Part shown: positions 1 to 64,000 of the stretch, in pieces
Layout: each line of letters begins with the position of its first letter
Position numbering within the stretch: the stretch's first letter is position 1
DNA from: Coprococcus sp. OM04-5BH
Lineage (GTDB): Bacteria > Bacillota > Clostridia > Lachnospirales > Lachnospiraceae
Assembly (NCBI RefSeq): GCF_003482105.1
Contig: NZ_QULM01000001.1
Location: 744,001 to 808,000, forward strand
Direction of reading: 5' to 3'
Length of the DNA: 64,000 bases
Notes under the pieces: generated by a model
Told to the model about the DNA's origin: nothing
What the model saw: only the letters and a program-made list of their open reading frames with translations
Databases searched by the model: none
Made by a program: the position numbers and the translations under genes

Positions 1-150
1 AAAGCCGCTGCCGCCGCAGGAGCAGCCTTCATAGTAGGCATATACGGAGACTCTGACGAGAACCTCTTAAAAAATACCTGCCTCTGCGACCTGCTTATCC
101 ACGACTACGTAGATCAACCAAAGCTAAGAACCATATTTTCAAAAAAATAA
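1..150 (+). CDS. C-terminal end of a HAD-like phosphatase (partial)
   Basis: The window opens inside an open frame that runs for 49 codons to a TAA. The visible tail has an Ala/Gly-rich helix leading into a strand (AGAAFIVGIYGDSDE), then a run of Leu and a DLLIHDY segment. This order resembles the last strand and helix of HAD phosphatases such as the phosphoglycolate phosphatase group, where an AG-x-x-x-I-G-V turn precedes a D-x-x-I motif. The catalytic aspartates would lie upstream, outside the window, so substrate and activity cannot be judged. The family call rests on this short tail only. Confidence 0.45.
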   Translation, partial: KAAAAAGAAFIVGIYGDSDENLLKNTCLCDLLIHDYVDQPKLRTIFSKK

Positions 151-185
151 ATCTAACTGAGCTATAGGACAGAACGAGTTGATAA

Positions 186-238
186 AAACCGCCTTCACCC
201 ATTATAAATAAAGGACTGAAGACGGTTTAATCTTTTTT
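186..238 (+). terminator. Probable intrinsic terminator of the first gene
   Basis: AAACCGCCTTC at 186-196 pairs with GAAGACGGTTT at 218-228 with one mismatch, followed by TCTTTTTT. The loop is long (21 nt), which lowers confidence. Confidence 0.5.
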
Positions 239-369
239 GAAAGAATTTTAAAGGCAGACAAAATATGGCTGTTAATTCTGAATAGTATTATATATCTGAC
301 AATTAAATTGATTTTCAAACTATAGTTATCTAAATTACTATGATCAAAAATTTCTTGGAAAAAATAAGA

Positions 370-542
370 CACAATGATATACATTAAAACCATTGTGAGC
401 ACTTCGTTACGAGGTTTACTCTGGTTGTCAGCACAAAGCCCATGTCTGAGCGTATGTAAATACGCGAGTTTGGGCGACTGCTGACTAATAGACGAGTAAA
501 CCGAGTAGAAGGCGCAAACAGGTTTTATATGTATATCATGTG
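370..542. repeat. Large nested palindrome (MITE-like or structured RNA)
   Basis: This gap between the HAD-like gene and the symporter (151-613) holds no gene but does hold a rod-like inverted repeat. From outside in: 370-391 pairs with 521-542 with two small bulges; GGTTTACTC (413-421) with GAGTAAACC (494-502); GTCAGCA (427-433) with TGCTGAC (479-485); GCCCA (438-442) with TGGGC (471-475); GCGTAT (450-455) with ATACGC (460-465) around a GTAA loop. Arms this extended suggest either a small non-autonomous mobile element or a structured RNA of about 170 nt. I cannot tell which from one copy. Confidence 0.6.
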
Positions 543-613
543 CCTACTTAATCATCCGTAAATTTATCCAATGAACTTCCGGGAAACCAATAAAGTTCCA
601 ATATCCGGATTGC

Positions 614-2041
614 TTAATTCTTCAAAAACTGTCCCTGCTTCTTCCTGTCAACATAGCTCTTAACCTCAGCCACAACAACACCATTTAACGCAAACAGTGC
701 AATGATATTTGGCAGAGCCATAAGACCATTGAAGATATCAGCGATAGTCCATACAGCCTTAACAGTCATGTAAGGTCCGATGAAGATACATGCAATGTAT
801 AACCAACGATAAAACTTAACAACCTTCATCTTACCATTTGTAAGGTACTCAAGACACTTCTCACTGTAATAATCCCAACCAAGCATAGTTGTGAATGCGA
901 AGAATACAAGACATACCATAAGTAATAATGAAGCAACAACTGATGGGAATGGAAGACATGTCTGGAATGCATGTGTAGTAACGGCAACACCCTCAAGACC
1001 TATATTCCATGATCCGGCGATAACAATAGTAAGACCCGTAAGAGTACATATAACGATAGTGTCGATGAATGTACCGAGCATTGATACAAGACCCTGCTCA
1101 ACAGGTTCATTTGACTTTGCTGCGGCAGCAGCTATAGGAGCACTACCGAGACCAGCCTCATTTGAGAAGATACCACGGGCAATACCCTTCTGCATGGCAA
1201 CTATGATGGCACCAAGAGTACCGCCGGCAGCAGCCTTAAGACCGAATGCACCTTCGATGATTTCTTTGAAAGCTCCCGGTACCTTATCGATATTGAATAT
1301 TATTACAAGTAATGCAGTTATAACATAGAGGATAGCCATGAAAGGAACTACAACCTGGGCAACATTTGTAATTCTCTTAAGTCCACCGATGATAACAAGA
1401 CCTACACATATGGTAAGGATGATACCTGAGATAACGATAGTCCATGAATACTCAATGCCAAATAATTTGAAAGCCACATGTTTTGTGTCCGGATCAAAGA
1501 AGTTCTTAACGGCACTTGAGATACCATTTACCTGGGTGAATGTACCGATACTGAAGAGACCTACACATACTCCGAAGAAGGCAAATATCTTCGCAAGCCA
1601 TTTCCAGTTCTTACCCATACCATTTTCAATATAGTAGAAAGGACCACCTACAACATGACCGTCTTCAGCAATAGTTCTGTACTTTACAGCCAGCATACAC
1701 TCTGAGAACTTTGTTGCTGTTCCGAAGAGTGCTGCGATCCACATCCAGAAAAGGGCTCCCGGCCCACCTGTAACAATAGCGGTGGCAACACCTACGATAT
1801 TACCTGTTCCGATGGTTGCAGAAAGGGCTGTACATAAAGCACCAAAGCTGCTGATCTCTCCGTGACCATCCTGCTCCACCTTGGCGAACATGAGCTTGAA
1901 GCCCTTGCCAAGCTTTGTAACCTGAATTCCCTTAAGACGGATTGTAAGGAAGATACCGGCTGCAAGGATCAATACTATAAGCGGTACACCCCAGACAAAA
2001 TCATTGATCTTTCCGAGAACTGTGTTGATATTTTCTAACAT
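614..2041 (-). CDS. Alanine/glycine:cation symporter (AGCS family)
   Basis: A 475-residue integral membrane protein of the AGCS family, which imports alanine or glycine with Na+ or H+. The family signature is visible at residues 92-107 (GGPGALFWMWIAALFG), preceded by SATIGTGNIVGVA at 74-86. Many hydrophobic helices follow, and the C-terminus is short and basic. The start at 2041 is chosen because an AGGAGGAGAG ribosome binding site lies just upstream (about 2047-2056) and the family N-terminus (MLENINTVLGKINDFVWG) begins there. The longer open frame up to 2218 adds 59 residues unlike the family. It is monocistronic and divergent from dnaX. Substrate preference is not readable from the sequence. 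Confidence 0.93.
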   Translation of the reverse strand: MLENINTVLGKINDFVWGVPLIVLILAAGIFLTIRLKGIQVTKLGKGFKLMFAKVEQDGHGEISSFGALCTALSATIGTGNIVGVATAIVTGGPGALFWMWIAALFGTATKFSECMLAVKYRTIAEDGHVVGGPFYYIENGMGKNWKWLAKIFAFFGVCVGLFSIGTFTQVNGISSAVKNFFDPDTKHVAFKLFGIEYSWTIVISGIILTICVGLVIIGGLKRITNVAQVVVPFMAILYVITALLVIIFNIDKVPGAFKEIIEGAFGLKAAAGGTLGAIIVAMQKGIARGIFSNEAGLGSAPIAAAAAKSNEPVEQGLVSMLGTFIDTIVICTLTGLTIVIAGSWNIGLEGVAVTTHAFQTCLPFPSVVASLLLMVCLVFFAFTTMLGWDYYSEKCLEYLTNGKMKVVKFYRWLYIACIFIGPYMTVKAVWTIADIFNGLMALPNIIALFALNGVVVAEVKSYVDRKKQGQFLKN

Positions 2042-2201
2042 TTTTTCTCTCCTCCTGTATTTTTTTGTTGGAAAATGTCTTAAAACAGGAAAAATATTAG
2101 TCTCTAATGTCAACGAACCTAACATTTTTGTGATAAATAAATTCCCATGTTGGATTATAAAGTAAAAAGCACAATAATACAAGGAAATTAATGGGATTTC
2201 A

Positions 2202-2230
2202 TTGATTAGAACCGACATTTAAAGTATAAT
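2202..2230 (+). promoter_or_regulatory. Sigma-A-type promoter for dnaX
   Basis: TTGATT (2202-2207) and TATAAT (2225-2230) are separated by 17 nt and point toward dnaX, whose start codon lies about 70 nt downstream. Confidence 0.7.
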
Positions 2231-2301
2231 TGGAGTAGTGCCGTTGCAGATTATACAGTGAGGGGCAATGACATTTATGTAATGTTTGGAGGAAGATAGA
2301 T

Positions 2302-3963
2302 ATGTCGTACATGGCATTGTACAGAAAATGGAGACCTGGAGAATTTGACGAGGTAAAGGGTCAGGATCATATTGTAAGGACTCTCAAGAACCAGATAGTC
2401 AATGACAGGATAGGCCATGCATATTTGTTTTGCGGAACCAGAGGTACAGGTAAGACTACCATAGCCAAGCTGTATGCCAAGGCAGTGAACTGTGAGCACC
2501 CTGTGGACGGAAGTCCTTGTAATGAGTGTGCAAGCTGTAAGGCAATAGCCGCAGGAACAGCTATGAATGTCATAGAGATAGATGCAGCGTCCAACAACGG
2601 CGTTGATAATATCAGACAGATAAAGGAAGAGGTGCAGTATCCTCCGACAGAGGGAAAGTACAAGGTTTATATTATCGATGAGGTGCATATGCTTTCTATA
2701 GGAGCCTTCAATGCATTGCTTAAGACTCTTGAGGAGCCGCCATCATATGTAATATTCATTCTTGCTACAACAGAAGCCCACAAGATACCTATAACTATTT
2801 CATCCCGTTGTCAGAAATATGATTTCAGAAGGATTTCCGTTGATACCATTTCAGACAGACTCATGGATCTGCTGTCAAGGGAGAACATAGAGGCTGACAG
2901 AAAAGCCGTGGATTACATTGCTAAGGCAGCGGACGGCTCCATGCGAGATGGTCTCAGTATCCTGGATCAGTGTATATCCTTTAATCTGGGACAGAAACTT
3001 ACTTATGACAAGGTGCTTGAGACTGTAGGTGCAGTGGATATAGATATATTTGCCAAGCTGCTCCGATCCATAATCGATCTTGACGTATCGGCAGCCCTTG
3101 ATATAGTTGATGAGACTGTATGGCAGGGCAGGGAGCTGTCAAGATTTGTCAGTGATTTTACATGGTTTTTGAGAAATGTACTGCTCATAAAGGTTTCTGT
3201 GGATGGCGATAAGAAGTTAGACATGACCGCAGAGAACATTGCAAGAGTAGAAGAGCTGGCAGAGCAGATAGATGAGCAGACACTTATAAGGTATATCAAT
3301 ATATTTGCGGGGGCATCGGCAAATATTAAGAATGCCACCCAGAAAAGGGTTGTTTTAGAGCTTGCTGTCATAAAGCTGTGTAAGCCTGAGATGGAGACAA
3401 ATTACGACGCTCTTATAGACAGACTGAGGATCCTTGAGAAGAAGGTGGAATCAGGAGCGGTGCTTCCGGCAGATCTGGCAGAGGCATTGAAGAGCGGTAG
3501 CGTAGCAGTTGCTCCGGCAGGAGGAAATGGAGTGGATGCCCATGGCACAGCCGGAACATCAGGTACCGGAACCGGGACTTCGGGAAAGGAAAAGCTTGTG
3601 GACAGGATAAACAACCTGCCAGAGGCTGACAGATATGATCTTAAGCAGATAATAGATCTGTGGGATATGGTCCTTGATAAGCAGGGAAGACTCACTGCGG
3701 ATTTCCTGAGACAGGGAACTGTGGGACTTACCTCGGACAATAAGGGCTTAAGGATCACATTTTTCAAGAAGGATGAATACAGATCGGCTATCAGATACTT
3801 CACAGACAAGGATAAGGTGAAGGCGTTTAAGGAGAGGATAGCGGAGATCACAGGTCGTACATTTCCGGTGGAGTTTGTGGTGGTGGATGATAATCCGGAG
3901 ACAAGAAGAGAGACCGAGGAGAACGATCTTGGCAAGATCAATTTTGATATAGACATAATTTAA
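2302..3963 (+). CDS. dnaX: DNA polymerase III gamma/tau subunit
   Basis: Clamp-loader ATPase of the replicative polymerase, 553 residues. It has a Walker A loop GTRGTGKT (residues 45-52), four zinc-binding cysteines (64, 73, 76, 79), the DEVH Walker B (126-129) and the SRC sensor motif (168-170), followed by the clamp-loader lid and collar. Residues about 405-430 form a Gly/Thr/Ser-rich linker to a C-terminal tau-like domain. The strong motif GGAGG upstream and the N-terminus MSYMALYRKWRP fix the start. The next genes are ybaB and recR, the conserved dnaX-ybaB-recR recombination/replication cluster of Firmicutes. I saw no slippery heptamer for a short gamma form. Confidence 0.97.
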   Translation: MSYMALYRKWRPGEFDEVKGQDHIVRTLKNQIVNDRIGHAYLFCGTRGTGKTTIAKLYAKAVNCEHPVDGSPCNECASCKAIAAGTAMNVIEIDAASNNGVDNIRQIKEEVQYPPTEGKYKVYIIDEVHMLSIGAFNALLKTLEEPPSYVIFILATTEAHKIPITISSRCQKYDFRRISVDTISDRLMDLLSRENIEADRKAVDYIAKAADGSMRDGLSILDQCISFNLGQKLTYDKVLETVGAVDIDIFAKLLRSIIDLDVSAALDIVDETVWQGRELSRFVSDFTWFLRNVLLIKVSVDGDKKLDMTAENIARVEELAEQIDEQTLIRYINIFAGASANIKNATQKRVVLELAVIKLCKPEMETNYDALIDRLRILEKKVESGAVLPADLAEALKSGSVAVAPAGGNGVDAHGTAGTSGTGTGTSGKEKLVDRINNLPEADRYDLKQIIDLWDMVLDKQGRLTADFLRQGTVGLTSDNKGLRITFFKKDEYRSAIRYFTDKDKVKAFKERIAEITGRTFPVEFVVVDDNPETRRETEENDLGKINFDIDII

Positions 3964-4013
3964 TACAGATATAGACATATCCGGAGTATGGATATGGTCT
4001 GACATGGCTTGAT

Positions 4014-4073
4014 ATGGTGTCAGCTCATGCACAGATACATTTATGGTGATCTATGCCTGATACCAATAAAATA
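4014..4073 (+). promoter_or_regulatory. Hairpin leader ahead of ybaB
   Basis: In the dnaX-ybaB spacer, GGTGTCAG and CTGATACC can form an 8-bp stem (one G-U pair) that encloses a second helix, GCACAGAT with ATCTATGC (one mismatch). There is no T-run after it, so it is not a standard terminator. It may be an mRNA stability or processing element. Confidence 0.35.
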
Positions 4074-4108
4074 AATATTAAGGAATTTTCAAGGAGGAAT
4101 TAGAACAA

Positions 4109-4459
4109 ATGGCTAAGAGAGGCGGATTTGGCGCAGGTATGATGCCTGGAAATATGAACAATCTTATGAAGCAGGCCCAGAGAATGCAGAAGCAGATGGA
4201 GGAGACCACAAAGGAGCTTGAGGATAAGGTTTATGAGTCATCGGTAGGTGGCGGAGTTGTAACAGCTAAGGTTTCAGGAAGAAAGGAGCTTCTTGAGATC
4301 AAGATCGATCCTGAGGCTGTTGATCCTGATGATGTTGAGACTCTTGAGGATCTGGTTATCTCAGCGGTAAATGAAGCACTGAGACAGCAGGATAAGGATT
4401 ACAATGACAGCATGGCTAAGATTTCAGGCGGCGTAGGACTGGGAGGATTACCTTTCTAA
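4109..4459 (+). CDS. ybaB: YbaB/EbfC nucleoid-associated protein
   Basis: A 116-residue DNA-binding protein of the YbaB/EbfC family, thought to bind the nucleoid and assist recombination with RecR. The family pattern is clear: a Met/Gln-rich helix ([17 protein letters not shown]), a central strand region with [11 protein letters not shown], and a C-terminal helix ending in a Gly-rich tail. AGGAGG precedes the ATG. Its TAA overlaps the ATG of recR by one base, indicating translational coupling. Confidence 0.95.
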
Positions 4460-5055
4460 TGAATATATATGGTGGAGAAGTAAATAAGCTTATATCAGAG
4501 CTTTCACATCTGCCGGGAGTTGGATCCAAGACTGCCCAGAGACTGGCATTTCATATTATAAGTATGCCGGAGGAGAGGGCGGAGGCTCTGGCGTCAGCCA
4601 TAGTCAATGCCAAGAAGAAGATAAAATACTGTTCCTGCTGTTATACCATAACAGACAGCGACCTGTGTCCTATATGCAGAGCACCGGGAAGAAACCACAG
4701 GATAATAATGGTGGTGGAGACGCCGAGGGATATGGCGGCATATGAAAGGACAGGACAGTATGATGGTATATATCATGTGCTTCACGGAGTTATCAACCCT
4801 GCCCTTGGTATCGGCCCAGGAGACATAAAGATTGCAGAACTCATGAAGAGACTGCAGGGGGATGTTGATGAGCTGATCATAGCTACGGGTTCAGGTCCGG
4901 AAGGGGAGGCAACCGCCATGTACATATCCAAATTGGTGAAGCCGGCAGGCATTAAGGTAAGTCGTATAGCCAGCGGTGTTCCTGTAGGTGGAGATCTGGA
5001 ATGTATAGATGAGGTTACTTTACTCCGGGCACTTGAAGGAAGAGTATATCTATAG
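4459..5055 (+). CDS. recR: Recombination mediator RecR
   Basis: RecR, 198 residues, works with RecF/RecO to load RecA at gaps. The helix-hairpin-helix [13 protein letters not shown] is at 18-30, a zinc finger with Cys58, Cys61, Cys70 and Cys73 follows, then a Toprim domain starting at VVETPRD (85-91). Length matches the family. The ATG overlaps the ybaB stop codon, so the two are probably coupled. Confidence 0.97.
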
Positions 5056-5083
5056 AATAAAAAGAGAGAAAGAGGTGTTTTGA

Positions 5084-6160
5084 ATGTTAAGAGTTGGATT
5101 TTTAACAAGTGGCGGAGATTGTCAGGCACTTAATGCAACTATGAGGGGTGTTGCCAAAGGACTTTATGAGTTATTTGACGAGGTAGAGATCTATGGTTTC
5201 CTTGAGGGCTACAAGGGTCTCATGAGAGAGAACTACATCAAGATGAAGCCGGTGGATTTCTCAGGTATCATCACAAAGGGTGGCACTATCCTTGGAAGCT
5301 CAAGACAGCCATTCAAATTAATGGGGGAGCCTACAGAGGACGGTATTGATAAGGTAAAGGCAATGAAGGCTACCTACAAGAAGCTTAAGCTTGACTGTCT
5401 CTGTGTCCTTGGTGGAAATGGTTCCCAGAAGACAGCTAATCTTTTAAGCGAGGAAGGTCTTAATGTCATCGGTCTTCCGAAGACCATAGACAATGATCTG
5501 TGGGGAACAGATATGACATTTGGTTTCCAGAGTGCAGTAGATGTGGCAACCCAGACCATTGACTGTATCCACACAACCGCAGCATCTCATAACAGAATAT
5601 TCATAGTAGAGGTTATGGGACATAAGGTAGGCTGGATCACTCTTCACGCAGGTATTGCAGGTGGTGCTGATGTTATCCTTATTCCTGAGATACCTTACGA
5701 TATCGAGAAGGTATATGAGGCCATAGACAAGAGAACAAAGAATAAGAAGGGCTTCACTATCCTTGCAGTGGCAGAGGGAGCAATATCCAAGGAGGTTGCA
5801 GAACTGCCTAAGAAGAAGCGTAAGGAAGCTGTAGCTAATTCACCTTATCCATCTGTTGCTTACGAGTTGGCGGACAAGCTCAAGGCATTTACAGATCAGG
5901 ATATCAGAATAGCAATCCCGGGACATACCCAGAGAGGTGGAAGCCCGGACGCTTACGACAGAGTCATCTCTTCAAGATTTGGTGCAAAGGCTGCACAGCT
6001 CATCAAGGAGAAGGATTATGGCAAGCTTGTTGTATACAAGGGCAATCAGGTTACAGCCATTCCTCTTTCAGAATCAGCAGGCAAGTTAAAGTACGTTTCA
6101 CCGGATGATGATATAATTGCAGAGGCAAGAACCTTAGGCATTTCATTTGGAGATAAGTAG
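5084..6160 (+). CDS. 6-phosphofructokinase, group III-like
   Basis: A 358-residue phosphofructokinase (fructose 6-phosphate to fructose 1,6-bisphosphate). The phosphoryl-donor loop GGDCQALNA is at 10-18 and the catalytic loop PKTIDNDLWGTD holds the base Asp136; GHTQRGGSP gives the sugar-phosphate site. At the two positions that discriminate donors in the family, it has Gly113 (ATP-like, E. coli 104) and Lys133 (PPi-like, E. coli 124), a combination known from group III enzymes. The residue matching the Mg2+-binding Asp103 of E. coli is Asn112 (GGNGS). Donor identity therefore cannot be assigned as ATP or PPi. A good ribosome binding site (AGAGGTG) precedes the ATG 28 nt after recR. Confidence 0.93.
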   Translation: MLRVGFLTSGGDCQALNATMRGVAKGLYELFDEVEIYGFLEGYKGLMRENYIKMKPVDFSGIITKGGTILGSSRQPFKLMGEPTEDGIDKVKAMKATYKKLKLDCLCVLGGNGSQKTANLLSEEGLNVIGLPKTIDNDLWGTDMTFGFQSAVDVATQTIDCIHTTAASHNRIFIVEVMGHKVGWITLHAGIAGGADVILIPEIPYDIEKVYEAIDKRTKNKKGFTILAVAEGAISKEVAELPKKKRKEAVANSPYPSVAYELADKLKAFTDQDIRIAIPGHTQRGGSPDAYDRVISSRFGAKAAQLIKEKDYGKLVVYKGNQVTAIPLSESAGKLKYVSPDDDIIAEARTLGISFGDK

Positions 6161-6180
6161 TATAAGAATATTTCACATGG

Positions 6181-6227
6181 ATCTCCCTATTTGCATATAT
6201 AGATAATAAAGGTGCAGATAGGGAGAT
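6181..6227 (+). promoter_or_regulatory. Hairpin covering the ribosome binding site of the next gene
   Basis: ATCTCCCTATTTGCA (6181-6195) pairs with TGCAGATAGGGAGAT (6213-6227): 15 bp with a single G-U pair. The GGGAG at 6221-6225 in the right arm is the ribosome binding site of the ATG at 6232. No T-run follows, so translational control or mRNA end protection fits better than termination. Confidence 0.6.
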
Positions 6228-6231
6228 TTGT

Positions 6232-6873
6232 ATGAGCGAAGAATTTAAGTATTTGTCCTTTGAATCCCAAAACAGTGAGATTAAGGACTTGATAAATAGT
6301 GGAAATATATATAAGATGAGACAGGGGCTGTCGGGACTTCTGCTTCCGGCGGGGATTGATGACGGACTCCTTGAAAATGAAAGGGACAGAAAGTACCTTA
6401 AGGAGCTGTATCCCCAGAGGATAAGTGAGATAAACGGATATATCGAGGACGAATGTGACAAGCTGGAGTATGAGGGAAGTCCGATGTTCGCTGAGTATCC
6501 TGACAGGGAAGTGGTGCGGGGCATAGCCAGGGACATCTACAATAAGCTTGATGTAGATGATGACGATTGGGCATACTCAGATGGAGAAATGTCACAGTCT
6601 GAGAGCATGGCGGATTCCGGTACAGATGTTTCTGTCGATATGGCGTCCGGTCCCGATTACGATATGGAGGCATCTGCCTCATGGCACCATGGCAGAAATC
6701 CGGGGTATCCGGGTGGTTATCCAAGATATCCGGAGCACAATGATCCCCCGTATGTAAGAAGACGCAGAGGCTGTGTTGACTGTCCTTTAAGACAGATAAT
6801 AGAGGCACTTTTGTGTAACGAATTTTATTGCAGACGTGAAAGATATAGAAACAGGAGAAGAAGGTTTTACTAA
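6232..6873 (+). CDS. Unrecognised protein with Cys/Arg-rich C-terminus
   Basis: A 213-residue protein I do not recognise. The N-terminal half is acidic and helical with no signal peptide. Residues about 115-165 are low complexity, rich in Asp, Ser, Met and then Gly/Pro/Tyr (HHGRNPGYPGGYPRYPEH). The C-terminus has a C-x-x-C pair and two more cysteines (RGCVDCPLRQ, LCNEFYC) followed by an Arg-rich tail, which suggests a small metal-binding or nucleic-acid-binding patch. Its stop codon directly abuts the TTG start of the next gene, so the two are probably translated together. Its ribosome binding site lies within a 15-bp hairpin. Confidence 0.75.
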   Translation: MSEEFKYLSFESQNSEIKDLINSGNIYKMRQGLSGLLLPAGIDDGLLENERDRKYLKELYPQRISEINGYIEDECDKLEYEGSPMFAEYPDREVVRGIARDIYNKLDVDDDDWAYSDGEMSQSESMADSGTDVSVDMASGPDYDMEASASWHHGRNPGYPGGYPRYPEHNDPPYVRRRRGCVDCPLRQIIEALLCNEFYCRRERYRNRRRRFY

Positions 6874-9462
6874 TTGAATACGATTAAGAATATAATTATT
6901 AAGGCAATAGTTATGATCGTGGTGGTGGTTATAACTATGTTCTTTGTAAATAAATACGAAAACAGGGCATACAGCAATCTTGCCATTGAGATGGAAGATT
7001 CAACACTGCCATTAATATATATAAATTACGGAGATCAGAACATAAATGTCATGCATGGATATACCTGTGATGTGGATACAACACTTCTCAGGGATTCCAT
7101 CACTCCTATAGATGAGAATAAGCAGATAAAACTTGTAGTCCAGGATGATACAGGATATGCGAAGAAGTACTCCTATGAGGTAAGAACCCTTGACGGAAGC
7201 TCCCTTGTGGAGAATGGAGATCTGGAGTATCAGACTGACGAGAGAGGCTTCAATGATATTCAGATAGATATCAGGATGGACCTTAAGGCAGATGTGGAGT
7301 ATATGCTCATTGTCAAGGCAATGGCTGATGATGAGAATTACGCCAGATACTATACGAGAATAGTCCTTGGCACAGATTACCATGTGGATGCCATGCTCCA
7401 TGCAGCCAGAGATTTCAACGACGCAAGCTTTGACTTCACAGCTTACGAGGATGACTCGGTGATAAATACCTACTCGGCATATTACAAGTCAAGGAACAAG
7501 AACAAGAAGCTGGATGAGGGATCGTTTGCCCATTCCACCCTTGCTTCATCATACTCACAGCTCACCTGGTATGGCCTGGATCCTACAAAGGTATCCACCA
7601 TTTATCCGACTATCAAGGAAATTTCAAATAATTACGCAGTGGTGCAGTTTAAGTACACCATAGCGGATGTAGTAGGTGACAGCCACAACTATTATTCTGT
7701 TGAGGAGGATTACACCTTAAGCTATGCTGACGGCGAGATCACCATGCTTAATTTCGACAGATATGTGGATGAGATATTCGACAGGGCGGACGTGGATGCC
7801 AAGAACAATCTCTATGAGATCGGAGTTGTGTCTTCAGGTAAGGTGAAATACAAGTCCAGTGACAAGAGCAGGAAGGTAGCATTTGTCAGAAATCAGCAGC
7901 TGTGGTACTACAATTACAGGGAGAACCAGATCACCCATGTATTCGGCTTCTGGCTTGATGATGTGGAGAACAACAGAAATACCTATGATAACCATGATAT
8001 AAATATCATATCCCTTGATGATGACGGCAATATGTATTTCTCAGTGTACGGATATATGAACCGTGGAAAGCATGAGGGTAAGCTGGGAGTTGCTCTTTAC
8101 AAATATATGGCAGCAGAGCAGGAACTCAGTGAGCTGATATTTGTAGAGACAAATGTTCCATATAGCTCCATGAAGCTTCAGACCTCAAGGCTCACTTATT
8201 TTAATGGACAGAGATTTTACTATATGCTGGGTGACCAGGTGAACTGTATAGATGTAAATGACAAGAAGGCGTCAACATATGTGTCGGGGATTTCCATGGA
8301 CAAGGTGTATGTGTCGGATGATATGAGCGTTATTGCATACTGCGGTTCCGATAACCAGGTGGACAACGACATGATAAATGTTGCAAGACTGGACACGGAG
8401 ACAACTGTTACCGAGAATGCGGGAAGCGGTGAGTGTCTCATAGGCTATGGTTTTAAGGACACGGATTTCATCTACGGAACCTGCGATGCATCTGACAGCT
8501 CATATACCGTCAAGGTCTCCTCATTTGACAGTGCCGCTCTTGACTATGCCGCAAGAAAGAGCATACCATCAAAGTCCATAACCATTGTGGACAGGGACGG
8601 CAGGCAACTTAAGGATTACAACAAGGGCTATTACATTGCAAATGTCCTGATCGAGACAGATCTTATATACCTTATCCGTGCCCAGAAGATCGGCAGCGAG
8701 TTCGTGCAGTATGATGACGATTTCATTACCTATAAGAATGATGAACTTAAGCAGTTTGTTTCAACGGTACTAAAGACTTCCACAGAGGGCATTGACAAGA
8801 TGTATTTCACACCACCGGCAAATATTTACCTGTCGTATGTACCGAAGCTTCTTATTACCAAGAACAAGAAGAATGACGATGGAATCTATATGAATACCCA
8901 GTTTGAGAATAAATCCTTGTACACGGTATTCACAGGTTCAGGTGTATCAGGAGAATTTGATGTGGCTGGAGACGCCATCAATTATGCTATAGATAACAGT
9001 GGAATAGTAGTCGAAAATGACGGGTCCATCATATACAGACAGTCTGATGCCAAGGAATACAATACCATTGCGTCGGCAATATTCCATTATAGCTCAGGTT
9101 CCGTTGCAGCGTCCCTTCAGGATTGCCTGTACATGGTACTTAATTATCAGGGAGTTGACATTACCTATGATGAACTGGCTGATTATACCGATCCGGTGGA
9201 GGCTCTTACAAGCCTGGGCAAATCCTCAGGCGTAGATATTACAGGACTCAGCCTTAAGCTTCTTGTAGGATACGTCAGTGACGGCATACCGGTAATCAGT
9301 AGGATCGATGACGGAAGATATGTTCTTGTGGTAAGCTACAATGAAGAATCCATAAGATATTATGATCCTGTCATAAATGATGAGGTTAAGGTAAGCAGAA
9401 AGGCTTATGAGTCTAAGATGAGCCTTGGAAATAATATATTGTACACATATGTGCAGTATTGA
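6874..9462 (+). CDS. Membrane-anchored protein with C39-like C-terminal domain
   Basis: An 862-residue protein starting at TTG, with AGGAGAAGAAGG about 10 nt upstream. Residues about 4-24 form one hydrophobic anchor (IIIKAIVMIVVVVITMFF); the rest should face outward. Residues 60-700 have repeated aromatic/Asp-rich strands that look like beta-propeller or beta-sandwich repeats, and I do not recognise a family. The last 130 residues resemble a papain-like C39 domain: a helix with LYMVLNYQG, then ISRIDDGRYVLVVSYNE and YYDPV. The expected nucleophile position is Ser rather than Cys, and the His before the VV strand is replaced, so it is probably not a peptidase but a binding domain. Confidence is high for the gene, moderate for the domain. 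Confidence 0.75.
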   Translation: MNTIKNIIIKAIVMIVVVVITMFFVNKYENRAYSNLAIEMEDSTLPLIYINYGDQNINVMHGYTCDVDTTLLRDSITPIDENKQIKLVVQDDTGYAKKYSYEVRTLDGSSLVENGDLEYQTDERGFNDIQIDIRMDLKADVEYMLIVKAMADDENYARYYTRIVLGTDYHVDAMLHAARDFNDASFDFTAYEDDSVINTYSAYYKSRNKNKKLDEGSFAHSTLASSYSQLTWYGLDPTKVSTIYPTIKEISNNYAVVQFKYTIADVVGDSHNYYSVEEDYTLSYADGEITMLNFDRYVDEIFDRADVDAKNNLYEIGVVSSGKVKYKSSDKSRKVAFVRNQQLWYYNYRENQITHVFGFWLDDVENNRNTYDNHDINIISLDDDGNMYFSVYGYMNRGKHEGKLGVALYKYMAAEQELSELIFVETNVPYSSMKLQTSRLTYFNGQRFYYMLGDQVNCIDVNDKKASTYVSGISMDKVYVSDDMSVIAYCGSDNQVDNDMINVARLDTETTVTENAGSGECLIGYGFKDTDFIYGTCDASDSSYTVKVSSFDSAALDYAARKSIPSKSITIVDRDGRQLKDYNKGYYIANVLIETDLIYLIRAQKIGSEFVQYDDDFITYKNDELKQFVSTVLKTSTEGIDKMYFTPPANIYLSYVPKLLITKNKKNDDGIYMNTQFENKSLYTVFTGSGVSGEFDVAGDAINYAIDNSGIVVENDGSIIYRQSDAKEYNTIASAIFHYSSGSVAASLQDCLYMVLNYQGVDITYDELADYTDPVEALTSLGKSSGVDITGLSLKLLVGYVSDGIPVISRIDDGRYVLVVSYNEESIRYYDPVINDEVKVSRKAYESKMSLGNNILYTYVQY

Positions 9463-9476
9463 TGAAGATAGAGGAA

Positions 9477-9508
9477 CAAAAAAGAAGTGCGAATGCACTT
9501 CTTTTTTT
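9477..9508. terminator. Bidirectional intrinsic terminator
   Basis: GAAGTGC (9484-9490) and GCACTTC (9495-9501) form a 7-bp stem with a GAAT loop, flanked by an A-run on the left and seven Ts on the right. It can end the upstream plus-strand gene and the convergent ferredoxin gene. Confidence 0.88.
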
Positions 9509-9540
9509 GTCTGTAAGTATATTAACTTGATATGCCAATA

Positions 9541-9711
9541 TTACTCCTCTGAGATTGTGCCTACTGGGCATGAACCTGCACAAGCACCACATGAGATGCA
9601 CTGTGAACCATCTATAACGAATACTCCACCATTCTCTGAGATAGCGCCTACCGGACATGAACCTGCGCATGAACCGCAGCCGATACATGAATCGCCAATA
9701 ACGAATGCCAT
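9541..9711 (-). CDS. 2[4Fe-4S] ferredoxin
   Basis: A 56-residue electron carrier with two C-x2-C-x2-C-x3-CP cluster motifs: Cys9, 12, 15, 19 and Cys38, 41, 44, 48. The internal pseudo-symmetry (CGSCAGSCPVGAIS and CGACAGSCPVGTIS) is typical of clostridial ferredoxins. The start is fixed by AAGGAGG about 8 nt upstream on the minus strand, and the length matches the family exactly. It is monocistronic, with its own promoter at 9753-9781 and a terminator downstream. In such anaerobes it carries electrons for pyruvate:ferredoxin oxidoreductase, hydrogenase or Rnf. Confidence 0.96.
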   Translation of the reverse strand: MAFVIGDSCIGCGSCAGSCPVGAISENGGVFVIDGSQCISCGACAGSCPVGTISEE

Positions 9712-9752
9712 ACTAGTGTCCTCCTTGTAAAGTAATTATTAATCATATGTGT

Positions 9753-9781
9753 ATTTTAAAACAAAACCGGACACTATTCAA
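9753..9781 (-). promoter_or_regulatory. Promoter of the ferredoxin gene
   Basis: On the minus strand TTGAAT (9776-9781) and TAAAAT (9753-9758) are 17 nt apart, about 42 nt before the ferredoxin start codon. Confidence 0.6.
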
Positions 9782-9919
9782 GTAATAATAATATTTTTCA
9801 TTAAAATATTATATTTGTGCCAATATTTGCCATAAACGAAAAATGTAAACATATTGCGGCAAATACCTTAAGAAAACCTAAAGCTTTATAAAAGAATTGT
9901 GAAATGTCTTTTTATTGCC

Positions 9920-9949
9920 TTGAATATGTCAGCCAAATGCATCTATAAT
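9920..9949 (+). promoter_or_regulatory. Likely promoter for the P-type ATPase gene
   Basis: TTGAAT (9920-9925) and TATAAT (9944-9949) are separated by 18 nt. The rest of the 9782-10070 gap is AT-rich, and I see no gene in it. Confidence 0.5.
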
Positions 9950-10070
9950 GAAAGGCAGGTATGATGTTCGGATAAAAAAATTAATGTTATTCGCATAAAA
10001 AATTTGCAGGGTGTGTGGTAATATTCCATATAAAGTCTGCATGTGGATTACGAAAGAAGAGGTGTTTAAT

Positions 10071-12521
10071 TTGGATAATATAGATATGCAGTCTGCCCCC
10101 GCGGGGCTTACCATAGCGGAGGTTCGTGAACGGACGGAGGCAGGGCTTACCAATCATACAGATATAACAACAGAGAAAACAGTGGGGCAGATCATCAAGT
10201 CAAATGTATTTACATATTTCAACCTGATATTCCTCATACTGGCGGTGCTTCTTTGTATAGTGAGCTCTTACAGAAATCTGACGTTTCTGCCAATAATCAT
10301 AGGAAATACGGTTATCGGAATATATCAGGAGCTTCGGGCGAAGAAGACTCTTGATAAGATGAACATGCTTAACGCCCCGCATTCGGTTGTGGTGAGAGCG
10401 GGTAAGCAGAGCCGTATAGATTCCGAAGCACTGGTTAAAGATGATGTGGTGATACTAAGTGCCGGAAACCAGATCTGTGCCGACGCTACAGTTATAGGCG
10501 GCAGCATATCTGTAAATGAATCACTTCTTACCGGTGAGTCTGATGAGATAAAAAAGGAGCAGGGAGACAAGCTCATGTCAGGAAGCTTTGTGGTTTCGGG
10601 ACAGTGCTATGCCAGACTTGACAAGGTTGGAAATGAATCCTACATATCAAAGCTTACTGCCCAGGCGAAGGCAATGGGAGACGGTGAGCAGTCGGAGATG
10701 ATAAGGTACATCAACAAGCTGGTAAAATGGGTAGGAATAATCATAATCCCAGTGGGTGTCATATTGTTCTGGCAGGCGTATTGGGTGAACCACGAGACAT
10801 TTGCCAAGAGCGTGGTGTCAATGGTTGCGGCAGTACTTGGAATGATACCGGAGGGATTATACCTTCTCACTACTGTTGCATTAGCACTGAGTACCATAAG
10901 GCTTGCCAAGAAGCAGGTGCTCCTCCACGACATGAAGAGTATTGAGACTCTTGCGAGAGTTGATGTACTGTGCGTTGATAAGACCGGAACCATAACAGAG
11001 TCAGGTATGCAGGTGACGGAGCTGGTGATCAGCGGAAGATGCTCAGATGACAAGATGAACGTGGATACCTTTGGAAGGCTGCTTGCGGATTATTCTGCGG
11101 TTATTGCAGACAATAACGCCACCATGGAGGCCATCAGGGATTATATAAAGGAAAATAAGATAGATAAGAGCGGCAGGACTGTGGTTGCCACAGAGCCATT
11201 CACCTCGGCAAATAAATACAGCAAGGTTTCCTTCCTTGAGGGAGACTACATGCTGGGTGCACCGGAATTTGTCATGAAGGATGAATATGACAGCATATCG
11301 GAGGAGATCGAGACATACCAGAAAAAGGGCTACAGAGTCCTCCTTCTGGCAGAGAGAAATTCTGCAAAACAAGAAAAGAAAAACACTGATAAAGTTGTCA
11401 ATAAAAATTTCGATAAAGCTGTTACGCCTGTGGGTTATATTGTGCTTTCAAACCCTATCAGGGAAAATGCAGTGAGCACCTTCAGGTATTTCAAGGAGCA
11501 GGGTGTTGCCATTAAGGTTATATCGGGAGATAATCCTGCCACTGTTTCTGAGGTGGCAAGAAGAGCCGGCATAGACGGAGCGGAGACCTATGTGGACGCT
11601 TCCACCCTGGAGTCTCAGGACGACATAAGTGAGGCTGTGGACAAGTACACAGTGTTCGGACGAGTTACTCCGAAACAGAAGCAGCTTATAGTCAGGGCAC
11701 TTCAGAGAAAGAAGCATACGGTTGCCATGACAGGAGACGGTGTAAATGATATCCTTGCCATGAAGGATGCAGATTGCAGTATCGCCATGGCGTCGGGCAG
11801 TGAGGCGGCAACTCAGGCAGCCCAGACGGTGCTTCTTGATTCGGATTTTGGACGTATGCCTTATGTGGTATTTGAGGGAAGACAGGTGGTAAATAATATC
11901 CAGAGGTCTGCCAGCCTTTTCCTTGTGAAGAACATCTTCTCATTGTGTATGGCTATATTCTCAGCAATATTTGCAATTACATATCCACTTGAACCGGCAC
12001 AGATATCTCTGATAAGCATGTTTACCATAGGTTTCCCTGGTTTTCTGCTGGCTCTTGAGCCTAACAAAAACCGTATCGAGGGCAATTTCATGGTGAATGT
12101 CATGCTCCGGGCACTTCCGGCGGGACTTACGGATGTTCTTTCGGTGGGGGCACTGGTTATATGCGGTAAGGTATTCTCACTGCCGGGCGAAGATATTGCC
12201 ACAGCCTGTACCATGCTTCTTGCGGTTGTGGGATTTATGATCATAATCAAGCTGAGCCATCCGTTTAACAAGTTCAGGTACGGCATATTGGCGATAAATG
12301 TGGTGGGACTTCTGTTCTGCGGAATATTCCTGGGAAAGTTATTTGCCATAGAGTCATTGTCCAATATCTGTTTCCTGCTTATGGTGGTATTTGCATTCGC
12401 AGCGGAGTCATTGTTCAGATATCTTACGCTTATGGTTGAGAAGCTTAGCGGCTATTTCGGGGATGGCAAAAAGAGAAAGAGACTTAGAAGAAGGTTGCGT
12501 AAATACAGCTTTTTAAGATAA
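10071..12521 (+). CDS. Cation-translocating P-type ATPase (CtpE-like)
   Basis: An 816-residue P-type ATPase. It has the actuator motif LLTGES, the PEGL motif in transmembrane helix 4 (MIPEGL), the phosphorylation site DKTGT with Asp303, and the hinge motif TGDGVND near residue 553. Several hydrophobic helices follow at the C-terminus. The short N-terminus lacks a heavy-metal-binding domain, and PEGL rather than CPC points to Ca2+, Mg2+ or another hard cation. The sequence is reminiscent of the CtpE group, shown to move Ca2+ in mycobacteria, but the ion here is inference. I prefer the TTG at 10071 because AAGAAGAGGTG lies just before it; a GTG at 10011 is also in frame. Confidence 0.88.
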   Translation: MDNIDMQSAPAGLTIAEVRERTEAGLTNHTDITTEKTVGQIIKSNVFTYFNLIFLILAVLLCIVSSYRNLTFLPIIIGNTVIGIYQELRAKKTLDKMNMLNAPHSVVVRAGKQSRIDSEALVKDDVVILSAGNQICADATVIGGSISVNESLLTGESDEIKKEQGDKLMSGSFVVSGQCYARLDKVGNESYISKLTAQAKAMGDGEQSEMIRYINKLVKWVGIIIIPVGVILFWQAYWVNHETFAKSVVSMVAAVLGMIPEGLYLLTTVALALSTIRLAKKQVLLHDMKSIETLARVDVLCVDKTGTITESGMQVTELVISGRCSDDKMNVDTFGRLLADYSAVIADNNATMEAIRDYIKENKIDKSGRTVVATEPFTSANKYSKVSFLEGDYMLGAPEFVMKDEYDSISEEIETYQKKGYRVLLLAERNSAKQEKKNTDKVVNKNFDKAVTPVGYIVLSNPIRENAVSTFRYFKEQGVAIKVISGDNPATVSEVARRAGIDGAETYVDASTLESQDDISEAVDKYTVFGRVTPKQKQLIVRALQRKKHTVAMTGDGVNDILAMKDADCSIAMASGSEAATQAAQTVLLDSDFGRMPYVVFEGRQVVNNIQRSASLFLVKNIFSLCMAIFSAIFAITYPLEPAQISLISMFTIGFPGFLLALEPNKNRIEGNFMVNVMLRALPAGLTDVLSVGALVICGKVFSLPGEDIATACTMLLAVVGFMIIIKLSHPFNKFRYGILAINVVGLLFCGIFLGKLFAIESLSNICFLLMVVFAFAAESLFRYLTLMVEKLSGYFGDGKKRKRLRRRLRKYSFLR

Positions 12522-12548
12522 AATAAAGTGTAGGCAGAGACATTGATC

Positions 12549-12615
12549 GTGTCAAACGACACATAAAAAAGAGAACGCAGGTCATTACTTTGTGAGCTGT
12601 GCCAATAAATGGAGG
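12549..12615 (+). promoter_or_regulatory. Repeated leader element, copy A (before tetR)
   Basis: Hairpin GTGTC-AAAC-GACAC at 12549-12562, then a purine-rich linker, then a segment ending CTTTGTGAGCTGTGCCAAT just before the ribosome binding site GGAGG. The same layout is at 24114-24180 and 50540-50610. CGCAG can pair with CTGTG here; an alternative TGTG lies just upstream. Confidence 0.55.
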
Positions 12616-12622
12616 TGATAAA

Positions 12623-13180
12623 ATGGCCAATATGACCAAGAAGGCTCTTGAGAATTCTCTTAAAAAGCTCCTTAAGGAAAAGCCCTTTGACAAGATAACC
12701 ATAGCGGATATCACAGAGGATTGCGGTATAAGCAGAATGGCATTTTATTACCATTTTCAGGATATATATGATCTGGCTGAGTGGGTGTGCATAGAGGATG
12801 GCAAGCAGGCATTAAAGGACAAGAAGACCTATGATACATGGCAGGAGGGCATGAGCCAGGTATTTGAGGCAGTTATTGAGAATAAGCCATTTATCATGAA
12901 CATCTACCATTCTGTCAGCAAGGAGAAGATTGAGAATTATCTGTATAAGCTGTCATATCAGCTTATTGCCGATGTAGTTGAGGAGAAGTGTGTGGGCGAT
13001 AATATTCCTGAGGAGGGCAAACAGTTTATTGCGGACTTCTATAAATACGGCTTTGTTGGGATCATGCTAAACTGGATAGACAGGGGTATGAAGGAGGATT
13101 ATCAGCGTATTGTTGAACAGCTTAGCAAGACTCTCCGTGGAAATATAGCAAATTCCATAAGGAACTTTGAGGAACAGTAA
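12623..13180 (+). CDS. TetR-family transcriptional regulator
   Basis: A 185-residue TetR-type repressor. The N-terminal helix-turn-helix is visible (ITIADITEDCGISRMAFYYH, then a FQDIYDL helix), where FYYHF is the usual recognition-helix ending. The C-terminal ligand domain is all helical with aromatic residues. The ATG at 12623 follows GGAGGTGAT; the ORF could extend 8 codons upstream into the leader element but lacks a ribosome binding site there. It lies just before the oleate hydratase gene on the same strand, with a terminator between, so it may sense fatty acids. That link is inference from position. Confidence 0.9.
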   Translation: MANMTKKALENSLKKLLKEKPFDKITIADITEDCGISRMAFYYHFQDIYDLAEWVCIEDGKQALKDKKTYDTWQEGMSQVFEAVIENKPFIMNIYHSVSKEKIENYLYKLSYQLIADVVEEKCVGDNIPEEGKQFIADFYKYGFVGIMLNWIDRGMKEDYQRIVEQLSKTLRGNIANSIRNFEEQ

Positions 13181-13282
13181 AAGAAGATCTTACAGAAATA
13201 TTTAACGGGTCAGGATCTGCAGAAAGATCATAATATAATATCTTTACAAGAAAAGATTGCATATAGAAACTTTACAAAACAG

Positions 13283-13316
13283 GCGGAATGATAAAAATTT
13301 TATCATTCCGCTTTTT
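13283..13316 (+). terminator. Intrinsic terminator after tetR
   Basis: A near-perfect stem of about 13 bp, GCGGAATGATAAA with TTTATCATTCCGC, followed by TTTTT. It separates the regulator from the oleate hydratase gene. Confidence 0.88.
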
Positions 13317-13390
13317 CTGTAAATATACAAATAAAATTGGGCAAGATAATATATGAGTATGATAAAAATAAACGAAAGGGGCAGATCATT

Positions 13391-15355
13391 ATGGCAAAGA
13401 AAAATTTAGGATTAAAGATAGCAGCAGTTGCTGCAGCAGGAGTAGGTGTAACAGCACTTGCGGCAAAGAACCAGAAGAAGGTTAAGGAACAGAAGGAAAA
13501 GCAGGCAGCCCAAAAGAAGGAATACAGAAATACAGAATTTGGAAAGCATGAGAAGAACAGCAAAGGAATATATTACACCAACGGTAACTACGAGGCGTTT
13601 GCAAGACCGAGAAAGCCTGAGGGCGTGGATGACAAACATGCATATATCGTAGGAAGCGGACTTGCTTCCCTTGCAGCAGCTTGTTTCCTTGTCCGTGATG
13701 GTCAAATGCCGGGATCACATATCCATATCCTTGAGGCAATGGATATAGCCGGTGGTGCATGTGATGGAATATTTGATCCTACAAGAGGATATATCATGAG
13801 AGGCGGACGTGAGATGGAGAACCATTTCGAATGTCTGTGGGATCTCTTCAGAAGCATACCATCAATAGAGACTCCGGGAGTTTCAGTGCTTGATGAATAC
13901 TACTGGCTGAACAAGGAAGATCCTAACTACTCACTGTGCAGGGCAACGGTCAATCGTGGTGAGGACGCCCACACAGACGGAAAGTTTAACCTGAGCCAGA
14001 AGGGCTGTATGGAGATCATGAAGCTGTTCATGACAAAGGATGAGGATCTTTACGACAAGACCATAGAGGATGTATTTGACGAAGAGGTGTTCAATTCTAC
14101 CTTCTGGCTGTACTGGAGGACAATGTTCGCATTTGAGAACTGGCACAGTGCCCTTGAGATGAAGCTTTATTTCCAAAGGTTCATACATCATATTGCAGGA
14201 CTTCCTGATTTCTCGGCTCTTAAGTTCACCAAGTATAATCAATACGAGTCACTGATCCTTCCTATGGTGAAGTATCTTGAGGCTGCCGGGGTGACCTTCC
14301 AGTATAATACAGAGGTGACAAATGTTATCTTTGATATTAAAGATGGCAAGAAGATCGCCAAGACCATAGAGTGTAAGGTGAATGGCGTTGAGAAGGGTAT
14401 ATCCCTTACAGAGAATGATCTGGTATTTGTTACCAACGGAAGCTGTACAGAGGGTACTATCTACGGAGATCAGAACCATGCACCAAATGGTGACGCAGAG
14501 GTAAGAACCAGTGGATGTTGGAGTCTGTGGAAGAATATTGCCGCCCAGGATCCTTCATTTGGACACCCTGAGAAGTTCTGTTCAGACGTTTCAAAGACCA
14601 ACTGGGAGTCGGCAACAGTTACAACACTGGATGACAAGATCATTCCATATATAATAGACATCTGTAAGCGTGATCCGAGAACAGGCAAGGTTGTTACCGG
14701 TGGTATAGTAAGCTGTCAGGATTCAAGCTGGCTTCTTAGCTGGACGATAAACAGACAGGGACAGTTCAAGAAGCAGGACAAGGATAAGGTCTGTGTATGG
14801 GTTTATGGTCTCTTCACAGATGTTCCGGGAGATTATATCAAGAAGCCTATGAAGGATTGTACAGGTAAGGAGATCACAGAGGAGTGGTTGTACCATCTTG
14901 GAGTACCGGAGGAGCAGATCGAGGAGCTTGCAACGAACAGTGCAGTATGTGTCCCTACAATGATGCCTTATATCACAGCATTCTTCATGCCAAGAGCCAA
15001 GGGGGACAGGCCGGATGTAATACCTGATGGATGTACTAACTTCGCATTCCTCGGACAATTTGCAGATACACCTCGTGATACAGTATTTACCACAGAATAT
15101 TCCGTAAGAACTGCCATGGAGGCCGTATATGGACTCTTAGGAGTAGACAGAGGTGTGCCTGAGGTATGGGGCAGCGTTTATGATATAAGGGAGCTGCTTG
15201 ACAGCAGCGTGAAGCTTATGGACGGCAAGTCACCTCTTGAGATAAACCTTGGACCATTAAATAAGCTTAAGAAGCCGATACTGAAGAAAATTCAGGGAAC
15301 GGTTATAGAGAAAGTGCTGAGGGATCATGACATTATAAAAGAGGGTATGCTCTAA
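13391..15355 (+). CDS. ohyA: Oleate hydratase (myosin-cross-reactive antigen family)
   Basis: A 654-residue FAD enzyme that adds water to the cis-9 double bond of oleate or linoleate, giving 10-hydroxy fatty acids. The Rossmann motif GSGLASLAAACFLVRDG lies about 80 residues in, followed by HILEAMDIAGGACDG, the family's flavin and substrate region; RGGREMENHFECLWDLF also fits. The length exceeds usual members by about 60-80 residues because of an N-terminal hydrophobic stretch (LGLKIAAVAAAGVGVTALAA) and a Lys-rich linker. That could make it membrane-associated. The start at 13391 is chosen for the GAAAGGGG site upstream. Confidence 0.93.
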   Translation: MAKKNLGLKIAAVAAAGVGVTALAAKNQKKVKEQKEKQAAQKKEYRNTEFGKHEKNSKGIYYTNGNYEAFARPRKPEGVDDKHAYIVGSGLASLAAACFLVRDGQMPGSHIHILEAMDIAGGACDGIFDPTRGYIMRGGREMENHFECLWDLFRSIPSIETPGVSVLDEYYWLNKEDPNYSLCRATVNRGEDAHTDGKFNLSQKGCMEIMKLFMTKDEDLYDKTIEDVFDEEVFNSTFWLYWRTMFAFENWHSALEMKLYFQRFIHHIAGLPDFSALKFTKYNQYESLILPMVKYLEAAGVTFQYNTEVTNVIFDIKDGKKIAKTIECKVNGVEKGISLTENDLVFVTNGSCTEGTIYGDQNHAPNGDAEVRTSGCWSLWKNIAAQDPSFGHPEKFCSDVSKTNWESATVTTLDDKIIPYIIDICKRDPRTGKVVTGGIVSCQDSSWLLSWTINRQGQFKKQDKDKVCVWVYGLFTDVPGDYIKKPMKDCTGKEITEEWLYHLGVPEEQIEELATNSAVCVPTMMPYITAFFMPRAKGDRPDVIPDGCTNFAFLGQFADTPRDTVFTTEYSVRTAMEAVYGLLGVDRGVPEVWGSVYDIRELLDSSVKLMDGKSPLEINLGPLNKLKKPILKKIQGTVIEKVLRDHDIIKEGML

Positions 15356-15392
15356 GGCAAACTGAGACAATATGATCAAAAGGCATAATAAG

Positions 15393-15432
15393 CCCCAATG
15401 TCACATTAATGGCTGGACATTGGGGCATTTCT
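15393..15432 (+). terminator. Hairpin terminator after oleate hydratase
   Basis: CCCCAATGTC (from 15393) pairs with GACATTGGGG across a 13-nt loop, followed by CATTTCT. The T-run is poor, but the stem is strong. Confidence 0.65.
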
Positions 15433-15559
15433 ATAATATAATATTGGGGTGTTTATGGTGAGATTTCCCGGTTTGTGTGAGGTCTTACGCATAGACCTGC
15501 AGATGGTACACATAATAGATATGTATTAAATGACAATACACATTATAGGAGGAATAAAA

Positions 15560-15772
15560 ATGGCTAAGAAGATAAGCAGCGATATGCTTATAAATGATAT
15601 TATTTCCATCGATCCGGGCAATGCAGCGATCCTTATGGCAGCAGGTATGCACTGTGTCAACTGCATGGCAGCAGCAGGAGAGACTCTTGAGGAGGCAGCA
15701 GCAGTTCACGGACTTGACCCTAAGGAGCTTGAGGACGAGATAAATGATTACCTTGAGAAGAAGGGTGAGTAA
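15560..15772 (+). CDS. DUF1858 small redox-type protein
   Basis: A 70-residue protein matching the DUF1858 pattern, found alone or beside hybrid-cluster proteins. It has a short N-terminal beta hairpin with DMLINDIISIDP, then GMHCVNCMAAAGETLEEAA, where C-x-x-C is the hallmark pair. Usual lengths are 60-75 residues. AGGAGG sits 6 nt before the ATG. The function of the family is not established; a redox or metal role for the cysteine pair is an inference. Confidence 0.9.
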   Translation: MAKKISSDMLINDIISIDPGNAAILMAAGMHCVNCMAAAGETLEEAAAVHGLDPKELEDEINDYLEKKGE

Positions 15773-15822
15773 TCTGTAACAGGATTATCATAAATACAAT
15801 TAAAATAAATATGGAGGAACAT

Positions 15823-16590
15823 ATGATTAACGAAGGAGCTAATCCTCCCGGGCGAAGTAGTGGTTATGTAGATATTAATTGCCACATTCTTCCTGGTTTG
15901 GATGATGGAGCTACAGATTTAAGAACTTCAATAGGAATGTTAAAGATTGCATATGAGGAAGGCATAAGAACAATAATCGCAACACCTGATTACAGACGCC
16001 AGTATAAGGAAACCGATATGGATAAGCTTAAGGCTGTGTTTGAGAGGGTGAAGAACGAGGCTGCCAAGATAAGTCCTGATCTCAGGCTTTATTTCGGCAG
16101 GGAGATCTTTTATGATAACGACGCCCACGAGAAGATCGTGTCAGGCGAGATATCCTCACTTGCCAAGAGCAGATATGTAATGCTTGAATTTCCGGTTGAT
16201 ATAGATTACGAAACAATAGCAGAAGCTATAAGAGACATTTCTATGGATGGTTACATTCCTATAGTGTCCCATGTTGAGACCTACAGTTGCCTTGACGAGG
16301 ATGAGGACATGGTTGAGGATCTTATAAAGCTTGGCGCTTATATTCAGGTGGATTCCGGTTCGGTAATGGGGGAAAATGGACATGACATCCGAAACTTTGC
16401 CAGAAAGCTGGTAAAGAACGAGATGGTTCATTTCATTGCCACAGATGCCCACGATTGTGACGACAAGGCACCTCTTATGAAGGAGTGTGCGGAATACATT
16501 GAACGCAAATGCGGCTTCGACTATATGAATGAGGTTCTGTATATTAATCCTATGGCCATAATTGAGAATGACGATGTAGAGATAATATAG
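15823..16590 (+). CDS. CpsB/YwqE-like PHP phosphatase with altered metal ligands
   Basis: A 255-residue protein of the PHP-type tyrosine phosphatase family (CpsB, CapC, YwqE), which usually dephosphorylates capsule-chain-length kinases. The order of motifs is conserved: DINCHILPGLDDG at the N-terminus, IATPDY, GREIFYD, SHVETYS and FIATDAH. However, the first His of the usual DIHCH is Asn, and the His of ATPH is Asp. Both are metal ligands in the family, so activity or metal preference may differ. No capsule kinase gene is in view. The ATG at 15823 has GGAGG 6 nt upstream; an ATG at 15811 overlaps that site and is unlikely. Confidence 0.85.
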   Translation: MINEGANPPGRSSGYVDINCHILPGLDDGATDLRTSIGMLKIAYEEGIRTIIATPDYRRQYKETDMDKLKAVFERVKNEAAKISPDLRLYFGREIFYDNDAHEKIVSGEISSLAKSRYVMLEFPVDIDYETIAEAIRDISMDGYIPIVSHVETYSCLDEDEDMVEDLIKLGAYIQVDSGSVMGENGHDIRNFARKLVKNEMVHFIATDAHDCDDKAPLMKECAEYIERKCGFDYMNEVLYINPMAIIENDDVEII

Positions 16591-16659
16591 AGATAATATA
16601 TTTTCAGATGCAGATCTTTCTGAACACGGATCTGTGATCAGTGCATTGCAACTTTATAT

Positions 16660-16694
16660 AAAAAAGCTGGTATCAAATGATACCAGCTTTTTTA
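16660..16694. terminator. Bidirectional terminator between convergent genes
   Basis: AAAAAAGCTGGTATC and GATACCAGCTTTTTT form a near-perfect stem with an AAAT loop; A- and T-runs serve both the PHP phosphatase and mecA. Confidence 0.92.
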
Positions 16695-16739
16695 GCTTAA
16701 TTGTTTTGATTTGAAAGGCTATAAATATGACGTTTATTA

Positions 16740-17621
16740 TCACAGTGTAGCAAGTGTCTGCACTGCATTTTCCTTTACTATGACCTTGAAGTGTTCTGCC
16801 ATATGATATCTGAAAGCGTAATTTGACTTATAATATGAACCAAACTCTGCAAATATACCACAGGCTCTCTTAAATTCTCCGTCACTGTTCTCATCACTCT
16901 GAGCTATAAGATAAAATCTGTTGTCAGAAGGATTTTTATAAAGTGTATTGGTACTGTTGTAGAAGCCCTTAAGCTGCTTGGATACCTTTATTACTGTATT
17001 TAATGAGTCGAAGACGAAGATAGTGTATGCTTTGCTCTTTGAAGGAGCAGGTGTTTCACCGTCGTTTGCCCCGGTATCATCTGTAGCTACGTCTGATTTC
17101 TGGGTACTTCCTGCCTCAGGAGTGTCAAAGCTTATGCCGTCCATTGTGTTTGGAAGGTTCGCCAGACTGCTGATGATGTTGCCAAGGGTCTCAAGAACCT
17201 CGGGAGCTTTGCCGGACAATGGGATGTTGGTCTCGACAGACGCTGTAAATCCATCATTGTAGTAATCATCATCGTCATCCTCGTCAGAGAAATCTATATC
17301 TTCCTCCGTATCATCGTCATCCTCTATGTCGTCATTCTTTGAAAATCTTGAGAACCTGGTATCAAGCTCTTCAGGATCCTCCACCTTGGTAACGATCAGG
17401 ACTAATGAGTCGGGGGTCATTGGCACCGCTTCGATCATTAAAGGGACATTGTCAATCTCAAACCCAAGTTCGTCAGATGCCTGGAGCATCATTTCTCTGA
17501 ACAGGGCCTTTGCTTTCGGGGAACCATAAGCCAGCTCGGATAGCTTCAACTGTTTCTCGGCAAGGTCAGCCTTTGAAAGTATGCATCGTATTTGGTTTTC
17601 ACTTAAGCGTTCAATCTTCAA
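16740..17621 (-). CDS. mecA: MecA-type adaptor protein
   Basis: A 293-residue adaptor for the ClpC/ClpP protease, of the MecA/YpbH family. The N-terminal domain (KIERLSENQIRCILSKADL) and the C-terminal domain (YTIFVFDSLNTVIKVSKQL, then AEFGSYY near the end) are both present. They are joined by a linker of about 110 residues with a very acidic stretch (EDDDDTEEDIDFSDEDDDDD). The annotated ATG at 17630 touches the AGGGG site directly, so the TTG three codons later (17621), 9 nt from that site, is the likely start and gives the usual MKIERL N-terminus. Confidence 0.92.
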   Translation of the reverse strand: MKIERLSENQIRCILSKADLAEKQLKLSELAYGSPKAKALFREMMLQASDELGFEIDNVPLMIEAVPMTPDSLVLIVTKVEDPEELDTRFSRFSKNDDIEDDDDTEEDIDFSDEDDDDDYYNDGFTASVETNIPLSGKAPEVLETLGNIISSLANLPNTMDGISFDTPEAGSTQKSDVATDDTGANDGETPAPSKSKAYTIFVFDSLNTVIKVSKQLKGFYNSTNTLYKNPSDNRFYLIAQSDENSDGEFKRACGIFAEFGSYYKSNYAFRYHMAEHFKVIVKENAVQTLATL

Positions 17622-17635
17622 TAAAATCATCCCCT

Positions 17636-18335
17636 TTTGCTTAACTTTTTGTTACTATAGTTTACCACAATTATTTTACATGTAAATACTTTATTGACCG
17701 GCAAAATATAACTTTTTTGTGAAATCTATTATCCTGTAAATACTCCTGTTTTCAAAATCCTATAATATACAGTATGCGTAATTTTCGGTGACGATAACCA
17801 ACTTTGTGATTGATTTGGCATGTTTTATGTGGTGGGAGTGACGGTTACCTTAGATGTATAGTTATGCCTTGTTTTGTACAGTATCATAGTCATTTTATAA
17901 GCTTTTTCTAAACTCTCTTAAGTTAGGGTAAAACCTATTGTAAATGAAACAGAATAGTATATATTAGGCATTAACAAGGATTAAAGCTGTGGACATAAAA
18001 GACACCATGTCAAATGCGGAGGTTCTTAAGGGCAATTCTGCCGGATGAAAATATCCTGAATGTAAGATACAGATAATTATTTAAAGGTTGCGGTAAATTT
18101 AATAATAAAAAATAAGCGTAAACATAAAGATATTTTAAGGTCTTTCAGGAAAATGAATTAACACATCATATATTTTGTCCGTCGGGGTTGTACAAAGTTA
18201 TAGGGAGGTGATATGGGACAAGTGAAAAATACTGTAAATAATGAAAATTAATGAGCCTGTAAGCTTATTGCAGCAGGACGATCAAATGCACGCCGGGGAA
18301 CCGCCACCATATAAGTGGCGGTTCTTCAATATTAC
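17636..18335. other. 700-bp gap without a recognised gene
   Basis: Between mecA and the amidase gene I see no convincing ORF. It holds a possible mecA promoter on the minus strand near 17650-17690, two imperfect direct repeats (GTGACGATAACC and GTGACGGTTACC, about 17788-17850), a 12-codon ORF at 18213 after AGGGAGGTGAT, and a strong hairpin (GAACCGCCAC at 18298-18307 with GTGGCGGTTC at 18315-18324) near the end. A plus-strand small RNA ending at that hairpin is possible but not shown. Confidence 0.5.
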
Positions 18336-19193
18336 CTAGTTTGCCGGTATTGGTTGAGTGCCGGAATTTAAGAAATAATTTTCGTAGTAAGAATTAATTC
18401 CATGAGCGATAGCCGTTGCAATGGTTGTCTGGTATTCGGTTCCTGAAAGGCTTGTTCCTTCATTTTCATTTGTCAGGAAGCCGCACTCAACAATAACCGC
18501 GGGACAGGGATTGTTTTTAAGGAGGATATAGTTATCATTTGCCTTGGATTTTCTGGCAGTATCAGGTGAAATGGTGGTGCTGATACCTTCTTCAATGCAA
18601 TCTGCCAGGGAACTGCTTTTGTCAGAAGAAAAATAGTAGAACACCTGGGCACCGTGGACACTGCTGTCGGAGAAGCTGTTTTGGTGTATGCTGACGGATA
18701 TGTCAGACTGATTGGTGCGTATCATTTCGATACGGTTGTGAAGGTCTGAGTTTTTCTTTGATGTAGCCCCGGGAGTGTCCAGGGATACATCACTGTCACG
18801 GGTAAGATAAACTGTGAAGCCGGAGTCCGTAAGGATATCCCGGAGTATAAGGGATATGGCTAGATTGACATCCTTTTCCTGTACGTTGTTCACACCCACC
18901 TTGCCGGGATCGTATCCGCCATGACCCGGATCTATTGTTATTACGAAATCTTTTTTGGCGGCGGTACCGGGGGTTTTACTTTTTGCACCATTGCTGCCTG
19001 ACTTGCAATTATTGTTGCCGGTATTTGAATTTTTTTCACATTTGCCATCGGAACCTGTAAAATTCTGCGAATCTATACCATCTGAATTATCGGTTAAGAA
19101 AGTTGACTTGTTTTCAGTCCATGTGAAAACCGATATACCAAGAGTTATCAGCATGGCGGCACATGCGGCAATGATAGAAAGCTTTTTCTTCAT
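18336..19193 (-). CDS. N-acetylmuramoyl-L-alanine amidase (Amidase_3), exported
   Basis: A 285-residue cell-wall hydrolase that cuts the amide bond between muramic acid and the stem peptide. An N-terminal signal segment (residues 5-24) is followed by a Ser/Asn/Gly-rich linker to about residue 78, then the Amidase_3 domain: TIDPGHGGYDPG with the first zinc His, the zinc Glu in the NVQEKDVN segment, SVSIHQNSF with another zinc His, and VIVECGFLTN with the catalytic Glu. No cell-wall-binding repeats are present. The ribosome binding site before the ATG is weak (GGTGATCC). Roles in septum splitting or sporulation are both possible. Confidence 0.92.
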   Translation of the reverse strand: MKKKLSIIAACAAMLITLGISVFTWTENKSTFLTDNSDGIDSQNFTGSDGKCEKNSNTGNNNCKSGSNGAKSKTPGTAAKKDFVITIDPGHGGYDPGKVGVNNVQEKDVNLAISLILRDILTDSGFTVYLTRDSDVSLDTPGATSKKNSDLHNRIEMIRTNQSDISVSIHQNSFSDSSVHGAQVFYYFSSDKSSSLADCIEEGISTTISPDTARKSKANDNYILLKNNPCPAVIVECGFLTNENEGTSLSGTEYQTTIATAIAHGINSYYENYFLNSGTQPIPAN

Positions 19194-19336
19194 AGAGGAT
19201 CACCATGGCAGGAAATATTTGTAGAAATTATATTAGGTAGAAATTGAAAATATGCACACCTTTTATATTTGACACAGCAACTATATTAGATATAAAATAC
19301 AGACAAGTATGCGTATAAATATGATGGCCGATGTAT

Positions 19337-19380
19337 GTGTCAAGTCAGCCCTTTGCCTTTAATGGGCTGGTGTTTGGCAC
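19337..19380 (+). promoter_or_regulatory. Two-step hairpin just before a ribosome binding site
   Basis: GTGTCAA (19337-19343) pairs with TTGGCAC (19374-19380, one G-U), enclosing CAGCCC (19346-19351) with GGGCTG (19364-19369). The ribosome binding site GGGAGG begins 3 nt later. It may tune translation of the next gene. Confidence 0.5.
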
Positions 19381-19393
19381 GTGGGAGGAATAA

Positions 19394-20656
19394 ATGGATA
19401 AATATACAGAGATTGTAAAAGAAATACAGAGGGGAAACCAGGAAGCAAGAAATATGCTGGAGAATCAGCTTAAGCAGGATTACCAGTACATGGTCGCAAA
19501 TGTCAATGACCTGGCTCAGGCAGAAGGACTATTAAGAAGTGCCATAGCAAGTGCCATGGCGAATATTACTCCGACTTCAAATCCTGACGGAATAGGCGAG
19601 TCCGTAAGAAGAAACCTTGAGTGGAACCTTACAAGGGCTTCCCAGGTAAGAAGAGACTATAATCAGGGAAATAATTATGGTGACGACACAGTTACATTTT
19701 CCAGAAGCGGTACATACAGCATGAATAATAACCCTCAGGGTGGCTATGCAGGTCCCGCAGGATACCGGAACAATGGTTATGGTCAGCAGAACATCTACAA
19801 CGACAGGACTAACAATTATAATCAAGCAAATAATTTCAGTGGCAACAACAATGCAGGATACGGACAGCAGAGCAATATAAACAATGGTGCAGGATACGGA
19901 CAGCGGAGCAATATAAACAATGGTTCAGGCTATGGACAGCAGAACAATATAAACAACGCTGCCAGACCACAGACACCTTCAAATACTGCTCCAAAGACCA
20001 ACAAAAATAAGAAGAATTTTATTAAATACGCCTTGATCGGTGCAGGAATACCTGCAATCATCATAATCGGAATTGTATTGTATAATGTTTTTTTCAAGGA
20101 CAATTCTTCAAAAAAGGTAGTGTCGGGTATTGATGATAATACAGGAAACAGCACAGAAGATTACTCATATCAGGATGATACAGAGGATACTTCATACAAT
20201 GATACAGAAACATCAGATAATAATATTGCCAGCGATACAGGCTATGAGATAGTTATAGAAGATTACTTCTATTATTATTCAAATGAGGACGCAGAGGGAA
20301 TGAAGCTCTGTTACCTGGATTGTATCAGAGACTCTATGGAGAAGGACATGTACAGCTCGGTTTCCGGGGCAAATTCCATGGACGATTACTGGCAGGTAAT
20401 GGAAAACGGCTATGGCAGTGACTTCCAGATAACTGCGGATATTGCATCCACAGAGGAATGTGATGCATCTACAGTTCTGGGACTTGAGAGTCACATACAG
20501 ACTACCTATGGCGAGAAGGTTACCATAGACAGAGCCATCATAGCAAATCTCCATGAGACATGTTCAGGCTCTCTTACAACCCACTCGTTTGACGAGTCTA
20601 TATATGTAGCCTACATAAATGGAGCCTGGTACATGATAGGAACAGTATTGCAGTAA
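19394..20656 (+). CDS. Asn/Gln/Gly-rich single-pass membrane protein
   Basis: A 420-residue protein of unknown function. The first 90 residues form a helical domain of unknown type. Residues 100-195 are low complexity, rich in Asn, Gly, Tyr and Gln, including three 12-residue repeats. A Lys/Asn cluster and one transmembrane helix (ALIGAGIPAIIIIGIVLYNV, about 215-234) follow. Residues 250-300 are Asp/Ser/Thr-rich, and the last 120 residues form a soluble domain that should lie outside. A C-terminal module after an acidic linker recalls NTF2-like folds such as DUF4878, but I am not sure. AGGAGG is absent; GGGAGG precedes the ATG. Confidence 0.7.
   Translation: MDKYTEIVKEIQRGNQEARNMLENQLKQDYQYMVANVNDLAQAEGLLRSAIASAMANITPTSNPDGIGESVRRNLEWNLTRASQVRRDYNQGNNYGDDTVTFSRSGTYSMNNNPQGGYAGPAGYRNNGYGQQNIYNDRTNNYNQANNFSGNNNAGYGQQSNINNGAGYGQRSNINNGSGYGQQNNINNAARPQTPSNTAPKTNKNKKNFIKYALIGAGIPAIIIIGIVLYNVFFKDNSSKKVVSGIDDNTGNSTEDYSYQDDTEDTSYNDTETSDNNIASDTGYEIVIEDYFYYYSNEDAEGMKLCYLDCIRDSMEKDMYSSVSGANSMDDYWQVMENGYGSDFQITADIASTEECDASTVLGLESHIQTTYGEKVTIDRAIIANLHETCSGSLTTHSFDESIYVAYINGAWYMIGTVLQ
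19853..19960 (+). repeat. Three 36-bp in-frame tandem repeats
   Basis: Copies start at 19853, 19889 and 19925. Each codes for a 12-residue unit such as AGYGQQSNINNG. Copies 1 and 2 are almost identical in DNA; the third has diverged. Copy number can change by slippage without shifting the frame. Confidence 0.85.
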
Positions 20657-20682
20657 ATAAATACCAAAAGAGGTGACATAGA

Positions 20683-21729
20683 ATGGAAACCATTCTTAGA
20701 AAAGCAGATATAAATGACGAGGAAACATTTGCCATGGCGGGAGATATCCTTAAGGCAGGCGGACTCGTGGCATTTCCTACAGAGACAGTATATGGTCTTG
20801 GAGGAGACGCATTAAACAGCGAGGCAGCGGGCAAGATATATAGTGCCAAGGGCAGACCCTCGGACAATCCATTGATCGTGCATATAGCAGATACAAACAG
20901 TGTATATGAGCTGGCGGAGTATGTGCCTGAGGGAGCGAAGCTGTTGATGGAGGCCTTCTGGCCGGGACCTCTTACCATAATATTTAAGAAGAAATCAGTT
21001 GTGCCGGATACCACCACCGGCGGACTTAACACGGTGGCAATCCGTATGCCATCCCATCCGGGAGCATTGAAGCTTATAAAGGATTCGGGGGTATTTATCG
21101 CAGCTCCGAGTGCCAACCTGTCAGGAAGACCTTCACCTACTACAGCGGCACATGTTATGGAGGATATGAACGGCAGGATAGATATGGTTCTTGACGGCGG
21201 TCCGGTAGGTATAGGCATAGAGTCTACTATTGTTGATATGACAGGGGAGAGACCTACCATCTTAAGACCCGGTTATATATCAGGGAAAATGATAAAGGAC
21301 GTGGTGGGTGATTGTATCATGGATCCGGCTCTTGAGAGCGTGGGAGCAGGCATAAGACCAAAGGCTCCGGGTATGAAATACACCCATTATGCACCTAAGG
21401 GTGAGCTGTCCATAGTTGAGAGTGATGATATAGAAAAGGTCATCAATAAGATAAATGAACTGGTACAGGAGAAGAAGGAACAGGGCTTTAAGACAGCAGT
21501 AATCTGTGACACGGAAAATGTGGCCAGATATAACTGTCAGCATGTTCTTGACGCTGGCAGCAGGAAGAATGAGATAACAGTGTCGGCGGCACTCTACAGC
21601 CTGCTCAGAACCTGCGATGATATAGGTGCAGATTATATCTACACAGAATCATTTGCAGAGGGAGATATGGGATATGCCATAATGAACAGGCTTATCAAGG
21701 CAGCAGGACACAGGATAATAGAAGTGTAA
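20683..21729 (+). CDS. ywlC: Threonylcarbamoyl-AMP synthase
   Basis: A 348-residue YrdC/Sua5-type enzyme that makes threonylcarbamoyl-AMP from threonine, bicarbonate and ATP for the t6A37 base of tRNAs. The YrdC domain is clear: FPTETVYGLGGDA, SAKGRPSDNPLIVHI with the KGRPSxNP motif, and PSANLSGRPSPTTAAHV. A C-terminal Sua5 domain of about 130 residues follows. The length matches the long YwlC type of Firmicutes. AGAGGTGAC precedes the ATG. rpiB follows 42 nt downstream. Confidence 0.94.
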   Translation: METILRKADINDEETFAMAGDILKAGGLVAFPTETVYGLGGDALNSEAAGKIYSAKGRPSDNPLIVHIADTNSVYELAEYVPEGAKLLMEAFWPGPLTIIFKKKSVVPDTTTGGLNTVAIRMPSHPGALKLIKDSGVFIAAPSANLSGRPSPTTAAHVMEDMNGRIDMVLDGGPVGIGIESTIVDMTGERPTILRPGYISGKMIKDVVGDCIMDPALESVGAGIRPKAPGMKYTHYAPKGELSIVESDDIEKVINKINELVQEKKEQGFKTAVICDTENVARYNCQHVLDAGSRKNEITVSAALYSLLRTCDDIGADYIYTESFAEGDMGYAIMNRLIKAAGHRIIEV

Positions 21730-21771
21730 AATATAAGTAATAAAGAATATGATTAAAAAGGAGAATTGATT

Positions 21772-22197
21772 ATGATAGCTTTAGGTTGTGATCACGGCGG
21801 ATATGGTTTAATGCAGGAGGTTATCAGGCACCTTGAGGACAGAGGGCTTGAGTACAAGAATTACGGCTGCTACAGCGAGGAGTCAGTGGACTATCCTGTA
21901 TATGCCAAGGCTGCTGCAAATGCAGTTGCATCAGGAGAGTGTGAGAAGGGAATACTGATCTGCGGAACAGGTATCGGTATCTCAATAGCTGCAAACAAGG
22001 TTCCGGGAATAAGAGCTGCATTATGCCACGACTGTTTCTCGGCAGAGGCAACCAGACAGCACAACGACGCCAATATGCTCGCCATGGGTGCCAGAGTTAT
22101 AGGTCCGGGACTTGCATTAAAGATAGTCGACATTTTCCTGGATACACCATTTTCAAATGATGAGAGACATATAAGAAGAATAGGAATGATTGAGTAA
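21772..22197 (+). CDS. rpiB: Ribose-5-phosphate isomerase B
   Basis: A 141-residue RpiB/LacAB-type isomerase (ribose 5-phosphate to ribulose 5-phosphate). The motifs GCDHGGYGLM, DYPVYAKAAANAV, GILICGTGIGISIAANK with the catalytic Cys, and HNDANMLAMGARVIG are complete. The ATG at 21772 is 8 nt from AAGGAG; the earlier in-frame TTG at 21766 is too close. Its stop lies at the start of the next gene, so the two overlap or nearly touch. Confidence 0.95.
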   Translation: MIALGCDHGGYGLMQEVIRHLEDRGLEYKNYGCYSEESVDYPVYAKAAANAVASGECEKGILICGTGIGISIAANKVPGIRAALCHDCFSAEATRQHNDANMLAMGARVIGPGLALKIVDIFLDTPFSNDERHIRRIGMIE

Positions 22198-22198
22198 G

Positions 22199-24061
22199 AT
22201 GTCAGTATTTAAACATGTAAAGGATTTTTTATATGCAAACAGAAAACTAATGCTTCTTACCATTCCCTTCTGGACGATGGATCTTGTAATAAGGATACTG
22301 GGATATAAGATAGATTACTATCAGGCATACATGCCTATCCCTAACCTTTTTACCCTGATATATGTAATGCTTTTTATGGGCATTGCGTCCTCAGTTAAGG
22401 GAAATGCAGGGAAGATAATATACGGTATATTCTTTATACCGTATTTTGTTATGTTTGCTACCAATATTATATATTACAATCTGACGGGATTTTATTTTGA
22501 TTTTCACCTTACCCAGATGATGGACGAGGGAAGTTCGTATATATGGGAGACAATTACAGGAACACCGGTATGGTATTATATACTTATGGTGGTGATCCTT
22601 GCCATGGGTATATATGCCATAGTGAAATTCCCCAAGGGCGAGAAGTTCAGAGGAAAGAGGCTGATAGTGGCTGTAGTGGCATTTGTTGTGGTGCATACTG
22701 CCATGCCGCTTTTCATGGGTGGCAACTCAGATCTTAAGTGGAACAGCTTCAAGAAGGCAAGGAACATATATGAGAACTATAGCGATGTGAATAAGAGCAT
22801 GAAGCTTTCGGGACTTTATGAGTACACCGTGAGAAATCTGTACATGACCTTTTTAAAACCTGAGGAGAAGCTCAGTGGAGAGGACGAGGCGTTCCTTAAG
22901 ACCCAGTATGATCCTGAAGCTGCAAATGAAGAAAATCAGTACACCGGAAAATTCACAGGAAAGAATGTTATATTCCTCCAGCTTGAGGGAATGGACAGCT
23001 GGCTGTTAAGTGAGGAGACAACTCCTAATCTTTATAAGTTGAAAAACGAGTCCATGGATTTCACCGAGCATTATTCCCTGTACACCGGCGGTGGTTCAAC
23101 ATTTAACTCGGAATTTGCCGTGAATACAGGATTTACCACCCCTGTAAGCTATACCCAGAATGTATACACCTTAAATGACCACACCTTTGATCACACAATG
23201 GCGAAGCTCTTTAAGGAACAGGGTTACTCGGTAAATGCCTTCCACATGAACAGTTCGGATTTCTACAGCAGAGGCATAAATTACAGAAGCTGGGGCTTTG
23301 ACAATTACTACGGTCTTGTGGATATTGCAGATTATAAGAATGACGAAGAGGAGCTTGATAGGGAGCTTATACTTAATAAGGATTTCTATGATCTCATGTT
23401 TAAGCAGGATGGACCGTTTGTGGATTATATAATCACCTACACACCACACACCCCATTTGAGACTGAGGATGGGGTAGGCAGACTGGTGGCAGAGATGAAG
23501 TATGGCAAGGGTAACATTCCGTCCGGTCTTACAGAAGAGGATGTTGTGAAGCTTGAGGCTGCGGAGACCGACTATATGGTGGGGCTCCTCATACAGGCAT
23601 TAAAGGACAATGATCTCTATGACAATACGGTGATCGTTGCCTATGCGGATCATTATCTCTACACCATAAGAGACAAATCCATACTTGACAAATACAAGGA
23701 AACCGATAATAATCTCATAAATCATACACCATTCTTCATATGGAGCAGCGATGGCTCTTATGAAGAGGTAAATGCGGTAAATATGCAGATGAATATTCTG
23801 CCCACAGTGCTTAATCTGTTTGGCATAACCTACAACCCTACAGAGTATCTGGGTAGGGATATCCTTGCTCCGGACTATGAAGGACTGGCATATTTCTCGG
23901 ATTATTCATGGTACAACGGACAGGTGTATGTGGAGAACGGAAAGGTCACTTCAGGAAGCGGAAATATCTCCGACGCAGAGGTAGAGGCTACACAGCAGAA
24001 GGTGAATGACCTCATAAGAAAGAATGACCTTATATTAAAATACGATTATTTCAGACATTAA
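22199..24061 (+). CDS. LTA-synthase-like phosphoglycerol transferase
   Basis: A protein of about 620 residues with the layout of lipoteichoic acid synthase: five transmembrane helices in the first 200 residues, then a sulfatase-fold domain facing outward. Family landmarks are NVIFLQLEGMDSWLL (first metal Glu), GGGSTFNSEFAVNTG with the catalytic Thr, NAFHMNSSDFYSRG, and ADHYLY near the C-terminus. It probably transfers glycerol phosphate from phosphatidylglycerol to an acceptor. The start is ATG 22199, or TTG 22190, which would overlap the rpiB stop by 8 nt. A processive glycosyltransferase gene follows, suggesting joint action on a cell-surface polymer. Confidence 0.88.
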   Translation: MSVFKHVKDFLYANRKLMLLTIPFWTMDLVIRILGYKIDYYQAYMPIPNLFTLIYVMLFMGIASSVKGNAGKIIYGIFFIPYFVMFATNIIYYNLTGFYFDFHLTQMMDEGSSYIWETITGTPVWYYILMVVILAMGIYAIVKFPKGEKFRGKRLIVAVVAFVVVHTAMPLFMGGNSDLKWNSFKKARNIYENYSDVNKSMKLSGLYEYTVRNLYMTFLKPEEKLSGEDEAFLKTQYDPEAANEENQYTGKFTGKNVIFLQLEGMDSWLLSEETTPNLYKLKNESMDFTEHYSLYTGGGSTFNSEFAVNTGFTTPVSYTQNVYTLNDHTFDHTMAKLFKEQGYSVNAFHMNSSDFYSRGINYRSWGFDNYYGLVDIADYKNDEEELDRELILNKDFYDLMFKQDGPFVDYIITYTPHTPFETEDGVGRLVAEMKYGKGNIPSGLTEEDVVKLEAAETDYMVGLLIQALKDNDLYDNTVIVAYADHYLYTIRDKSILDKYKETDNNLINHTPFFIWSSDGSYEEVNAVNMQMNILPTVLNLFGITYNPTEYLGRDILAPDYEGLAYFSDYSWYNGQVYVENGKVTSGSGNISDAEVEATQQKVNDLIRKNDLILKYDYFRH

Positions 24062-24113
24062 GACCGGACAGTGTACGTTGATATGCAGTTCTCATGTTCT
24101 GAATATGCAGAGA

Positions 24114-24180
24114 GTGTCAAATGACACATAAGAGATGAAAACACGCCATTATTTTGTGGGCTGTGCCAATAAAAAGGAGA
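24114..24180 (+). promoter_or_regulatory. Repeated leader element, copy B (before glycosyltransferase)
   Basis: Hairpin GTGTC-AAAT-GACAC from 24114, then CACGCCATT and ATTTTGTGGGCTGTGCCAAT before the ribosome binding site AAAAGGAG. CACG may pair with either of two TGTG segments. Copy A is at 12549 and copy C at 50540. Confidence 0.55.
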
Positions 24181-24186
24181 ATAAAA

Positions 24187-25656
24187 ATGACAGTGTTAGC
24201 CACGTCATTATTTGACAGGATAGGCTTGTTTTTAAGTCATATTTACATGCCAAGTATGCTGGTATTTGTGGTTATAGGTGTGCTTTTGAGCTGCCTTTCA
24301 TTCTACAATACCCCATATATGATACTTGGTCTGTTCTTTACCAGAAAATACAAGCCGGCGAAGAATTATCATAAGTATGCCATATTGATACCGGGACGTA
24401 ATGAGGAACCGGTTATTGCAAATCTCATAAATAGTATAAAAAAGCAGGATTATCCTCAGGAATACCTTACCATATTCGTGTGTGCGGATAACTGTACAGA
24501 CAATACCGCAAAGGTTGCCAGGGATAATGGTGCCATCTGCTATGAGCACTTTAATCCTGACGAGAGGACAAAGGGCTTTGCCCTTAAGTACCTGTTTGAG
24601 CAGATAGAAAAGGACTATGGAATAGAAAGCTTTGAGGGATATTTTATCTTCGACGCAGATAATCTGTTAAAGAAGGATTACATATCAAGGATGAACGATT
24701 CCTTTGACGCGGGAGAGAAGATAATCACATCCTACCGAAGCACCAAGAACCTTACTGAAGGCTGGGTGGCGTCCCTTTATGCCGTGCACTGGCTGGGATC
24801 CATCAGGTTCAAGCACAGACCGAGATCCTTTCTTCATCTTGCAACCAATATTCAGGGAACCGGATTTTTATTCGCAAATGAGATAGTGAAGGACGGCTGG
24901 AAGTACACAAGCCTTACCGAGGACAGAGCACTTACTGCCGACTGTGTGGTAAACGGATATGAGATATCCTACAACAATGACGCCATATTCTACGATGAAC
25001 AGCCAACAAACCTTAAGGTTGCCCTGAGGCAGAGATTAAGATGGGCAAAGGGTCATCTGCAGGCATTTGCCGAGTCCGGATGGGGATTGTTCAAGAATAT
25101 ATTCGTAGACAGGAATACGAAGCATGAGCCGGGAGACAAATGGTACAGCTATACGCTGCGGACCATAAGACACAGATTTATGTCCCTGGATACCTTCTCA
25201 CAGCTCCTTCCGAGACAGATCGTAACAGGCTTTAAGTGGCTGTTCTGGAACCTGTTCCTGTTCCCGTTCACCATATACGAGTGCGGCGGTGACATGCAGT
25301 TCTTCGGCAGCAGCATAATAGGAAAGTTCATGCATTTCATGCACTGGGACTGGCTCATACACCTTGAGCCGGGCTGGGAATCCTACTTCAAATGCGTGGG
25401 CATAGTGATCTGCGTCAGGTTCTTCTATCACCTGGGGGTCTATCTCAAGACCATACTTTACGCCGTATATGTGTTCATTATTGAGCGGAAGCGTATCCAG
25501 AAGATAAGCCTTGGCAAGAAGATACTTTACTGTATAACCTGGCCACTTTACGACGTCATAGAACGCTGGGTGAAGTACATAGCACTATTCGTCAAGGTAG
25601 AGTGGAAGCCGATCCCTCACAACAGTAAGATCACCATCGAGGATATTGAAAACTAG
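24187..25656 (+). CDS. Processive family 2 glycosyltransferase
   Basis: A 489-residue membrane glycosyltransferase of the GT2 type (like cellulose, hyaluronan or chitin synthases). An N-terminal helix pair lies at about 10-45. The GT-A domain follows with AILIPGRNEE, DNCTDNTA, the FDADN metal motif, TEDRALTADCV and the processivity motif QRLRW (QRLRWAKGH). At least three further transmembrane segments follow. The ATG at 24187 follows AAAGGAG; a GTG start at 24154 would run through the leader element. The sugar and acceptor are not readable, but the gene follows the LTA-synthase-like gene, so glycolipid or wall-polymer synthesis is likely. Confidence 0.88.
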   Translation: MTVLATSLFDRIGLFLSHIYMPSMLVFVVIGVLLSCLSFYNTPYMILGLFFTRKYKPAKNYHKYAILIPGRNEEPVIANLINSIKKQDYPQEYLTIFVCADNCTDNTAKVARDNGAICYEHFNPDERTKGFALKYLFEQIEKDYGIESFEGYFIFDADNLLKKDYISRMNDSFDAGEKIITSYRSTKNLTEGWVASLYAVHWLGSIRFKHRPRSFLHLATNIQGTGFLFANEIVKDGWKYTSLTEDRALTADCVVNGYEISYNNDAIFYDEQPTNLKVALRQRLRWAKGHLQAFAESGWGLFKNIFVDRNTKHEPGDKWYSYTLRTIRHRFMSLDTFSQLLPRQIVTGFKWLFWNLFLFPFTIYECGGDMQFFGSSIIGKFMHFMHWDWLIHLEPGWESYFKCVGIVICVRFFYHLGVYLKTILYAVYVFIIERKRIQKISLGKKILYCITWPLYDVIERWVKYIALFVKVEWKPIPHNSKITIEDIEN

Positions 25657-25714
25657 AAATATCCAGTCTGCTATAAGCTTAAGGGAAAACACGTCAAAAT
25701 CCCTGTAAAATCAG

Positions 25715-25755
25715 AAAAAGCGGGTATCGTATAATGTACATACCCGCTTTTTTTG
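25715..25755 (+). terminator. Intrinsic terminator after the glycosyltransferase
   Basis: GCGGGTAT (25720-25727) pairs with ATACCCGC (25740-25747) across a 12-nt loop, with A-run before and seven Ts after. Confidence 0.9.
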
Positions 25756-25839
25756 AATGTTAATAAACAAATATCACAAACATGTCAGCATAAAGATATA
25801 AAAAAAACATAAAATACACAAATAAGGCTTTTTAGTTGC

Positions 25840-25868
25840 TTGAAAAATGTTATAAATTTAGATAAAAT
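25840..25868 (+). promoter_or_regulatory. Promoter of the V-type ATPase operon
   Basis: TTGAAA (25840-25845) and TAAAAT (25863-25868) are separated by 17 nt, about 50 nt before the first operon gene. Confidence 0.6.
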
Positions 25869-25918
25869 GTTAGTGGTAATTTGTTAAAAAATTACAAATA
25901 ATGGAGGAGGAAGTGTTA

Positions 25919-26227
25919 ATGCTACAGGAAACAATGAAAACTGTAGAGGCTGCGGAGACTCAGGCAGAAGATATGCTCAAAAAAGCCAGAGTAGAAGCAG
26001 ACGCTATTGTTGCGAAGGCTAAGCAGGACGCAGAGAAGATCATTGCAGACGCAGGTGCTAAGACCAGGGCGGACATGAAGACTGCCAGGGAAAGCATAAA
26101 GGCGGAAGAAGATACAATGACTGAGGAAGCACTTAAGTCTGCCGACGATGAGATAGCCGGGTTAAGGGAGAATGCCCGGAAGAAACAGCAGGAGGCTGCC
26201 GATCTTATCATCAGGGAATTAGTCTAA
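25919..26227 (+). CDS. V-type ATPase coiled-coil stalk subunit (NtpH/G-like)
   Basis: A 102-residue, almost wholly helical protein rich in Ala, Glu, Lys and Asp, with the heptad pattern of a stalk subunit. It is the first gene of the V-type ATPase operon and probably forms the peripheral stalk with the E-subunit. I take ATG 25919, 8 nt after GGAGGAGG; the ATG at 25901 lies inside that ribosome binding site. The function is assigned mainly from position and coiled-coil nature. Confidence 0.8.
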   Translation: MLQETMKTVEAAETQAEDMLKKARVEADAIVAKAKQDAEKIIADAGAKTRADMKTARESIKAEEDTMTEEALKSADDEIAGLRENARKKQQEAADLIIRELV

Positions 26228-26266
26228 ATAACATTAAGAATAAATGAGTGGAAAGGAGGTAATAGT

Positions 26267-28809
<2,543 letters not shown>

Positions 28810-28841
28810 TATAGAGAATATATCAAGGAGAGATTTTAAGT

Positions 28842-29435
28842 ATGACAGGATTAGATACAATCGTAGAACAGATTCTTAACGAAGCTCGTGACCAGTCTGC
28901 TGAAATCTTAAATAAAGCAAAGAGACAGTCTGAGGACATAATAGCCCAAGCCCAAAAGGAAGCAGAAAAGGTCAAGGCTTCTTCAGACAGCCGGATCCAG
29001 CATGAGAAGACCGGCGGAAAGTCCCGTGCAAAGTCTTCTTCAGAGCTTAAGAAGAGACAGGCAATACTTAAGGCAAAGCAGGAGATCATAGGAGAGATGA
29101 TGGACAAGGCTTATGCAGATATTCTTGCACTGCCGGATGATGAGTATTTCGCAATGGTCACAAAAATGCTTGAGAAGTACGCACTGCCTAAGGCTGGAAG
29201 CATAGTATTTTCAGATAAGGATAAGGCAAGACTGCCACAGGGATATGCAGATACTGTGGCCAAGATCGCAGAAGCCCATGGCGGAAGCCTTAAGGTTTCA
29301 GATGACACTTGCGGTATAGAGGGCGGATTTGTACTTATATATGGCGGAATAGAAGAAAATTGTTCATTTAAAGCAATGTTTAATGCGGAAAAGGAGCAGC
29401 TTGCAGACAAGGTAAATTCATTTTTGTTTGTATAG
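28842..29435 (+). CDS. ntpE: V-type ATPase subunit E
   Basis: A 197-residue peripheral-stalk subunit. The first 100 residues are a long Ala/Lys/Glu/Gln helix; the C-terminal domain carries GIEGGFVLIYGGIEENCSF, matching the E-subunit head that binds the catalytic part. AAGGAGAG precedes the ATG. The spacer before the next subunit gene is unusually long (193 nt) and structured. Confidence 0.92.
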   Translation: MTGLDTIVEQILNEARDQSAEILNKAKRQSEDIIAQAQKEAEKVKASSDSRIQHEKTGGKSRAKSSSELKKRQAILKAKQEIIGEMMDKAYADILALPDDEYFAMVTKMLEKYALPKAGSIVFSDKDKARLPQGYADTVAKIAEAHGGSLKVSDDTCGIEGGFVLIYGGIEENCSFKAMFNAEKEQLADKVNSFLFV

Positions 29436-29628
29436 TATGTTCTTACCGGATGTGTCAAGTTTTCTATGAAAACTTGATATGTAGCTCCGGCCATTTGCCA
29501 GAGGAGGTACCCATGCATCGTAGATGCATATAAAATGGTACCGACGATATGCCGCCCAATGAAATGAGGGGGCAATACTTAAAAAGGCAAATTTTGCATG
29601 GCTGGAGTTCGATGACAGGAGGTAAAAA
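29436..29628 (+). promoter_or_regulatory. Structured spacer between ntpE and ntpC
   Basis: Four stems can be drawn: TCAAGTTTTC with GAAAACTTGA (29455-29477, loop of 3); GGTACC-C-ATGCAT with ATGCAT and GGTACC (29506-29542); GCCGCCC with GGGGGC (29551-29573, one bulge); and a short GCAAA/TTTGC stem near 29586. The ntpC ribosome binding site AGGAGG follows. The rest of this operon has short spacers, so this one is likely to set subunit stoichiometry or mRNA processing. Confidence 0.55.
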
Positions 29629-30600
29629 ATGGCAGACAAATATATATATGCGGTTGCCCGTATCCGTGCATTGGAAATGTCTCTTTTCTCTCAGGCTACA
29701 ATAGAACAGCTTCTGGCTGCAAAGACCTATAAGGAAGCAGTTTCATTCCTTGTGGAGCATGGCTGGGGAGACGGAGATACAGGCTTAAATGACAGTGATG
29801 TGATCTTAAACAGAGAAACCGAGAAGACCTGGGAGGTTATAAGGGAAATGGTGGATGACATGTCGGTATTTGATGTGCTTATCCTTCCGGATTTCTTCCA
29901 TAATCTCAAGGCGGCTATCAAGACGGTTATTGCCGGTGAGGTAGAGGCGGATATCTTCTACGACAACGTGCCTATAAAGGGCGATGAAATGGTGAAGATA
30001 ATAAAGGACCGCAACTTCAATGCTCTTCCTGAGTATATGCAGCAGTGTGCCGAGGAGGCATATGAGTGTATGGCTCATACAGGAGACGGACAGATGTGTG
30101 ACGTTATAATAGATAACGGAACCCTTAAGGCAATACTTATGGCAGCAGGAGACAGCAAATGCGATATCCTGAGGGAATACGCTGAGACCCAGGTGGCAGT
30201 GGCGGACATTAAGATTGCAGTAAGATCATGTAAAACCGCTAAGAATATGGATTTCATGAAGAGAGCAATGGTTCCCTGTGAGACCATCAATACGGACAGA
30301 CTGGCTAAGGCAGCCCTTTCGGGGATGGAGGATATAGTTAGGTATCTTTCGGAAACCCCGTATTCAGGTGGAGCCGAGGCACTTAATGACAGCTCATCAG
30401 TATTTGAGTGCTGGTGTGACAACAGGATAATAGAAACCATAAGACCACAGAAGTTCAATGCATTTACAGTGGGACCACTGGTGGCATATGTTCTGGGCAG
30501 GTTAAATGAAATAAAGACAGTAAGGATAATACTTTCAGGAAAACTTAACGGACTTCCTGATAGTGCCATCCGGGAAAGGGTAAGGGAAATGTATGTATAG
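29629..30600 (+). CDS. ntpC: V-type ATPase subunit C
   Basis: A 323-residue subunit C/d that caps the c-ring and joins it to the central shaft. The typical helical start (YAVARIRALEMSLFSQATIEQLLAA, read in parts) and the C-terminal segment FTVGPLVAYVLGRLNEIKTVRII, read in parts, match the family. Its stop overlaps the start of ntpF by 8 nt, so they are coupled. AGGAGG precedes the ATG. Confidence 0.93.
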   Translation: MADKYIYAVARIRALEMSLFSQATIEQLLAAKTYKEAVSFLVEHGWGDGDTGLNDSDVILNRETEKTWEVIREMVDDMSVFDVLILPDFFHNLKAAIKTVIAGEVEADIFYDNVPIKGDEMVKIIKDRNFNALPEYMQQCAEEAYECMAHTGDGQMCDVIIDNGTLKAILMAAGDSKCDILREYAETQVAVADIKIAVRSCKTAKNMDFMKRAMVPCETINTDRLAKAALSGMEDIVRYLSETPYSGGAEALNDSSSVFECWCDNRIIETIRPQKFNAFTVGPLVAYVLGRLNEIKTVRIILSGKLNGLPDSAIRERVREMYV

Positions 30601-30913
30601 AATAGCAGTTTTAGGCGATTATGACAGCATATATGGATTTGCAACATTAGGCCTTGAGACATTCCCGGTATCAGATCCCGAGGATGGTGCAGCAATGCTC
30701 AGGAGACTGGCAGAGGGTGCTTACGGAGTTATATATATAACAGAGGCACTGGCGGCAGGACTTGAGAAGGAGATTTCCAGGTATAAAACCGGTATAACTC
30801 CGGCTATAATTGTTATTCCGGGTGTTTCGGGAAACACAGGAGCAGGCGTAAGCGGAGTGAAGAAATCAGTAGAGCAGGCAGTAGGTTCAGACATACTGTT
30901 CAGTGGAAATTAA
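30593..30913 (+). CDS. ntpF: V-type ATPase subunit F
   Basis: A 106-residue central-shaft subunit with the Rossmann-like start [20 protein letters not shown], of which only the family pattern (IAV.GD.D...GF...G) matters, and [12 protein letters not shown] in the middle. It starts inside the end of ntpC. It binds subunit D and couples the shaft to the catalytic part. Confidence 0.92.
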
Positions 30914-30936
30914 TAGTAAAGGAGAGTGAGTTTTCC

Positions 30937-32700
30937 GTGGCTATAGGAAAGATAAAGAAGGTCGCAGGACCTCTTGTTATAGCAGAGGGCATGAGAGATG
31001 CAAACATGTTCGACGTTGTAAGAGTTAGTGACAGCCGATTGATCGGTGAGATTATAGAAATGCATGGTGATGAGGCTTCTGTTCAGGTATATGAGGAGAC
31101 ATCAGGACTGGGTCCCGGTGAACCTGTTGAATCAACAGGAATGCCTCTTTCGGTAGAACTTGGACCCGGACTTATAAGCAGTATCTATGATGGTATCCAG
31201 AGACCTCTGGATGACATTATGAAGATCTGTGGAAATAACCTCGCGAGAGGTGTTGAGGTTCCATCATTAAAGAGAGACATCAAGTGGACGTTTGTCCCTG
31301 TTGCCAAGGTCGGCGATAAGGTTACAGCCGGAGACGTAATAGGTACGGTTCAGGAGACTGTGGTTGTTACCCAGAAGATCATGGTTCCTTACGGTGTAGA
31401 AGGAACTGTCAAGGAGATCAAGGCAGGAGACTTCACCGTTGACGAGGTTGTATGTATAGTTGCCACAGATAAGGGTGACAGAGAGCTTACCCTTATGCAG
31501 AAATGGCCGGTTCGTAGAGGACGTCCATATGTAGAGAAGATCCCACCTGTAATGCCTCTTATTACAGGACAGAGAGTAGTAGATACCTTCTTCCCTATTG
31601 CAAAGGGTGGTGTTGCCGCAGTTCCGGGACCTTTCGGAAGCGGTAAGACAGTTATCCAGCACCAGCTTGCCAAGTGGGCAGAGGCAGACATAGTTGTATA
31701 TATCGGATGTGGAGAGCGTGGAAACGAGATGACAGACGTTCTGAACGAGTTCCCGGAGCTTAAGGATCCTAAGACAGGACATTCCCTCATGCAGAGAACA
31801 GTTCTTATTGCCAATACATCAGATATGCCGGTTGCTGCCAGAGAGGCTTCTATATATACAGGTATAACAATAGCAGAGTACTTCAGAGATATGGGATATT
31901 CAGTAGCCCTTATGGCTGACTCCACATCAAGATGGGCAGAGGCATTAAGAGAGATGTCAGGACGTCTTCAGGAAATGCCGGGTGAGGAAGGTTATCCTGC
32001 ATATCTTGGTTCAAGACTTGCACAGTTCTACGAGCGTGCAGGTATGGTAAAGGCCCTTGGATCAGAGGGAAGGACCGGTGCACTTTCAGTTATCGGTGCC
32101 GTATCACCTCCAGGTGGTGATATTTCAGAGCCGGTATCCCAGGCAACACTTCGTATCGTGAAGGTATTCTGGGGACTTGATTCAGCTCTTGCATACAAGA
32201 GACATTTCCCAGCTATTAACTGGCTTACATCATACTCATTGTATGTTGACAATATGGGCAAATGGTTTGAGGAAAATGTAGATGAGAAGTTCATGACAGA
32301 CCGTCAGAAGATGATGACACTGCTTCAGGAAGAGGCAGAGCTTGACGAGATTGTAAAGATGGTTGGTATGGATGCCCTCTCAGCAGGTGACCGTCTCAAG
32401 ATGGAAGCTGCAAGATCTATCCGTGAGGACTTCCTTCATCAGAACTCCTTCCATGAGGTAGATACCTATACTCCGCTTCATAAGCAGTTCCTTATGATGG
32501 AGCTTGTTATCGCCTTCTATGAGCAGTCAGCAGAGGCTCTCAGGCAGGGGGCTACAATAAAGCACATTCTTAGCATGGATGTCCGTGAGAAGATCGGACG
32601 TTTCAAATATGTGCTTCCGGAGAATGTAGATACCGAATTTGAAAATATCCAGAAATCACTGGCACAGGAACTTGAGAGTATCAAGGGAAAGGAGGACTAA
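30937..32700 (+). CDS. ntpA: V-type ATPase catalytic subunit A
   Basis: A 587-residue catalytic subunit, starting at GTG after GGAGAG. The Walker A is GPFGSGKT and the catalytic-site segment [12 protein letters not shown] and [18 protein letters not shown] match the family. The non-homologous region specific to A-subunits lies between about residues 110 and 185. Three copies alternate with NtpB. The A-B gene pair is separated by 3 nt. Confidence 0.97.
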
Positions 32701-32703
32701 GAA

Positions 32704-34077
32704 ATGCCAAAGGAATATAAAACAATACAGGAAGTTGCAGGTCCTCTTATGCTTGTTCACGGTGTAGAGAATGTAACTTATGATGAGCTTGGTGAGATCG
32801 AGCTTGCAAGTGGAGAGGTAAGAAGATGTAAGGTTCTTGAGATCAACGGCGAGGACGCCCTGGTACAGTTGTTCGAGAACTCAACAGGTATCAACCTTTC
32901 AAACAGTAAGGTAAGATTTTTAGGCAGAAGCATGGAGCTTGGCGTATCGGAAGATATGCTTGGCCGAGTATTCGACGGCCTCGGACGTCCTATAGATAAC
33001 GGACCGGAGATACTTCCGGATGAGAGAAGGGATATCAACGGACTTCCTATGAATCCGGCAGCAAGAAATTACCCTTCAGAGTTCATTCAGACAGGTATAT
33101 CTGCCATTGACGGACTTAACACACTGGTAAGAGGACAGAAGCTTCCTATTTTCTCAGCTTCAGGTCTTCCACACAGTAATCTGGCAGCCCAGATAGCAAG
33201 ACAGGCAAAGGTTCGTGGAACAGACGAGCAGTTCGCCGTAGTATTTGCCGCTATGGGTATAACTTTCGAAGAGGCTAACTTCTTCACAGAGAGCTTCAAG
33301 GAGACAGGTGCCATAGACAGAACAGTCCTGTTCATCAACCTTGCAAATGATCCTGCTGTTGAGCGTATCGCTACCCCACGTATGGCACTTACCGCAGCAG
33401 AATATCTTGCCTTTGAGAAGGATATGCACGTGCTGGTTATACTTACAGATATAACAAACTACGCAGATGCACTCCGAGAGGTATCTGCTGCAAGAAAGGA
33501 AGTTCCGGGACGTCGTGGATATCCTGGATATATGTACACTGACCTTGCAACATTATACGAAAGAGCAGGAAGACAGAAGGGCAAGAACGGATCTATCACT
33601 ATGATACCTATCCTTACAATGCCTGAGGATGATAAGACACATCCAATCCCTGACCTTACAGGATACATTACAGAGGGACAGATAATCCTTTCAAGAGAGT
33701 TATACAGAAAGGGTGTTACACCACCTATAGATGTTCTTCCGTCACTGTCACGTCTTAAGGACAAGGGTACAGGTGAGGGAAAGACAAGAGGAGATCATGC
33801 AAGTACAATGAACCAGTTATTTGCAGCGTACTCACGAGGAAAGGACGCCAAGGAGCTTATGACTATCCTTGGTGAATCAGCTCTTTCAGATATTGATATC
33901 CTTTATGCCAAGTTCGCAGAGGCCTTTGAGAAGGAATATGTATCCCAGGGATATGACACGGACAGAGACATTGAGGAAACTCTTAACATAGGATGGAAGC
34001 TTCTTTCAATCCTTCCTAGAGCAGAGCTTAAGCGTATTGATGATAAGTGGCTTGATATGTATTACGGAAAATTCTAA
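32704..34077 (+). CDS. ntpB: V-type ATPase subunit B
   Basis: A 457-residue non-catalytic nucleotide-binding subunit. [18 protein letters not shown] replaces the Walker A, as in B-subunits, and [15 protein letters not shown] and [20 protein letters not shown], both family-typical, follow. The ribosome binding site lies in the ntpA end (AAAGGAGG). It forms the hexameric head with NtpA. Confidence 0.97.
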
Positions 34078-34156
34078 AGCGGACAGCTGTAGATATATTA
34101 ACAAAGGCTTATCATCAGACCATAAGGTCATGGTATTATAGGAAAGGAGGAGAAGC

Positions 34157-34834
34157 ATGGCAAATGTAGTTGTGAACCCTACACGAATGGAGCTTACAAG
34201 ACTTAAGAAAAAACTTGTGACAGCTTCAAGGGGACATAAGCTATTAAAGGATAAAAGAGATGAGCTCATGCGTCAGTTCCTTGATCTGGCAAGAGAAAAT
34301 ATGGAGCTTAGACTTAAGGTTGAAGCAGGGATAAAAGCAGCGAATACCAACTTCGTAATTGCCAAGGCAGGCATGAGTGAGCAGACTCTTCATACTGCGT
34401 TAATGGCTCCAAAGCAGGAGGTTAAGCTTGAGGTGAGTGACAGAAATGTCATGAGCGTTGACATCCCGGTATTTAATTACAGGACCAAGAGTGCAGACGA
34501 AAGCGATATTTATTCCTACGGTTTTGCATTTACATCCGGTGATCTGGATGACGCGGTGAAGTCTTTGTCGGATATCCTTCCGGATATGCTTAAGCTTGCT
34601 GAGATAGAGAAATCATGTCAGCTTCTTGCCGCAGAAATAGAGAAGACAAGACGTAGAGTTAACGCTCTGGAGCATGTTATAATTCCGGAGACAAAAGAAG
34701 GTATAAAATATATAAGCATGAAGCTTGATGAAAATGAGAGAAGTACCCAGGTACGACTTATGAAGGTCAAGGATATGATGCTTGAAGATGCTCATCATTA
34801 CAAGGAACATCGGTTTGAACATGCCAACAGCTGA
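34157..34834 (+). CDS. ntpD: V-type ATPase subunit D (rotor shaft)
   Basis: A 225-residue, mostly helical coiled-coil protein that forms the rotor axle. The N-terminal VNPTRMELTRLKKKLVTAS and the C-terminal RRVNALEHVIIPE match the D-subunit consensus (NPTRMxLxxLKxRLxxAxRGH and RRVNALExxxIP). It closes the operon; AAAGGAGG precedes the ATG and a terminator follows. Confidence 0.95.
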   Translation: MANVVVNPTRMELTRLKKKLVTASRGHKLLKDKRDELMRQFLDLARENMELRLKVEAGIKAANTNFVIAKAGMSEQTLHTALMAPKQEVKLEVSDRNVMSVDIPVFNYRTKSADESDIYSYGFAFTSGDLDDAVKSLSDILPDMLKLAEIEKSCQLLAAEIEKTRRRVNALEHVIIPETKEGIKYISMKLDENERSTQVRLMKVKDMMLEDAHHYKEHRFEHANS

Positions 34835-34860
34835 TCATGAATCCAGATGATCAGTTTTAT

Positions 34861-34911
34861 GCAGGCGTGCCATATACCAGAGTGGAGGTAGACGGCACGC
34901 CTGCTTTTTTA
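34861..34911 (+). terminator. Terminator of the V-type ATPase operon
   Basis: GCAGGCGTGCC (34861-34871) pairs perfectly with GGCACGCCTGC (34894-34904), followed by six Ts. Confidence 0.93.
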
Positions 34912-35127
34912 ATGTGATTTTAATTGAAACCAGTATATGTTCCAGGTATAATGGTAATGCGTCGATTGGTACATATTAAAGGGATTAACAGGTGAATAAT
35001 GTATATATGTCCGGTATTGGTAATGTGTTATAATGGATGATATTCGGAGTGGCGATTCGAAGGCTGTGTGACAGCACGAAAATATGATGGCAAGAGAATA
35101 AGTACAGGGTGAGGGAGATTAGATAAT

Positions 35128-36006
35128 ATGAATATTGTGGCGATAGCGATAATAATTTATTTGCTCAGGAAGAAGGATACAAGAAAGAGTGATGTGGCAA
35201 AGGTGTCGGCATTTCCTATAATTGCATTGATGATATTATCGTTTACTGTAAATGATGGATTTTCGGTACTTGTTACACTTGGAATAATGTCATACATAAT
35301 CATAAAAGCACTTAAGGGTGGAACACATAATAAAAGAGCAAAGGACTACGGATGGCAGACTAATGACAACAGGTGGGATCCCAGGAGAAATACAGTGCCG
35401 GAAGGCACAATGGGTGGATATGAGAAAAGGGTAGAGTATGGTCGTGATGGCAAGCCTTTAAAGCCTGTGTCAAGAAATGCCGGTAAGAGAAGGCGGGTTG
35501 TGAATAAGTTCAATGAAGAGTATGGTCTTAATCTTACAGACAATCAGGTTCTGTGTATAGTTGATGCCTCTTATATGTCCGCCGGCTGGAAGACAGAGCT
35601 TACTGCCATGAACCAGAAATACGAGAATGTATATGAGTGGTTGGAGTCGGATACCAGATGGCTTCGTGCATATCTGTATGTCTTGAGTATCCAGGATGTG
35701 TCTCCTGATTTTGAGGAACAGCACAGGATAGTAACCTCCACATTCCAGGAGATTTTTAATTACAGCGATTCACTCGGTGATATGTCATTGGATGAGAAGA
35801 TTAAGACGATAAATGAGAAGTACTTTGCTTCATTTAATCGGGTTACTTATATGATCGCTTATAGATTTCTTGAATATCAGGGCTTCAAACATAAGCTTGA
35901 CAGTGTGGAAGCCTTTAAATATCAGGATGAGATGGACAGGCTTAAGGGCAAGTACGATGACTATTTCAGTGAGTTCAGTAAGAGTACCACATACCCCAAT
36001 ATTTAA
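35128..36006 (+). CDS. Unrecognised membrane-anchored protein
   Basis: A 292-residue protein. Two hydrophobic helices occupy roughly residues 1-12 and 28-58 (IIALMILSFTV, FSVLVTLGIMSYIII), followed by a Lys/Arg-rich linker and a helical soluble domain from about 120. GGGAGATT precedes the ATG. I do not recognise a family, and no neighbour gives a role: it sits between the ATPase operon and the pot leader, each with its own terminator. Confidence 0.7.
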   Translation: MNIVAIAIIIYLLRKKDTRKSDVAKVSAFPIIALMILSFTVNDGFSVLVTLGIMSYIIIKALKGGTHNKRAKDYGWQTNDNRWDPRRNTVPEGTMGGYEKRVEYGRDGKPLKPVSRNAGKRRRVVNKFNEEYGLNLTDNQVLCIVDASYMSAGWKTELTAMNQKYENVYEWLESDTRWLRAYLYVLSIQDVSPDFEEQHRIVTSTFQEIFNYSDSLGDMSLDEKIKTINEKYFASFNRVTYMIAYRFLEYQGFKHKLDSVEAFKYQDEMDRLKGKYDDYFSEFSKSTTYPNI

Positions 36007-36028
36007 AACCATATAGTCAGACATATTT

Positions 36029-36070
36029 AATTCCCATTTATTGAAATAATTCTTCAATAAATGGGAATTT
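36029..36070 (+). terminator. Perfect 17-bp hairpin terminator
   Basis: AATTCCCATTTATTGAA and TTCAATAAATGGGAATT flank a 7-nt loop, followed by TTTATG. The T-run is short, but the stem is perfect. Confidence 0.75.
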
Positions 36071-36097
36071 TATGTTAGAATAAGGAGATTTGTCCAA

Positions 36098-36268
36098 TGG
36101 GCAGATCAACTTGTGACAGGAGGGATGAGACGGAAGTCTGTTTCCGTACTCTACTTGACAGGGATGGCGACACATCTGCAGAGAAAACTGCGGATCTGCC
36201 CAGATATGGACTGGCAAGGTACTAACCGACTGTCATGTCATCAGTTTGGCTATAAACTGGGGTTTTTC
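36098..36268 (+). promoter_or_regulatory. Riboswitch-like leader with attenuator before potABCD
   Basis: A perfect 10-bp closing helix (TGGGCAGATC at 36098-36107 with GATCTGCCCA at 36193-36202) encloses two hairpins: ACGGAA with TTCCGT (extended by GAG/CTC), and GCAG-AGAAAA-CTGC. Purine-rich single strands lie between. About 40 nt after the helix is a terminator hairpin, CAGTTT (36242-36247) with AAACTG (36254-36259), then GGTTTTTC. An aptamer followed by a terminator is the usual riboswitch layout. I cannot match it to a class I know. The remaining 36269-36541 shows no convincing gene. Confidence 0.55.
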
Positions 36269-36541
36269 TTCAAATATATCAGTAAAGTATTTGATTTCCC
36301 CCCCATAGTATCTGTTGGATGATGGAGCAGGGTTATTGCATGTTTCCCTGTCTGCCGAGTATTATAAAGCAACAGGTGCAAGGAGAAGCACAGATAAAAT
36401 TCTCCGTTATTTGCTCCCCGGGCTGATGAAGAGTCATATCATATATGTCAGAATTACAAAAGATCCTGACATATGGCGTCAGCAGAGTCGGCTAATTGCA
36501 GACCATAAAGGCTGATGTTCTAAAGAGGAGGAAATAAAAAA

Positions 36542-37984
36542 ATGGAAAAAAACAATTCCAACAACATCATTGAGCTGAGGAACATCTCACGAGTATTTGA
36601 AGATGGATTCGCAGCGGTTGACGGATTCAACCTGGAAGTAAAAAAAGGTGAATTCGTAACCTTCTTAGGCCCTTCGGGATGTGGTAAGACCACAACACTC
36701 AGAATGATCGCAGGGTTTGAAATCCCAACATCAGGTGAAATTTTATTAGACGGCAGAGAGATAAGCAAGCTGCCACCAAACAAGAGACCTATAAATACGG
36801 TCTTTCAGAGGTATGCCCTTTTCCCACACCTGAATATTTTCGACAACATTGCATTCGGTTTGAAGCTTAAGAAGCTTCCTAACCAGGAAATCGTAAAAAA
36901 GGTTAAGCGAGTACTGGAAATGGTTGACCTTGAGGGATTTGAGAAACGTAAGGTTTCAACTCTGTCAGGTGGACAGCAGCAGCGTATAGCCATAGCCCGT
37001 GCCCTGGTAAATGAGCCGGAGATACTTCTTCTTGACGAGCCTCTTGGTGCCCTTGATCTTAAGATGAGAAAAGAGATGCAGCTTGAGCTTAAGAATATGC
37101 ACGAGAAGCTAGGTATTACATTTATCTATGTAACCCATGACCAGGAGGAAGCCCTTACCATGTCCGACAAGATCGTAGTTATGTCAGAGGGTAAGATACA
37201 GCAGATCGGAACTCCCGAGGATATATATAATGAGCCGAAGAATGCATTTGTAGCAGACTTTATCGGCGATAGCAATATCTTCAACGGAATAATGACAGGC
37301 AAGCTCAGGGTGCGTTTCTGCGGTGCGGAATTTGAGTGTCTTGATGATGTTGCAGAAGGAACTAAGATAGACGCAGTTGTAAGACCTGAGGACGTTGTGA
37401 TAACAACACCTGATAAGGGTGCCATAAAGGGTGTTGTCACATCAGTGATATTCAAGGGAATACATTACGAAATCACTGTCCAGTCAGGAAAGAATGAGAT
37501 AGTTATCCAGTCAACCAAGTCAGCCAAAACAGGAGAGGAAGTAGGCCTTAATATAGAGCCCGACGGAATCCATATCATGGTATCAGAGACAGCCATGAAC
37601 CACATTGAGGCAGGGCTTAACAAGTCATATGAGCTTGATATATTTGACGGCGAGCTGGATTTCAATATAACAGATGTGTTAGCAGGCTCAAAGCTTGTGG
37701 ATAATGTGCTTGTGGATGCCAGCGGAAACGAAATAGATCCGGACAAGCTTAAGATAATCCTTTCGGTTCTTCCTGAGGATATCGAGATGAGCGACGAAGA
37801 GGATGCCGGTATTGTAAACGGACATATCATCAACCTTATCTACAAGGGAGATCACTACAGCTATGTTGTAAGGACAGATGACGAGGAGGACTTCATTGTT
37901 GATGATGAGGACCTCTGGAACATGGACGACAGAGTCAGCCTTATGATACCACAGGACAAGATTAAATATTCAATAAAGAAATAA
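36542..37984 (+). CDS. potA: Polyamine ABC transporter ATP-binding protein, extended
   Basis: A 480-residue ABC ATPase. Walker A GPSGCGKT is at 43-50; the Q-loop VFQRYALFPHLN, signature LSGGQQQR, Walker B LLLDEPLGALD and the switch His in YVTHDQEE are complete. The C-terminal TOBE domain is present, but about 110 extra residues follow compared with usual PotA of about 360-370. The extra part repeats a TOBE-like segment (INLIYKGDHYSYVVRTDDEE) rich in Asp and Glu. First of four pot genes. GAGGAGG precedes the ATG. Confidence 0.93.
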   Translation: MEKNNSNNIIELRNISRVFEDGFAAVDGFNLEVKKGEFVTFLGPSGCGKTTTLRMIAGFEIPTSGEILLDGREISKLPPNKRPINTVFQRYALFPHLNIFDNIAFGLKLKKLPNQEIVKKVKRVLEMVDLEGFEKRKVSTLSGGQQQRIAIARALVNEPEILLLDEPLGALDLKMRKEMQLELKNMHEKLGITFIYVTHDQEEALTMSDKIVVMSEGKIQQIGTPEDIYNEPKNAFVADFIGDSNIFNGIMTGKLRVRFCGAEFECLDDVAEGTKIDAVVRPEDVVITTPDKGAIKGVVTSVIFKGIHYEITVQSGKNEIVIQSTKSAKTGEEVGLNIEPDGIHIMVSETAMNHIEAGLNKSYELDIFDGELDFNITDVLAGSKLVDNVLVDASGNEIDPDKLKIILSVLPEDIEMSDEEDAGIVNGHIINLIYKGDHYSYVVRTDDEEDFIVDDEDLWNMDDRVSLMIPQDKIKYSIKK

Positions 37985-37997
37985 AGCGGAGGAAGCC

Positions 37998-38798
37998 ATG
38001 AAAGGATTACGTTTTTCAAGAAAACAGCTTGGAATACCCTATGCATTATTTCTTATCTGCTTTGTGGTAGCACCACTGTTTGTAATTATATATTATGCAT
38101 TTACAAATGGTGAGGGACAGTTTACTCTTGCCAATTTTACAGGATTTTTCACAAATCCCAATACCCTTGGAACTCTTTGCTACAGCTTCGCTCTGGCGGT
38201 TGTCACCACCTGCGTGTGTCTGCTTCTGGCGTATCCCATCGGATACATACTTGCGAAGAGTAATCTCAAGAAAAAGGGTGTTATCGTCATGATATTTGTC
38301 CTTCCTATGTGGATAAATTTCACCTTGAGGATAACAGCCTTAAAGGAAATATTAACAATGATAGAGGGCAATCTGGCATACCATCCTTTTTTAAATTCCG
38401 TGATCGGTATGACCTACGATTTCCTTCCCTTCATGATACTGCCATTGTACACAACAATGCTTAAGCTTGATAACAGCCTCCTGGAGGCGGCCAATGATCT
38501 TGGGGCAAATGCAGTCCAGACCTTCTTCAAGGTTACGCTTCCCCTTACCATACCGGGCATAATAAGCGGAGTTGTAATGGTATTCCTTCCGTCAATGACC
38601 AACTATGTTGTTCTTGACATGCTTTATAACAGCACATACATCATGGGTAGTCTTATCGGAAGCTATTTCTCAGCTTATAACTGGCATGGCGGATCAATGA
38701 TAGCCCTTATACTTCTGGTGATCATACTTATCTTCACATTGTGTACCAACAGATTTGAGGATGATGACGCCAAGAACAGAGGAGGTGCGTTGTTATAA
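37998..38798 (+). CDS. potB: Polyamine ABC transporter permease PotB
   Basis: A 266-residue permease with six transmembrane helices and the coupling EAA loop LLEAANDLGANAVQTFFKVTLP. It pairs with PotC as the membrane channel. GGAGG precedes the ATG 13 nt after potA, and the potC start touches its stop. Confidence 0.93.
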   Translation: MKGLRFSRKQLGIPYALFLICFVVAPLFVIIYYAFTNGEGQFTLANFTGFFTNPNTLGTLCYSFALAVVTTCVCLLLAYPIGYILAKSNLKKKGVIVMIFVLPMWINFTLRITALKEILTMIEGNLAYHPFLNSVIGMTYDFLPFMILPLYTTMLKLDNSLLEAANDLGANAVQTFFKVTLPLTIPGIISGVVMVFLPSMTNYVVLDMLYNSTYIMGSLIGSYFSAYNWHGGSMIALILLVIILIFTLCTNRFEDDDAKNRGGALL

Positions 38799-39646
38799 TG
38801 AAGAGATTTGGCGGAACAATATTTATAATCATAATGCTGCTGTTACTCTACACACCTATACTGGTGCTGGCTGTGTACAGCTTTACTACTTCAGCAAATA
38901 TTGGTACCATCCATGGATTTTCCATGGATAACTATGTGACCTTGTTCACAAAGGCAGAGCTTAGATCCATGATAATCGGAACGGTACTTCTGGCAGTGGG
39001 ATCAGCGGTAATTGCCACAATACTTGGAACCATAGGTGCCGTAGGAGCGTATTATTCAAAGAAAATCTCAGCAGGAGCTATCGGTGCCATGAACCAGATT
39101 CCTGTTGTAAATGCGGACGTTGTAACAGGCTTCTCGATCTGCATACTTCTTATCGTTGTGTGCGGAATGAATAAGGAGAGCTTTGTTCCTCTTGTTATCG
39201 GACATGTAGTGCTGTCTGCACCATTTGTGTATCTCTCAGTAGTACCGAAGCTTAAGCAGATGGACAGCAGCCTCTATGAGGCAGCCCTGGATCTTGGAGC
39301 TTCACCGGCATACGCATTGTTTAAGGTTGTGCTTCCACAGATCGTGCCTGGTATCGTGTCGGGATTTGCCCTTGCAATAACTTTGTCATTGGATGATTAT
39401 TTCATAGCAACCTACACTAAGCCTGCCACATTTGACACCATAAGCACTTATGTTGTAAATGCCACCAAGGGATCCCAGACAGAGACTAAGACAGCCCTCT
39501 GGGCACTGTCCACAGTGATCTTCCTGATAGTTATAATTGTGGTAGTTATCATGAACATAGCAGGCAGGAACGGCGACAAAAATAAAGAAAATGCCCACCC
39601 ACAGAAGGTACGTAGGCAGAGACTGGAAAAGGGGGCGGCAAAATAA
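38798..39646 (+). CDS. potC: Polyamine ABC transporter permease PotC
   Basis: A 282-residue permease with six helices and an EAA loop (LYEAALDLGASPAYALFKVV). The ATG overlaps the potB stop by one base, and the stop overlaps the potD start by one base, so all three are tightly coupled. The C-terminus carries a Lys/Asn-rich basic tail. Confidence 0.93.
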   Translation: MKRFGGTIFIIIMLLLLYTPILVLAVYSFTTSANIGTIHGFSMDNYVTLFTKAELRSMIIGTVLLAVGSAVIATILGTIGAVGAYYSKKISAGAIGAMNQIPVVNADVVTGFSICILLIVVCGMNKESFVPLVIGHVVLSAPFVYLSVVPKLKQMDSSLYEAALDLGASPAYALFKVVLPQIVPGIVSGFALAITLSLDDYFIATYTKPATFDTISTYVVNATKGSQTETKTALWALSTVIFLIVIIVVVIMNIAGRNGDKNKENAHPQKVRRQRLEKGAAK

Positions 39647-41388
39647 TGAGAAAAAGTGAGATCAATAACAGACATACATTGATAACCGGAAATAAATGTG
39701 GCAGGATCCTTTCACAGATTTCCGAAAAAAACAGAGGCAGTATCGGATCATATGTGAGAAGAGCCACGGCAGTTACTCTTGCCGCAGTCATGCTTGGAGC
39801 AAGCCTTCCGGTATATGCCAAAGCACCGGAAACCGGTAATGTAACAAATGTGGTTTCCGATGGGAAAGGTCGGAATATAAATGATGAGGCTGACCCGGCA
39901 GAAGGTTCTGTTTCGGCAGATAATAAAGATGGTGATAAGGCTGGAAATACAGCTTCCGATGGTAATGCTGCCGGAAAAGGTGATGATGTTGTAACCCTCA
40001 GGGTCTGCAACTGGGAAGAGTATATCGACCTTGGCGGCTGGGACGAAGACGAGGCAATGGAGCTTGAGAATGGTCAGACCATATATGGCGACAGACCCAT
40101 ATATCAGGAATTTGAGGACTGGTATTATGAGAACTACGGCGTGAAGGTTAAGGTGGAGTACTCCTGCTTCGGTACAAATGAGGAACTATACAGTATGCTT
40201 ACCCTTGGTGACAAGTATGATCTTGTATGTCCTTCTGATTATCTTATAATGAAGCTCATGAAGGAGGAGGCGGTAGTGCCTTTCTCAGATGAGTTCTTTG
40301 ATGAAAGCAAGGAAGACAATTACTATGTTAAGGGAGTGTCTCCTTATATCAGAAATGTATTTGACGAGAACGAGATAAATGGCGAAAGCTGGAGCAAATA
40401 TGCTGCCGGTTACATGTGGGGACTTACAGGAATACTTTATAATCCTGAATACGTTTCATATGATGAGGCGTCCACATGGGCAATCATAAATAATCCAAAG
40501 TTCAGCCGTCAGGTTACGGTTAAGGATAATGTAAGAGACACATATTTCGCAGCCCTTGGTGTTTATAAGCATGATCTTCTTACAAGTGATGAATTTGTAA
40601 ATGCATCTGATTATAGTAACAGACTTCTCGAGGAAATGAACGATGTAAGCGAGGATACTATTGATGATGTGGGAAATCTTCTTCAGGATGTAAGGGATAA
40701 TGTGTATGCATTTGAGACGGACAGCGGTAAGGCTGATATTGTGTCAGGAAAGATCGTTGCCAATTACCAGTGGTCAGGAGATGCAGTATATGCCATGGAT
40801 CAGGCAGAGGAGGACGGTGTAAGCCTTGACTTCGCAATACCTGAGGAGTGTACAAATCTCTGGTTTGATGGCTGGGTAATGCTTAAATCAGGAATTTCTG
40901 AGGATCCAAGAAAGCAGCAGGCGGCTGAGGCATTTGTCAATTATGTGTCAAGACCTGACAATGCAGTGAGGAACATGTACTACATCGGTTACACCTCAGT
41001 AATATCCGGTGGGGATGACGATACAATAATTGATTATGTGGATTACAATTTCGGTGCAGAGGAAGACGAGGAGGATACATTTGACTATAATCTCGGCTAC
41101 TTCTTCGCAGGTGATGAAAATTCCGAGGATTACATCGTGACTGCACCTATGGAGCAGATGAACAGGCAGCTCACAGCCCAGTATCCTTCGGCGGAGGATA
41201 TCTCCCACAGTGCCATCATGCTGTGCTTCGATGATGACGCCGCCGCCAACATCAACCAGATGTGGATCGATGTGCGTTGCTACAATATCAAGGATGTGCC
41301 TGTAGGCATATGGATATTTGCAGGGGCAGTGGTAGTGTTGATAGTCGCTGCCATTGTGAGAAGGAAAATGCAGATGAGGAAATACTAA
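39646..41388 (+). CDS. potD: Polyamine-binding protein PotD with C-terminal membrane helix
   Basis: A 580-residue substrate-binding protein, much longer than typical PotD (about 350). Residues 1-35 are a basic N-terminus, then a signal segment (RATAVTLAAVMLGASLPVYA). A Gly/Asp-rich linker to about 115 follows, and the binding domain begins at LRVCNWEEYIDL with KYDLVCPSDYLI. Polyamine-binding features (acidic and Trp/Tyr residues) are plausible. The last 30 residues form a transmembrane helix (GIWIFAGAVVVLIVAAIV) with a basic tail, so it looks anchored at both ends or at the C-terminus, not as a lipoprotein. Confidence 0.88.
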   Translation: MRKSEINNRHTLITGNKCGRILSQISEKNRGSIGSYVRRATAVTLAAVMLGASLPVYAKAPETGNVTNVVSDGKGRNINDEADPAEGSVSADNKDGDKAGNTASDGNAAGKGDDVVTLRVCNWEEYIDLGGWDEDEAMELENGQTIYGDRPIYQEFEDWYYENYGVKVKVEYSCFGTNEELYSMLTLGDKYDLVCPSDYLIMKLMKEEAVVPFSDEFFDESKEDNYYVKGVSPYIRNVFDENEINGESWSKYAAGYMWGLTGILYNPEYVSYDEASTWAIINNPKFSRQVTVKDNVRDTYFAALGVYKHDLLTSDEFVNASDYSNRLLEEMNDVSEDTIDDVGNLLQDVRDNVYAFETDSGKADIVSGKIVANYQWSGDAVYAMDQAEEDGVSLDFAIPEECTNLWFDGWVMLKSGISEDPRKQQAAEAFVNYVSRPDNAVRNMYYIGYTSVISGGDDDTIIDYVDYNFGAEEDEEDTFDYNLGYFFAGDENSEDYIVTAPMEQMNRQLTAQYPSAEDISHSAIMLCFDDDAAANINQMWIDVRCYNIKDVPVGIWIFAGAVVVLIVAAIVRRKMQMRKY

Positions 41389-41434
41389 GAATAAGCATTA
41401 GTAGCTGATAATCAATAATATAGGGAATAAAAAG

Positions 41435-41482
41435 TACAGGTAAACATCGGTGAGTGAGACTGATGGTTTGCCTGTATTTTTT
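41435..41482 (+). terminator. Terminator of the pot operon
   Basis: TACAGG-TAAACATC and GATGGTTTGCCTGTA form a stem with a few wobble or bulge positions across a 13-nt loop, followed by TTTTTT. Confidence 0.8.
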
Positions 41483-41605
41483 GCTATGGCAGCGAGGCAG
41501 GTGCAATATGCTTGCATAATTTATGCCTTAATTATGTATAATTTTTAAGGGAAAATTGTTGAGGGGGGTCAGGAAAAAATACTTATTATGTGCGACTGAA
41601 ATAAA

Positions 41606-41648
41606 TTGTTTTGCATGAACCTTTTTTGAGTACTCTAAAAAGTGCAAA
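41606..41648. promoter_or_regulatory. AT-rich palindrome, possible operator
   Basis: CTTTTTTGAGTACTCTAAAAAG (read as two arms meeting at GTAC, 41621-41642) is nearly self-complementary, and TTGCA and TGCAA flank it. It sits about 75 nt before the next gene. It may bind a dimeric regulator. The rest of 41483-41716 shows no gene. Confidence 0.35.
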
Positions 41649-41716
41649 TTTCCCACCACCCCATAACCGTATAATCAAGAAAAAGTTGATAAACAAGTTA
41701 TGGGAGGATGAAAGAA

Positions 41717-42469
41717 ATGAGTACTAACGACATTAACAATTCAAACAATACAAACGGACAGGGAGTATCCGGTACATATGGTTCTATACCGACACCGAAT
41801 ACAATGTATCAGAACAGCCAGTATCAGAATACTGGATATGCAAATACTGGATACGCCGCCGGCGATTATCAGGGCTACGGATATCAGAACACATCATATA
41901 CCGGAGCGGCGTATAACAACAGCACAACACAGGATGGCGGATATTCAGGCACACAGCCATCAAAGGATGTCTTCAAGGATGTATTTGTTGAGGAGACAGA
42001 GAGCGTAGTTGCTACACTTGATAACAGCTATGTCAAGAATATGGTGACAGGTCAGGGTGTTAAGAAAGATCAGGTAGTGCTGTCGGATAAGAGATTGTAT
42101 TACAATCACAAAAAGGGGATTATTGATACTTCTGCTTCAAGAGAATGTGTGAATGTAGATGATATTACAGGAACCAAGATTGCGAATACAAGCCGTGTTG
42201 GTTTTTTGATCAGCGCGGTGGTGATATTCATAATCGGACTCATCATCAGATCAGCAGTCCCTAAGAGTATGAGTGGTGTGGTATTGGCATTGGCAATAAT
42301 GATACCACTGGCATATATCATTGGATTTTTCATCACAAAGAATAAGTACCTCTTTGTTGAATATGCAGGTGGTCAAATAGCTTTAAAGGTAAAGCTCTAC
42401 GGCGTGGATAATGTAATTGCATTCCAGAAAGCAATATACAAGACCAAGGCTAAGAATGCTCACAAGTAA
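41717..42469 (+). CDS. Tyr/Asn/Gln-rich membrane protein
   Basis: A 250-residue protein. The first 85 residues are low complexity with repeated Y-Q-N-T and G-Y units (YQNTGYANTGYAAGDYQGYG). A soluble part follows at 90-165 that looks like a PH-like or bPH domain, including VVLSDKRLYYNHKKG. Then come two transmembrane helices (FLISAVVIFIIGLIIR and VVLALAIMIPLAYIIGFFI) and a C-terminal strand region. The ATG at 41717 follows GGGAGG by 9 nt; the earlier ATG at 41708 touches it. Function unknown. Confidence 0.75.
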   Translation: MSTNDINNSNNTNGQGVSGTYGSIPTPNTMYQNSQYQNTGYANTGYAAGDYQGYGYQNTSYTGAAYNNSTTQDGGYSGTQPSKDVFKDVFVEETESVVATLDNSYVKNMVTGQGVKKDQVVLSDKRLYYNHKKGIIDTSASRECVNVDDITGTKIANTSRVGFLISAVVIFIIGLIIRSAVPKSMSGVVLALAIMIPLAYIIGFFITKNKYLFVEYAGGQIALKVKLYGVDNVIAFQKAIYKTKAKNAHK

Positions 42470-42502
42470 ATAGAAGATATGCGTAAAACGTATACAGACA
42501 AG

Positions 42503-42566
42503 CAGGGAGATATAACCCGCAGTGACCATAGTGAATACGTGTCACCAGGGCTATATCTCCCTGTTT
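42503..42566. terminator. Bidirectional terminator between convergent genes
   Basis: CAGGGAGATATA and TATATCTCCCTG (42503-42514, 42552-42563) flank a long loop that contains a smaller GTGAC/GTCAC hairpin. TTTG follows on the plus strand. Confidence 0.65.
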
Positions 42567-42605
42567 GTCGTCATGATTGTTTACTACCTGGATTACCTGA
42601 CAGTC

Positions 42606-43247
42606 TTACAGCACAGAATATCCATAACTGTTAACAATAGCCTCGATCTTCTGGCCTGCCTTACACATAGGACACTCCTCATGAGGGTATGTCTTGTAAT
42701 CAGGAAGATCCTTTGAGTTGAACAGTGAATGAACAGGATAACCGTCTACTTCTGCTGTAGCTGAGAATATCGCTGAAATGCCTGAAATAGTACCGCCGTA
42801 ATACTCAATACACTCAAGGCTCTTCTTGATAGTTTTACCTGTTGTGGCTGAAGCAAGGAGAAGAAGAACATTCTTGCCCTTGATCATAGGCTGGAGGTTG
42901 TCACGGAAGATGAGCTGACCTGAGCTGTGAACCTCAGGAGTTACAATGTATATGGTCTGGTGCTGGTTCATTGACACGATACCATTTGCAGTAAGTGCGT
43001 CTGCAAGATAAGCACCGATGACCTCTGTGCCATCCATACATACAATAGTATCAACTATTGTAGATGAAATATATTCTGTTGCCATTGCACGGGCAGCAGC
43101 CAGAGCCATCTTTCTTCTGACCTTGATGGTTGTCATATCAATGTACTGATTGATGTGTGAGTGGTTGGTGGCGAAATGGCCATTTACAACCTTGATGTCT
43201 AATGAATTGTTATAAGATGATGTAACTTTGATTGGTTCGAATTGCAT
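42606..43247 (-). CDS. Phosphoribosyltransferase-like protein, atypical PRPP loop
   Basis: A 213-residue type I phosphoribosyltransferase fold, closest by eye to orotate phosphoribosyltransferase-like proteins. FKV-type strands and MDGTEVIGAYLADAL appear early. The PRPP loop region reads VLLLLASATTGKTI, where active enzymes usually have two acidic residues before the TTG. Here they are Ala and Ser, so catalysis is doubtful. A C-P-M-C pair occurs near the C-terminus. AAAGGGG precedes the ATG on the minus strand, and an A17 run lies about 46-62 nt before the start. It follows the aminotransferase gene; the two may be coregulated. Confidence 0.75.
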   Translation of the reverse strand: MQFEPIKVTSSYNNSLDIKVVNGHFATNHSHINQYIDMTTIKVRRKMALAAARAMATEYISSTIVDTIVCMDGTEVIGAYLADALTANGIVSMNQHQTIYIVTPEVHSSGQLIFRDNLQPMIKGKNVLLLLASATTGKTIKKSLECIEYYGGTISGISAIFSATAEVDGYPVHSLFNSKDLPDYKTYPHEECPMCKAGQKIEAIVNSYGYSVL

Positions 43248-43292
43248 GTTATTTACCCCTTTCTTATTTGCACGACTCGTAAAACGATTTCG

Positions 43293-43309
43293 TTTTTTTT
43301 TTTTTTTTT
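43293..43309. repeat. Homopolymer run of 17 T (plus strand)
   Basis: Seventeen Ts on the plus strand, or A17 in the leader of the minus-strand phosphoribosyltransferase-like gene. Two hairpins, GATGTC-CGT-GACATC and AGCAACC with GGTTGCT, lie just beyond it (43324-43382). Long homopolymers slip during replication. Confidence 0.8.
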
Positions 43310-43390
43310 ATTTATTGTAATGATGTCCGTGACATCGTTACGCTGCAGCAACCCTTGCCGTAGGCAATTTCTAATGGTTGCTGCTCTACT

Positions 43391-44461
43391 TTACACAATC
43401 TCAAGGATTGTATTTACCAGAAGGTCATTCTGCTTAGGATTCATGAAGCAGAAGCGGATGTACTTGTTGCCAAGGCCGGCCATGTCGGCGCAGCTTCGTA
43501 TGTATAATCCCCGGTTCGCACAGTGGCTTACCACATCTGCGGCAGTGATGTCCGGCTTCAACAGCTCCACAAGCATAAAGTTCGCCGCAGGCCTTATGAG
43601 CCTGATGGATTTTCTTGCAGAGAGAGCAGAGCACACAAGGTTACGCTCAGTGGTTATTACTTCTGCAGAACGGGATATGTAGGAAGCGTCCTTGAACATA
43701 TCAATTCCGGCTAACTCGGCAAATCTGTTGATGGAATAAGGAAATCCTGCGATCTCCAGAGTTTTCTTGAATACCGCATTTGAAGTTATGGCATATGCAA
43801 GGCGGAGCCCCGGCACAGCAAAGAACTTGGTAGTATTTCTCAGGATGATCATGTTGTCGTATTCATTTGTCAGTGGGACGGCTGTCTCATTCTGCCAGTT
43901 GGCACAGAAGTCCATGTATTCCTCGTCAACCACCAGGAAGATATCATTTCCGGTGCAGATCTTGCAAATGAAGTTCATTGATTCCCTGTCAATAAGCTTT
44001 GATGTGGTTCCGTTTGGATTGGAGATGAAGACCATATCAAGCTCTTCGCTTAAGTTAGATATAAGGTCGGCGATATCAAGGACGAAGTCGTCCTCTGCCT
44101 TGGTTTCGTAGTAAATTATCTCACAGCCGTTTAGCTTAAGCAGCTTCTCATAATTGTGAGAACCGGGAGTGATGAGCAATGCTTTCCTAGGCGAATTGAA
44201 TTCAATAAGCAGCTTGATAAATTCATAGGAACTGCTGCCGATGATAATATTTCCGGCAGGAGCACCCACATAAGAAGAAATGCTGTCCTTAAGCTCCGTG
44301 TAATTGTTGTCGGGGTATTCAGACAGTGCGTCAATATGAGCACTTACAACATTCTTCACAGAATCCGGAATCCCCAAAGGATTCATGTTCAGATCGTATC
44401 TCACGGTCTCATAGCTCGCAATGAGATTTTCTGTAGACAGATTTGGCGTACCCTTAACCAT
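43391..44461 (-). CDS. PLP-dependent aminotransferase (HisC/CobD-like)
   Basis: A 356-residue fold-type I aminotransferase. DLNMNPLGIPDSVKN at the N-terminus, the NPNGTTSKLID turn, DEEYMDF and the PLP lysine in TTKFFAVPGLRLAYAI match the HisC/CobD group (histidinol-phosphate transaminase, threonine-phosphate decarboxylase). No histidine or cobalamin genes are nearby, so the substrate is open. I take ATG 44461, which follows AGAAAGAGGG; the longer frame to 44497 has 12 extra residues without support. Confidence 0.87.
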   Translation of the reverse strand: MVKGTPNLSTENLIASYETVRYDLNMNPLGIPDSVKNVVSAHIDALSEYPDNNYTELKDSISSYVGAPAGNIIIGSSSYEFIKLLIEFNSPRKALLITPGSHNYEKLLKLNGCEIIYYETKAEDDFVLDIADLISNLSEELDMVFISNPNGTTSKLIDRESMNFICKICTGNDIFLVVDEEYMDFCANWQNETAVPLTNEYDNMIILRNTTKFFAVPGLRLAYAITSNAVFKKTLEIAGFPYSINRFAELAGIDMFKDASYISRSAEVITTERNLVCSALSARKSIRLIRPAANFMLVELLKPDITAADVVSHCANRGLYIRSCADMAGLGNKYIRFCFMNPKQNDLLVNTILEIV

Positions 44462-44530
44462 AAAAAACCCTCTTTCTGCAATGTATCGCATCTTCATGTG
44501 AGAAAAGTTGATACATTTCTAATTATAATG

Positions 44531-44559
44531 TTTAAAAAATTACCTTCTTTTGTTATAAT
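44531..44559 (+). promoter_or_regulatory. Promoter of the three-gene module
   Basis: TTTAAA (44531-44536) and TATAAT (44554-44559) are 17 nt apart. A small CTGTA/TACAG hairpin (44571-44589) follows within the leader. Confidence 0.5.
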
Positions 44560-44727
44560 CACTTTATACGTCTGTATGTAATTATACAGATTATAAGGTC
44601 TAAAAACAAGTCTAAGACCTGTTTTAATGTAATGGCAACGGAAAAAGTGCAACATGTCTGCATGTCTGCATTGGGCGACTGCCGATATTAAAAAACGGGG
44701 TGACATGTTGGTTCAGGAGATTTTGAT

Positions 44728-47700
44728 ATGAAGGCGATTGTAGAAGAATATGCCAGGGGCGAGTTCGAGGTCAAGAGACCTGAGGTAGAGATATCCGTGG
44801 CAAGACTGGCTCTTGAGGTAGAGACGGGAACCCTGTACAGGGGTTCATTCACAATTAAATCTGCAAATGACATGAATATAAAGCTTATGGTATTTGACAG
44901 CAGATACCTTATAGATTTCAAGAGTCATACCTTTGTGGGCAGGAAGAATGAGATTGCCTTTTCTTTTAATGCGGAAAATATTGAACCGGGAAAGACATTT
45001 GTGGGTAATATAAATGTGGTCTCAGACGGCGGTGAGTTCAGGATACCTTATAACATTGAGGTGGTTGAACCGATGATCACCGTGGGAGATAAGAAGATAA
45101 AGGATCTGTTCCAATTTGCTGCATTTGCAGAGGAGGCACCGGGCGAAGCCCTTACGGTGTTCCTTGATGATGACTTCAAGAGAGTGTTCTTAAAGGACAA
45201 GGACATGGAGGCAAGGGCATACCACAGCCTGAGAAAATGTGTGAACATGGAACAGGCTATGGAAGATTTCCTTGTGTACACCCATAAGAAGAGGGCACTT
45301 ACACTGCAGGCGGCAGAGAAGGAGATCCTTATCGAAATGCCAACTGAGCTTGTGAGAGCCAGTATCAATATAAGCAAGAATACCTGGGGATATGTGAAGG
45401 CTGCCGTAAGGAGCGACTGTGATTTCCTTATGCCGGAGATGAAGGAGATCGATCGTGACAGCTTCACAGGCAATAACTGTAAGCTCACATTCCTTATTAA
45501 CCCTGACAGGATCAAGGACGGAGTAAATACCGGCAATATCTACGTTGAGAATCCGTATCAGACCATCTGTATCAAGATAGGAATAAAGCTTCCGGATACA
45601 GAGAAGATTGCTCCGAAGGTCAGAGAGATGAACCTGATTGTGAAGAGGGATGAAGAGGCAATAGTCAGGGCATATATAGATTTCAGGACTGACAGGATAG
45701 ATTTGTCTAAGTACATAGATACCACCAAGATATGTCTTGTTGAACTTCTCAAGTTCAGACCCGAGATGAAGTTATACAGGCTGGGGCTGCTCCATATGAA
45801 CATCCTTGAGGGAAGGATCGAGTATGCAAAGCATGAGTTTGAGAGGATAGACAGTGAAAATCCCGAGAGAAAAGATGGAGATATGGAGAGGTGCTATTAC
45901 AGCTACCTTAAGGCACTGGTTACCAGGGATGAAACTGTCATTAAAGAGACTGCAGCTATGACCAGAGAGTGTTTCAGAAGCAACAGGGATAAATTGTTTT
46001 ACTTCTGGATACTTCTTTTTATAGATATAAGATACACAGAGGACAAATGGACTTTATATGAGGACATACAGACTCTGTACGATATGGGAATCAACAGTCC
46101 CATTATATATTTTGAGATATGTGACATGTTCAACAAGCAGCCTCTTATGTGCAAGCAGGCAGGGCTTCTTGAGATATCGGCCATAAGATGGGGCATGAGG
46201 CATGACTTTATTTCCGAAGATGTGTTGATGGAGTATATCAAGGCATGTGGAAGACTTAAGATTTTTGATGAACATGCATTTAAGCTCCTTGAGGAGATTT
46301 ATGAGGTTCATAGGTTCACTGAGGCTCTTAATGTAATCTGTGGTATCCTCATAAGAAATCACAGGTATGACATGGCATATCATGAGTATTACAGTAAGGC
46401 CTTAGAGGATAATCTTAAGTATATCGGGCTTAACGAGTGCTTCCTTAAGAGCATGGACAAGTCCAGATATGACCTTATACCTGAGGCGATACTCAGATAC
46501 TTCTTATACAAGAACACCCTTGATGAGAAGGAACTGGCATACCTTTACGCCAACATAATCATGAACAAGGAAGCAAATGGCAGTGTATATAATGAATATA
46601 CACCATCCATGACTGCCTTCATGGAGAAGATGATAGTTAAGGGAGAGGTGAGCGATGATCTCACAGTGATCTATGATGAGTTCTTAGAGCCTGAGACCGT
46701 CAGCGAAGAATTTGCCCCGACCCTGATAAATATAATATTCAGAAGAAAGTTTGTATGCAGGAATAAAAACATAAAGACAGTGATCGTAAGCCATGGGGAA
46801 CTTAAGGATGCCCAGGTGGTAAATGTTAAAAACGGTGAAGCCTATGTGGAGATTGTATCAAAGGATGTGGTGCTCACACTCCTTGACGGCAGGGGAGGCA
46901 GGTATGCCGGATCTGTGGGATACAGGCTTGAGAGGATCGTGGATGAGAAGAGCTATATGGATATCTGCAAGGAATATAATTTCAAGGATTACAGATATCT
47001 GTTATGTGCATACAACAACATTGACAGCTTTGATAATAAGGATTCAGAACATATAAATATTGCCAGAGACATAATTGCCTGTCCTGAGCTTTCAGACAAG
47101 ATCAAGCAGCAGGCTGTAAGACAGATGATCAGCTACTATCATGAGAATTATGATGGTGAGATACTGGCGAAATACATGCTTAAGCTGGATCTTGACTATG
47201 TTAAGCCTTATGACGCCACAGAGCTTACAGAGTATATGGTAGAGCTTGACCTTATGGACATGGCATTTGACATGGTGATGAGGTTCGGCTATATGGATGT
47301 GGCAGTGGAGCCGTTGGTGAAGCTTGCGGAGTATGGCATAGGCAGCAAGAAGTACGAGGATACCAGGGAGCTGATATCCATGTGCGTATATCTCTACAAG
47401 AGAGGCTACGCAACGAAGAACATTCTTTCTTTCCTTGGAAACAACTTCAACGGTTCCACCACGGACATGGCAGATCTCTTCAAGAGCGTAAGCAATACCT
47501 ACAGAGATATAGATATGCTGGCAGAGAATATCCTTGCCCAGAGTATGTTCGCAAATGGATATACGGAATCCATATATGATATATTTGATGTGTACTACAA
47601 GGGCAGGAGCAGAGGCATGGTCATAAAGGCCTTCCTCAGATATTGTGCCCACCAGTACCTTATAAAGGAACAGAAGATTCCTGCGAATGTCATGGAGTGC

Positions 47701-48294
47701 CTGTACTGTGAGATAGAGAAAATGAACATTACAGACGAGATATCCAGAATGGCACTGCTGTATTTCTTCAGCAATTGCGGAGGACATTACAACAGGGAGC
47801 AGAAGGAATGGATCAGAAAGAATGTGAAGGCATTTGTGAGTGCGGGAAAGATACTCCCGTTTTTCCGTGCCTTTGTAAGCTTCGTAACGCTGCCGGGAGA
47901 CACAGACTTCAAGACCTATATAATATTCAAGGGTGAGAAGGACATGTCGGTATGGATCAGCTACAGCTTCGGAAATGAAAGCGTTAATATGGCGAAGTAC
48001 AAATCCGAAAGGATGAACGAGATAATACCGGGAGTGTATGTTAAGGAAGTGGTTGTATTCCATGGGGAAAATCTCGTATATTCAATAGATTGTGATGAGA
48101 GCGGCAGAAGCTCCATAGTGGAGAGTGAAGCATTGAAGAATAAGCCACTCGACAAGGGAAGCAGCAACAGATTTGAGCTTATAAACCACATGCTCATAAG
48201 TCAGGAAACAAGAGATGACCAGGCCCTTATGGAGGCCATGGAGACATATCTTAACAATATACATTTCTTCGAGGAGAACCTGATCATATTGTAG
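44728..48294 (+). CDS. Very large solenoid protein, DUF5717-like
   Basis: A 1188-residue protein that resembles the Lachnospiraceae family I recall as DUF5717 (not verified). Residues 1-110 and about 190-300 read as two beta-sandwich-like domains (LYRGSFTIKSAN, TFVGNINVVSDGGEFRIPYNIEV). From about 310 to 1080 it is helical with many Tyr/Leu/Asp repeats, like a TPR or armadillo solenoid, and a final beta segment follows. There is no signal peptide or membrane helix, so it is probably cytoplasmic. It heads an operon with an Hsp70-like and a TPR protein. GGTTCAGGAG precedes the ATG. Confidence 0.8.
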   Translation: MKAIVEEYARGEFEVKRPEVEISVARLALEVETGTLYRGSFTIKSANDMNIKLMVFDSRYLIDFKSHTFVGRKNEIAFSFNAENIEPGKTFVGNINVVSDGGEFRIPYNIEVVEPMITVGDKKIKDLFQFAAFAEEAPGEALTVFLDDDFKRVFLKDKDMEARAYHSLRKCVNMEQAMEDFLVYTHKKRALTLQAAEKEILIEMPTELVRASINISKNTWGYVKAAVRSDCDFLMPEMKEIDRDSFTGNNCKLTFLINPDRIKDGVNTGNIYVENPYQTICIKIGIKLPDTEKIAPKVREMNLIVKRDEEAIVRAYIDFRTDRIDLSKYIDTTKICLVELLKFRPEMKLYRLGLLHMNILEGRIEYAKHEFERIDSENPERKDGDMERCYYSYLKALVTRDETVIKETAAMTRECFRSNRDKLFYFWILLFIDIRYTEDKWTLYEDIQTLYDMGINSPIIYFEICDMFNKQPLMCKQAGLLEISAIRWGMRHDFISEDVLMEYIKACGRLKIFDEHAFKLLEEIYEVHRFTEALNVICGILIRNHRYDMAYHEYYSKALEDNLKYIGLNECFLKSMDKSRYDLIPEAILRYFLYKNTLDEKELAYLYANIIMNKEANGSVYNEYTPSMTAFMEKMIVKGEVSDDLTVIYDEFLEPETVSEEFAPTLINIIFRRKFVCRNKNIKTVIVSHGELKDAQVVNVKNGEAYVEIVSKDVVLTLLDGRGGRYAGSVGYRLERIVDEKSYMDICKEYNFKDYRYLLCAYNNIDSFDNKDSEHINIARDIIACPELSDKIKQQAVRQMISYYHENYDGEILAKYMLKLDLDYVKPYDATELTEYMVELDLMDMAFDMVMRFGYMDVAVEPLVKLAEYGIGSKKYEDTRELISMCVYLYKRGYATKNILSFLGNNFNGSTTDMADLFKSVSNTYRDIDMLAENILAQSMFANGYTESIYDIFDVYYKGRSRGMVIKAFLRYCAHQYLIKEQKIPANVMECLYCEIEKMNITDEISRMALLYFFSNCGGHYNREQKEWIRKNVKAFVSAGKILPFFRAFVSFVTLPGDTDFKTYIIFKGEKDMSVWISYSFGNESVNMAKYKSERMNEIIPGVYVKEVVVFHGENLVYSIDCDESGRSSIVESEALKNKPLDKGSSNRFELINHMLISQETRDDQALMEAMETYLNNIHFFEENLIIL

Positions 48295-48367
48295 GCAATG
48301 TCACGAGACCATAAGGGTAGCATGGTACAGATATTTTAGCAAACAGAAATTTGCAGGAGATAGATAA

Positions 48368-49678
48368 ATGGCGGAATTTTCATTGTATCTCGGCATGGAT
48401 ATAGAGCCGGATCATACACAGCTTAGTTATTACAATATACAGAAGAGAGAACCTGAATCTGTAAGTGATACTGCAGATGAAGCTTCCTACCTCCTGCCTA
48501 ATACCCTGTATGTGGCAACAAAGACCGAACAGACAGAGGGGGAGGCCGACAGGAAATGGTATGTGGGAAGCCAGGCGGTGAGACGGGGTATAGACGGCTC
48601 AGGTATGCTGGTGGATGATATATACAACCGCGTCATGTTGAATGACGATGTATGGATAAATGACAAGAAATACAGAGCCAGGGATTTATTTGTCAAGATG
48701 GCAAGGCTCCATCTGGAGGAGTTCCTAAAGAGCTTTGATGAATATACCATTGAGAAGCTGGTGGTCACAGTTGCAGACACAGATCCTTATATAATAGATG
48801 CTTTAAGGAAACTGAGGATAGAACTTAAGCTTGATGAGGAACAGTTTGAGATACAGGGACACGAGAGAAGTGCTGTGTATTATATATTCCATCAGCCTGA
48901 GGTACTTAGAAACAACAGCGTGGCATTATTTGACTACAGTAAAAAAGGACTGTTCTACTATAGCTTAAGCCAGCAGAGAAACAGATCTCCGTACAGGATA
49001 GAGATAAGCGAGGCTGATTTCTCAGACAAGATGTCCGGGGATGGTCAGGCTGCTGACAAGGAGGATCTTGACGATCTCTTTTTAGAGGTGGTTAAGGAGA
49101 CTGTCACACTGGAGAACATTTCTTCTGTATACCTTACAGGTGTGGGCTTTGATGGTGACTGGATGGAGAGATCCACCAATTTCCTGTGCCAGGGCAGAAG
49201 AGTATTTGCCGGACAGAACATGTACGTGAAGGGCGCCTGCTACAGAGCATTTGCAGTACATGAGAAGAGAGATGTGCTGGACAATTACATCATCTGTTCA
49301 GATACGGTAGTGATGTATGACGTGGGTATCAACCTTATGGACAATGCCAATTCCCTGTATATCATCTCGGAAGCAGGCAGGGAATGGTTCAATACAAGAA
49401 ATAAGATCAGCATTTTCTTAGACGATACAGACAGACTTGATATAGTATTCAGAAATATGCTGACAGGAGATAAGACGGTCCAGAGTATGCAGATTGCAGG
49501 CCTGCCTAAGAGACCGCCGAAGACTACAAAGATATCACTTGAGGTGGAGTTTTATGACAGCGAAAGCGGAGCCATGATAATAAGGGATGAGGGCTTTGGT
49601 ATGCTCTATCCTACCACGAACAAGATATACAGGAAGGAATTCGATTTGCATGGGGAAGATAATAGTATGCAAGACTAA
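48368..49678 (+). CDS. Hsp70/actin-fold protein without nucleotide loops, DUF5716-like
   Basis: A 436-residue protein that resembles the family I recall as DUF5716 (not verified). The order of elements follows the Hsp70 nucleotide-binding domain: an N-terminal strand pair (LYLGMDIEPDHTQLSYYN), a P-N-T-L-Y-V segment and VGSQAVRRG, a middle strand pair (NSVALFDYSKKGLFYYSLSQ) where Hsp70 has DLGGGT, and SVYLTGVGFDGDWMERS where Hsp70 has a GGSTR loop. The glycine loops that bind phosphate are not conserved, so ATP binding is doubtful. The last 100 residues look like a beta-domain. GCAGGAG precedes the ATG. Confidence 0.75.
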   Translation: MAEFSLYLGMDIEPDHTQLSYYNIQKREPESVSDTADEASYLLPNTLYVATKTEQTEGEADRKWYVGSQAVRRGIDGSGMLVDDIYNRVMLNDDVWINDKKYRARDLFVKMARLHLEEFLKSFDEYTIEKLVVTVADTDPYIIDALRKLRIELKLDEEQFEIQGHERSAVYYIFHQPEVLRNNSVALFDYSKKGLFYYSLSQQRNRSPYRIEISEADFSDKMSGDGQAADKEDLDDLFLEVVKETVTLENISSVYLTGVGFDGDWMERSTNFLCQGRRVFAGQNMYVKGACYRAFAVHEKRDVLDNYIICSDTVVMYDVGINLMDNANSLYIISEAGREWFNTRNKISIFLDDTDRLDIVFRNMLTGDKTVQSMQIAGLPKRPPKTTKISLEVEFYDSESGAMIIRDEGFGMLYPTTNKIYRKEFDLHGEDNSMQD

Positions 49679-50486
49679 AACTGCAGATGATCCTTATATG
49701 TTCCTAAACACTAAGGTGTCGGTCTATTCCTATGAAGAGCTGTGTTACTATATATACAACAACATGGTGCTGATCGGCAGGGATGATGTAACGGAACGGC
49801 TTGCCATGTGGATAAGGAAGGAACTGGATATGCCGGAGCTTGCGGGAAGGCTTGAAAGTCTCATGGAGAAAGAAGCATTTACCCAGGATATTCTTATTGA
49901 AATAATCACCGCCGGCAATTATTATGGAACAGACGAGATACGTGCCTTCATGAAGGAGTGCCAGAAGATAAGGGGATATTCAAAGTACGAGCTTTTAAAG
50001 GTAAAGGCTGACGGCTACTGCCGTTATAAGCATTATATAAAGGCTGGAGCTATGTATGATGAGATAATAAAGAATTTTCCTGAGTCCCAGGGCACGGAGG
50101 TGTTCCTCGGAAATGTATATCACAACAAGGCTGTGGTGTTGTCCGGAAATCTCCAGAGGGAGGAGGCGAGACAGTGCTTCCTTAAGGCATATAAGCTTAA
50201 CCACAATGAGGAGTCACTGATAGAGTATCTTTATGTGACAGCCGTTACTGTGGATTCTGCCACATTAAAGAGGGAGATCAAGAGACATGGTATGCCGGAG
50301 AGCTTCTTCGATGATGTTATGATGGAGATCGCTGACTGCAAGGATGATGTGGCAGAGATGACCATATATAATAAAGTCCAGAAGGCGGTGTATAATAAGC
50401 TTCATGGAAATATTTCCGACTATGACAGACGAGTGGACAGCGTTCTTACGGAGCTTAAGGACGATTTCAGAAAACAGCTGGCATAG
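49650..50486 (+). CDS. TPR-like helical protein
   Basis: A 278-residue soluble protein. Residues 100-225 carry TPR-like helix pairs (YELLKVKADGYCRYKHYIKA, EIIKNFPESQG, NVYHNKAVVLSGNLQREEAR, CFLKAYKLNHNEESLIEY). The N-terminal 70 residues form a separate helical domain. It starts at ATG 49650 and overlaps the end of the previous gene by 29 nt, with AGGAAGG before the ATG. It is the third gene of the module with the solenoid and Hsp70-like proteins and likely binds one of them. Confidence 0.75.
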   Translation: MGKIIVCKTKTADDPYMFLNTKVSVYSYEELCYYIYNNMVLIGRDDVTERLAMWIRKELDMPELAGRLESLMEKEAFTQDILIEIITAGNYYGTDEIRAFMKECQKIRGYSKYELLKVKADGYCRYKHYIKAGAMYDEIIKNFPESQGTEVFLGNVYHNKAVVLSGNLQREEARQCFLKAYKLNHNEESLIEYLYVTAVTVDSATLKREIKRHGMPESFFDDVMMEIADCKDDVAEMTIYNKVQKAVYNKLHGNISDYDRRVDSVLTELKDDFRKQLA

Positions 50487-50539
50487 TGACAATTTGCAGA
50501 TATAGATTTATAATGCAATATGCATAAATATTAAAGAAG

Positions 50540-50610
50540 GTGTCACAGACATTATTATAAAGAAAAGCACGCCATAACTTCGTGAGCCGTGCCATTAGAT
50601 AGAAAGGATG
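50540..50610 (+). promoter_or_regulatory. Repeated leader element, copy C (before valS)
   Basis: A short TGTC-ACA-GACA hairpin, then GCACGCCATAACTTCGTGAG and CCGTGCCATTAG just before the ribosome binding site GAAAGG. GCACG can pair with CGTGC, or CACG with the earlier CGTG. Copies A and B are at 12549 and 24114. No T-box bulge sequence is present here. Confidence 0.55.
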
Positions 50611-50616
50611 CAGATT

Positions 50617-53256
50617 ATGAAAGAACTAGAAAAAACCTACAATCCGGCGGAGATTGAAGACAGACTGTACAGGAAATGGGAAGAGAAGAAGTATTTCCAT
50701 GCAGAGGTAGACAGGAGTAAGAAGCCATTTACAATAGTAATGCCACCTCCAAATGTAACAGGACAGCTTCACATGGGACACGCTCTTGACAATACAATGC
50801 AGGATATCCTCATCAGATTTAAGAGAATGCAGGGATACTCAGCATTGTGGCAGCCGGGAACCGATCATGCCGCAATAGCAACAGAGGTTAAGGTTACAGA
50901 GAAGCTTAAGGCCGAGGGAATAGATAAGAAGGAGATCGGACGTGAGGCATTCTTGAAGCATGCCTGGGCATGGAAGGAAGAGTACGGCAACCGTATCGTC
51001 AGCCAGCTTAAGAAGATGGGTTCATCCGCCGACTGGGATCGTGAGAGATTTACCATGGATGAGGGCTGCTCAAAGGCCGTTACAGAGGTGTTCTGTAATC
51101 TCTATGAGAAGGGCTATATCTACAAGGGTTCAAGGATCATAAACTGGTGTCCTGTATGTAAGACATCTATCTCAGACGCTGAGGTTATACATGAGGAGCA
51201 GGAAGGACATTTCTGGCATATCAACTATCCTGTAGTTGGAGAGCCGGGAAGATTCGTAGAGATTGCTACAACCCGTCCAGAGACACTTCTCGGTGATACA
51301 GCCGTAGCTGTAAATCCTGATGATGAGAGATATAAGGATATAGTAGGAAAGATGTTGGAGCTTCCTCTTACCGACAGACAGATTCCTGTTATTGCGGATC
51401 CGTATGTTGACAAGGAGTTCGGAACAGGCTGTGTTAAGATTACACCTGCCCACGACCCTAACGACTTCGAGGTAGGAAAGCGTCATAATCTTGAAGAGAT
51501 AAATATCTTGAATGATGATGCCACCATTAACGAGCTAGGTGGCAGATATGCCGGAATGGATCGTTATGAGGCAAGAAAGCAGATGGTTGCAGACCTTGAC
51601 GCTCTGGGACTTCTGGTTAAGGTTGTTCCGCACAGCCATAACGTAGGTACCCATGACAGATGTAAGACAACTGTTGAGCCAATGATCAAGCCTCAGTGGT
51701 TCGTACGTATGAAGGAAATGGGTGAGGCTGCCCTCAAGGTAGTTAAGACAGATGAGCTTTCATTTGTACCTGAGCAGTTTGACAAGACATATATCCACTG
51801 GCTGGAGAACATCAGAGACTGGTGTATATCAAGACAGCTCTGGTGGGGACACAGAATACCTGCATGGTACTGTGCAGACTGTGGTGCAACAACAGTAAGC
51901 AGACAGACACCTTGCAAGTGCAGCAAGTGCGGAAGTGCAAATATAACACAGGATGAGGATACCCTTGATACATGGTTCTCATCAGCATTATGGCCATTTT
52001 CAACTCTCGGCTGGCCTGACAAGACTCCTGAGTATGATTACTTCTATCCTACAAGTGTGCTTGTAACAGGATATGACATCATCTTCTTCTGGGTAATCCG
52101 TATGGTATTCTCAGCCCTGGAGCAGACAGGAAAGAGCCCATTCAAGCATGTGCTTATCCACGGCCTTGTCCGTGATGATCAGGGACGTAAGATGAGTAAA
52201 TCCCTTGGAAATGGTATCGACCCTCTTGAGGTTATCGACAAGTACGGTGCAGACGCACTCCGTCTCACACTTATCACAGGTAATGCACCCGGAAATGATA
52301 TGCGTTTCTACTGGGAGCGTGTTGAGAACTCAAGAAACTTTGCAAATAAGATATGGAACGCAACTCGTTTCATAATGATGAATATGGAGAAGGCAGACTT
52401 CTCACAGGTTAAGTTAAGCGACCTTACCATTGCAGACAGATGGATCCTTTCAAAGGTAAATGACCTTGCGGTAGCTGTAACAGAAAACCTTGACAAGTAC
52501 GAGCTCGGTATTGCTGTTCAGAAGGTATACGACTTCATCTGGGAGGAATTCTGTGACTGGTATATAGAGATGGTTAAGCCAAGACTCTACAATGATGATG
52601 ACACCACAAAGGCAGCAGCTCTCTGGACGCTCAAGACAGTCCTTATAAATGCGTTGAAGCTTCTGCACCCATACATGCCATTTATCACAGAGGAGATCTT
52701 CTGTAACATTCAGGATGAGGAGGAGTCTATCATGATCTCCAAGTGGCCTGAGTACAAGGAAGAGTGGAGCTTCAAGGCAGACGAGGAAGCTGTTGATACC
52801 ATCAAGGCAGCAGTCCGTGCCATCAGAAATCTCCGTACAGGAATGAATGTACCACCAAGCAAGAAGGCTTCGGTTTATGTAGTGTCAGAAAAGTCGGAGA
52901 TAAGAGACAGGTTCGAGGCTTCAAAGAACTTCTTCGCAACCCTTGGATATGCTAATGCTGTATATGTTCAGGAGGATAAGACAGGAATAGATGCAAATGC
53001 TGTATCAACAGTTATCCATGATGCAGTGCTTTACATTCCTCTTGCAGAGCTTGTTGATATCGACAAGGAGATCGAGAGACTCAAGGGCGAGGTTAAGAAG
53101 CTTGATGGCGAGATAAAGAGAGCTTCAGGCATGCTTGCAAATCCTAAGTTTGTTGACAAGGCACCTGCAGCAAAGGTTGAGGAAGAGAGAGCTAAGCTTG
53201 CAAAGTATACAGAGATGAAGAGCCAGGTAGAGGAGAGACTCTCACAGCTTATTTAA
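50617..53256 (+). CDS. valS: Valyl-tRNA synthetase
   Basis: An 879-residue class I synthetase charging tRNA-Val. [17 protein letters not shown] carries the HMGH signature, and [14 protein letters not shown] the KMSKS loop. A zinc-like segment, [17 protein letters not shown] plus CSKCGSA, sits in the connective region. The editing domain ([17 protein letters not shown]) is complete, and a coiled-coil C-terminus ([20 protein letters not shown]) is typical. ATG 50617 is 9 nt from AAAGG; the ATG at 50608 is adjacent to that site. Confidence 0.97.
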
Positions 53257-53260
53257 GTTT

Positions 53261-53327
53261 ATTAAAATCACAGGAAACACGGACACTTTGACTTGCCATG
53301 TGAACACATTAAAATCGCAGGAAACAC
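53261..53327 (+). repeat. 20-bp direct repeat downstream of valS
   Basis: ATTAAAATCACAGGAAACAC (53261-53280) recurs at 53308-53327 with one difference, 27 nt after the first copy ends. Nothing else of note is in the 53257-53435 gap. Confidence 0.7.
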
Positions 53328-53435
53328 AGAGTGTTTGGGTTTAAGATGCAGGCACATTACATTTTTCCGGGAATATTATAATATCATGCACCCCGTATAA
53401 TAGGAAATCACGTTGACTGAGAGGTTCTTGATGTT

Positions 53436-53741
53436 ATGAGATTCAGAAATATTCCCATAAGGAACATCATATCAGAGGCCATGAATACAGGTGGTATCAT
53501 AATTGATGTTCGGACCAAAGCGGAATTTGATTCGGGGCATATACCTCTTGCCCTGAATGTTCCTTTAGATACAATAAAGTCAAAGAATTACAGGCTGCCG
53601 AAAAGCAAGACCCTGCTGGTGTATTGTATGCATGGAGGAAGCAGTGCTGTGGCTGCCAAGCGGTTATTTGATGACGGCTATGATGTTGTTAATGCCGTGG
53701 GCGGATTGAAGCAGTACAAGGGAGCACTCAGCAGATCGTAA
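53436..53741 (+). CDS. Rhodanese-like domain protein
   Basis: A 101-residue single rhodanese domain, which carries persulfide sulfur on a cysteine. IIIDVRTKAEFDSGHIPLALNVP is the CDC25/rhodanese start and YCMHGGSSAVAAKRLFDDGY holds the active Cys with a 6-residue loop. GGLKQYKG ends the domain. Cytoplasmic, no signal. Ribosome binding site GAGG. Neighbours give no clear sulfur pathway. Confidence 0.92.
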   Translation: MRFRNIPIRNIISEAMNTGGIIIDVRTKAEFDSGHIPLALNVPLDTIKSKNYRLPKSKTLLVYCMHGGSSAVAAKRLFDDGYDVVNAVGGLKQYKGALSRS

Positions 53742-53784
53742 AGTAATTATGCCAAAATTATTGCTGCAATGATCTTAAAATGCA

Positions 53785-53880
53785 AAGTATAAATTGCAGA
53801 GCTGTAATGACAATGGTTTAAATAGGGAAGTATAAATTGCGGAATTGTAATGACAATGGTTTAAAGAGTGAAGTATAAAA
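53785..53880 (+). repeat. 43-bp tandem repeat, 2.3 copies
   Basis: Copies start at 53785, 53828 and 53871, each beginning AAGTATAAA; the first two are about 85% alike and include TGTAATGACAATGGTTTAAA. They lie in the 53742-54050 gap before the methyltransferase gene, which holds no other feature. Confidence 0.75.
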
Positions 53881-54050
53881 TATAGAAATGTCATATATGA
53901 GATGTTCGGTATGTATAAGATCATGTGATATGACATTGATAAACAGATAAATTAAGAATCCGGGCTCTGTAATATATTCTCCGGTGTAGGGAAGGTGTGG
54001 AGCCTGGATTTAAGGTTTTATTTTAGAACTTGATCAGGAGTAAATACGGG

Positions 54051-55208
54051 ATGATAGATAATTTAGACAGAGTGGAGCTTATTGCTCCCTGCCATTTTGG
54101 TCTGGAGTCAGTACTGAAGAAGGAAATATTGGAGCTTGGATACGAGATCGTGTCTGTGGAGGACGGGCGTATTACATTTGCAGGAGATGTGGAAGCAATA
54201 GCCCGGGCAAATGTATTCATAAGGACCGCAGAGAGGATCATGCTTAAGTGCGGAAGCTTCAAGGCAACCACATTTGACGAGCTCTTTGAGGGGACGAAGG
54301 CGATACCTTGGGAGAATATACTTACCAGGGATGCGAAGTTCTGGGTTTCAAAGGCAACCTCCAACAAGAGTGCATTATTTTCACCATCAGATATCCAGTC
54401 CATTGTGAAGAAAGCAATGGTTGAGAGGATGAAGCAGACCTACCATGTGAACTGGTTCACAGAGGAGGGGGCGTCATATCCTGTCCGCGTATTTATCTTC
54501 AAGGACATAGTTACCCTGGCAATCGACACCTCGGGAATATCTCTGCACAAGAGAGGCTACAGAAGGCTGGTAGGTAAGGCACCGATCTCAGAGACTCTGG
54601 CGGCTGCTCTTATTATGCTGACACCGTGGCACAAGGACAGAGTGCTGGTGGATCCTTTCTGCGGAAGCGGAACATTTCCAATAGAGGCTGCCATGATCGG
54701 GGCAAATATCGCACCGGGAATGGACAGGGACTTCACCGCAGCGGAGTGGGTGAAGATCGGAAATAAAAAGATGTGGTATGAGACCATAGACGAGGCTCAT
54801 GACATGATAGATAATGACGTGAAGATGAATATCCAGGGCTACGATCTGGACGGCGACATAGTGAAGTGTGCCATGGAGAATGCCAGATGTGCAGGCGTGG
54901 ACAAGCATATTCATTTTCAGCAGAGGGATGTTAAGGATCTCAGCAATCCTAAGAAGTATGGCTTTGTAATGACCAATCCACCTTACGGTGAGAGACTTGA
55001 GGAGAAGGAAGCCCTTCCGGAGTTGTACAGAACCATTGGTGAAGCCTACAGAAATCTGGATAGCTGGTCAATGTTCCTGATCACCTCTTACAAGGATGCT
55101 GAGAAATATATAGGCAGAAAAGCCGACAAGAACAGGAAGATATACAACGGAATGATAAAGTCCTATTTCTATCAGTTTATGGGACCGAAGCCACCGAGAA
55201 GATCATGA
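54051..55208 (+). CDS. ypsC: THUMP-type 23S rRNA methyltransferase (RlmL N2-guanine type)
   Basis: A 385-residue SAM-dependent methyltransferase. The N-terminal THUMP domain (about 45-160) binds RNA. The catalytic domain has DPFCGSGTFPIEAAMIG as motif I, then GYDLDGDIVKCAMENAR and MTNPPYGERL, the N-P-P-Y motif of base-amino methyltransferases. It matches YpsC/RlmL-N. The start is ATG 54051; AGGAG lies 10 nt upstream, so the TTG at 54030 is less likely. Confidence 0.93.
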   Translation: MIDNLDRVELIAPCHFGLESVLKKEILELGYEIVSVEDGRITFAGDVEAIARANVFIRTAERIMLKCGSFKATTFDELFEGTKAIPWENILTRDAKFWVSKATSNKSALFSPSDIQSIVKKAMVERMKQTYHVNWFTEEGASYPVRVFIFKDIVTLAIDTSGISLHKRGYRRLVGKAPISETLAAALIMLTPWHKDRVLVDPFCGSGTFPIEAAMIGANIAPGMDRDFTAAEWVKIGNKKMWYETIDEAHDMIDNDVKMNIQGYDLDGDIVKCAMENARCAGVDKHIHFQQRDVKDLSNPKKYGFVMTNPPYGERLEEKEALPELYRTIGEAYRNLDSWSMFLITSYKDAEKYIGRKADKNRKIYNGMIKSYFYQFMGPKPPRRS

Positions 55209-55280
55209 CATGAAGAGACTTTGGCAATGGCTATATAGGTGAAGACGACATGTCATAAATTGACATTGTAGACAGCACCT

Positions 55281-55380
55281 GTGATGGGTGTGAAAAATGG
55301 CGTTGCAGGTGACATTTATGAGAATGTGTGATAGGTGTAAAAAAGGCGTTGCAGTCGGAATTTATGATATCGTGTGATGA
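55281..55380 (+). repeat. Degenerate tandem repeat (period 46-47 bp)
   Basis: GTGATGGGTGTGAAAAATGG (from 55281), GTGATAGGTGTAAAAAAGG (from 55328) and a diverged GTGATGAATC (from 55374) lie in the gap between the methyltransferase and rdgB. No ORF or promoter stands out. Confidence 0.65.
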
Positions 55381-55426
55381 ATCACATAATGGATGAGATT
55401 TGTGTTGGCGTAAGAAGGAGAAGCGT

Positions 55427-56026
55427 ATGAAGAAGCTAATATTTGCAACAGGGAATGAAAATAAGATGAAAGAGATCCGCATGATCCTTGCGGACTGTGG
55501 CTATGAGATACAGTCTATGAAGGAAGCGGGAATAGACATAGATATAGTTGAGGATGGAAAGACATTTGAAGAGAATGCCATAATCAAGGCTGAGGCTATC
55601 AGAAATGTGGCAAATTGCCTTGTACTGGCAGACGATTCCGGCCTTGAGGTTGACTATCTGGACAAGGCACCGGGAATATATTCAGCAAGATTTATGGGGG
55701 AGGATACATCCTATAGAATTAAGAACAAGGCTATCATAGACAAGCTTGAGGGAGTTCCTGACAGCGAGAGGACAGCCAGGTTCGTATGTGCCATTGCGGC
55801 AGCATTTCCGGATGGCAGGACAATAACAAGACGCGGAACCATAGAGGGAATAATAGGATATGAAGAGCGTGGCGAGAATGGATTTGGATATGATCCTATC
55901 TTCTTCCTGCCGGACAGAGGTGTGTCAACAGCAGAGCTGTCACCTGAGGAGAAGAACGAGATAAGCCACAGAGGAAATGCACTTAGATTGATAAAGGAAG
56001 TAATCGATGAAAATTCTGATAATTAG
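55427..56026 (+). CDS. rdgB: XTP/dITP diphosphatase
   Basis: A 199-residue Ham1/RdgB housecleaning enzyme that hydrolyses dITP, XTP and related bases to monophosphates. FATGNENKMKEI, DDSGLEVDYL, GIYSARFMG and GENGFGYDPIFF with SPEEKNEISHRGNA are complete. ATG 55427 follows AAGGAG; a shorter start is not needed. It overlaps yfcE by 20 nt. Confidence 0.95.
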   Translation: MKKLIFATGNENKMKEIRMILADCGYEIQSMKEAGIDIDIVEDGKTFEENAIIKAEAIRNVANCLVLADDSGLEVDYLDKAPGIYSARFMGEDTSYRIKNKAIIDKLEGVPDSERTARFVCAIAAAFPDGRTITRRGTIEGIIGYEERGENGFGYDPIFFLPDRGVSTAELSPEEKNEISHRGNALRLIKEVIDENSDN

Positions 56027-56519
56027 TGATACTCATGGAAGACGAAGCAGCATTGTAAAGGTTGCTGAGAAGGTGGGTGAGGTGGACATGGTGATCCATC
56101 TTGGAGACATTGCCGGAGATCTTGATTATGTGGAGGAAATGTTCGATTGCGAGATCCACATGATCGCAGGAAATAATGATTTTATGTGTGGACTTCCACG
56201 GGAGGAAGAGCTTGAGATCGAGGGAAAGAAGGTATTCATAACCCACGGACATTTGCATAAGGTGGGCTTTGGAACTGACGATCTCTATGAGCTTGCGGTG
56301 AGGAACGGCTATGACATCGTACTGTACGGACATACCCATGTCCAGAAGGTGGAGAACCGCAATGGAATATACATTGCAAATCCCGGCTCGCTGGCACTTC
56401 CGCGGGACGGTGCAGAGGGTAAATTCATCCTTCTGGAATTCGACCAGAACGGAACACCATTCTTCGCAGAAAACTCATTAAAGAGAGAGTACAGATCCTA
56501 CACTGATTGGTTCTTTTAA
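56007..56519 (+). CDS. yfcE: YfcE-type metallophosphoesterase
   Basis: A 170-residue calcineurin-like phosphodiesterase. The metal ligands sit in ISDTHGR, HLGDIAGD, AGNND, THGH and YGHTH, a full set. It starts inside the end of rdgB, a common Firmicutes pair. Its last 12 codons are repeated in tandem downstream (see the repeat at 56483). Confidence 0.94.
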   Translation: MKILIISDTHGRRSSIVKVAEKVGEVDMVIHLGDIAGDLDYVEEMFDCEIHMIAGNNDFMCGLPREEELEIEGKKVFITHGHLHKVGFGTDDLYELAVRNGYDIVLYGHTHVQKVENRNGIYIANPGSLALPRDGAEGKFILLEFDQNGTPFFAENSLKREYRSYTDWFF

Positions 56520-56600
56520 AGAGAGAGTACAGATCCTACACTGGTTGGTTCTTTTAAAGAGAGAGTACAGATCCTACACCGATGGATTCTCTTAAGGAGA
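56483..56600 (+). repeat. 38-bp tandem repeat at the 3' end of yfcE
   Basis: GAGAGAGTACAGATCCTACA starts at 56483, 56521 and 56559; a weaker fourth piece (TTAAGGAGAGACT) follows. Copy 1 lies inside yfcE and includes the stop region, so it ends YRSYTDWFF. The period is not a multiple of three, so a slippage within the coding part would change the C-terminus. Confidence 0.9.
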
Positions 56601-56619
56601 GACTATTTAGTGGAAAGTA

Positions 56620-56648
56620 AGGGGCAGCCCAGTAAGCTGCCCCTTTGT
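56620..56648 (+). terminator. Terminator after yfcE
   Basis: AGGGGCAGC and GCTGCCCCT flank a 7-nt loop (CCAGTAA), followed by TTGTTGG. T-run is short. Confidence 0.75.
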
Positions 56649-56724
56649 TGGAGATAGATACAGGTTGTGACTTGGATTATGACTTAAATTAATGTAATGG
56701 GAAAACAAGTCAGGATTACAGTAT

Positions 56725-58131
56725 ATGGAGGATACAGGATTGAAGAAGCGTGACATAATAACAGGAACTATTGCGGAATATGATTTCCCAAACAAGGGAA
56801 GCTTCATGTGTGGCGATAGAAAGGTTACAATAAAAGGGGCACTTCCCGGACAGGAGGTAAGTGCACAGGTAATAAAATTAAAGAGCGGCCGGGCAGAAGC
56901 AAGAACCTTGGAAGTCCTCAAGCCGTCACCTCTTGAAGATAGTAAACCGGTGTGCTCACATTTCGGTCAGTGTGGAGGCTGCAGCTATCAGACCATGAGC
57001 TATGAGAACCAGTTGAAGTTGAAAGCCGATATGGTGAAGAAGCTTTTAGATGGGGTGATAAATACAGAAGAAAATCCATACAAATGGGAAGGGATAATTG
57101 GTTCTCCTGTTACATCCGGATATAGAAATAAGATGGAATATTCATTTGGAGATGAATATAAGGATGGACCCCTTGCCCTTGGACTTCATAAGAAGAATAG
57201 CATGTACGATATCGTCCAGATGGAAGACTGTGATATCGTCAGTCCGGATTACAATGCAATCGTAGATTACACTGTGAAGTTCTGTAAGGATAATGAACTC
57301 CCATATTACAGGAAGATACAGCACACAGGGCTGCTCAGGCATCTTGTCATAAGGCAGTCATACACTTCAAAGGAACTGCTCATTAATCTTGTGACAAGTT
57401 CACAGAATATAGAAGCAATGGATCTTGACGAATATGTGGCAGGACTTCTTCGACTTGAGAAATCCGGCAGCCTTTCAGGAAAGATTGCCGGCATACTCCA
57501 TACCACAAATGACTCAATGGCAGATGCAGTAATATGTGAAAAGTTAGACGTGCTGTATGGAACAGAGTTTATTTACGAAGAATTGCTGGGACTTAAGTTT
57601 AAGATTTCCCCATTCTCATTCTTCCAGACAAATACTGCCAGTGCTGCCAGACTCTACAGCAAAGCCAGAGAGTATGTGGGAGACACAAAGGATAAGGTCA
57701 TCTTTGATCTGTACAGTGGAACCGGTACTATTGCCCAGATGCTGTCTGCCGTTGCCAGGAAGGTAGTAGGAGTTGAAATAGTCTCTGAGGCTGTGGATGC
57801 TGCCAGGGCAAATGCCGAACTGAATGGACTGGACAATTGCCAGTTCATAGCAGGCGATGTGCTCAAGGTTATTGATTCCATAACAGACAAGCCGGACATA
57901 ATAGTACTTGATCCGCCTCGTGACGGAATAAATCCCAAGGCACTGGAGAAGATCATTGCCTACGGCGTTGACGAGCTTGTGTATATAAGCTGTAAGCCAA
58001 CCTCCCTTGCAAGAGACCTTGTGACTCTGCAGGAGAGAGGTTATAGGGTAGTAAAAGCTTGTGCTGTGGATCAGTTTGTGAATACGGTGCATGTGGAGAG
58101 TGTCGTGTTGATGTCAAAAGACGAGAAGTAA
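56725..58131 (+). CDS. TrmA/RumA-type RNA uracil-C5 methyltransferase
   Basis: A 468-residue SAM enzyme methylating a uracil in 23S rRNA (RlmD-like) or tRNA. The TRAM domain begins the protein; CSHFGQCGGCSYQ is the first part of an iron-sulfur-type cysteine set. DLYSGTGTIAQML is motif I, LDPPRDGINPK motif IV and VYISCKPTSLARDL holds the catalytic Cys. ATG 56725 is the formal start, but the GGAGG at 56727 is placed well for a TTG at 56740 (5 residues shorter), which may be the true start. Confidence 0.93.
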   Translation: MEDTGLKKRDIITGTIAEYDFPNKGSFMCGDRKVTIKGALPGQEVSAQVIKLKSGRAEARTLEVLKPSPLEDSKPVCSHFGQCGGCSYQTMSYENQLKLKADMVKKLLDGVINTEENPYKWEGIIGSPVTSGYRNKMEYSFGDEYKDGPLALGLHKKNSMYDIVQMEDCDIVSPDYNAIVDYTVKFCKDNELPYYRKIQHTGLLRHLVIRQSYTSKELLINLVTSSQNIEAMDLDEYVAGLLRLEKSGSLSGKIAGILHTTNDSMADAVICEKLDVLYGTEFIYEELLGLKFKISPFSFFQTNTASAARLYSKAREYVGDTKDKVIFDLYSGTGTIAQMLSAVARKVVGVEIVSEAVDAARANAELNGLDNCQFIAGDVLKVIDSITDKPDIIVLDPPRDGINPKALEKIIAYGVDELVYISCKPTSLARDLVTLQERGYRVVKACAVDQFVNTVHVESVVLMSKDEK

Positions 58132-58604
58132 ATGTAAGAAAAAGGCTTGAAAACAAGGGATTTCCGAGGTGAAGCAGATTTTGGACATTGGGCAACACGA
58201 CCGGAAAATGAGAAGTTTGCTGTTAGAGGGAACATATCTACATGAAAAAATGGCGGAGGGTTGAGTTGACAGCTTGTAAAATGGGTAGGTTGAGTGGATA
58301 GGTTGGATATTTGCAGGTCGAGTTGACAGGAATGATAATTTGAAGCAAAAAATGGGAGATTTGGCACCTTGTAGCGATATGAGGTGCCGTTTTTGATAGT
58401 TATGTGGGAGCAAGAACGGGAATATGAAGAAATTTTGCAGATGTATTATTCGCAAAAGATATCGGTGATGGTGAGAGAGTTGAGATGATACGCTTTTAGA
58501 GGTAAAATAAAAAGGATAGAAAGAGTGTGATAAGTTAGGAAGAATGGAATAAAGGCCATCAAGAAGGTTGCTATTGTTGACTGTAAAAGAGGGGAGATTT
58601 AGAT
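58132..58604 (+). other. 470-bp gap with a possible terminator
   Basis: The sequence becomes AT-rich and GTTGAG-rich: short GTTGAGTTGACAG-like copies occur near 58260 and 58318. A hairpin GGCACCT (58363-58369) with AGGTGCC (58382-58388) and GTTTTTG is probably a terminator. I see no gene. This is where the accessory region begins. Confidence 0.55.
58363..58394 (+). terminator. Intrinsic terminator
   Basis: GGCACCT and AGGTGCC flank a 12-nt loop, then GTTTTTG. Confidence 0.75.
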
Positions 58605-59870
58605 ATGTCATATTGTTGTGAGGAATGTTTTTCAAACGAAGCGATTAAAAAATTTATTCAGGAAAATAGTAGTATTGTGGGAGAGTGCGAATATTGTGGT
58701 TCGCATAATGTATCACTAATATCACCAAGAACATTAGGGGAGTATATTTGTTCATGTTTAGAAAAAGCATATGAATATATAGATGAAGGCACCGGGGCTA
58801 TGTACGATAGTGAAGACGAAATGTATTTAGGACCAGATGGAAAAGAGGCAACAGTATATTCAGTTAGAGAAATATTGATGGAAGAGGAGGTATTTGCAGA
58901 TATTACAGACAGTGATGCGCTGCTTGATGAATTATTTTTAGGGTTATTATCATATGAAGAGCAAAAGGATGGGGCTTATAATCCTTTTTATGATATTGAT
59001 ATAGAATGTTTTGTAGTTAAAGATGATTTATATGGTTTAGAGGCAACACAAATATATTATAACTGGGAGTTATTTAAGCATACAATTAAACATTACAATA
59101 GATTTTTCGATGTAGATGGTCTTGAAATTCGCAACAAATGCTTGGAAAAAATAAACACATATCTTTATGATTTTATTACGGATATCGATATAGGTACGAT
59201 ATTCTATCGTGCGAGAGAGCAGGATGATTCTATTAAGGATATCACTGGAATAGATCCATATAAAGAGATGGGTCCCGCACCATATAATAAAGCAAAGACA
59301 AATAGAATGAGCCCTGCAGGAATATCATATTTATATGTTGCAGGAGACAAGGACACTGCGTTTGCTGAGTGTCGTCTTAATGGGAAAAGGGCAGTTGTAG
59401 CTGAGTTTAAATTAAAGGATTCGTTACAGATTATTGACTTTTCAAGAAGTTCTTTTTATTGGGCAGGAAGTATTTTTGAAGATGATTATAATCATGATGG
59501 GCGGTGGATATCTTCATTTTTGAAAAGTTTTGTGAATGAAATCACAATGCCAGTTGATGATAAAGTGGAAGATCACTCTTACGATTATGTTGCGACACAA
59601 GTAATCGCAGAATATTTGAGAAGCAAACATTATGATGGAATATGTTTTAAAAGTAGTGTTAGTGAAGGAAAAAGTTATGTATTCTTTTGCGGACCAGATA
59701 CAGAACATATTCACGATGCGTACCCGTATCCATTTGGTGATCCATATTTATCTGATATGCTTCCTATTTTACAGTCGTTTACAAAATGCTTTGATTTAAA
59801 CTATATTGAGGTGATTGATGTTTTAAATGATGGAAAAGCTGGCAACGTGATAGAAAAGAGAATGTTATAA
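58605..59870 (+). CDS. RES-domain protein with N-terminal zinc and helical regions
   Basis: A 421-residue protein. Cys5, Cys8, Cys28 and Cys31 look like a zinc ribbon. Residues 40-190 form a helical region of HEPN/RES-N-terminal type. The RES domain starts at about 198: FYRAREQDD with Arg202/Arg204, NRMSPAGISYLYVA with Tyr in the centre, AFAECRLN with Glu255, then IAEYLRSKHYDGICFKSS and SYVFFCG. RES domains of toxins (MbcT, ParT) cleave NAD+ with such Arg, Tyr and Glu. A standalone toxin without an obvious antitoxin fits a defence role, which is inference. AT-rich codon use unlike the core genes. GAGGGGAG precedes the ATG. Confidence 0.83.
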   Translation: MSYCCEECFSNEAIKKFIQENSSIVGECEYCGSHNVSLISPRTLGEYICSCLEKAYEYIDEGTGAMYDSEDEMYLGPDGKEATVYSVREILMEEEVFADITDSDALLDELFLGLLSYEEQKDGAYNPFYDIDIECFVVKDDLYGLEATQIYYNWELFKHTIKHYNRFFDVDGLEIRNKCLEKINTYLYDFITDIDIGTIFYRAREQDDSIKDITGIDPYKEMGPAPYNKAKTNRMSPAGISYLYVAGDKDTAFAECRLNGKRAVVAEFKLKDSLQIIDFSRSSFYWAGSIFEDDYNHDGRWISSFLKSFVNEITMPVDDKVEDHSYDYVATQVIAEYLRSKHYDGICFKSSVSEGKSYVFFCGPDTEHIHDAYPYPFGDPYLSDMLPILQSFTKCFDLNYIEVIDVLNDGKAGNVIEKRML

Positions 59871-60382
59871 GAATAATTTATGGTTTGCTTATGAAATTGA
59901 AATGTAACAAAAAAGATGTTCCAATCTAAATATTATGAATTGAAATAACGGTCAAAATATAGCCTTGTGGATGGAGCGATAACTCTAGCACTCAAAGTTG
60001 TCTTAGTTCTTGGTGGATATCAAAGCGGAAATCTCAGAAAGTCGTTCATGGCGTTTGCGGTAAACGTAAAAACGATAGCATCCATTCAAAAATTGTACCA
60101 ATCTGGACACCCAATATGGCTTGCGAGTTAGAGGAGGCAAGAATATATAGATAGTTATTGGCGTACCATCTCACTGGCTTGCGTACCATAAATTGATACA
60201 ATGCACCCTTTGAGCGTTGAGGGTTCAAATTTAACGATTACCCCTACTCAAAAAACGATAGTGTGCATTTGGGCAGAAATGGCGGATTTTTCAGTCTCAT
60301 GATGATTGAAGTGTTGTTGTATAAATTTAGGTTTGATATTATAATTAATGATACATAATAACACATCTGGACTTGTGGGGAT
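59871..60382. other. 512-bp AT-rich gap without a clear gene
   Basis: No ORF or strong promoter stands out here. The stretch with two short copies of GCGTACCATC/GCGTACCATA near 60161 and 60182 may be a remnant. I cannot assign it. Confidence 0.4.
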
Positions 60383-61393
60383 ATGACAGAATATGAGATG
60401 TTGCGTTTGGTAATAGATTTTTACAGAAAGGATACAAAAATGAAGGATTTGAGATTTGATGATTTATATTCTCCAGAATACTATATGGATGTTCCTGGAA
60501 ACGATGGGAGAATCGCAATAAAGAAGTTTAACGATGCAAGAGATACGATGGCAATGGCTCATTTTTCATTGTCTTATATCGAAGATATACCAAGTGATGA
60601 ATCAGGGAAAAACTTTGCAAAGACATTACATATTCGTCATGCGATTGAAGACTTAAATAATTCTTTTGACTTGTTGCTACAAATTCCATGGTTTTATTAT
60701 AGGATATGGGTAGAGTTTAATCGAGGGGCATCGCTTCAAACGAGACAGTTAAAAAATAAAAATGAGATAATAAGAAATACGCAGGATTGGGTGCTGTTGG
60801 CTGAACGAGATTGTGAGTATAGGAAAGTTATGGCGTACTTACAGACCACATCTAATCCACTTGAAGCAAAAATAAATTCATTCTTTTCTGTCTATATTGA
60901 AGGCACTAGTAAGTTGTTTACAGTACGTTCACTGTGTAATGCGTTAAAACATAATCACGCCTTAAGTTTTGAAGAATTATATGAACCATATGATTTTTGG
61001 TTAAATATAAATGGAAAAAAAATCAATTTACGGGATGAACATATAGAGGTAGGATTCAAACAGAAAATTTATGAAAAAGATAATACTGATATTGAGGTAG
61101 GGGAAATTAAATATGATTATACAGATGATTTCTCTATAGATTATGAATATGCGCAAGGGGAAATTTTCAGATACGAGGATTGTACTGATGAAAAATATCG
61201 CTTTAAGATTCATGATGTTTATAAAGAGTGTTGCGAGTATTTTGATGCACTTGTTGATTTGTTTGAAGAAGTATATAACCAAATTCATCCACAGATTAGT
61301 TTGCTTCCGACACTTGTTGGAGAGAATGGAAAGCCTAATATCAAATCAAGTGAGGACAGTATTAGTATGAACGATTATTTTACTGTAGTGTAG
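60383..61393 (+). CDS. HEPN-like helical protein
   Basis: A 336-residue, mostly helical soluble protein. An Arg182...His190/His192 pattern in VRSLCNALKHNH resembles the catalytic motif of HEPN proteins (Cthe_2314-like), though the spacing of seven residues is longer than the usual four to six. Earlier helices carry HIRHAIEDLNNSFDLLLQ. The strongly acidic C-terminal third has no recognised fold. It lies next to the RES gene and has its own terminator. AT-rich codon use. I do not know its function. Confidence 0.7.
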   Translation: MTEYEMLRLVIDFYRKDTKMKDLRFDDLYSPEYYMDVPGNDGRIAIKKFNDARDTMAMAHFSLSYIEDIPSDESGKNFAKTLHIRHAIEDLNNSFDLLLQIPWFYYRIWVEFNRGASLQTRQLKNKNEIIRNTQDWVLLAERDCEYRKVMAYLQTTSNPLEAKINSFFSVYIEGTSKLFTVRSLCNALKHNHALSFEELYEPYDFWLNINGKKINLRDEHIEVGFKQKIYEKDNTDIEVGEIKYDYTDDFSIDYEYAQGEIFRYEDCTDEKYRFKIHDVYKECCEYFDALVDLFEEVYNQIHPQISLLPTLVGENGKPNIKSSEDSISMNDYFTVV

Positions 61394-61419
61394 GAAAAAA
61401 TTTATAATAGAACAGCGTT

Positions 61420-61458
61420 AGAGCATTTATGTGTAAAAGCATAAATGCTCTTTTTTTG
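61420..61458 (+). terminator. Terminator after the HEPN-like gene
   Basis: AGAGCATTTATG and CATAAATGCTCT flank an 8-nt loop, followed by six Ts or more. Confidence 0.93.
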
Positions 61459-61514
61459 TCTCTTCAAGGACAAAGAACAAGAAAGCAGCTTTTGGACAAT
61501 AGCGAGGTGTTGAA

Positions 61515-61838
61515 ATGGAAAAAATAGAATGGATACTCTGTCCTGTTTGTGGCAATAAAACTCGTAATCAAATCAGAGAAGATAGAAGTATTAAGTCTAA
61601 AGCTATGGAAACAAGTGATAAGATAATTTACTATGTTACAAAGCACTCAAAATTTATGGCTAGTGTAGAAGTGTAAGGTGTTTATTTTTATTCAGAAGAA
61701 CCGGTATGGGATGACTTGGAATTCATCAAAAATAAAACAAAGTGGGGATCACAAGTACAAGGCAGTTTTAGAAAATTAAGTGAGCATGATTACAATGTTA
61801 TTGCTAATGAAATAAGAAAAAGAATCGAAAATGAATAA
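61515..61838 (+). pseudogene. KTR/EVE chimeric remnant with an in-frame stop
   Basis: The first about 24 codons (MEKIEWILCPVCGNKTR) match the Cys-rich KTR protein that travels with conjugative transposons. After this, the frame continues as something else: YYVTKHSKFMASVEV, a TAA stop at 61674-61676, then GVYFYSEEPVWDDLEF and FRKLSEHDYNVIANEIRKRI to a TAA at 61836. The two halves across the stop read as one EVE-like fold (KFxASVEV-x-GxYFYSEEPVW). So it looks like a KTR start joined to an EVE tail, then broken by a stop. AGCGAGGTG precedes the ATG. Confidence 0.65.
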
Positions 61839-61882
61839 ACTTATTAAAGTAGAAGGGGCTGTGAAATAACAGTCATCTACGC

Positions 61883-61925
61883 AAAAAGAGGACTTTTCGT
61901 TCATTTTAAAAGAAAAGTCCTTTTT
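61883..61925. terminator. Bidirectional terminator
   Basis: GGACTTTTC (61890-61898) and GAAAAGTCC (61912-61920), with A- and T-runs outside, sit between the pseudogene and the convergent traX-like gene. Confidence 0.85.
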
Positions 61926-61937
61926 AAAATTTCATAT

Positions 61938-62651
61938 TCAAATCTTAAGACACATTCTTATAATTCCTAAAATCAGCAAATGTACTGGATAAAAAAGATA
62001 ATTAAACCACTTATTCTGTTTTCCACGTTCTCCATTATAAGTAAGTGTCAGGCCAAATCCAAGCAAAGCCCATGGTTCTTTGAACATGGAAAGATAGGAA
62101 AATGGAATCGCAAGTGCCTGTCGGTCATGAAAAATATAACAGAAATATCCAATCAGCACCGCATGGTGTTCATAATCTAATCCCAGATTCATTGCAGCAA
62201 AGCACAATACTGCCACAATGAGAAATGATACGAAATACCATAAAGCTTTCGGCAATGCTGCCATCTTTTCCTTGAGTACATCAATCAGCCAGATCATGGC
62301 AAGCACCAAGGCTAACGTAAACATAATATTGTTCCAGTTGGCTTCAAAAAATGTAGCTGTTGTACACATATCAAAAGGAATTTCTGATATTACTCCAAAT
62401 ACAAGAAGTGTAATTAAATACTTCCATTTATTTTTTGTGTGGAAATAGCCTTCCACGAGAAGGAAGATGAATATTGGAAATGCGATTCTTCCTAAAATAT
62501 CAAAAAAGTCACTCAACCGATTCAATGCTCCTCCATCCAAATTCGGATAGATTAACGCTTTGTTTGTGTGATCGATAAGCATAGATAGAAAAGCAATGTA
62601 TTTAAGCTGCGCCCCTGAAAATATTTTTATTCTTTCTTTTATATTGTTCAT
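61938..62651 (-). CDS. TraX-family membrane protein
   Basis: A 237-residue multi-pass protein of the TraX family, named after the pilin acetylase of F plasmids. GAQLKYIAFLSMLIDHTNKAL with the family His, then GRIAFPIFIFLLVEGYFHT, LIDVLKEKMAALP and WFNYLFYPVHLLILGIIRM fit the family of 8 or so helices. In Firmicutes chromosomes the role is unknown. ATG 62651 follows AAAGGA on the minus strand; an in-frame extension to 62681 adds 10 residues. Confidence 0.88.
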   Translation of the reverse strand: MNNIKERIKIFSGAQLKYIAFLSMLIDHTNKALIYPNLDGGALNRLSDFFDILGRIAFPIFIFLLVEGYFHTKNKWKYLITLLVFGVISEIPFDMCTTATFFEANWNNIMFTLALVLAMIWLIDVLKEKMAALPKALWYFVSFLIVAVLCFAAMNLGLDYEHHAVLIGYFCYIFHDRQALAIPFSYLSMFKEPWALLGFGLTLTYNGERGKQNKWFNYLFYPVHLLILGIIRMCLKI

Positions 62652-62791
62652 AAAAAATAGTCCTTTTTTTAATTTCTTCAATTACATTCACTTATTGGGT
62701 CATCTTTACCCACCCCACTGGATATGGCGAAAAGGAACCGTTGAATAGTAGGAAGCTAAGATTGTGATAACTCTATATTACTATAGTTGTT

Positions 62792-63088
62792 TTGAAAAAA
62801 CCATATAAAAGAAGAGTTTATTCGAAATGTGCTGATGAGATGGAAGAATTAAGACAAAAAAAGCAACTGCTATTGGTGGAGCATGCGGAGTCTTTGAGGA
62901 AGCTTGTCAGACTTTTAGAATATGAGAACAGATTGCTAAAAGAAAAATTGAAAAAAGAAAATATTCCATTTGATGAAGTCAATCCATTTGAAGAAACTAT
63001 AGATAATGTGGAAGAGTATGATCCTGACCGGGGAGAACGTATTGTTCATGGCAAGAAGCAGAAAAGCGGAGTTTCAGATACCATTTGA
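62792..63088 (+). CDS. Truncated coiled-coil protein, possible mobile-element remnant
   Basis: A 98-residue frame starting at TTG (no clear ribosome binding site; the ATG-less start is uncertain). It has a coiled-coil stretch (LRKLVRLLEYENRLLKEKLK) and then YDPDRGERIVHGKKQ, before an abrupt end. A coiled coil followed by an x-D-P-x-x-G-x-R-I segment occurs at the start of helicase/primase proteins of TOTE-type elements, as I recall. So this could be the cut front of such a gene. The call is weak. Confidence 0.35.
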   Translation: MKKPYKRRVYSKCADEMEELRQKKQLLLVEHAESLRKLVRLLEYENRLLKEKLKKENIPFDEVNPFEETIDNVEEYDPDRGERIVHGKKQKSGVSDTI

Positions 63089-63182
63089 ACGACCAAAGAT
63101 GAAAACGCTCCTGCAGAGTATCAGTATCTCAGTATGCTTCTGATGATGTAGCTGATCGGATGGGATTGATAGAATGATTTAC

Positions 63183-63219
63183 ACCTCATGGCTGATTTGG
63201 TGGCTGTGGGGTTTTTTTA
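63183..63219 (+). terminator. Intrinsic terminator with G-U pairs
   Basis: ACCTCATGGC (63183-63192) and GCTGTGGGGT (63203-63212) form 10 pairs including several G-U, then a T-run to 63218. Confidence 0.6.
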
Positions 63220-63352
63220 GTGGTGTGAATATCCATTGAAATATATGTTTTCAACTGTTAAAATTGGGGATGGAGTAGCAATGAGGATGAACCATTTTGG
63301 ATGTAGAAAAAAACATAAAAAAATATAGGTACGGATTAAAAAGGGATTACAG

Positions 63353-63415
63353 ATGAAAAAACAGTTGGTACTAAAAGAAGATATAATCAATAAATTACAG
63401 TTGTTGAGGGTTTAA
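63353..63415 (+). CDS. Short ORF of 20 codons, doubtful
   Basis: MKKQLVLKEDIINKLQLLRV after AAAAAGGG at about 63340. It may be a fragment of a larger gene lost from this site. Nothing supports its expression. The rest of 63220-63466 has no gene. Confidence 0.2.
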   Translation: MKKQLVLKEDIINKLQLLRV

Positions 63416-63466
63416 CGATATTTATAGGAAGATGTAATGGAAAGACAGAATTTAGGAGAGCCACCT

Positions 63467-64000
63467 ATGACGAATGAAAAAAAGTGCATCTATATTATTG
63501 AAGATGATGCAACCATCAATCATGGTATAGAGCTTACTCTGGGAAATGAAAAATATGAATATCGGCAGTTTTATTCCTTAGGTGAGGTTGAAGACACAGA
63601 GCAGGCAGATCTTATCATTTTGGATATTAATTTACCGGATGGGAATGGATTTGACTTTCTAAAACAGTTAAGGAAGACTTCTGACGTACCGGTTTTGGTT
63701 GTGACCGCAAACGATACGGAATTGGATGAGGTGACAGGTCTTACCCTTGGAGCGGATGATTATGTGACAAAGCCATTTTCCCTGATGGCACTCAGGCTTC
63801 GGGTGAATAATCTTTTATCAAGGGCGTTAGCCGGGAAGCCTTGTGATGTTCCGAACCGATATGAAAAGCATGGGTTATTGTTTGATTTTGACAATCTGAT
63901 ATTCAAGAAAAATGATATGGAGATTGAATTAAGCAAGACGGAAATACGACTGTTAAAGTATTTTACGGAGAATGAGGGAATTACCCTTTCCCGGGAAAAG
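63467..64000 (+). CDS. OmpR/VanR-type response regulator (cut by the window end)
   Basis: 178 residues are visible. The receiver domain has EDD at the start (acidic pocket), the phospho-acceptor Asp in LIILDINLPDGNG, the Thr in VVTAND and the Lys in YVTKPFS. Then a linker and the first part of a winged-helix (IELSKTEIRLLKYFTENEG) follow, so it is an OmpR-type regulator. The C-terminal end lies outside. A histidine kinase gene would be expected next. ATG 63467 follows AGGAG by 9 nt; an ATG at 63437 is also in frame. Confidence 0.9.
   Translation, partial: MTNEKKCIYIIEDDATINHGIELTLGNEKYEYRQFYSLGEVEDTEQADLIILDINLPDGNGFDFLKQLRKTSDVPVLVVTANDTELDEVTGLTLGADDYVTKPFSLMALRLRVNNLLSRALAGKPCDVPNRYEKHGLLFDFDNLIFKKNDMEIELSKTEIRLLKYFTENEGITLSREK

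Follow-up and report, generated by a model that had tools for sequence, protein, structure and literature searches.

A three-gene locus of Lachnospiraceae with a degenerate Hsp70, possibly the reduced core of a larger Hsp70 machine

Gene content of the locus

The window analysed here is a stretch of 64,000 nucleotides from Coprococcus sp. OM04-5BH (contig NZ_QULM01000001.1, positions 744,001 to 808,000). Three open reading frames follow one another on its forward strand, at 44728-48294 (1188 aa), 48368-49678 (436 aa) and 49587-50486. The start position of relatives of the third (alignment of 30 rows) points to the ATG at 49650, giving a protein of 278 aa (49650-50486, +) whose gene overlaps the preceding one by 29 nt. 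An earlier note on this DNA had described just such an arrangement, a 1188-residue and a 436-residue protein followed by an overlapping TPR protein on the same strand, and the reading frames together with the starts of relatives confirm it. The first protein was assigned to DUF5717 from its reading frame, Pfam and profile comparison (PF18984, 1.8e-296; PF18983, 1.3e-70), and the second, a degenerate Hsp70 as shown below, to DUF5716 from Pfam and profile comparison (PF18980, 6.7e-95); both are members of their families above the curated cut-off. The third (reading frame, Pfam and alignment of relatives) matches TPR families only, all below the curated cut-offs (TPR_2, 0.0025). Pfam gives no function for DUF5716 or DUF5717, in agreement with the note, which had known both merely as uncharacterised families. 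The three proteins have no match in PHROGs, NCBIfam yielded nothing near a cut-off, and neither single proteins nor profiles found anything useful among PDB sequences; Rfam has no match at the operon, and the hydropathy threshold for a membrane span is reached by none of the window's proteins.

A divergent hisC-like gene lies upstream of the trio and valS downstream, at 50608 (valS, hisC and most neighbours were named by eye). A single promoter driving all three genes, as had been suggested, is plausible: a candidate promoter-like site (TTTAAA-17-TATAAT, 10/12, with TG ahead of the -10) is found at 44531-44559 (+), but such sites occur in the window at the chance rate (17 found against 16.4 +/- 4.4 in shuffles). 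A second candidate (11/12) begins at 50486, ahead of valS. Elsewhere in the window, a GA-cis RNA (RF02987, 82.8 bits) at 29499-29583 (+) is the sole Rfam match at gathering threshold, and 41708-42469 (+) encodes a protein of 253 aa with an N-terminal region rich in Asn, Gln, Tyr and Gly and hydrophobic stretches (by eye), which matches no Pfam family above cut-off.

The DUF5717 protein comprises two beta-sandwich-like domains (approximately residues 14-118 and 200-305), a probable long helical solenoid, suggested by weak hits of TPR_19 in two relatives (L164, 0.0046; L212, 0.0088), and the C-terminal DUF5717 domain. The two beta-domains match each other (60.6%, E 8e-5; reversed controls 3.0 and 3.7%) and look like a duplication. 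They are not matched by the C-terminal half of DUF5716.

Distribution and linkage of the trio

From the 99 DUF5716 relatives found by a contig scan, 80 loci were retained (81 with the window), the best of them from Coprococcus or other Lachnospiraceae-type assemblies; a DUF5716 protein 99% identical to that of the window is already known (P0001). DUF5717 and the TPR gene accompany DUF5716 in 75 of the 81 loci. The six without the full trio are L008, L044, L073 and L075, which end at contig ends, and L007 and L016, where an antisense frame seems to have been picked as the reading frame. Among the 74 pairs of DUF5716 and TPR genes that could be measured, with starts assigned mechanically, 54 overlap, 37 of them by a single base. 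Three Coprococcus-type DUF5716 proteins (P0094, P0018, P0035) end in an acidic, low-complexity extension of about 200-275 aa, the last residues of which are identical.

Among 100 genomes from the family that includes G001 (Eubacterium sp. MSJ-21, source of locus L062) and is taken to be Lachnospiraceae, PF18980 is present in 97, with exactly one match each, and PF18984 likewise in 97, some of its matches being split into two pieces. Both are found in 96 genomes, and the TPR gene in 95 by profile, to which local inspection added that of G364. The earlier note had asked whether the trio is commonly split across Lachnospiraceae, and it is not: the two DUFs share one contig in 92 of the 96 genomes that have both. 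The exceptions are G302, G343 and G347, which look like contig ends from their coordinates (G302 was also inspected), and G331, where DUF5717 is located apart from the rest; in G376 the TPR gene is on a different contig. In wider samples, 10 of 291 genomes of the class carry both DUF5716 and DUF5717 (one further genome has a weak partial DUF5717 match), all ten recur in the order sample described below, and the five of 398 phylum genomes with DUF5716 are all among these ten.

DUF5716 and the TPR protein are joined in a single reading frame of 684-723 aa in four of 97 genomes (L161, L162, L163, L164), where the TPR part occupies the place that the lid would have in an Hsp70. The inter-protein distances of the trio correlate at 0.94-0.98, and at 0.89-0.96 after correction by ValS, but at just 0.45-0.52 with those of HisC (40 of 81 loci); linkage and equal rates likewise raise such correlations. 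The trio also stays together beside other genes, namely rarA/pheS (L096), metK/purC (L097, named by eye) and folBK (L099), and the ten neighbours scanned of relocated or divergent copies have no common functional theme. In the reduced locus L166 a gene resembling a ribosome-binding GTPase lies close to DUF5717. The plasmid collection holds no match to the trio and the phage collection five weak ones. Three "Bacteriophage sp." GenBank records from human faeces (L196, L197 and L198; MT835486.1, MT835719.1 and MT835988.1) contain the DUF5717-DUF5716-TPR operon; they also hold the additional gene described in the next paragraph, L196 has pieces of valS, and they look like bacterial fragments. One further operon (L065) is in a record titled Bacteroidales, whose title or bin may be wrong.

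In 32 loci the next gene after TPR encodes a protein of 385-598 aa with two hydrophobic stretches and coiled coils (by eye), and 32 of 32 such proteins pass the hydropathy threshold. This fourth gene is present in 44 of the 100 family genomes, adjoining the TPR gene in each (that TPR gene being, in G384, a fragment on a short contig); it was not found in the other 56 and does not stand beside the trio in the window. The three-gene module first described is real, but the note had overlooked this membrane protein gene. DUF5717 proteins of at least 1290 aa occur in 31 loci between L003 and L079, none of which has the fourth gene.

An expanded Hsp70/GrpE operon in relatives

In a sample of 146 genomes of the order PF18980 was matched in 71, strongly (E < 1e-45) in 16 and weakly in 55, often in two adjacent genes. 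We inspected 15 expanded loci found via DUF5716, that of G394 and those of 14 of the 55 genomes with weak matches, and all 15 have neighbouring Hsp70-like genes and a long DUF5716 (one partial). Ten share the full order DUF5717, Hsp70-A (555-581 aa), long GrpE-like gene, long DUF5716, Hsp70-B, Hsp70-C with a VWA domain, and TPR; L199 has the same order with split reading frames, L202, L205, L209 and L210 are partial, and in L200 additional reading frames are interspersed. L199 and L207 have valS downstream, and these two loci and L208 also carry the fourth gene. Pfam identified HSP70 in the A, B and C proteins of L207 (2.6e-66, 1.4e-53 and 3.2e-88, the last with VWA) and GrpE in L207 (2.2e-9) and L212 (3.4e-12); the other loci were assigned by similarity. 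The trio itself stands, but the earlier note had missed this larger operon of relatives.

The Hsp70-VWA fusions (L207, 4046-6223; L212, 4299-6377) have 412 relatives at E <=1e-100 among 8000 scored candidates, including proteins of Epulopiscium, Defluviitaleaceae and Anaeropeptidivorans aminofermentans; the 120 listed of these 412 relatives carry VWA-type Pfam domains.

A search of 101 stretches (94 with a reduced DUF5716) found no GrpE-like gene, and over the same stretches the Hsp70-A and Hsp70-C profiles picked up only a protein of L172, a weak match in a 336-aa protein that reads by eye as MreB and was rejected. Matches of the GrpE-like profile in 56 of 291 class genomes were also set aside: they are weak (best 4e-10), fall at the C-terminal region of the profile and lie, in 54 of 57 cases, in reading frames whose length (170-240 aa) would be expected for an ordinary GrpE. 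PADLOC, run on 10 proteins, matched only Hsp70-B and Hsp70-C of L207, overlapping their Hsp70 domains.

DUF5716 as a degenerate Hsp70

A profile of 92 aligned DUF5716 members matched an Hsp70 profile (30 DnaK and 3 HscC-like proteins) at 96.1% (E 2.9e-9) over 383 columns spanning the ATPase and substrate-binding domains, and the 30 DnaK proteins alone at 95.1% (E 3.2e-8); the accepted relation of DnaK to FtsA reaches 92.8% in the same comparison. As controls against the whole profile, FtsA gave 0.9% (five sequences), a large FtsA-like family 1.4%, MreB 15.4%, six other families 0.1-0.5% and the reversed profile at most 0.3%; when the three parts of the profile were included, the six families stayed at or below 1.4% and the reversed profile at or below 0.6%. 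The N-terminal half matched Hsp70 at 96.9% (E 1.4e-10; reversed 0.1%), against 35.6% for MreB. The C-terminal half matched the substrate-binding beta domain (SBD-beta) of DnaK at 76.6% (2e-5) and whole DnaK at 45.1%, dropping to 35.2% once HscC-like proteins were added (HscC alone 0.9%), and Hsp70-B at 97.2% (3e-11). The middle part (165-300) has no DnaK match (the large FtsA-like family gave 7.1%) and is connected solely via the long form. Profile comparisons along this bridge gave short against long DUF5716 at 100% (5.6e-55), long DUF5716 against Hsp70-B at 100% (1.6e-73) and DUF5716 against Hsp70-B at 99.5% (3.3e-23), reversed profiles remaining at or below 1.1%. An HMM of Hsp70-B picks up the DUF5716 gene (E 8e-17 to 6e-6) in 85 of the 101 stretches, against 94 that contain one. 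The Pfam HSP70 model does not match the DUF5716 of the window (E up to 1), six other short or fused DUF5716 proteins (E up to 10) or the long DUF5716 of L207. In a tree of 69 rows one branch separates all DUF5716 from the canonical Hsp70s (100/100), Hsp70-B being nearest; the long form L199_10 groups with the short forms (100/100), which alone form a group at 81/96, and the long branches call for caution.

By these comparisons DUF5716 is a degenerate Hsp70, with a remnant of the ATPase domain (approximately residues 2-309; 48371-49294, +) and a substrate-binding beta domain (approximately residues 309-414; 49292-49609, +), both placed by profile mapping. The presence of the latter makes it Hsp70-like rather than actin-like. 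The earlier note had recognised an Hsp70/actin-type order of ATPase elements without both glycine loops, which holds in profiles and residue counts; the Hsp70 side of that reading stands, while the substrate-binding beta domain and the loss of subdomain IIB had been overlooked.

Subdomain IIB forms one wall of the nucleotide cleft of Hsp70s and is contacted by GrpE, and together with the hydrophobic interdomain linker it is commonly used by Hsp70 partners. Between residues 229 and 230 of the window protein the block matching residues 206-286 of a DnaK (L101), i.e., IIB, is missing; the spacing from D194 to G341 is 65-72 residues in 12 short DUF5716 proteins, 132-152 in the long forms and 143 in DnaK, so that the long form is degenerate yet keeps IIB. 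The glycine (phosphate) loops, including GGGT, are lost. The K70 position is Lys in none of 89 members (3 gaps among 92), T199 is replaced by Gly in 88 of 92, and the position of E171, residue 164 or 165 depending on the alignment route, is Glu at neither in any of the 92. All 15 long and 12 short forms lack K70 (2 short forms have gaps) and T199. Still conserved are D8 (D in 90 of 92), D194 (D in 76, E in 14) and one Gly of the adenosine motif (92 of 92). Hsp70-A, -B and -C retain D8, G10, T11, T12, K70, E171, D194, GGGT, D201 and both adenosine-motif glycines wherever the region is present, and vary at the R345 position. From established knowledge of Hsp70s it follows that the ATPase of DUF5716 is predicted to be dead.

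The hydrophobic linker LLLD reads mostly E, T, K/E, E in DUF5716, and the window protein terminates after SBD-beta, without a helical lid. In the peptide groove the I401 and F426 positions are hydrophobic in 92 of 92 members; two alignment routes disagree by two residues on V436 and I438, and one gives Asp at V436. The arch over the groove is changed, with Asp at the A429 position in 83 of 92, so that peptide binding may be lost too.

Possible origin and role of the trio

In our preferred reading, the trio of the window is the core, devoid of ATPase, of the Hsp70 machine of the expanded operon, which is apparently the older version of the unit. A derivation of the reduced form from the expanded operon is suggested by the loss of IIB, by the valS gene that neighbours both and by L199, which is intermediate. 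Taken as a whole, the explanation to which we give slightly better than an even chance is that the trio is what remains, as a core, of an Hsp70 chaperone machine specific to this order of Clostridia, and that it is now a nucleotide-independent platform. DUF5716, an Hsp70 closest to Hsp70-B, would have lost its catalytic residues first and, later in the lineage of the window, the whole of IIB. It would sit on the TPR protein and on the DUF5717 protein in a putative complex, for which the latter may act as a long scaffold and which the membrane protein, where present, may tether to the membrane. Whether this complex would be a standing platform, holding a client or partner protein without a nucleotide cycle, seems to us evenly balanced; in view of the altered arch and interdomain linker, static holding is favoured over a peptide-binding cycle. 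The earlier note had likewise suggested a scaffold or sensor in place of an ATPase.

Since DUF5716 is found in 15 of 15 expanded loci (which were located through it) and is the sole Hsp70 type of the reduced loci, the dead Hsp70 may be the core of the machine. IIB and the GrpE-like gene are both absent from the reduced form, which fits the contact of GrpE with IIB, and this joint absence is probably a single evolutionary event. More tentatively, and with somewhat less than even probability, we propose a novel ATP-independent chaperone platform whose conserved core is a dead Hsp70, a giant scaffold and a TPR protein standing in for the lid, while three intact Hsp70s (one with VWA) and a GrpE-like factor would be dispensable and would have been lost in one lineage together with the GrpE-docking subdomain. 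If so, such a platform would exist in almost every member of a family that dominates in the gut. Two Pfam families without function, present in nearly all sampled genomes of one family, gain a probable origin in an Hsp70 machine. The graded series from intact Hsp70-B to degenerate full-length DUF5716 to degenerate DUF5716 without IIB is a natural experiment on the parts of an Hsp70 needed without ATP. No description of the trio or the expanded operon was found among the titles and abstracts listed by searches of open-licence literature, where either name, DUF5716 or DUF5717, occurs in one paper, on an unrelated subject by its title.

Alternatively, the pseudo-Hsp70 complex might be a helper like Hsp110 or Ssz1 that recruits or tunes the ordinary DnaK, which would supply the ATPase that the operon Hsp70s supply in relatives. 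There the degenerate member adjoins three intact Hsp70s and a GrpE-like protein, and G001, a genome with the reduced trio, has an ordinary DnaK; but IIB and the hydrophobic linker, the usual partner contacts, are gone, and neither the trio nor the seven scanned operon proteins of L207 has a J-domain match, and we regard this role as unlikely. A nucleotide sensor, binding ATP or some other ligand but not hydrolysing it and signalling via the TPR protein and the scaffold, would account for the retained acidic pocket positions (D8 and D194) and the invariant adenosine-motif Gly, yet the loss of both phosphate loops, Lys70 and the cleft wall formed by IIB makes it improbable. The three genes might also form no complex, being useful genes merely linked beside valS, as valS and hisC-like genes are likewise frequent neighbours. 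Given that the set is also together beside other genes (L096, L097, L099), and given the DUF5716-TPR fusions and the excess distance correlation, we consider this quite improbable. A defence-like system for biological conflict, resembling the GAP1-N2 systems with Hsp70 and GrpE, has in its favour the similar Hsp70, GrpE and FNIII/TPR neighbourhoods described in PMC7159879 and the GTPase-like gene of L166; we give it very little weight, as the trio and the seven L207 proteins have no GTPase match, PADLOC finds only the Hsp70 domains of Hsp70-B and -C among the 10 proteins, and the trio is near-universal, single-copy and without match in the plasmid collection. An actin-like filament scaffold of FtsA/MreB type, which would share the ASKHA elements of lobe I and has the weak MreB match (15.4%; N-terminal half 35.6%) in its favour, was rejected as hardly tenable at 96.1% for Hsp70 against 0.9% for FtsA (five sequences), with a C-terminal half matching the Hsp70 substrate-binding domain and Hsp70-B as the nearest canonical group.

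Comparison with known systems

Like Hsp70/DnaK, DUF5716 has lobe I of the ATPase domain and SBD-beta, co-linear over the 383 columns; unlike it, DUF5716 lacks Lys70, GGGT, IIB and the hydrophobic linker, and the window protein the lid. Pseudo-Hsp70s are known in eukaryotes, namely Ssz1 of RAC and Hsp110. DUF5716 resembles these as an Hsp70 that seems to have turned into a non-cycling partner, but it is bacterial, has lost all of IIB and is accompanied by TPR and DUF5717 proteins instead of a J-protein. For such a pseudo-Hsp70, homology and residue loss are seen in DUF5716, and a partner is suggested by fusion and linkage.

Neighbourhoods of Hsp70, GrpE and TPR genes are already in print in another setting: Kaur et al. 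(2020; PMC7159879) describe Hsp70, GrpE and FNIII/TPR neighbourhoods in conflict systems centred on GAP1-N2 GTPases; in some of these neighbourhoods a second protein has the Hsp70 domain but lacks its peptide-binding domain. The excerpts of a paper on DnaK duplication (PMC11019930) do not mention the expanded operon. Unlike the GAP1-N2 systems, the scanned operon proteins (the trio and seven of L207) include no GTPase or GAP1, the core locus is of one order and the reduced form has no ATPase Hsp70 alongside. Similar to these systems as described there, the expanded operon brings together Hsp70s, GrpE, beta-domains and TPR, one of its Hsp70s being reduced.
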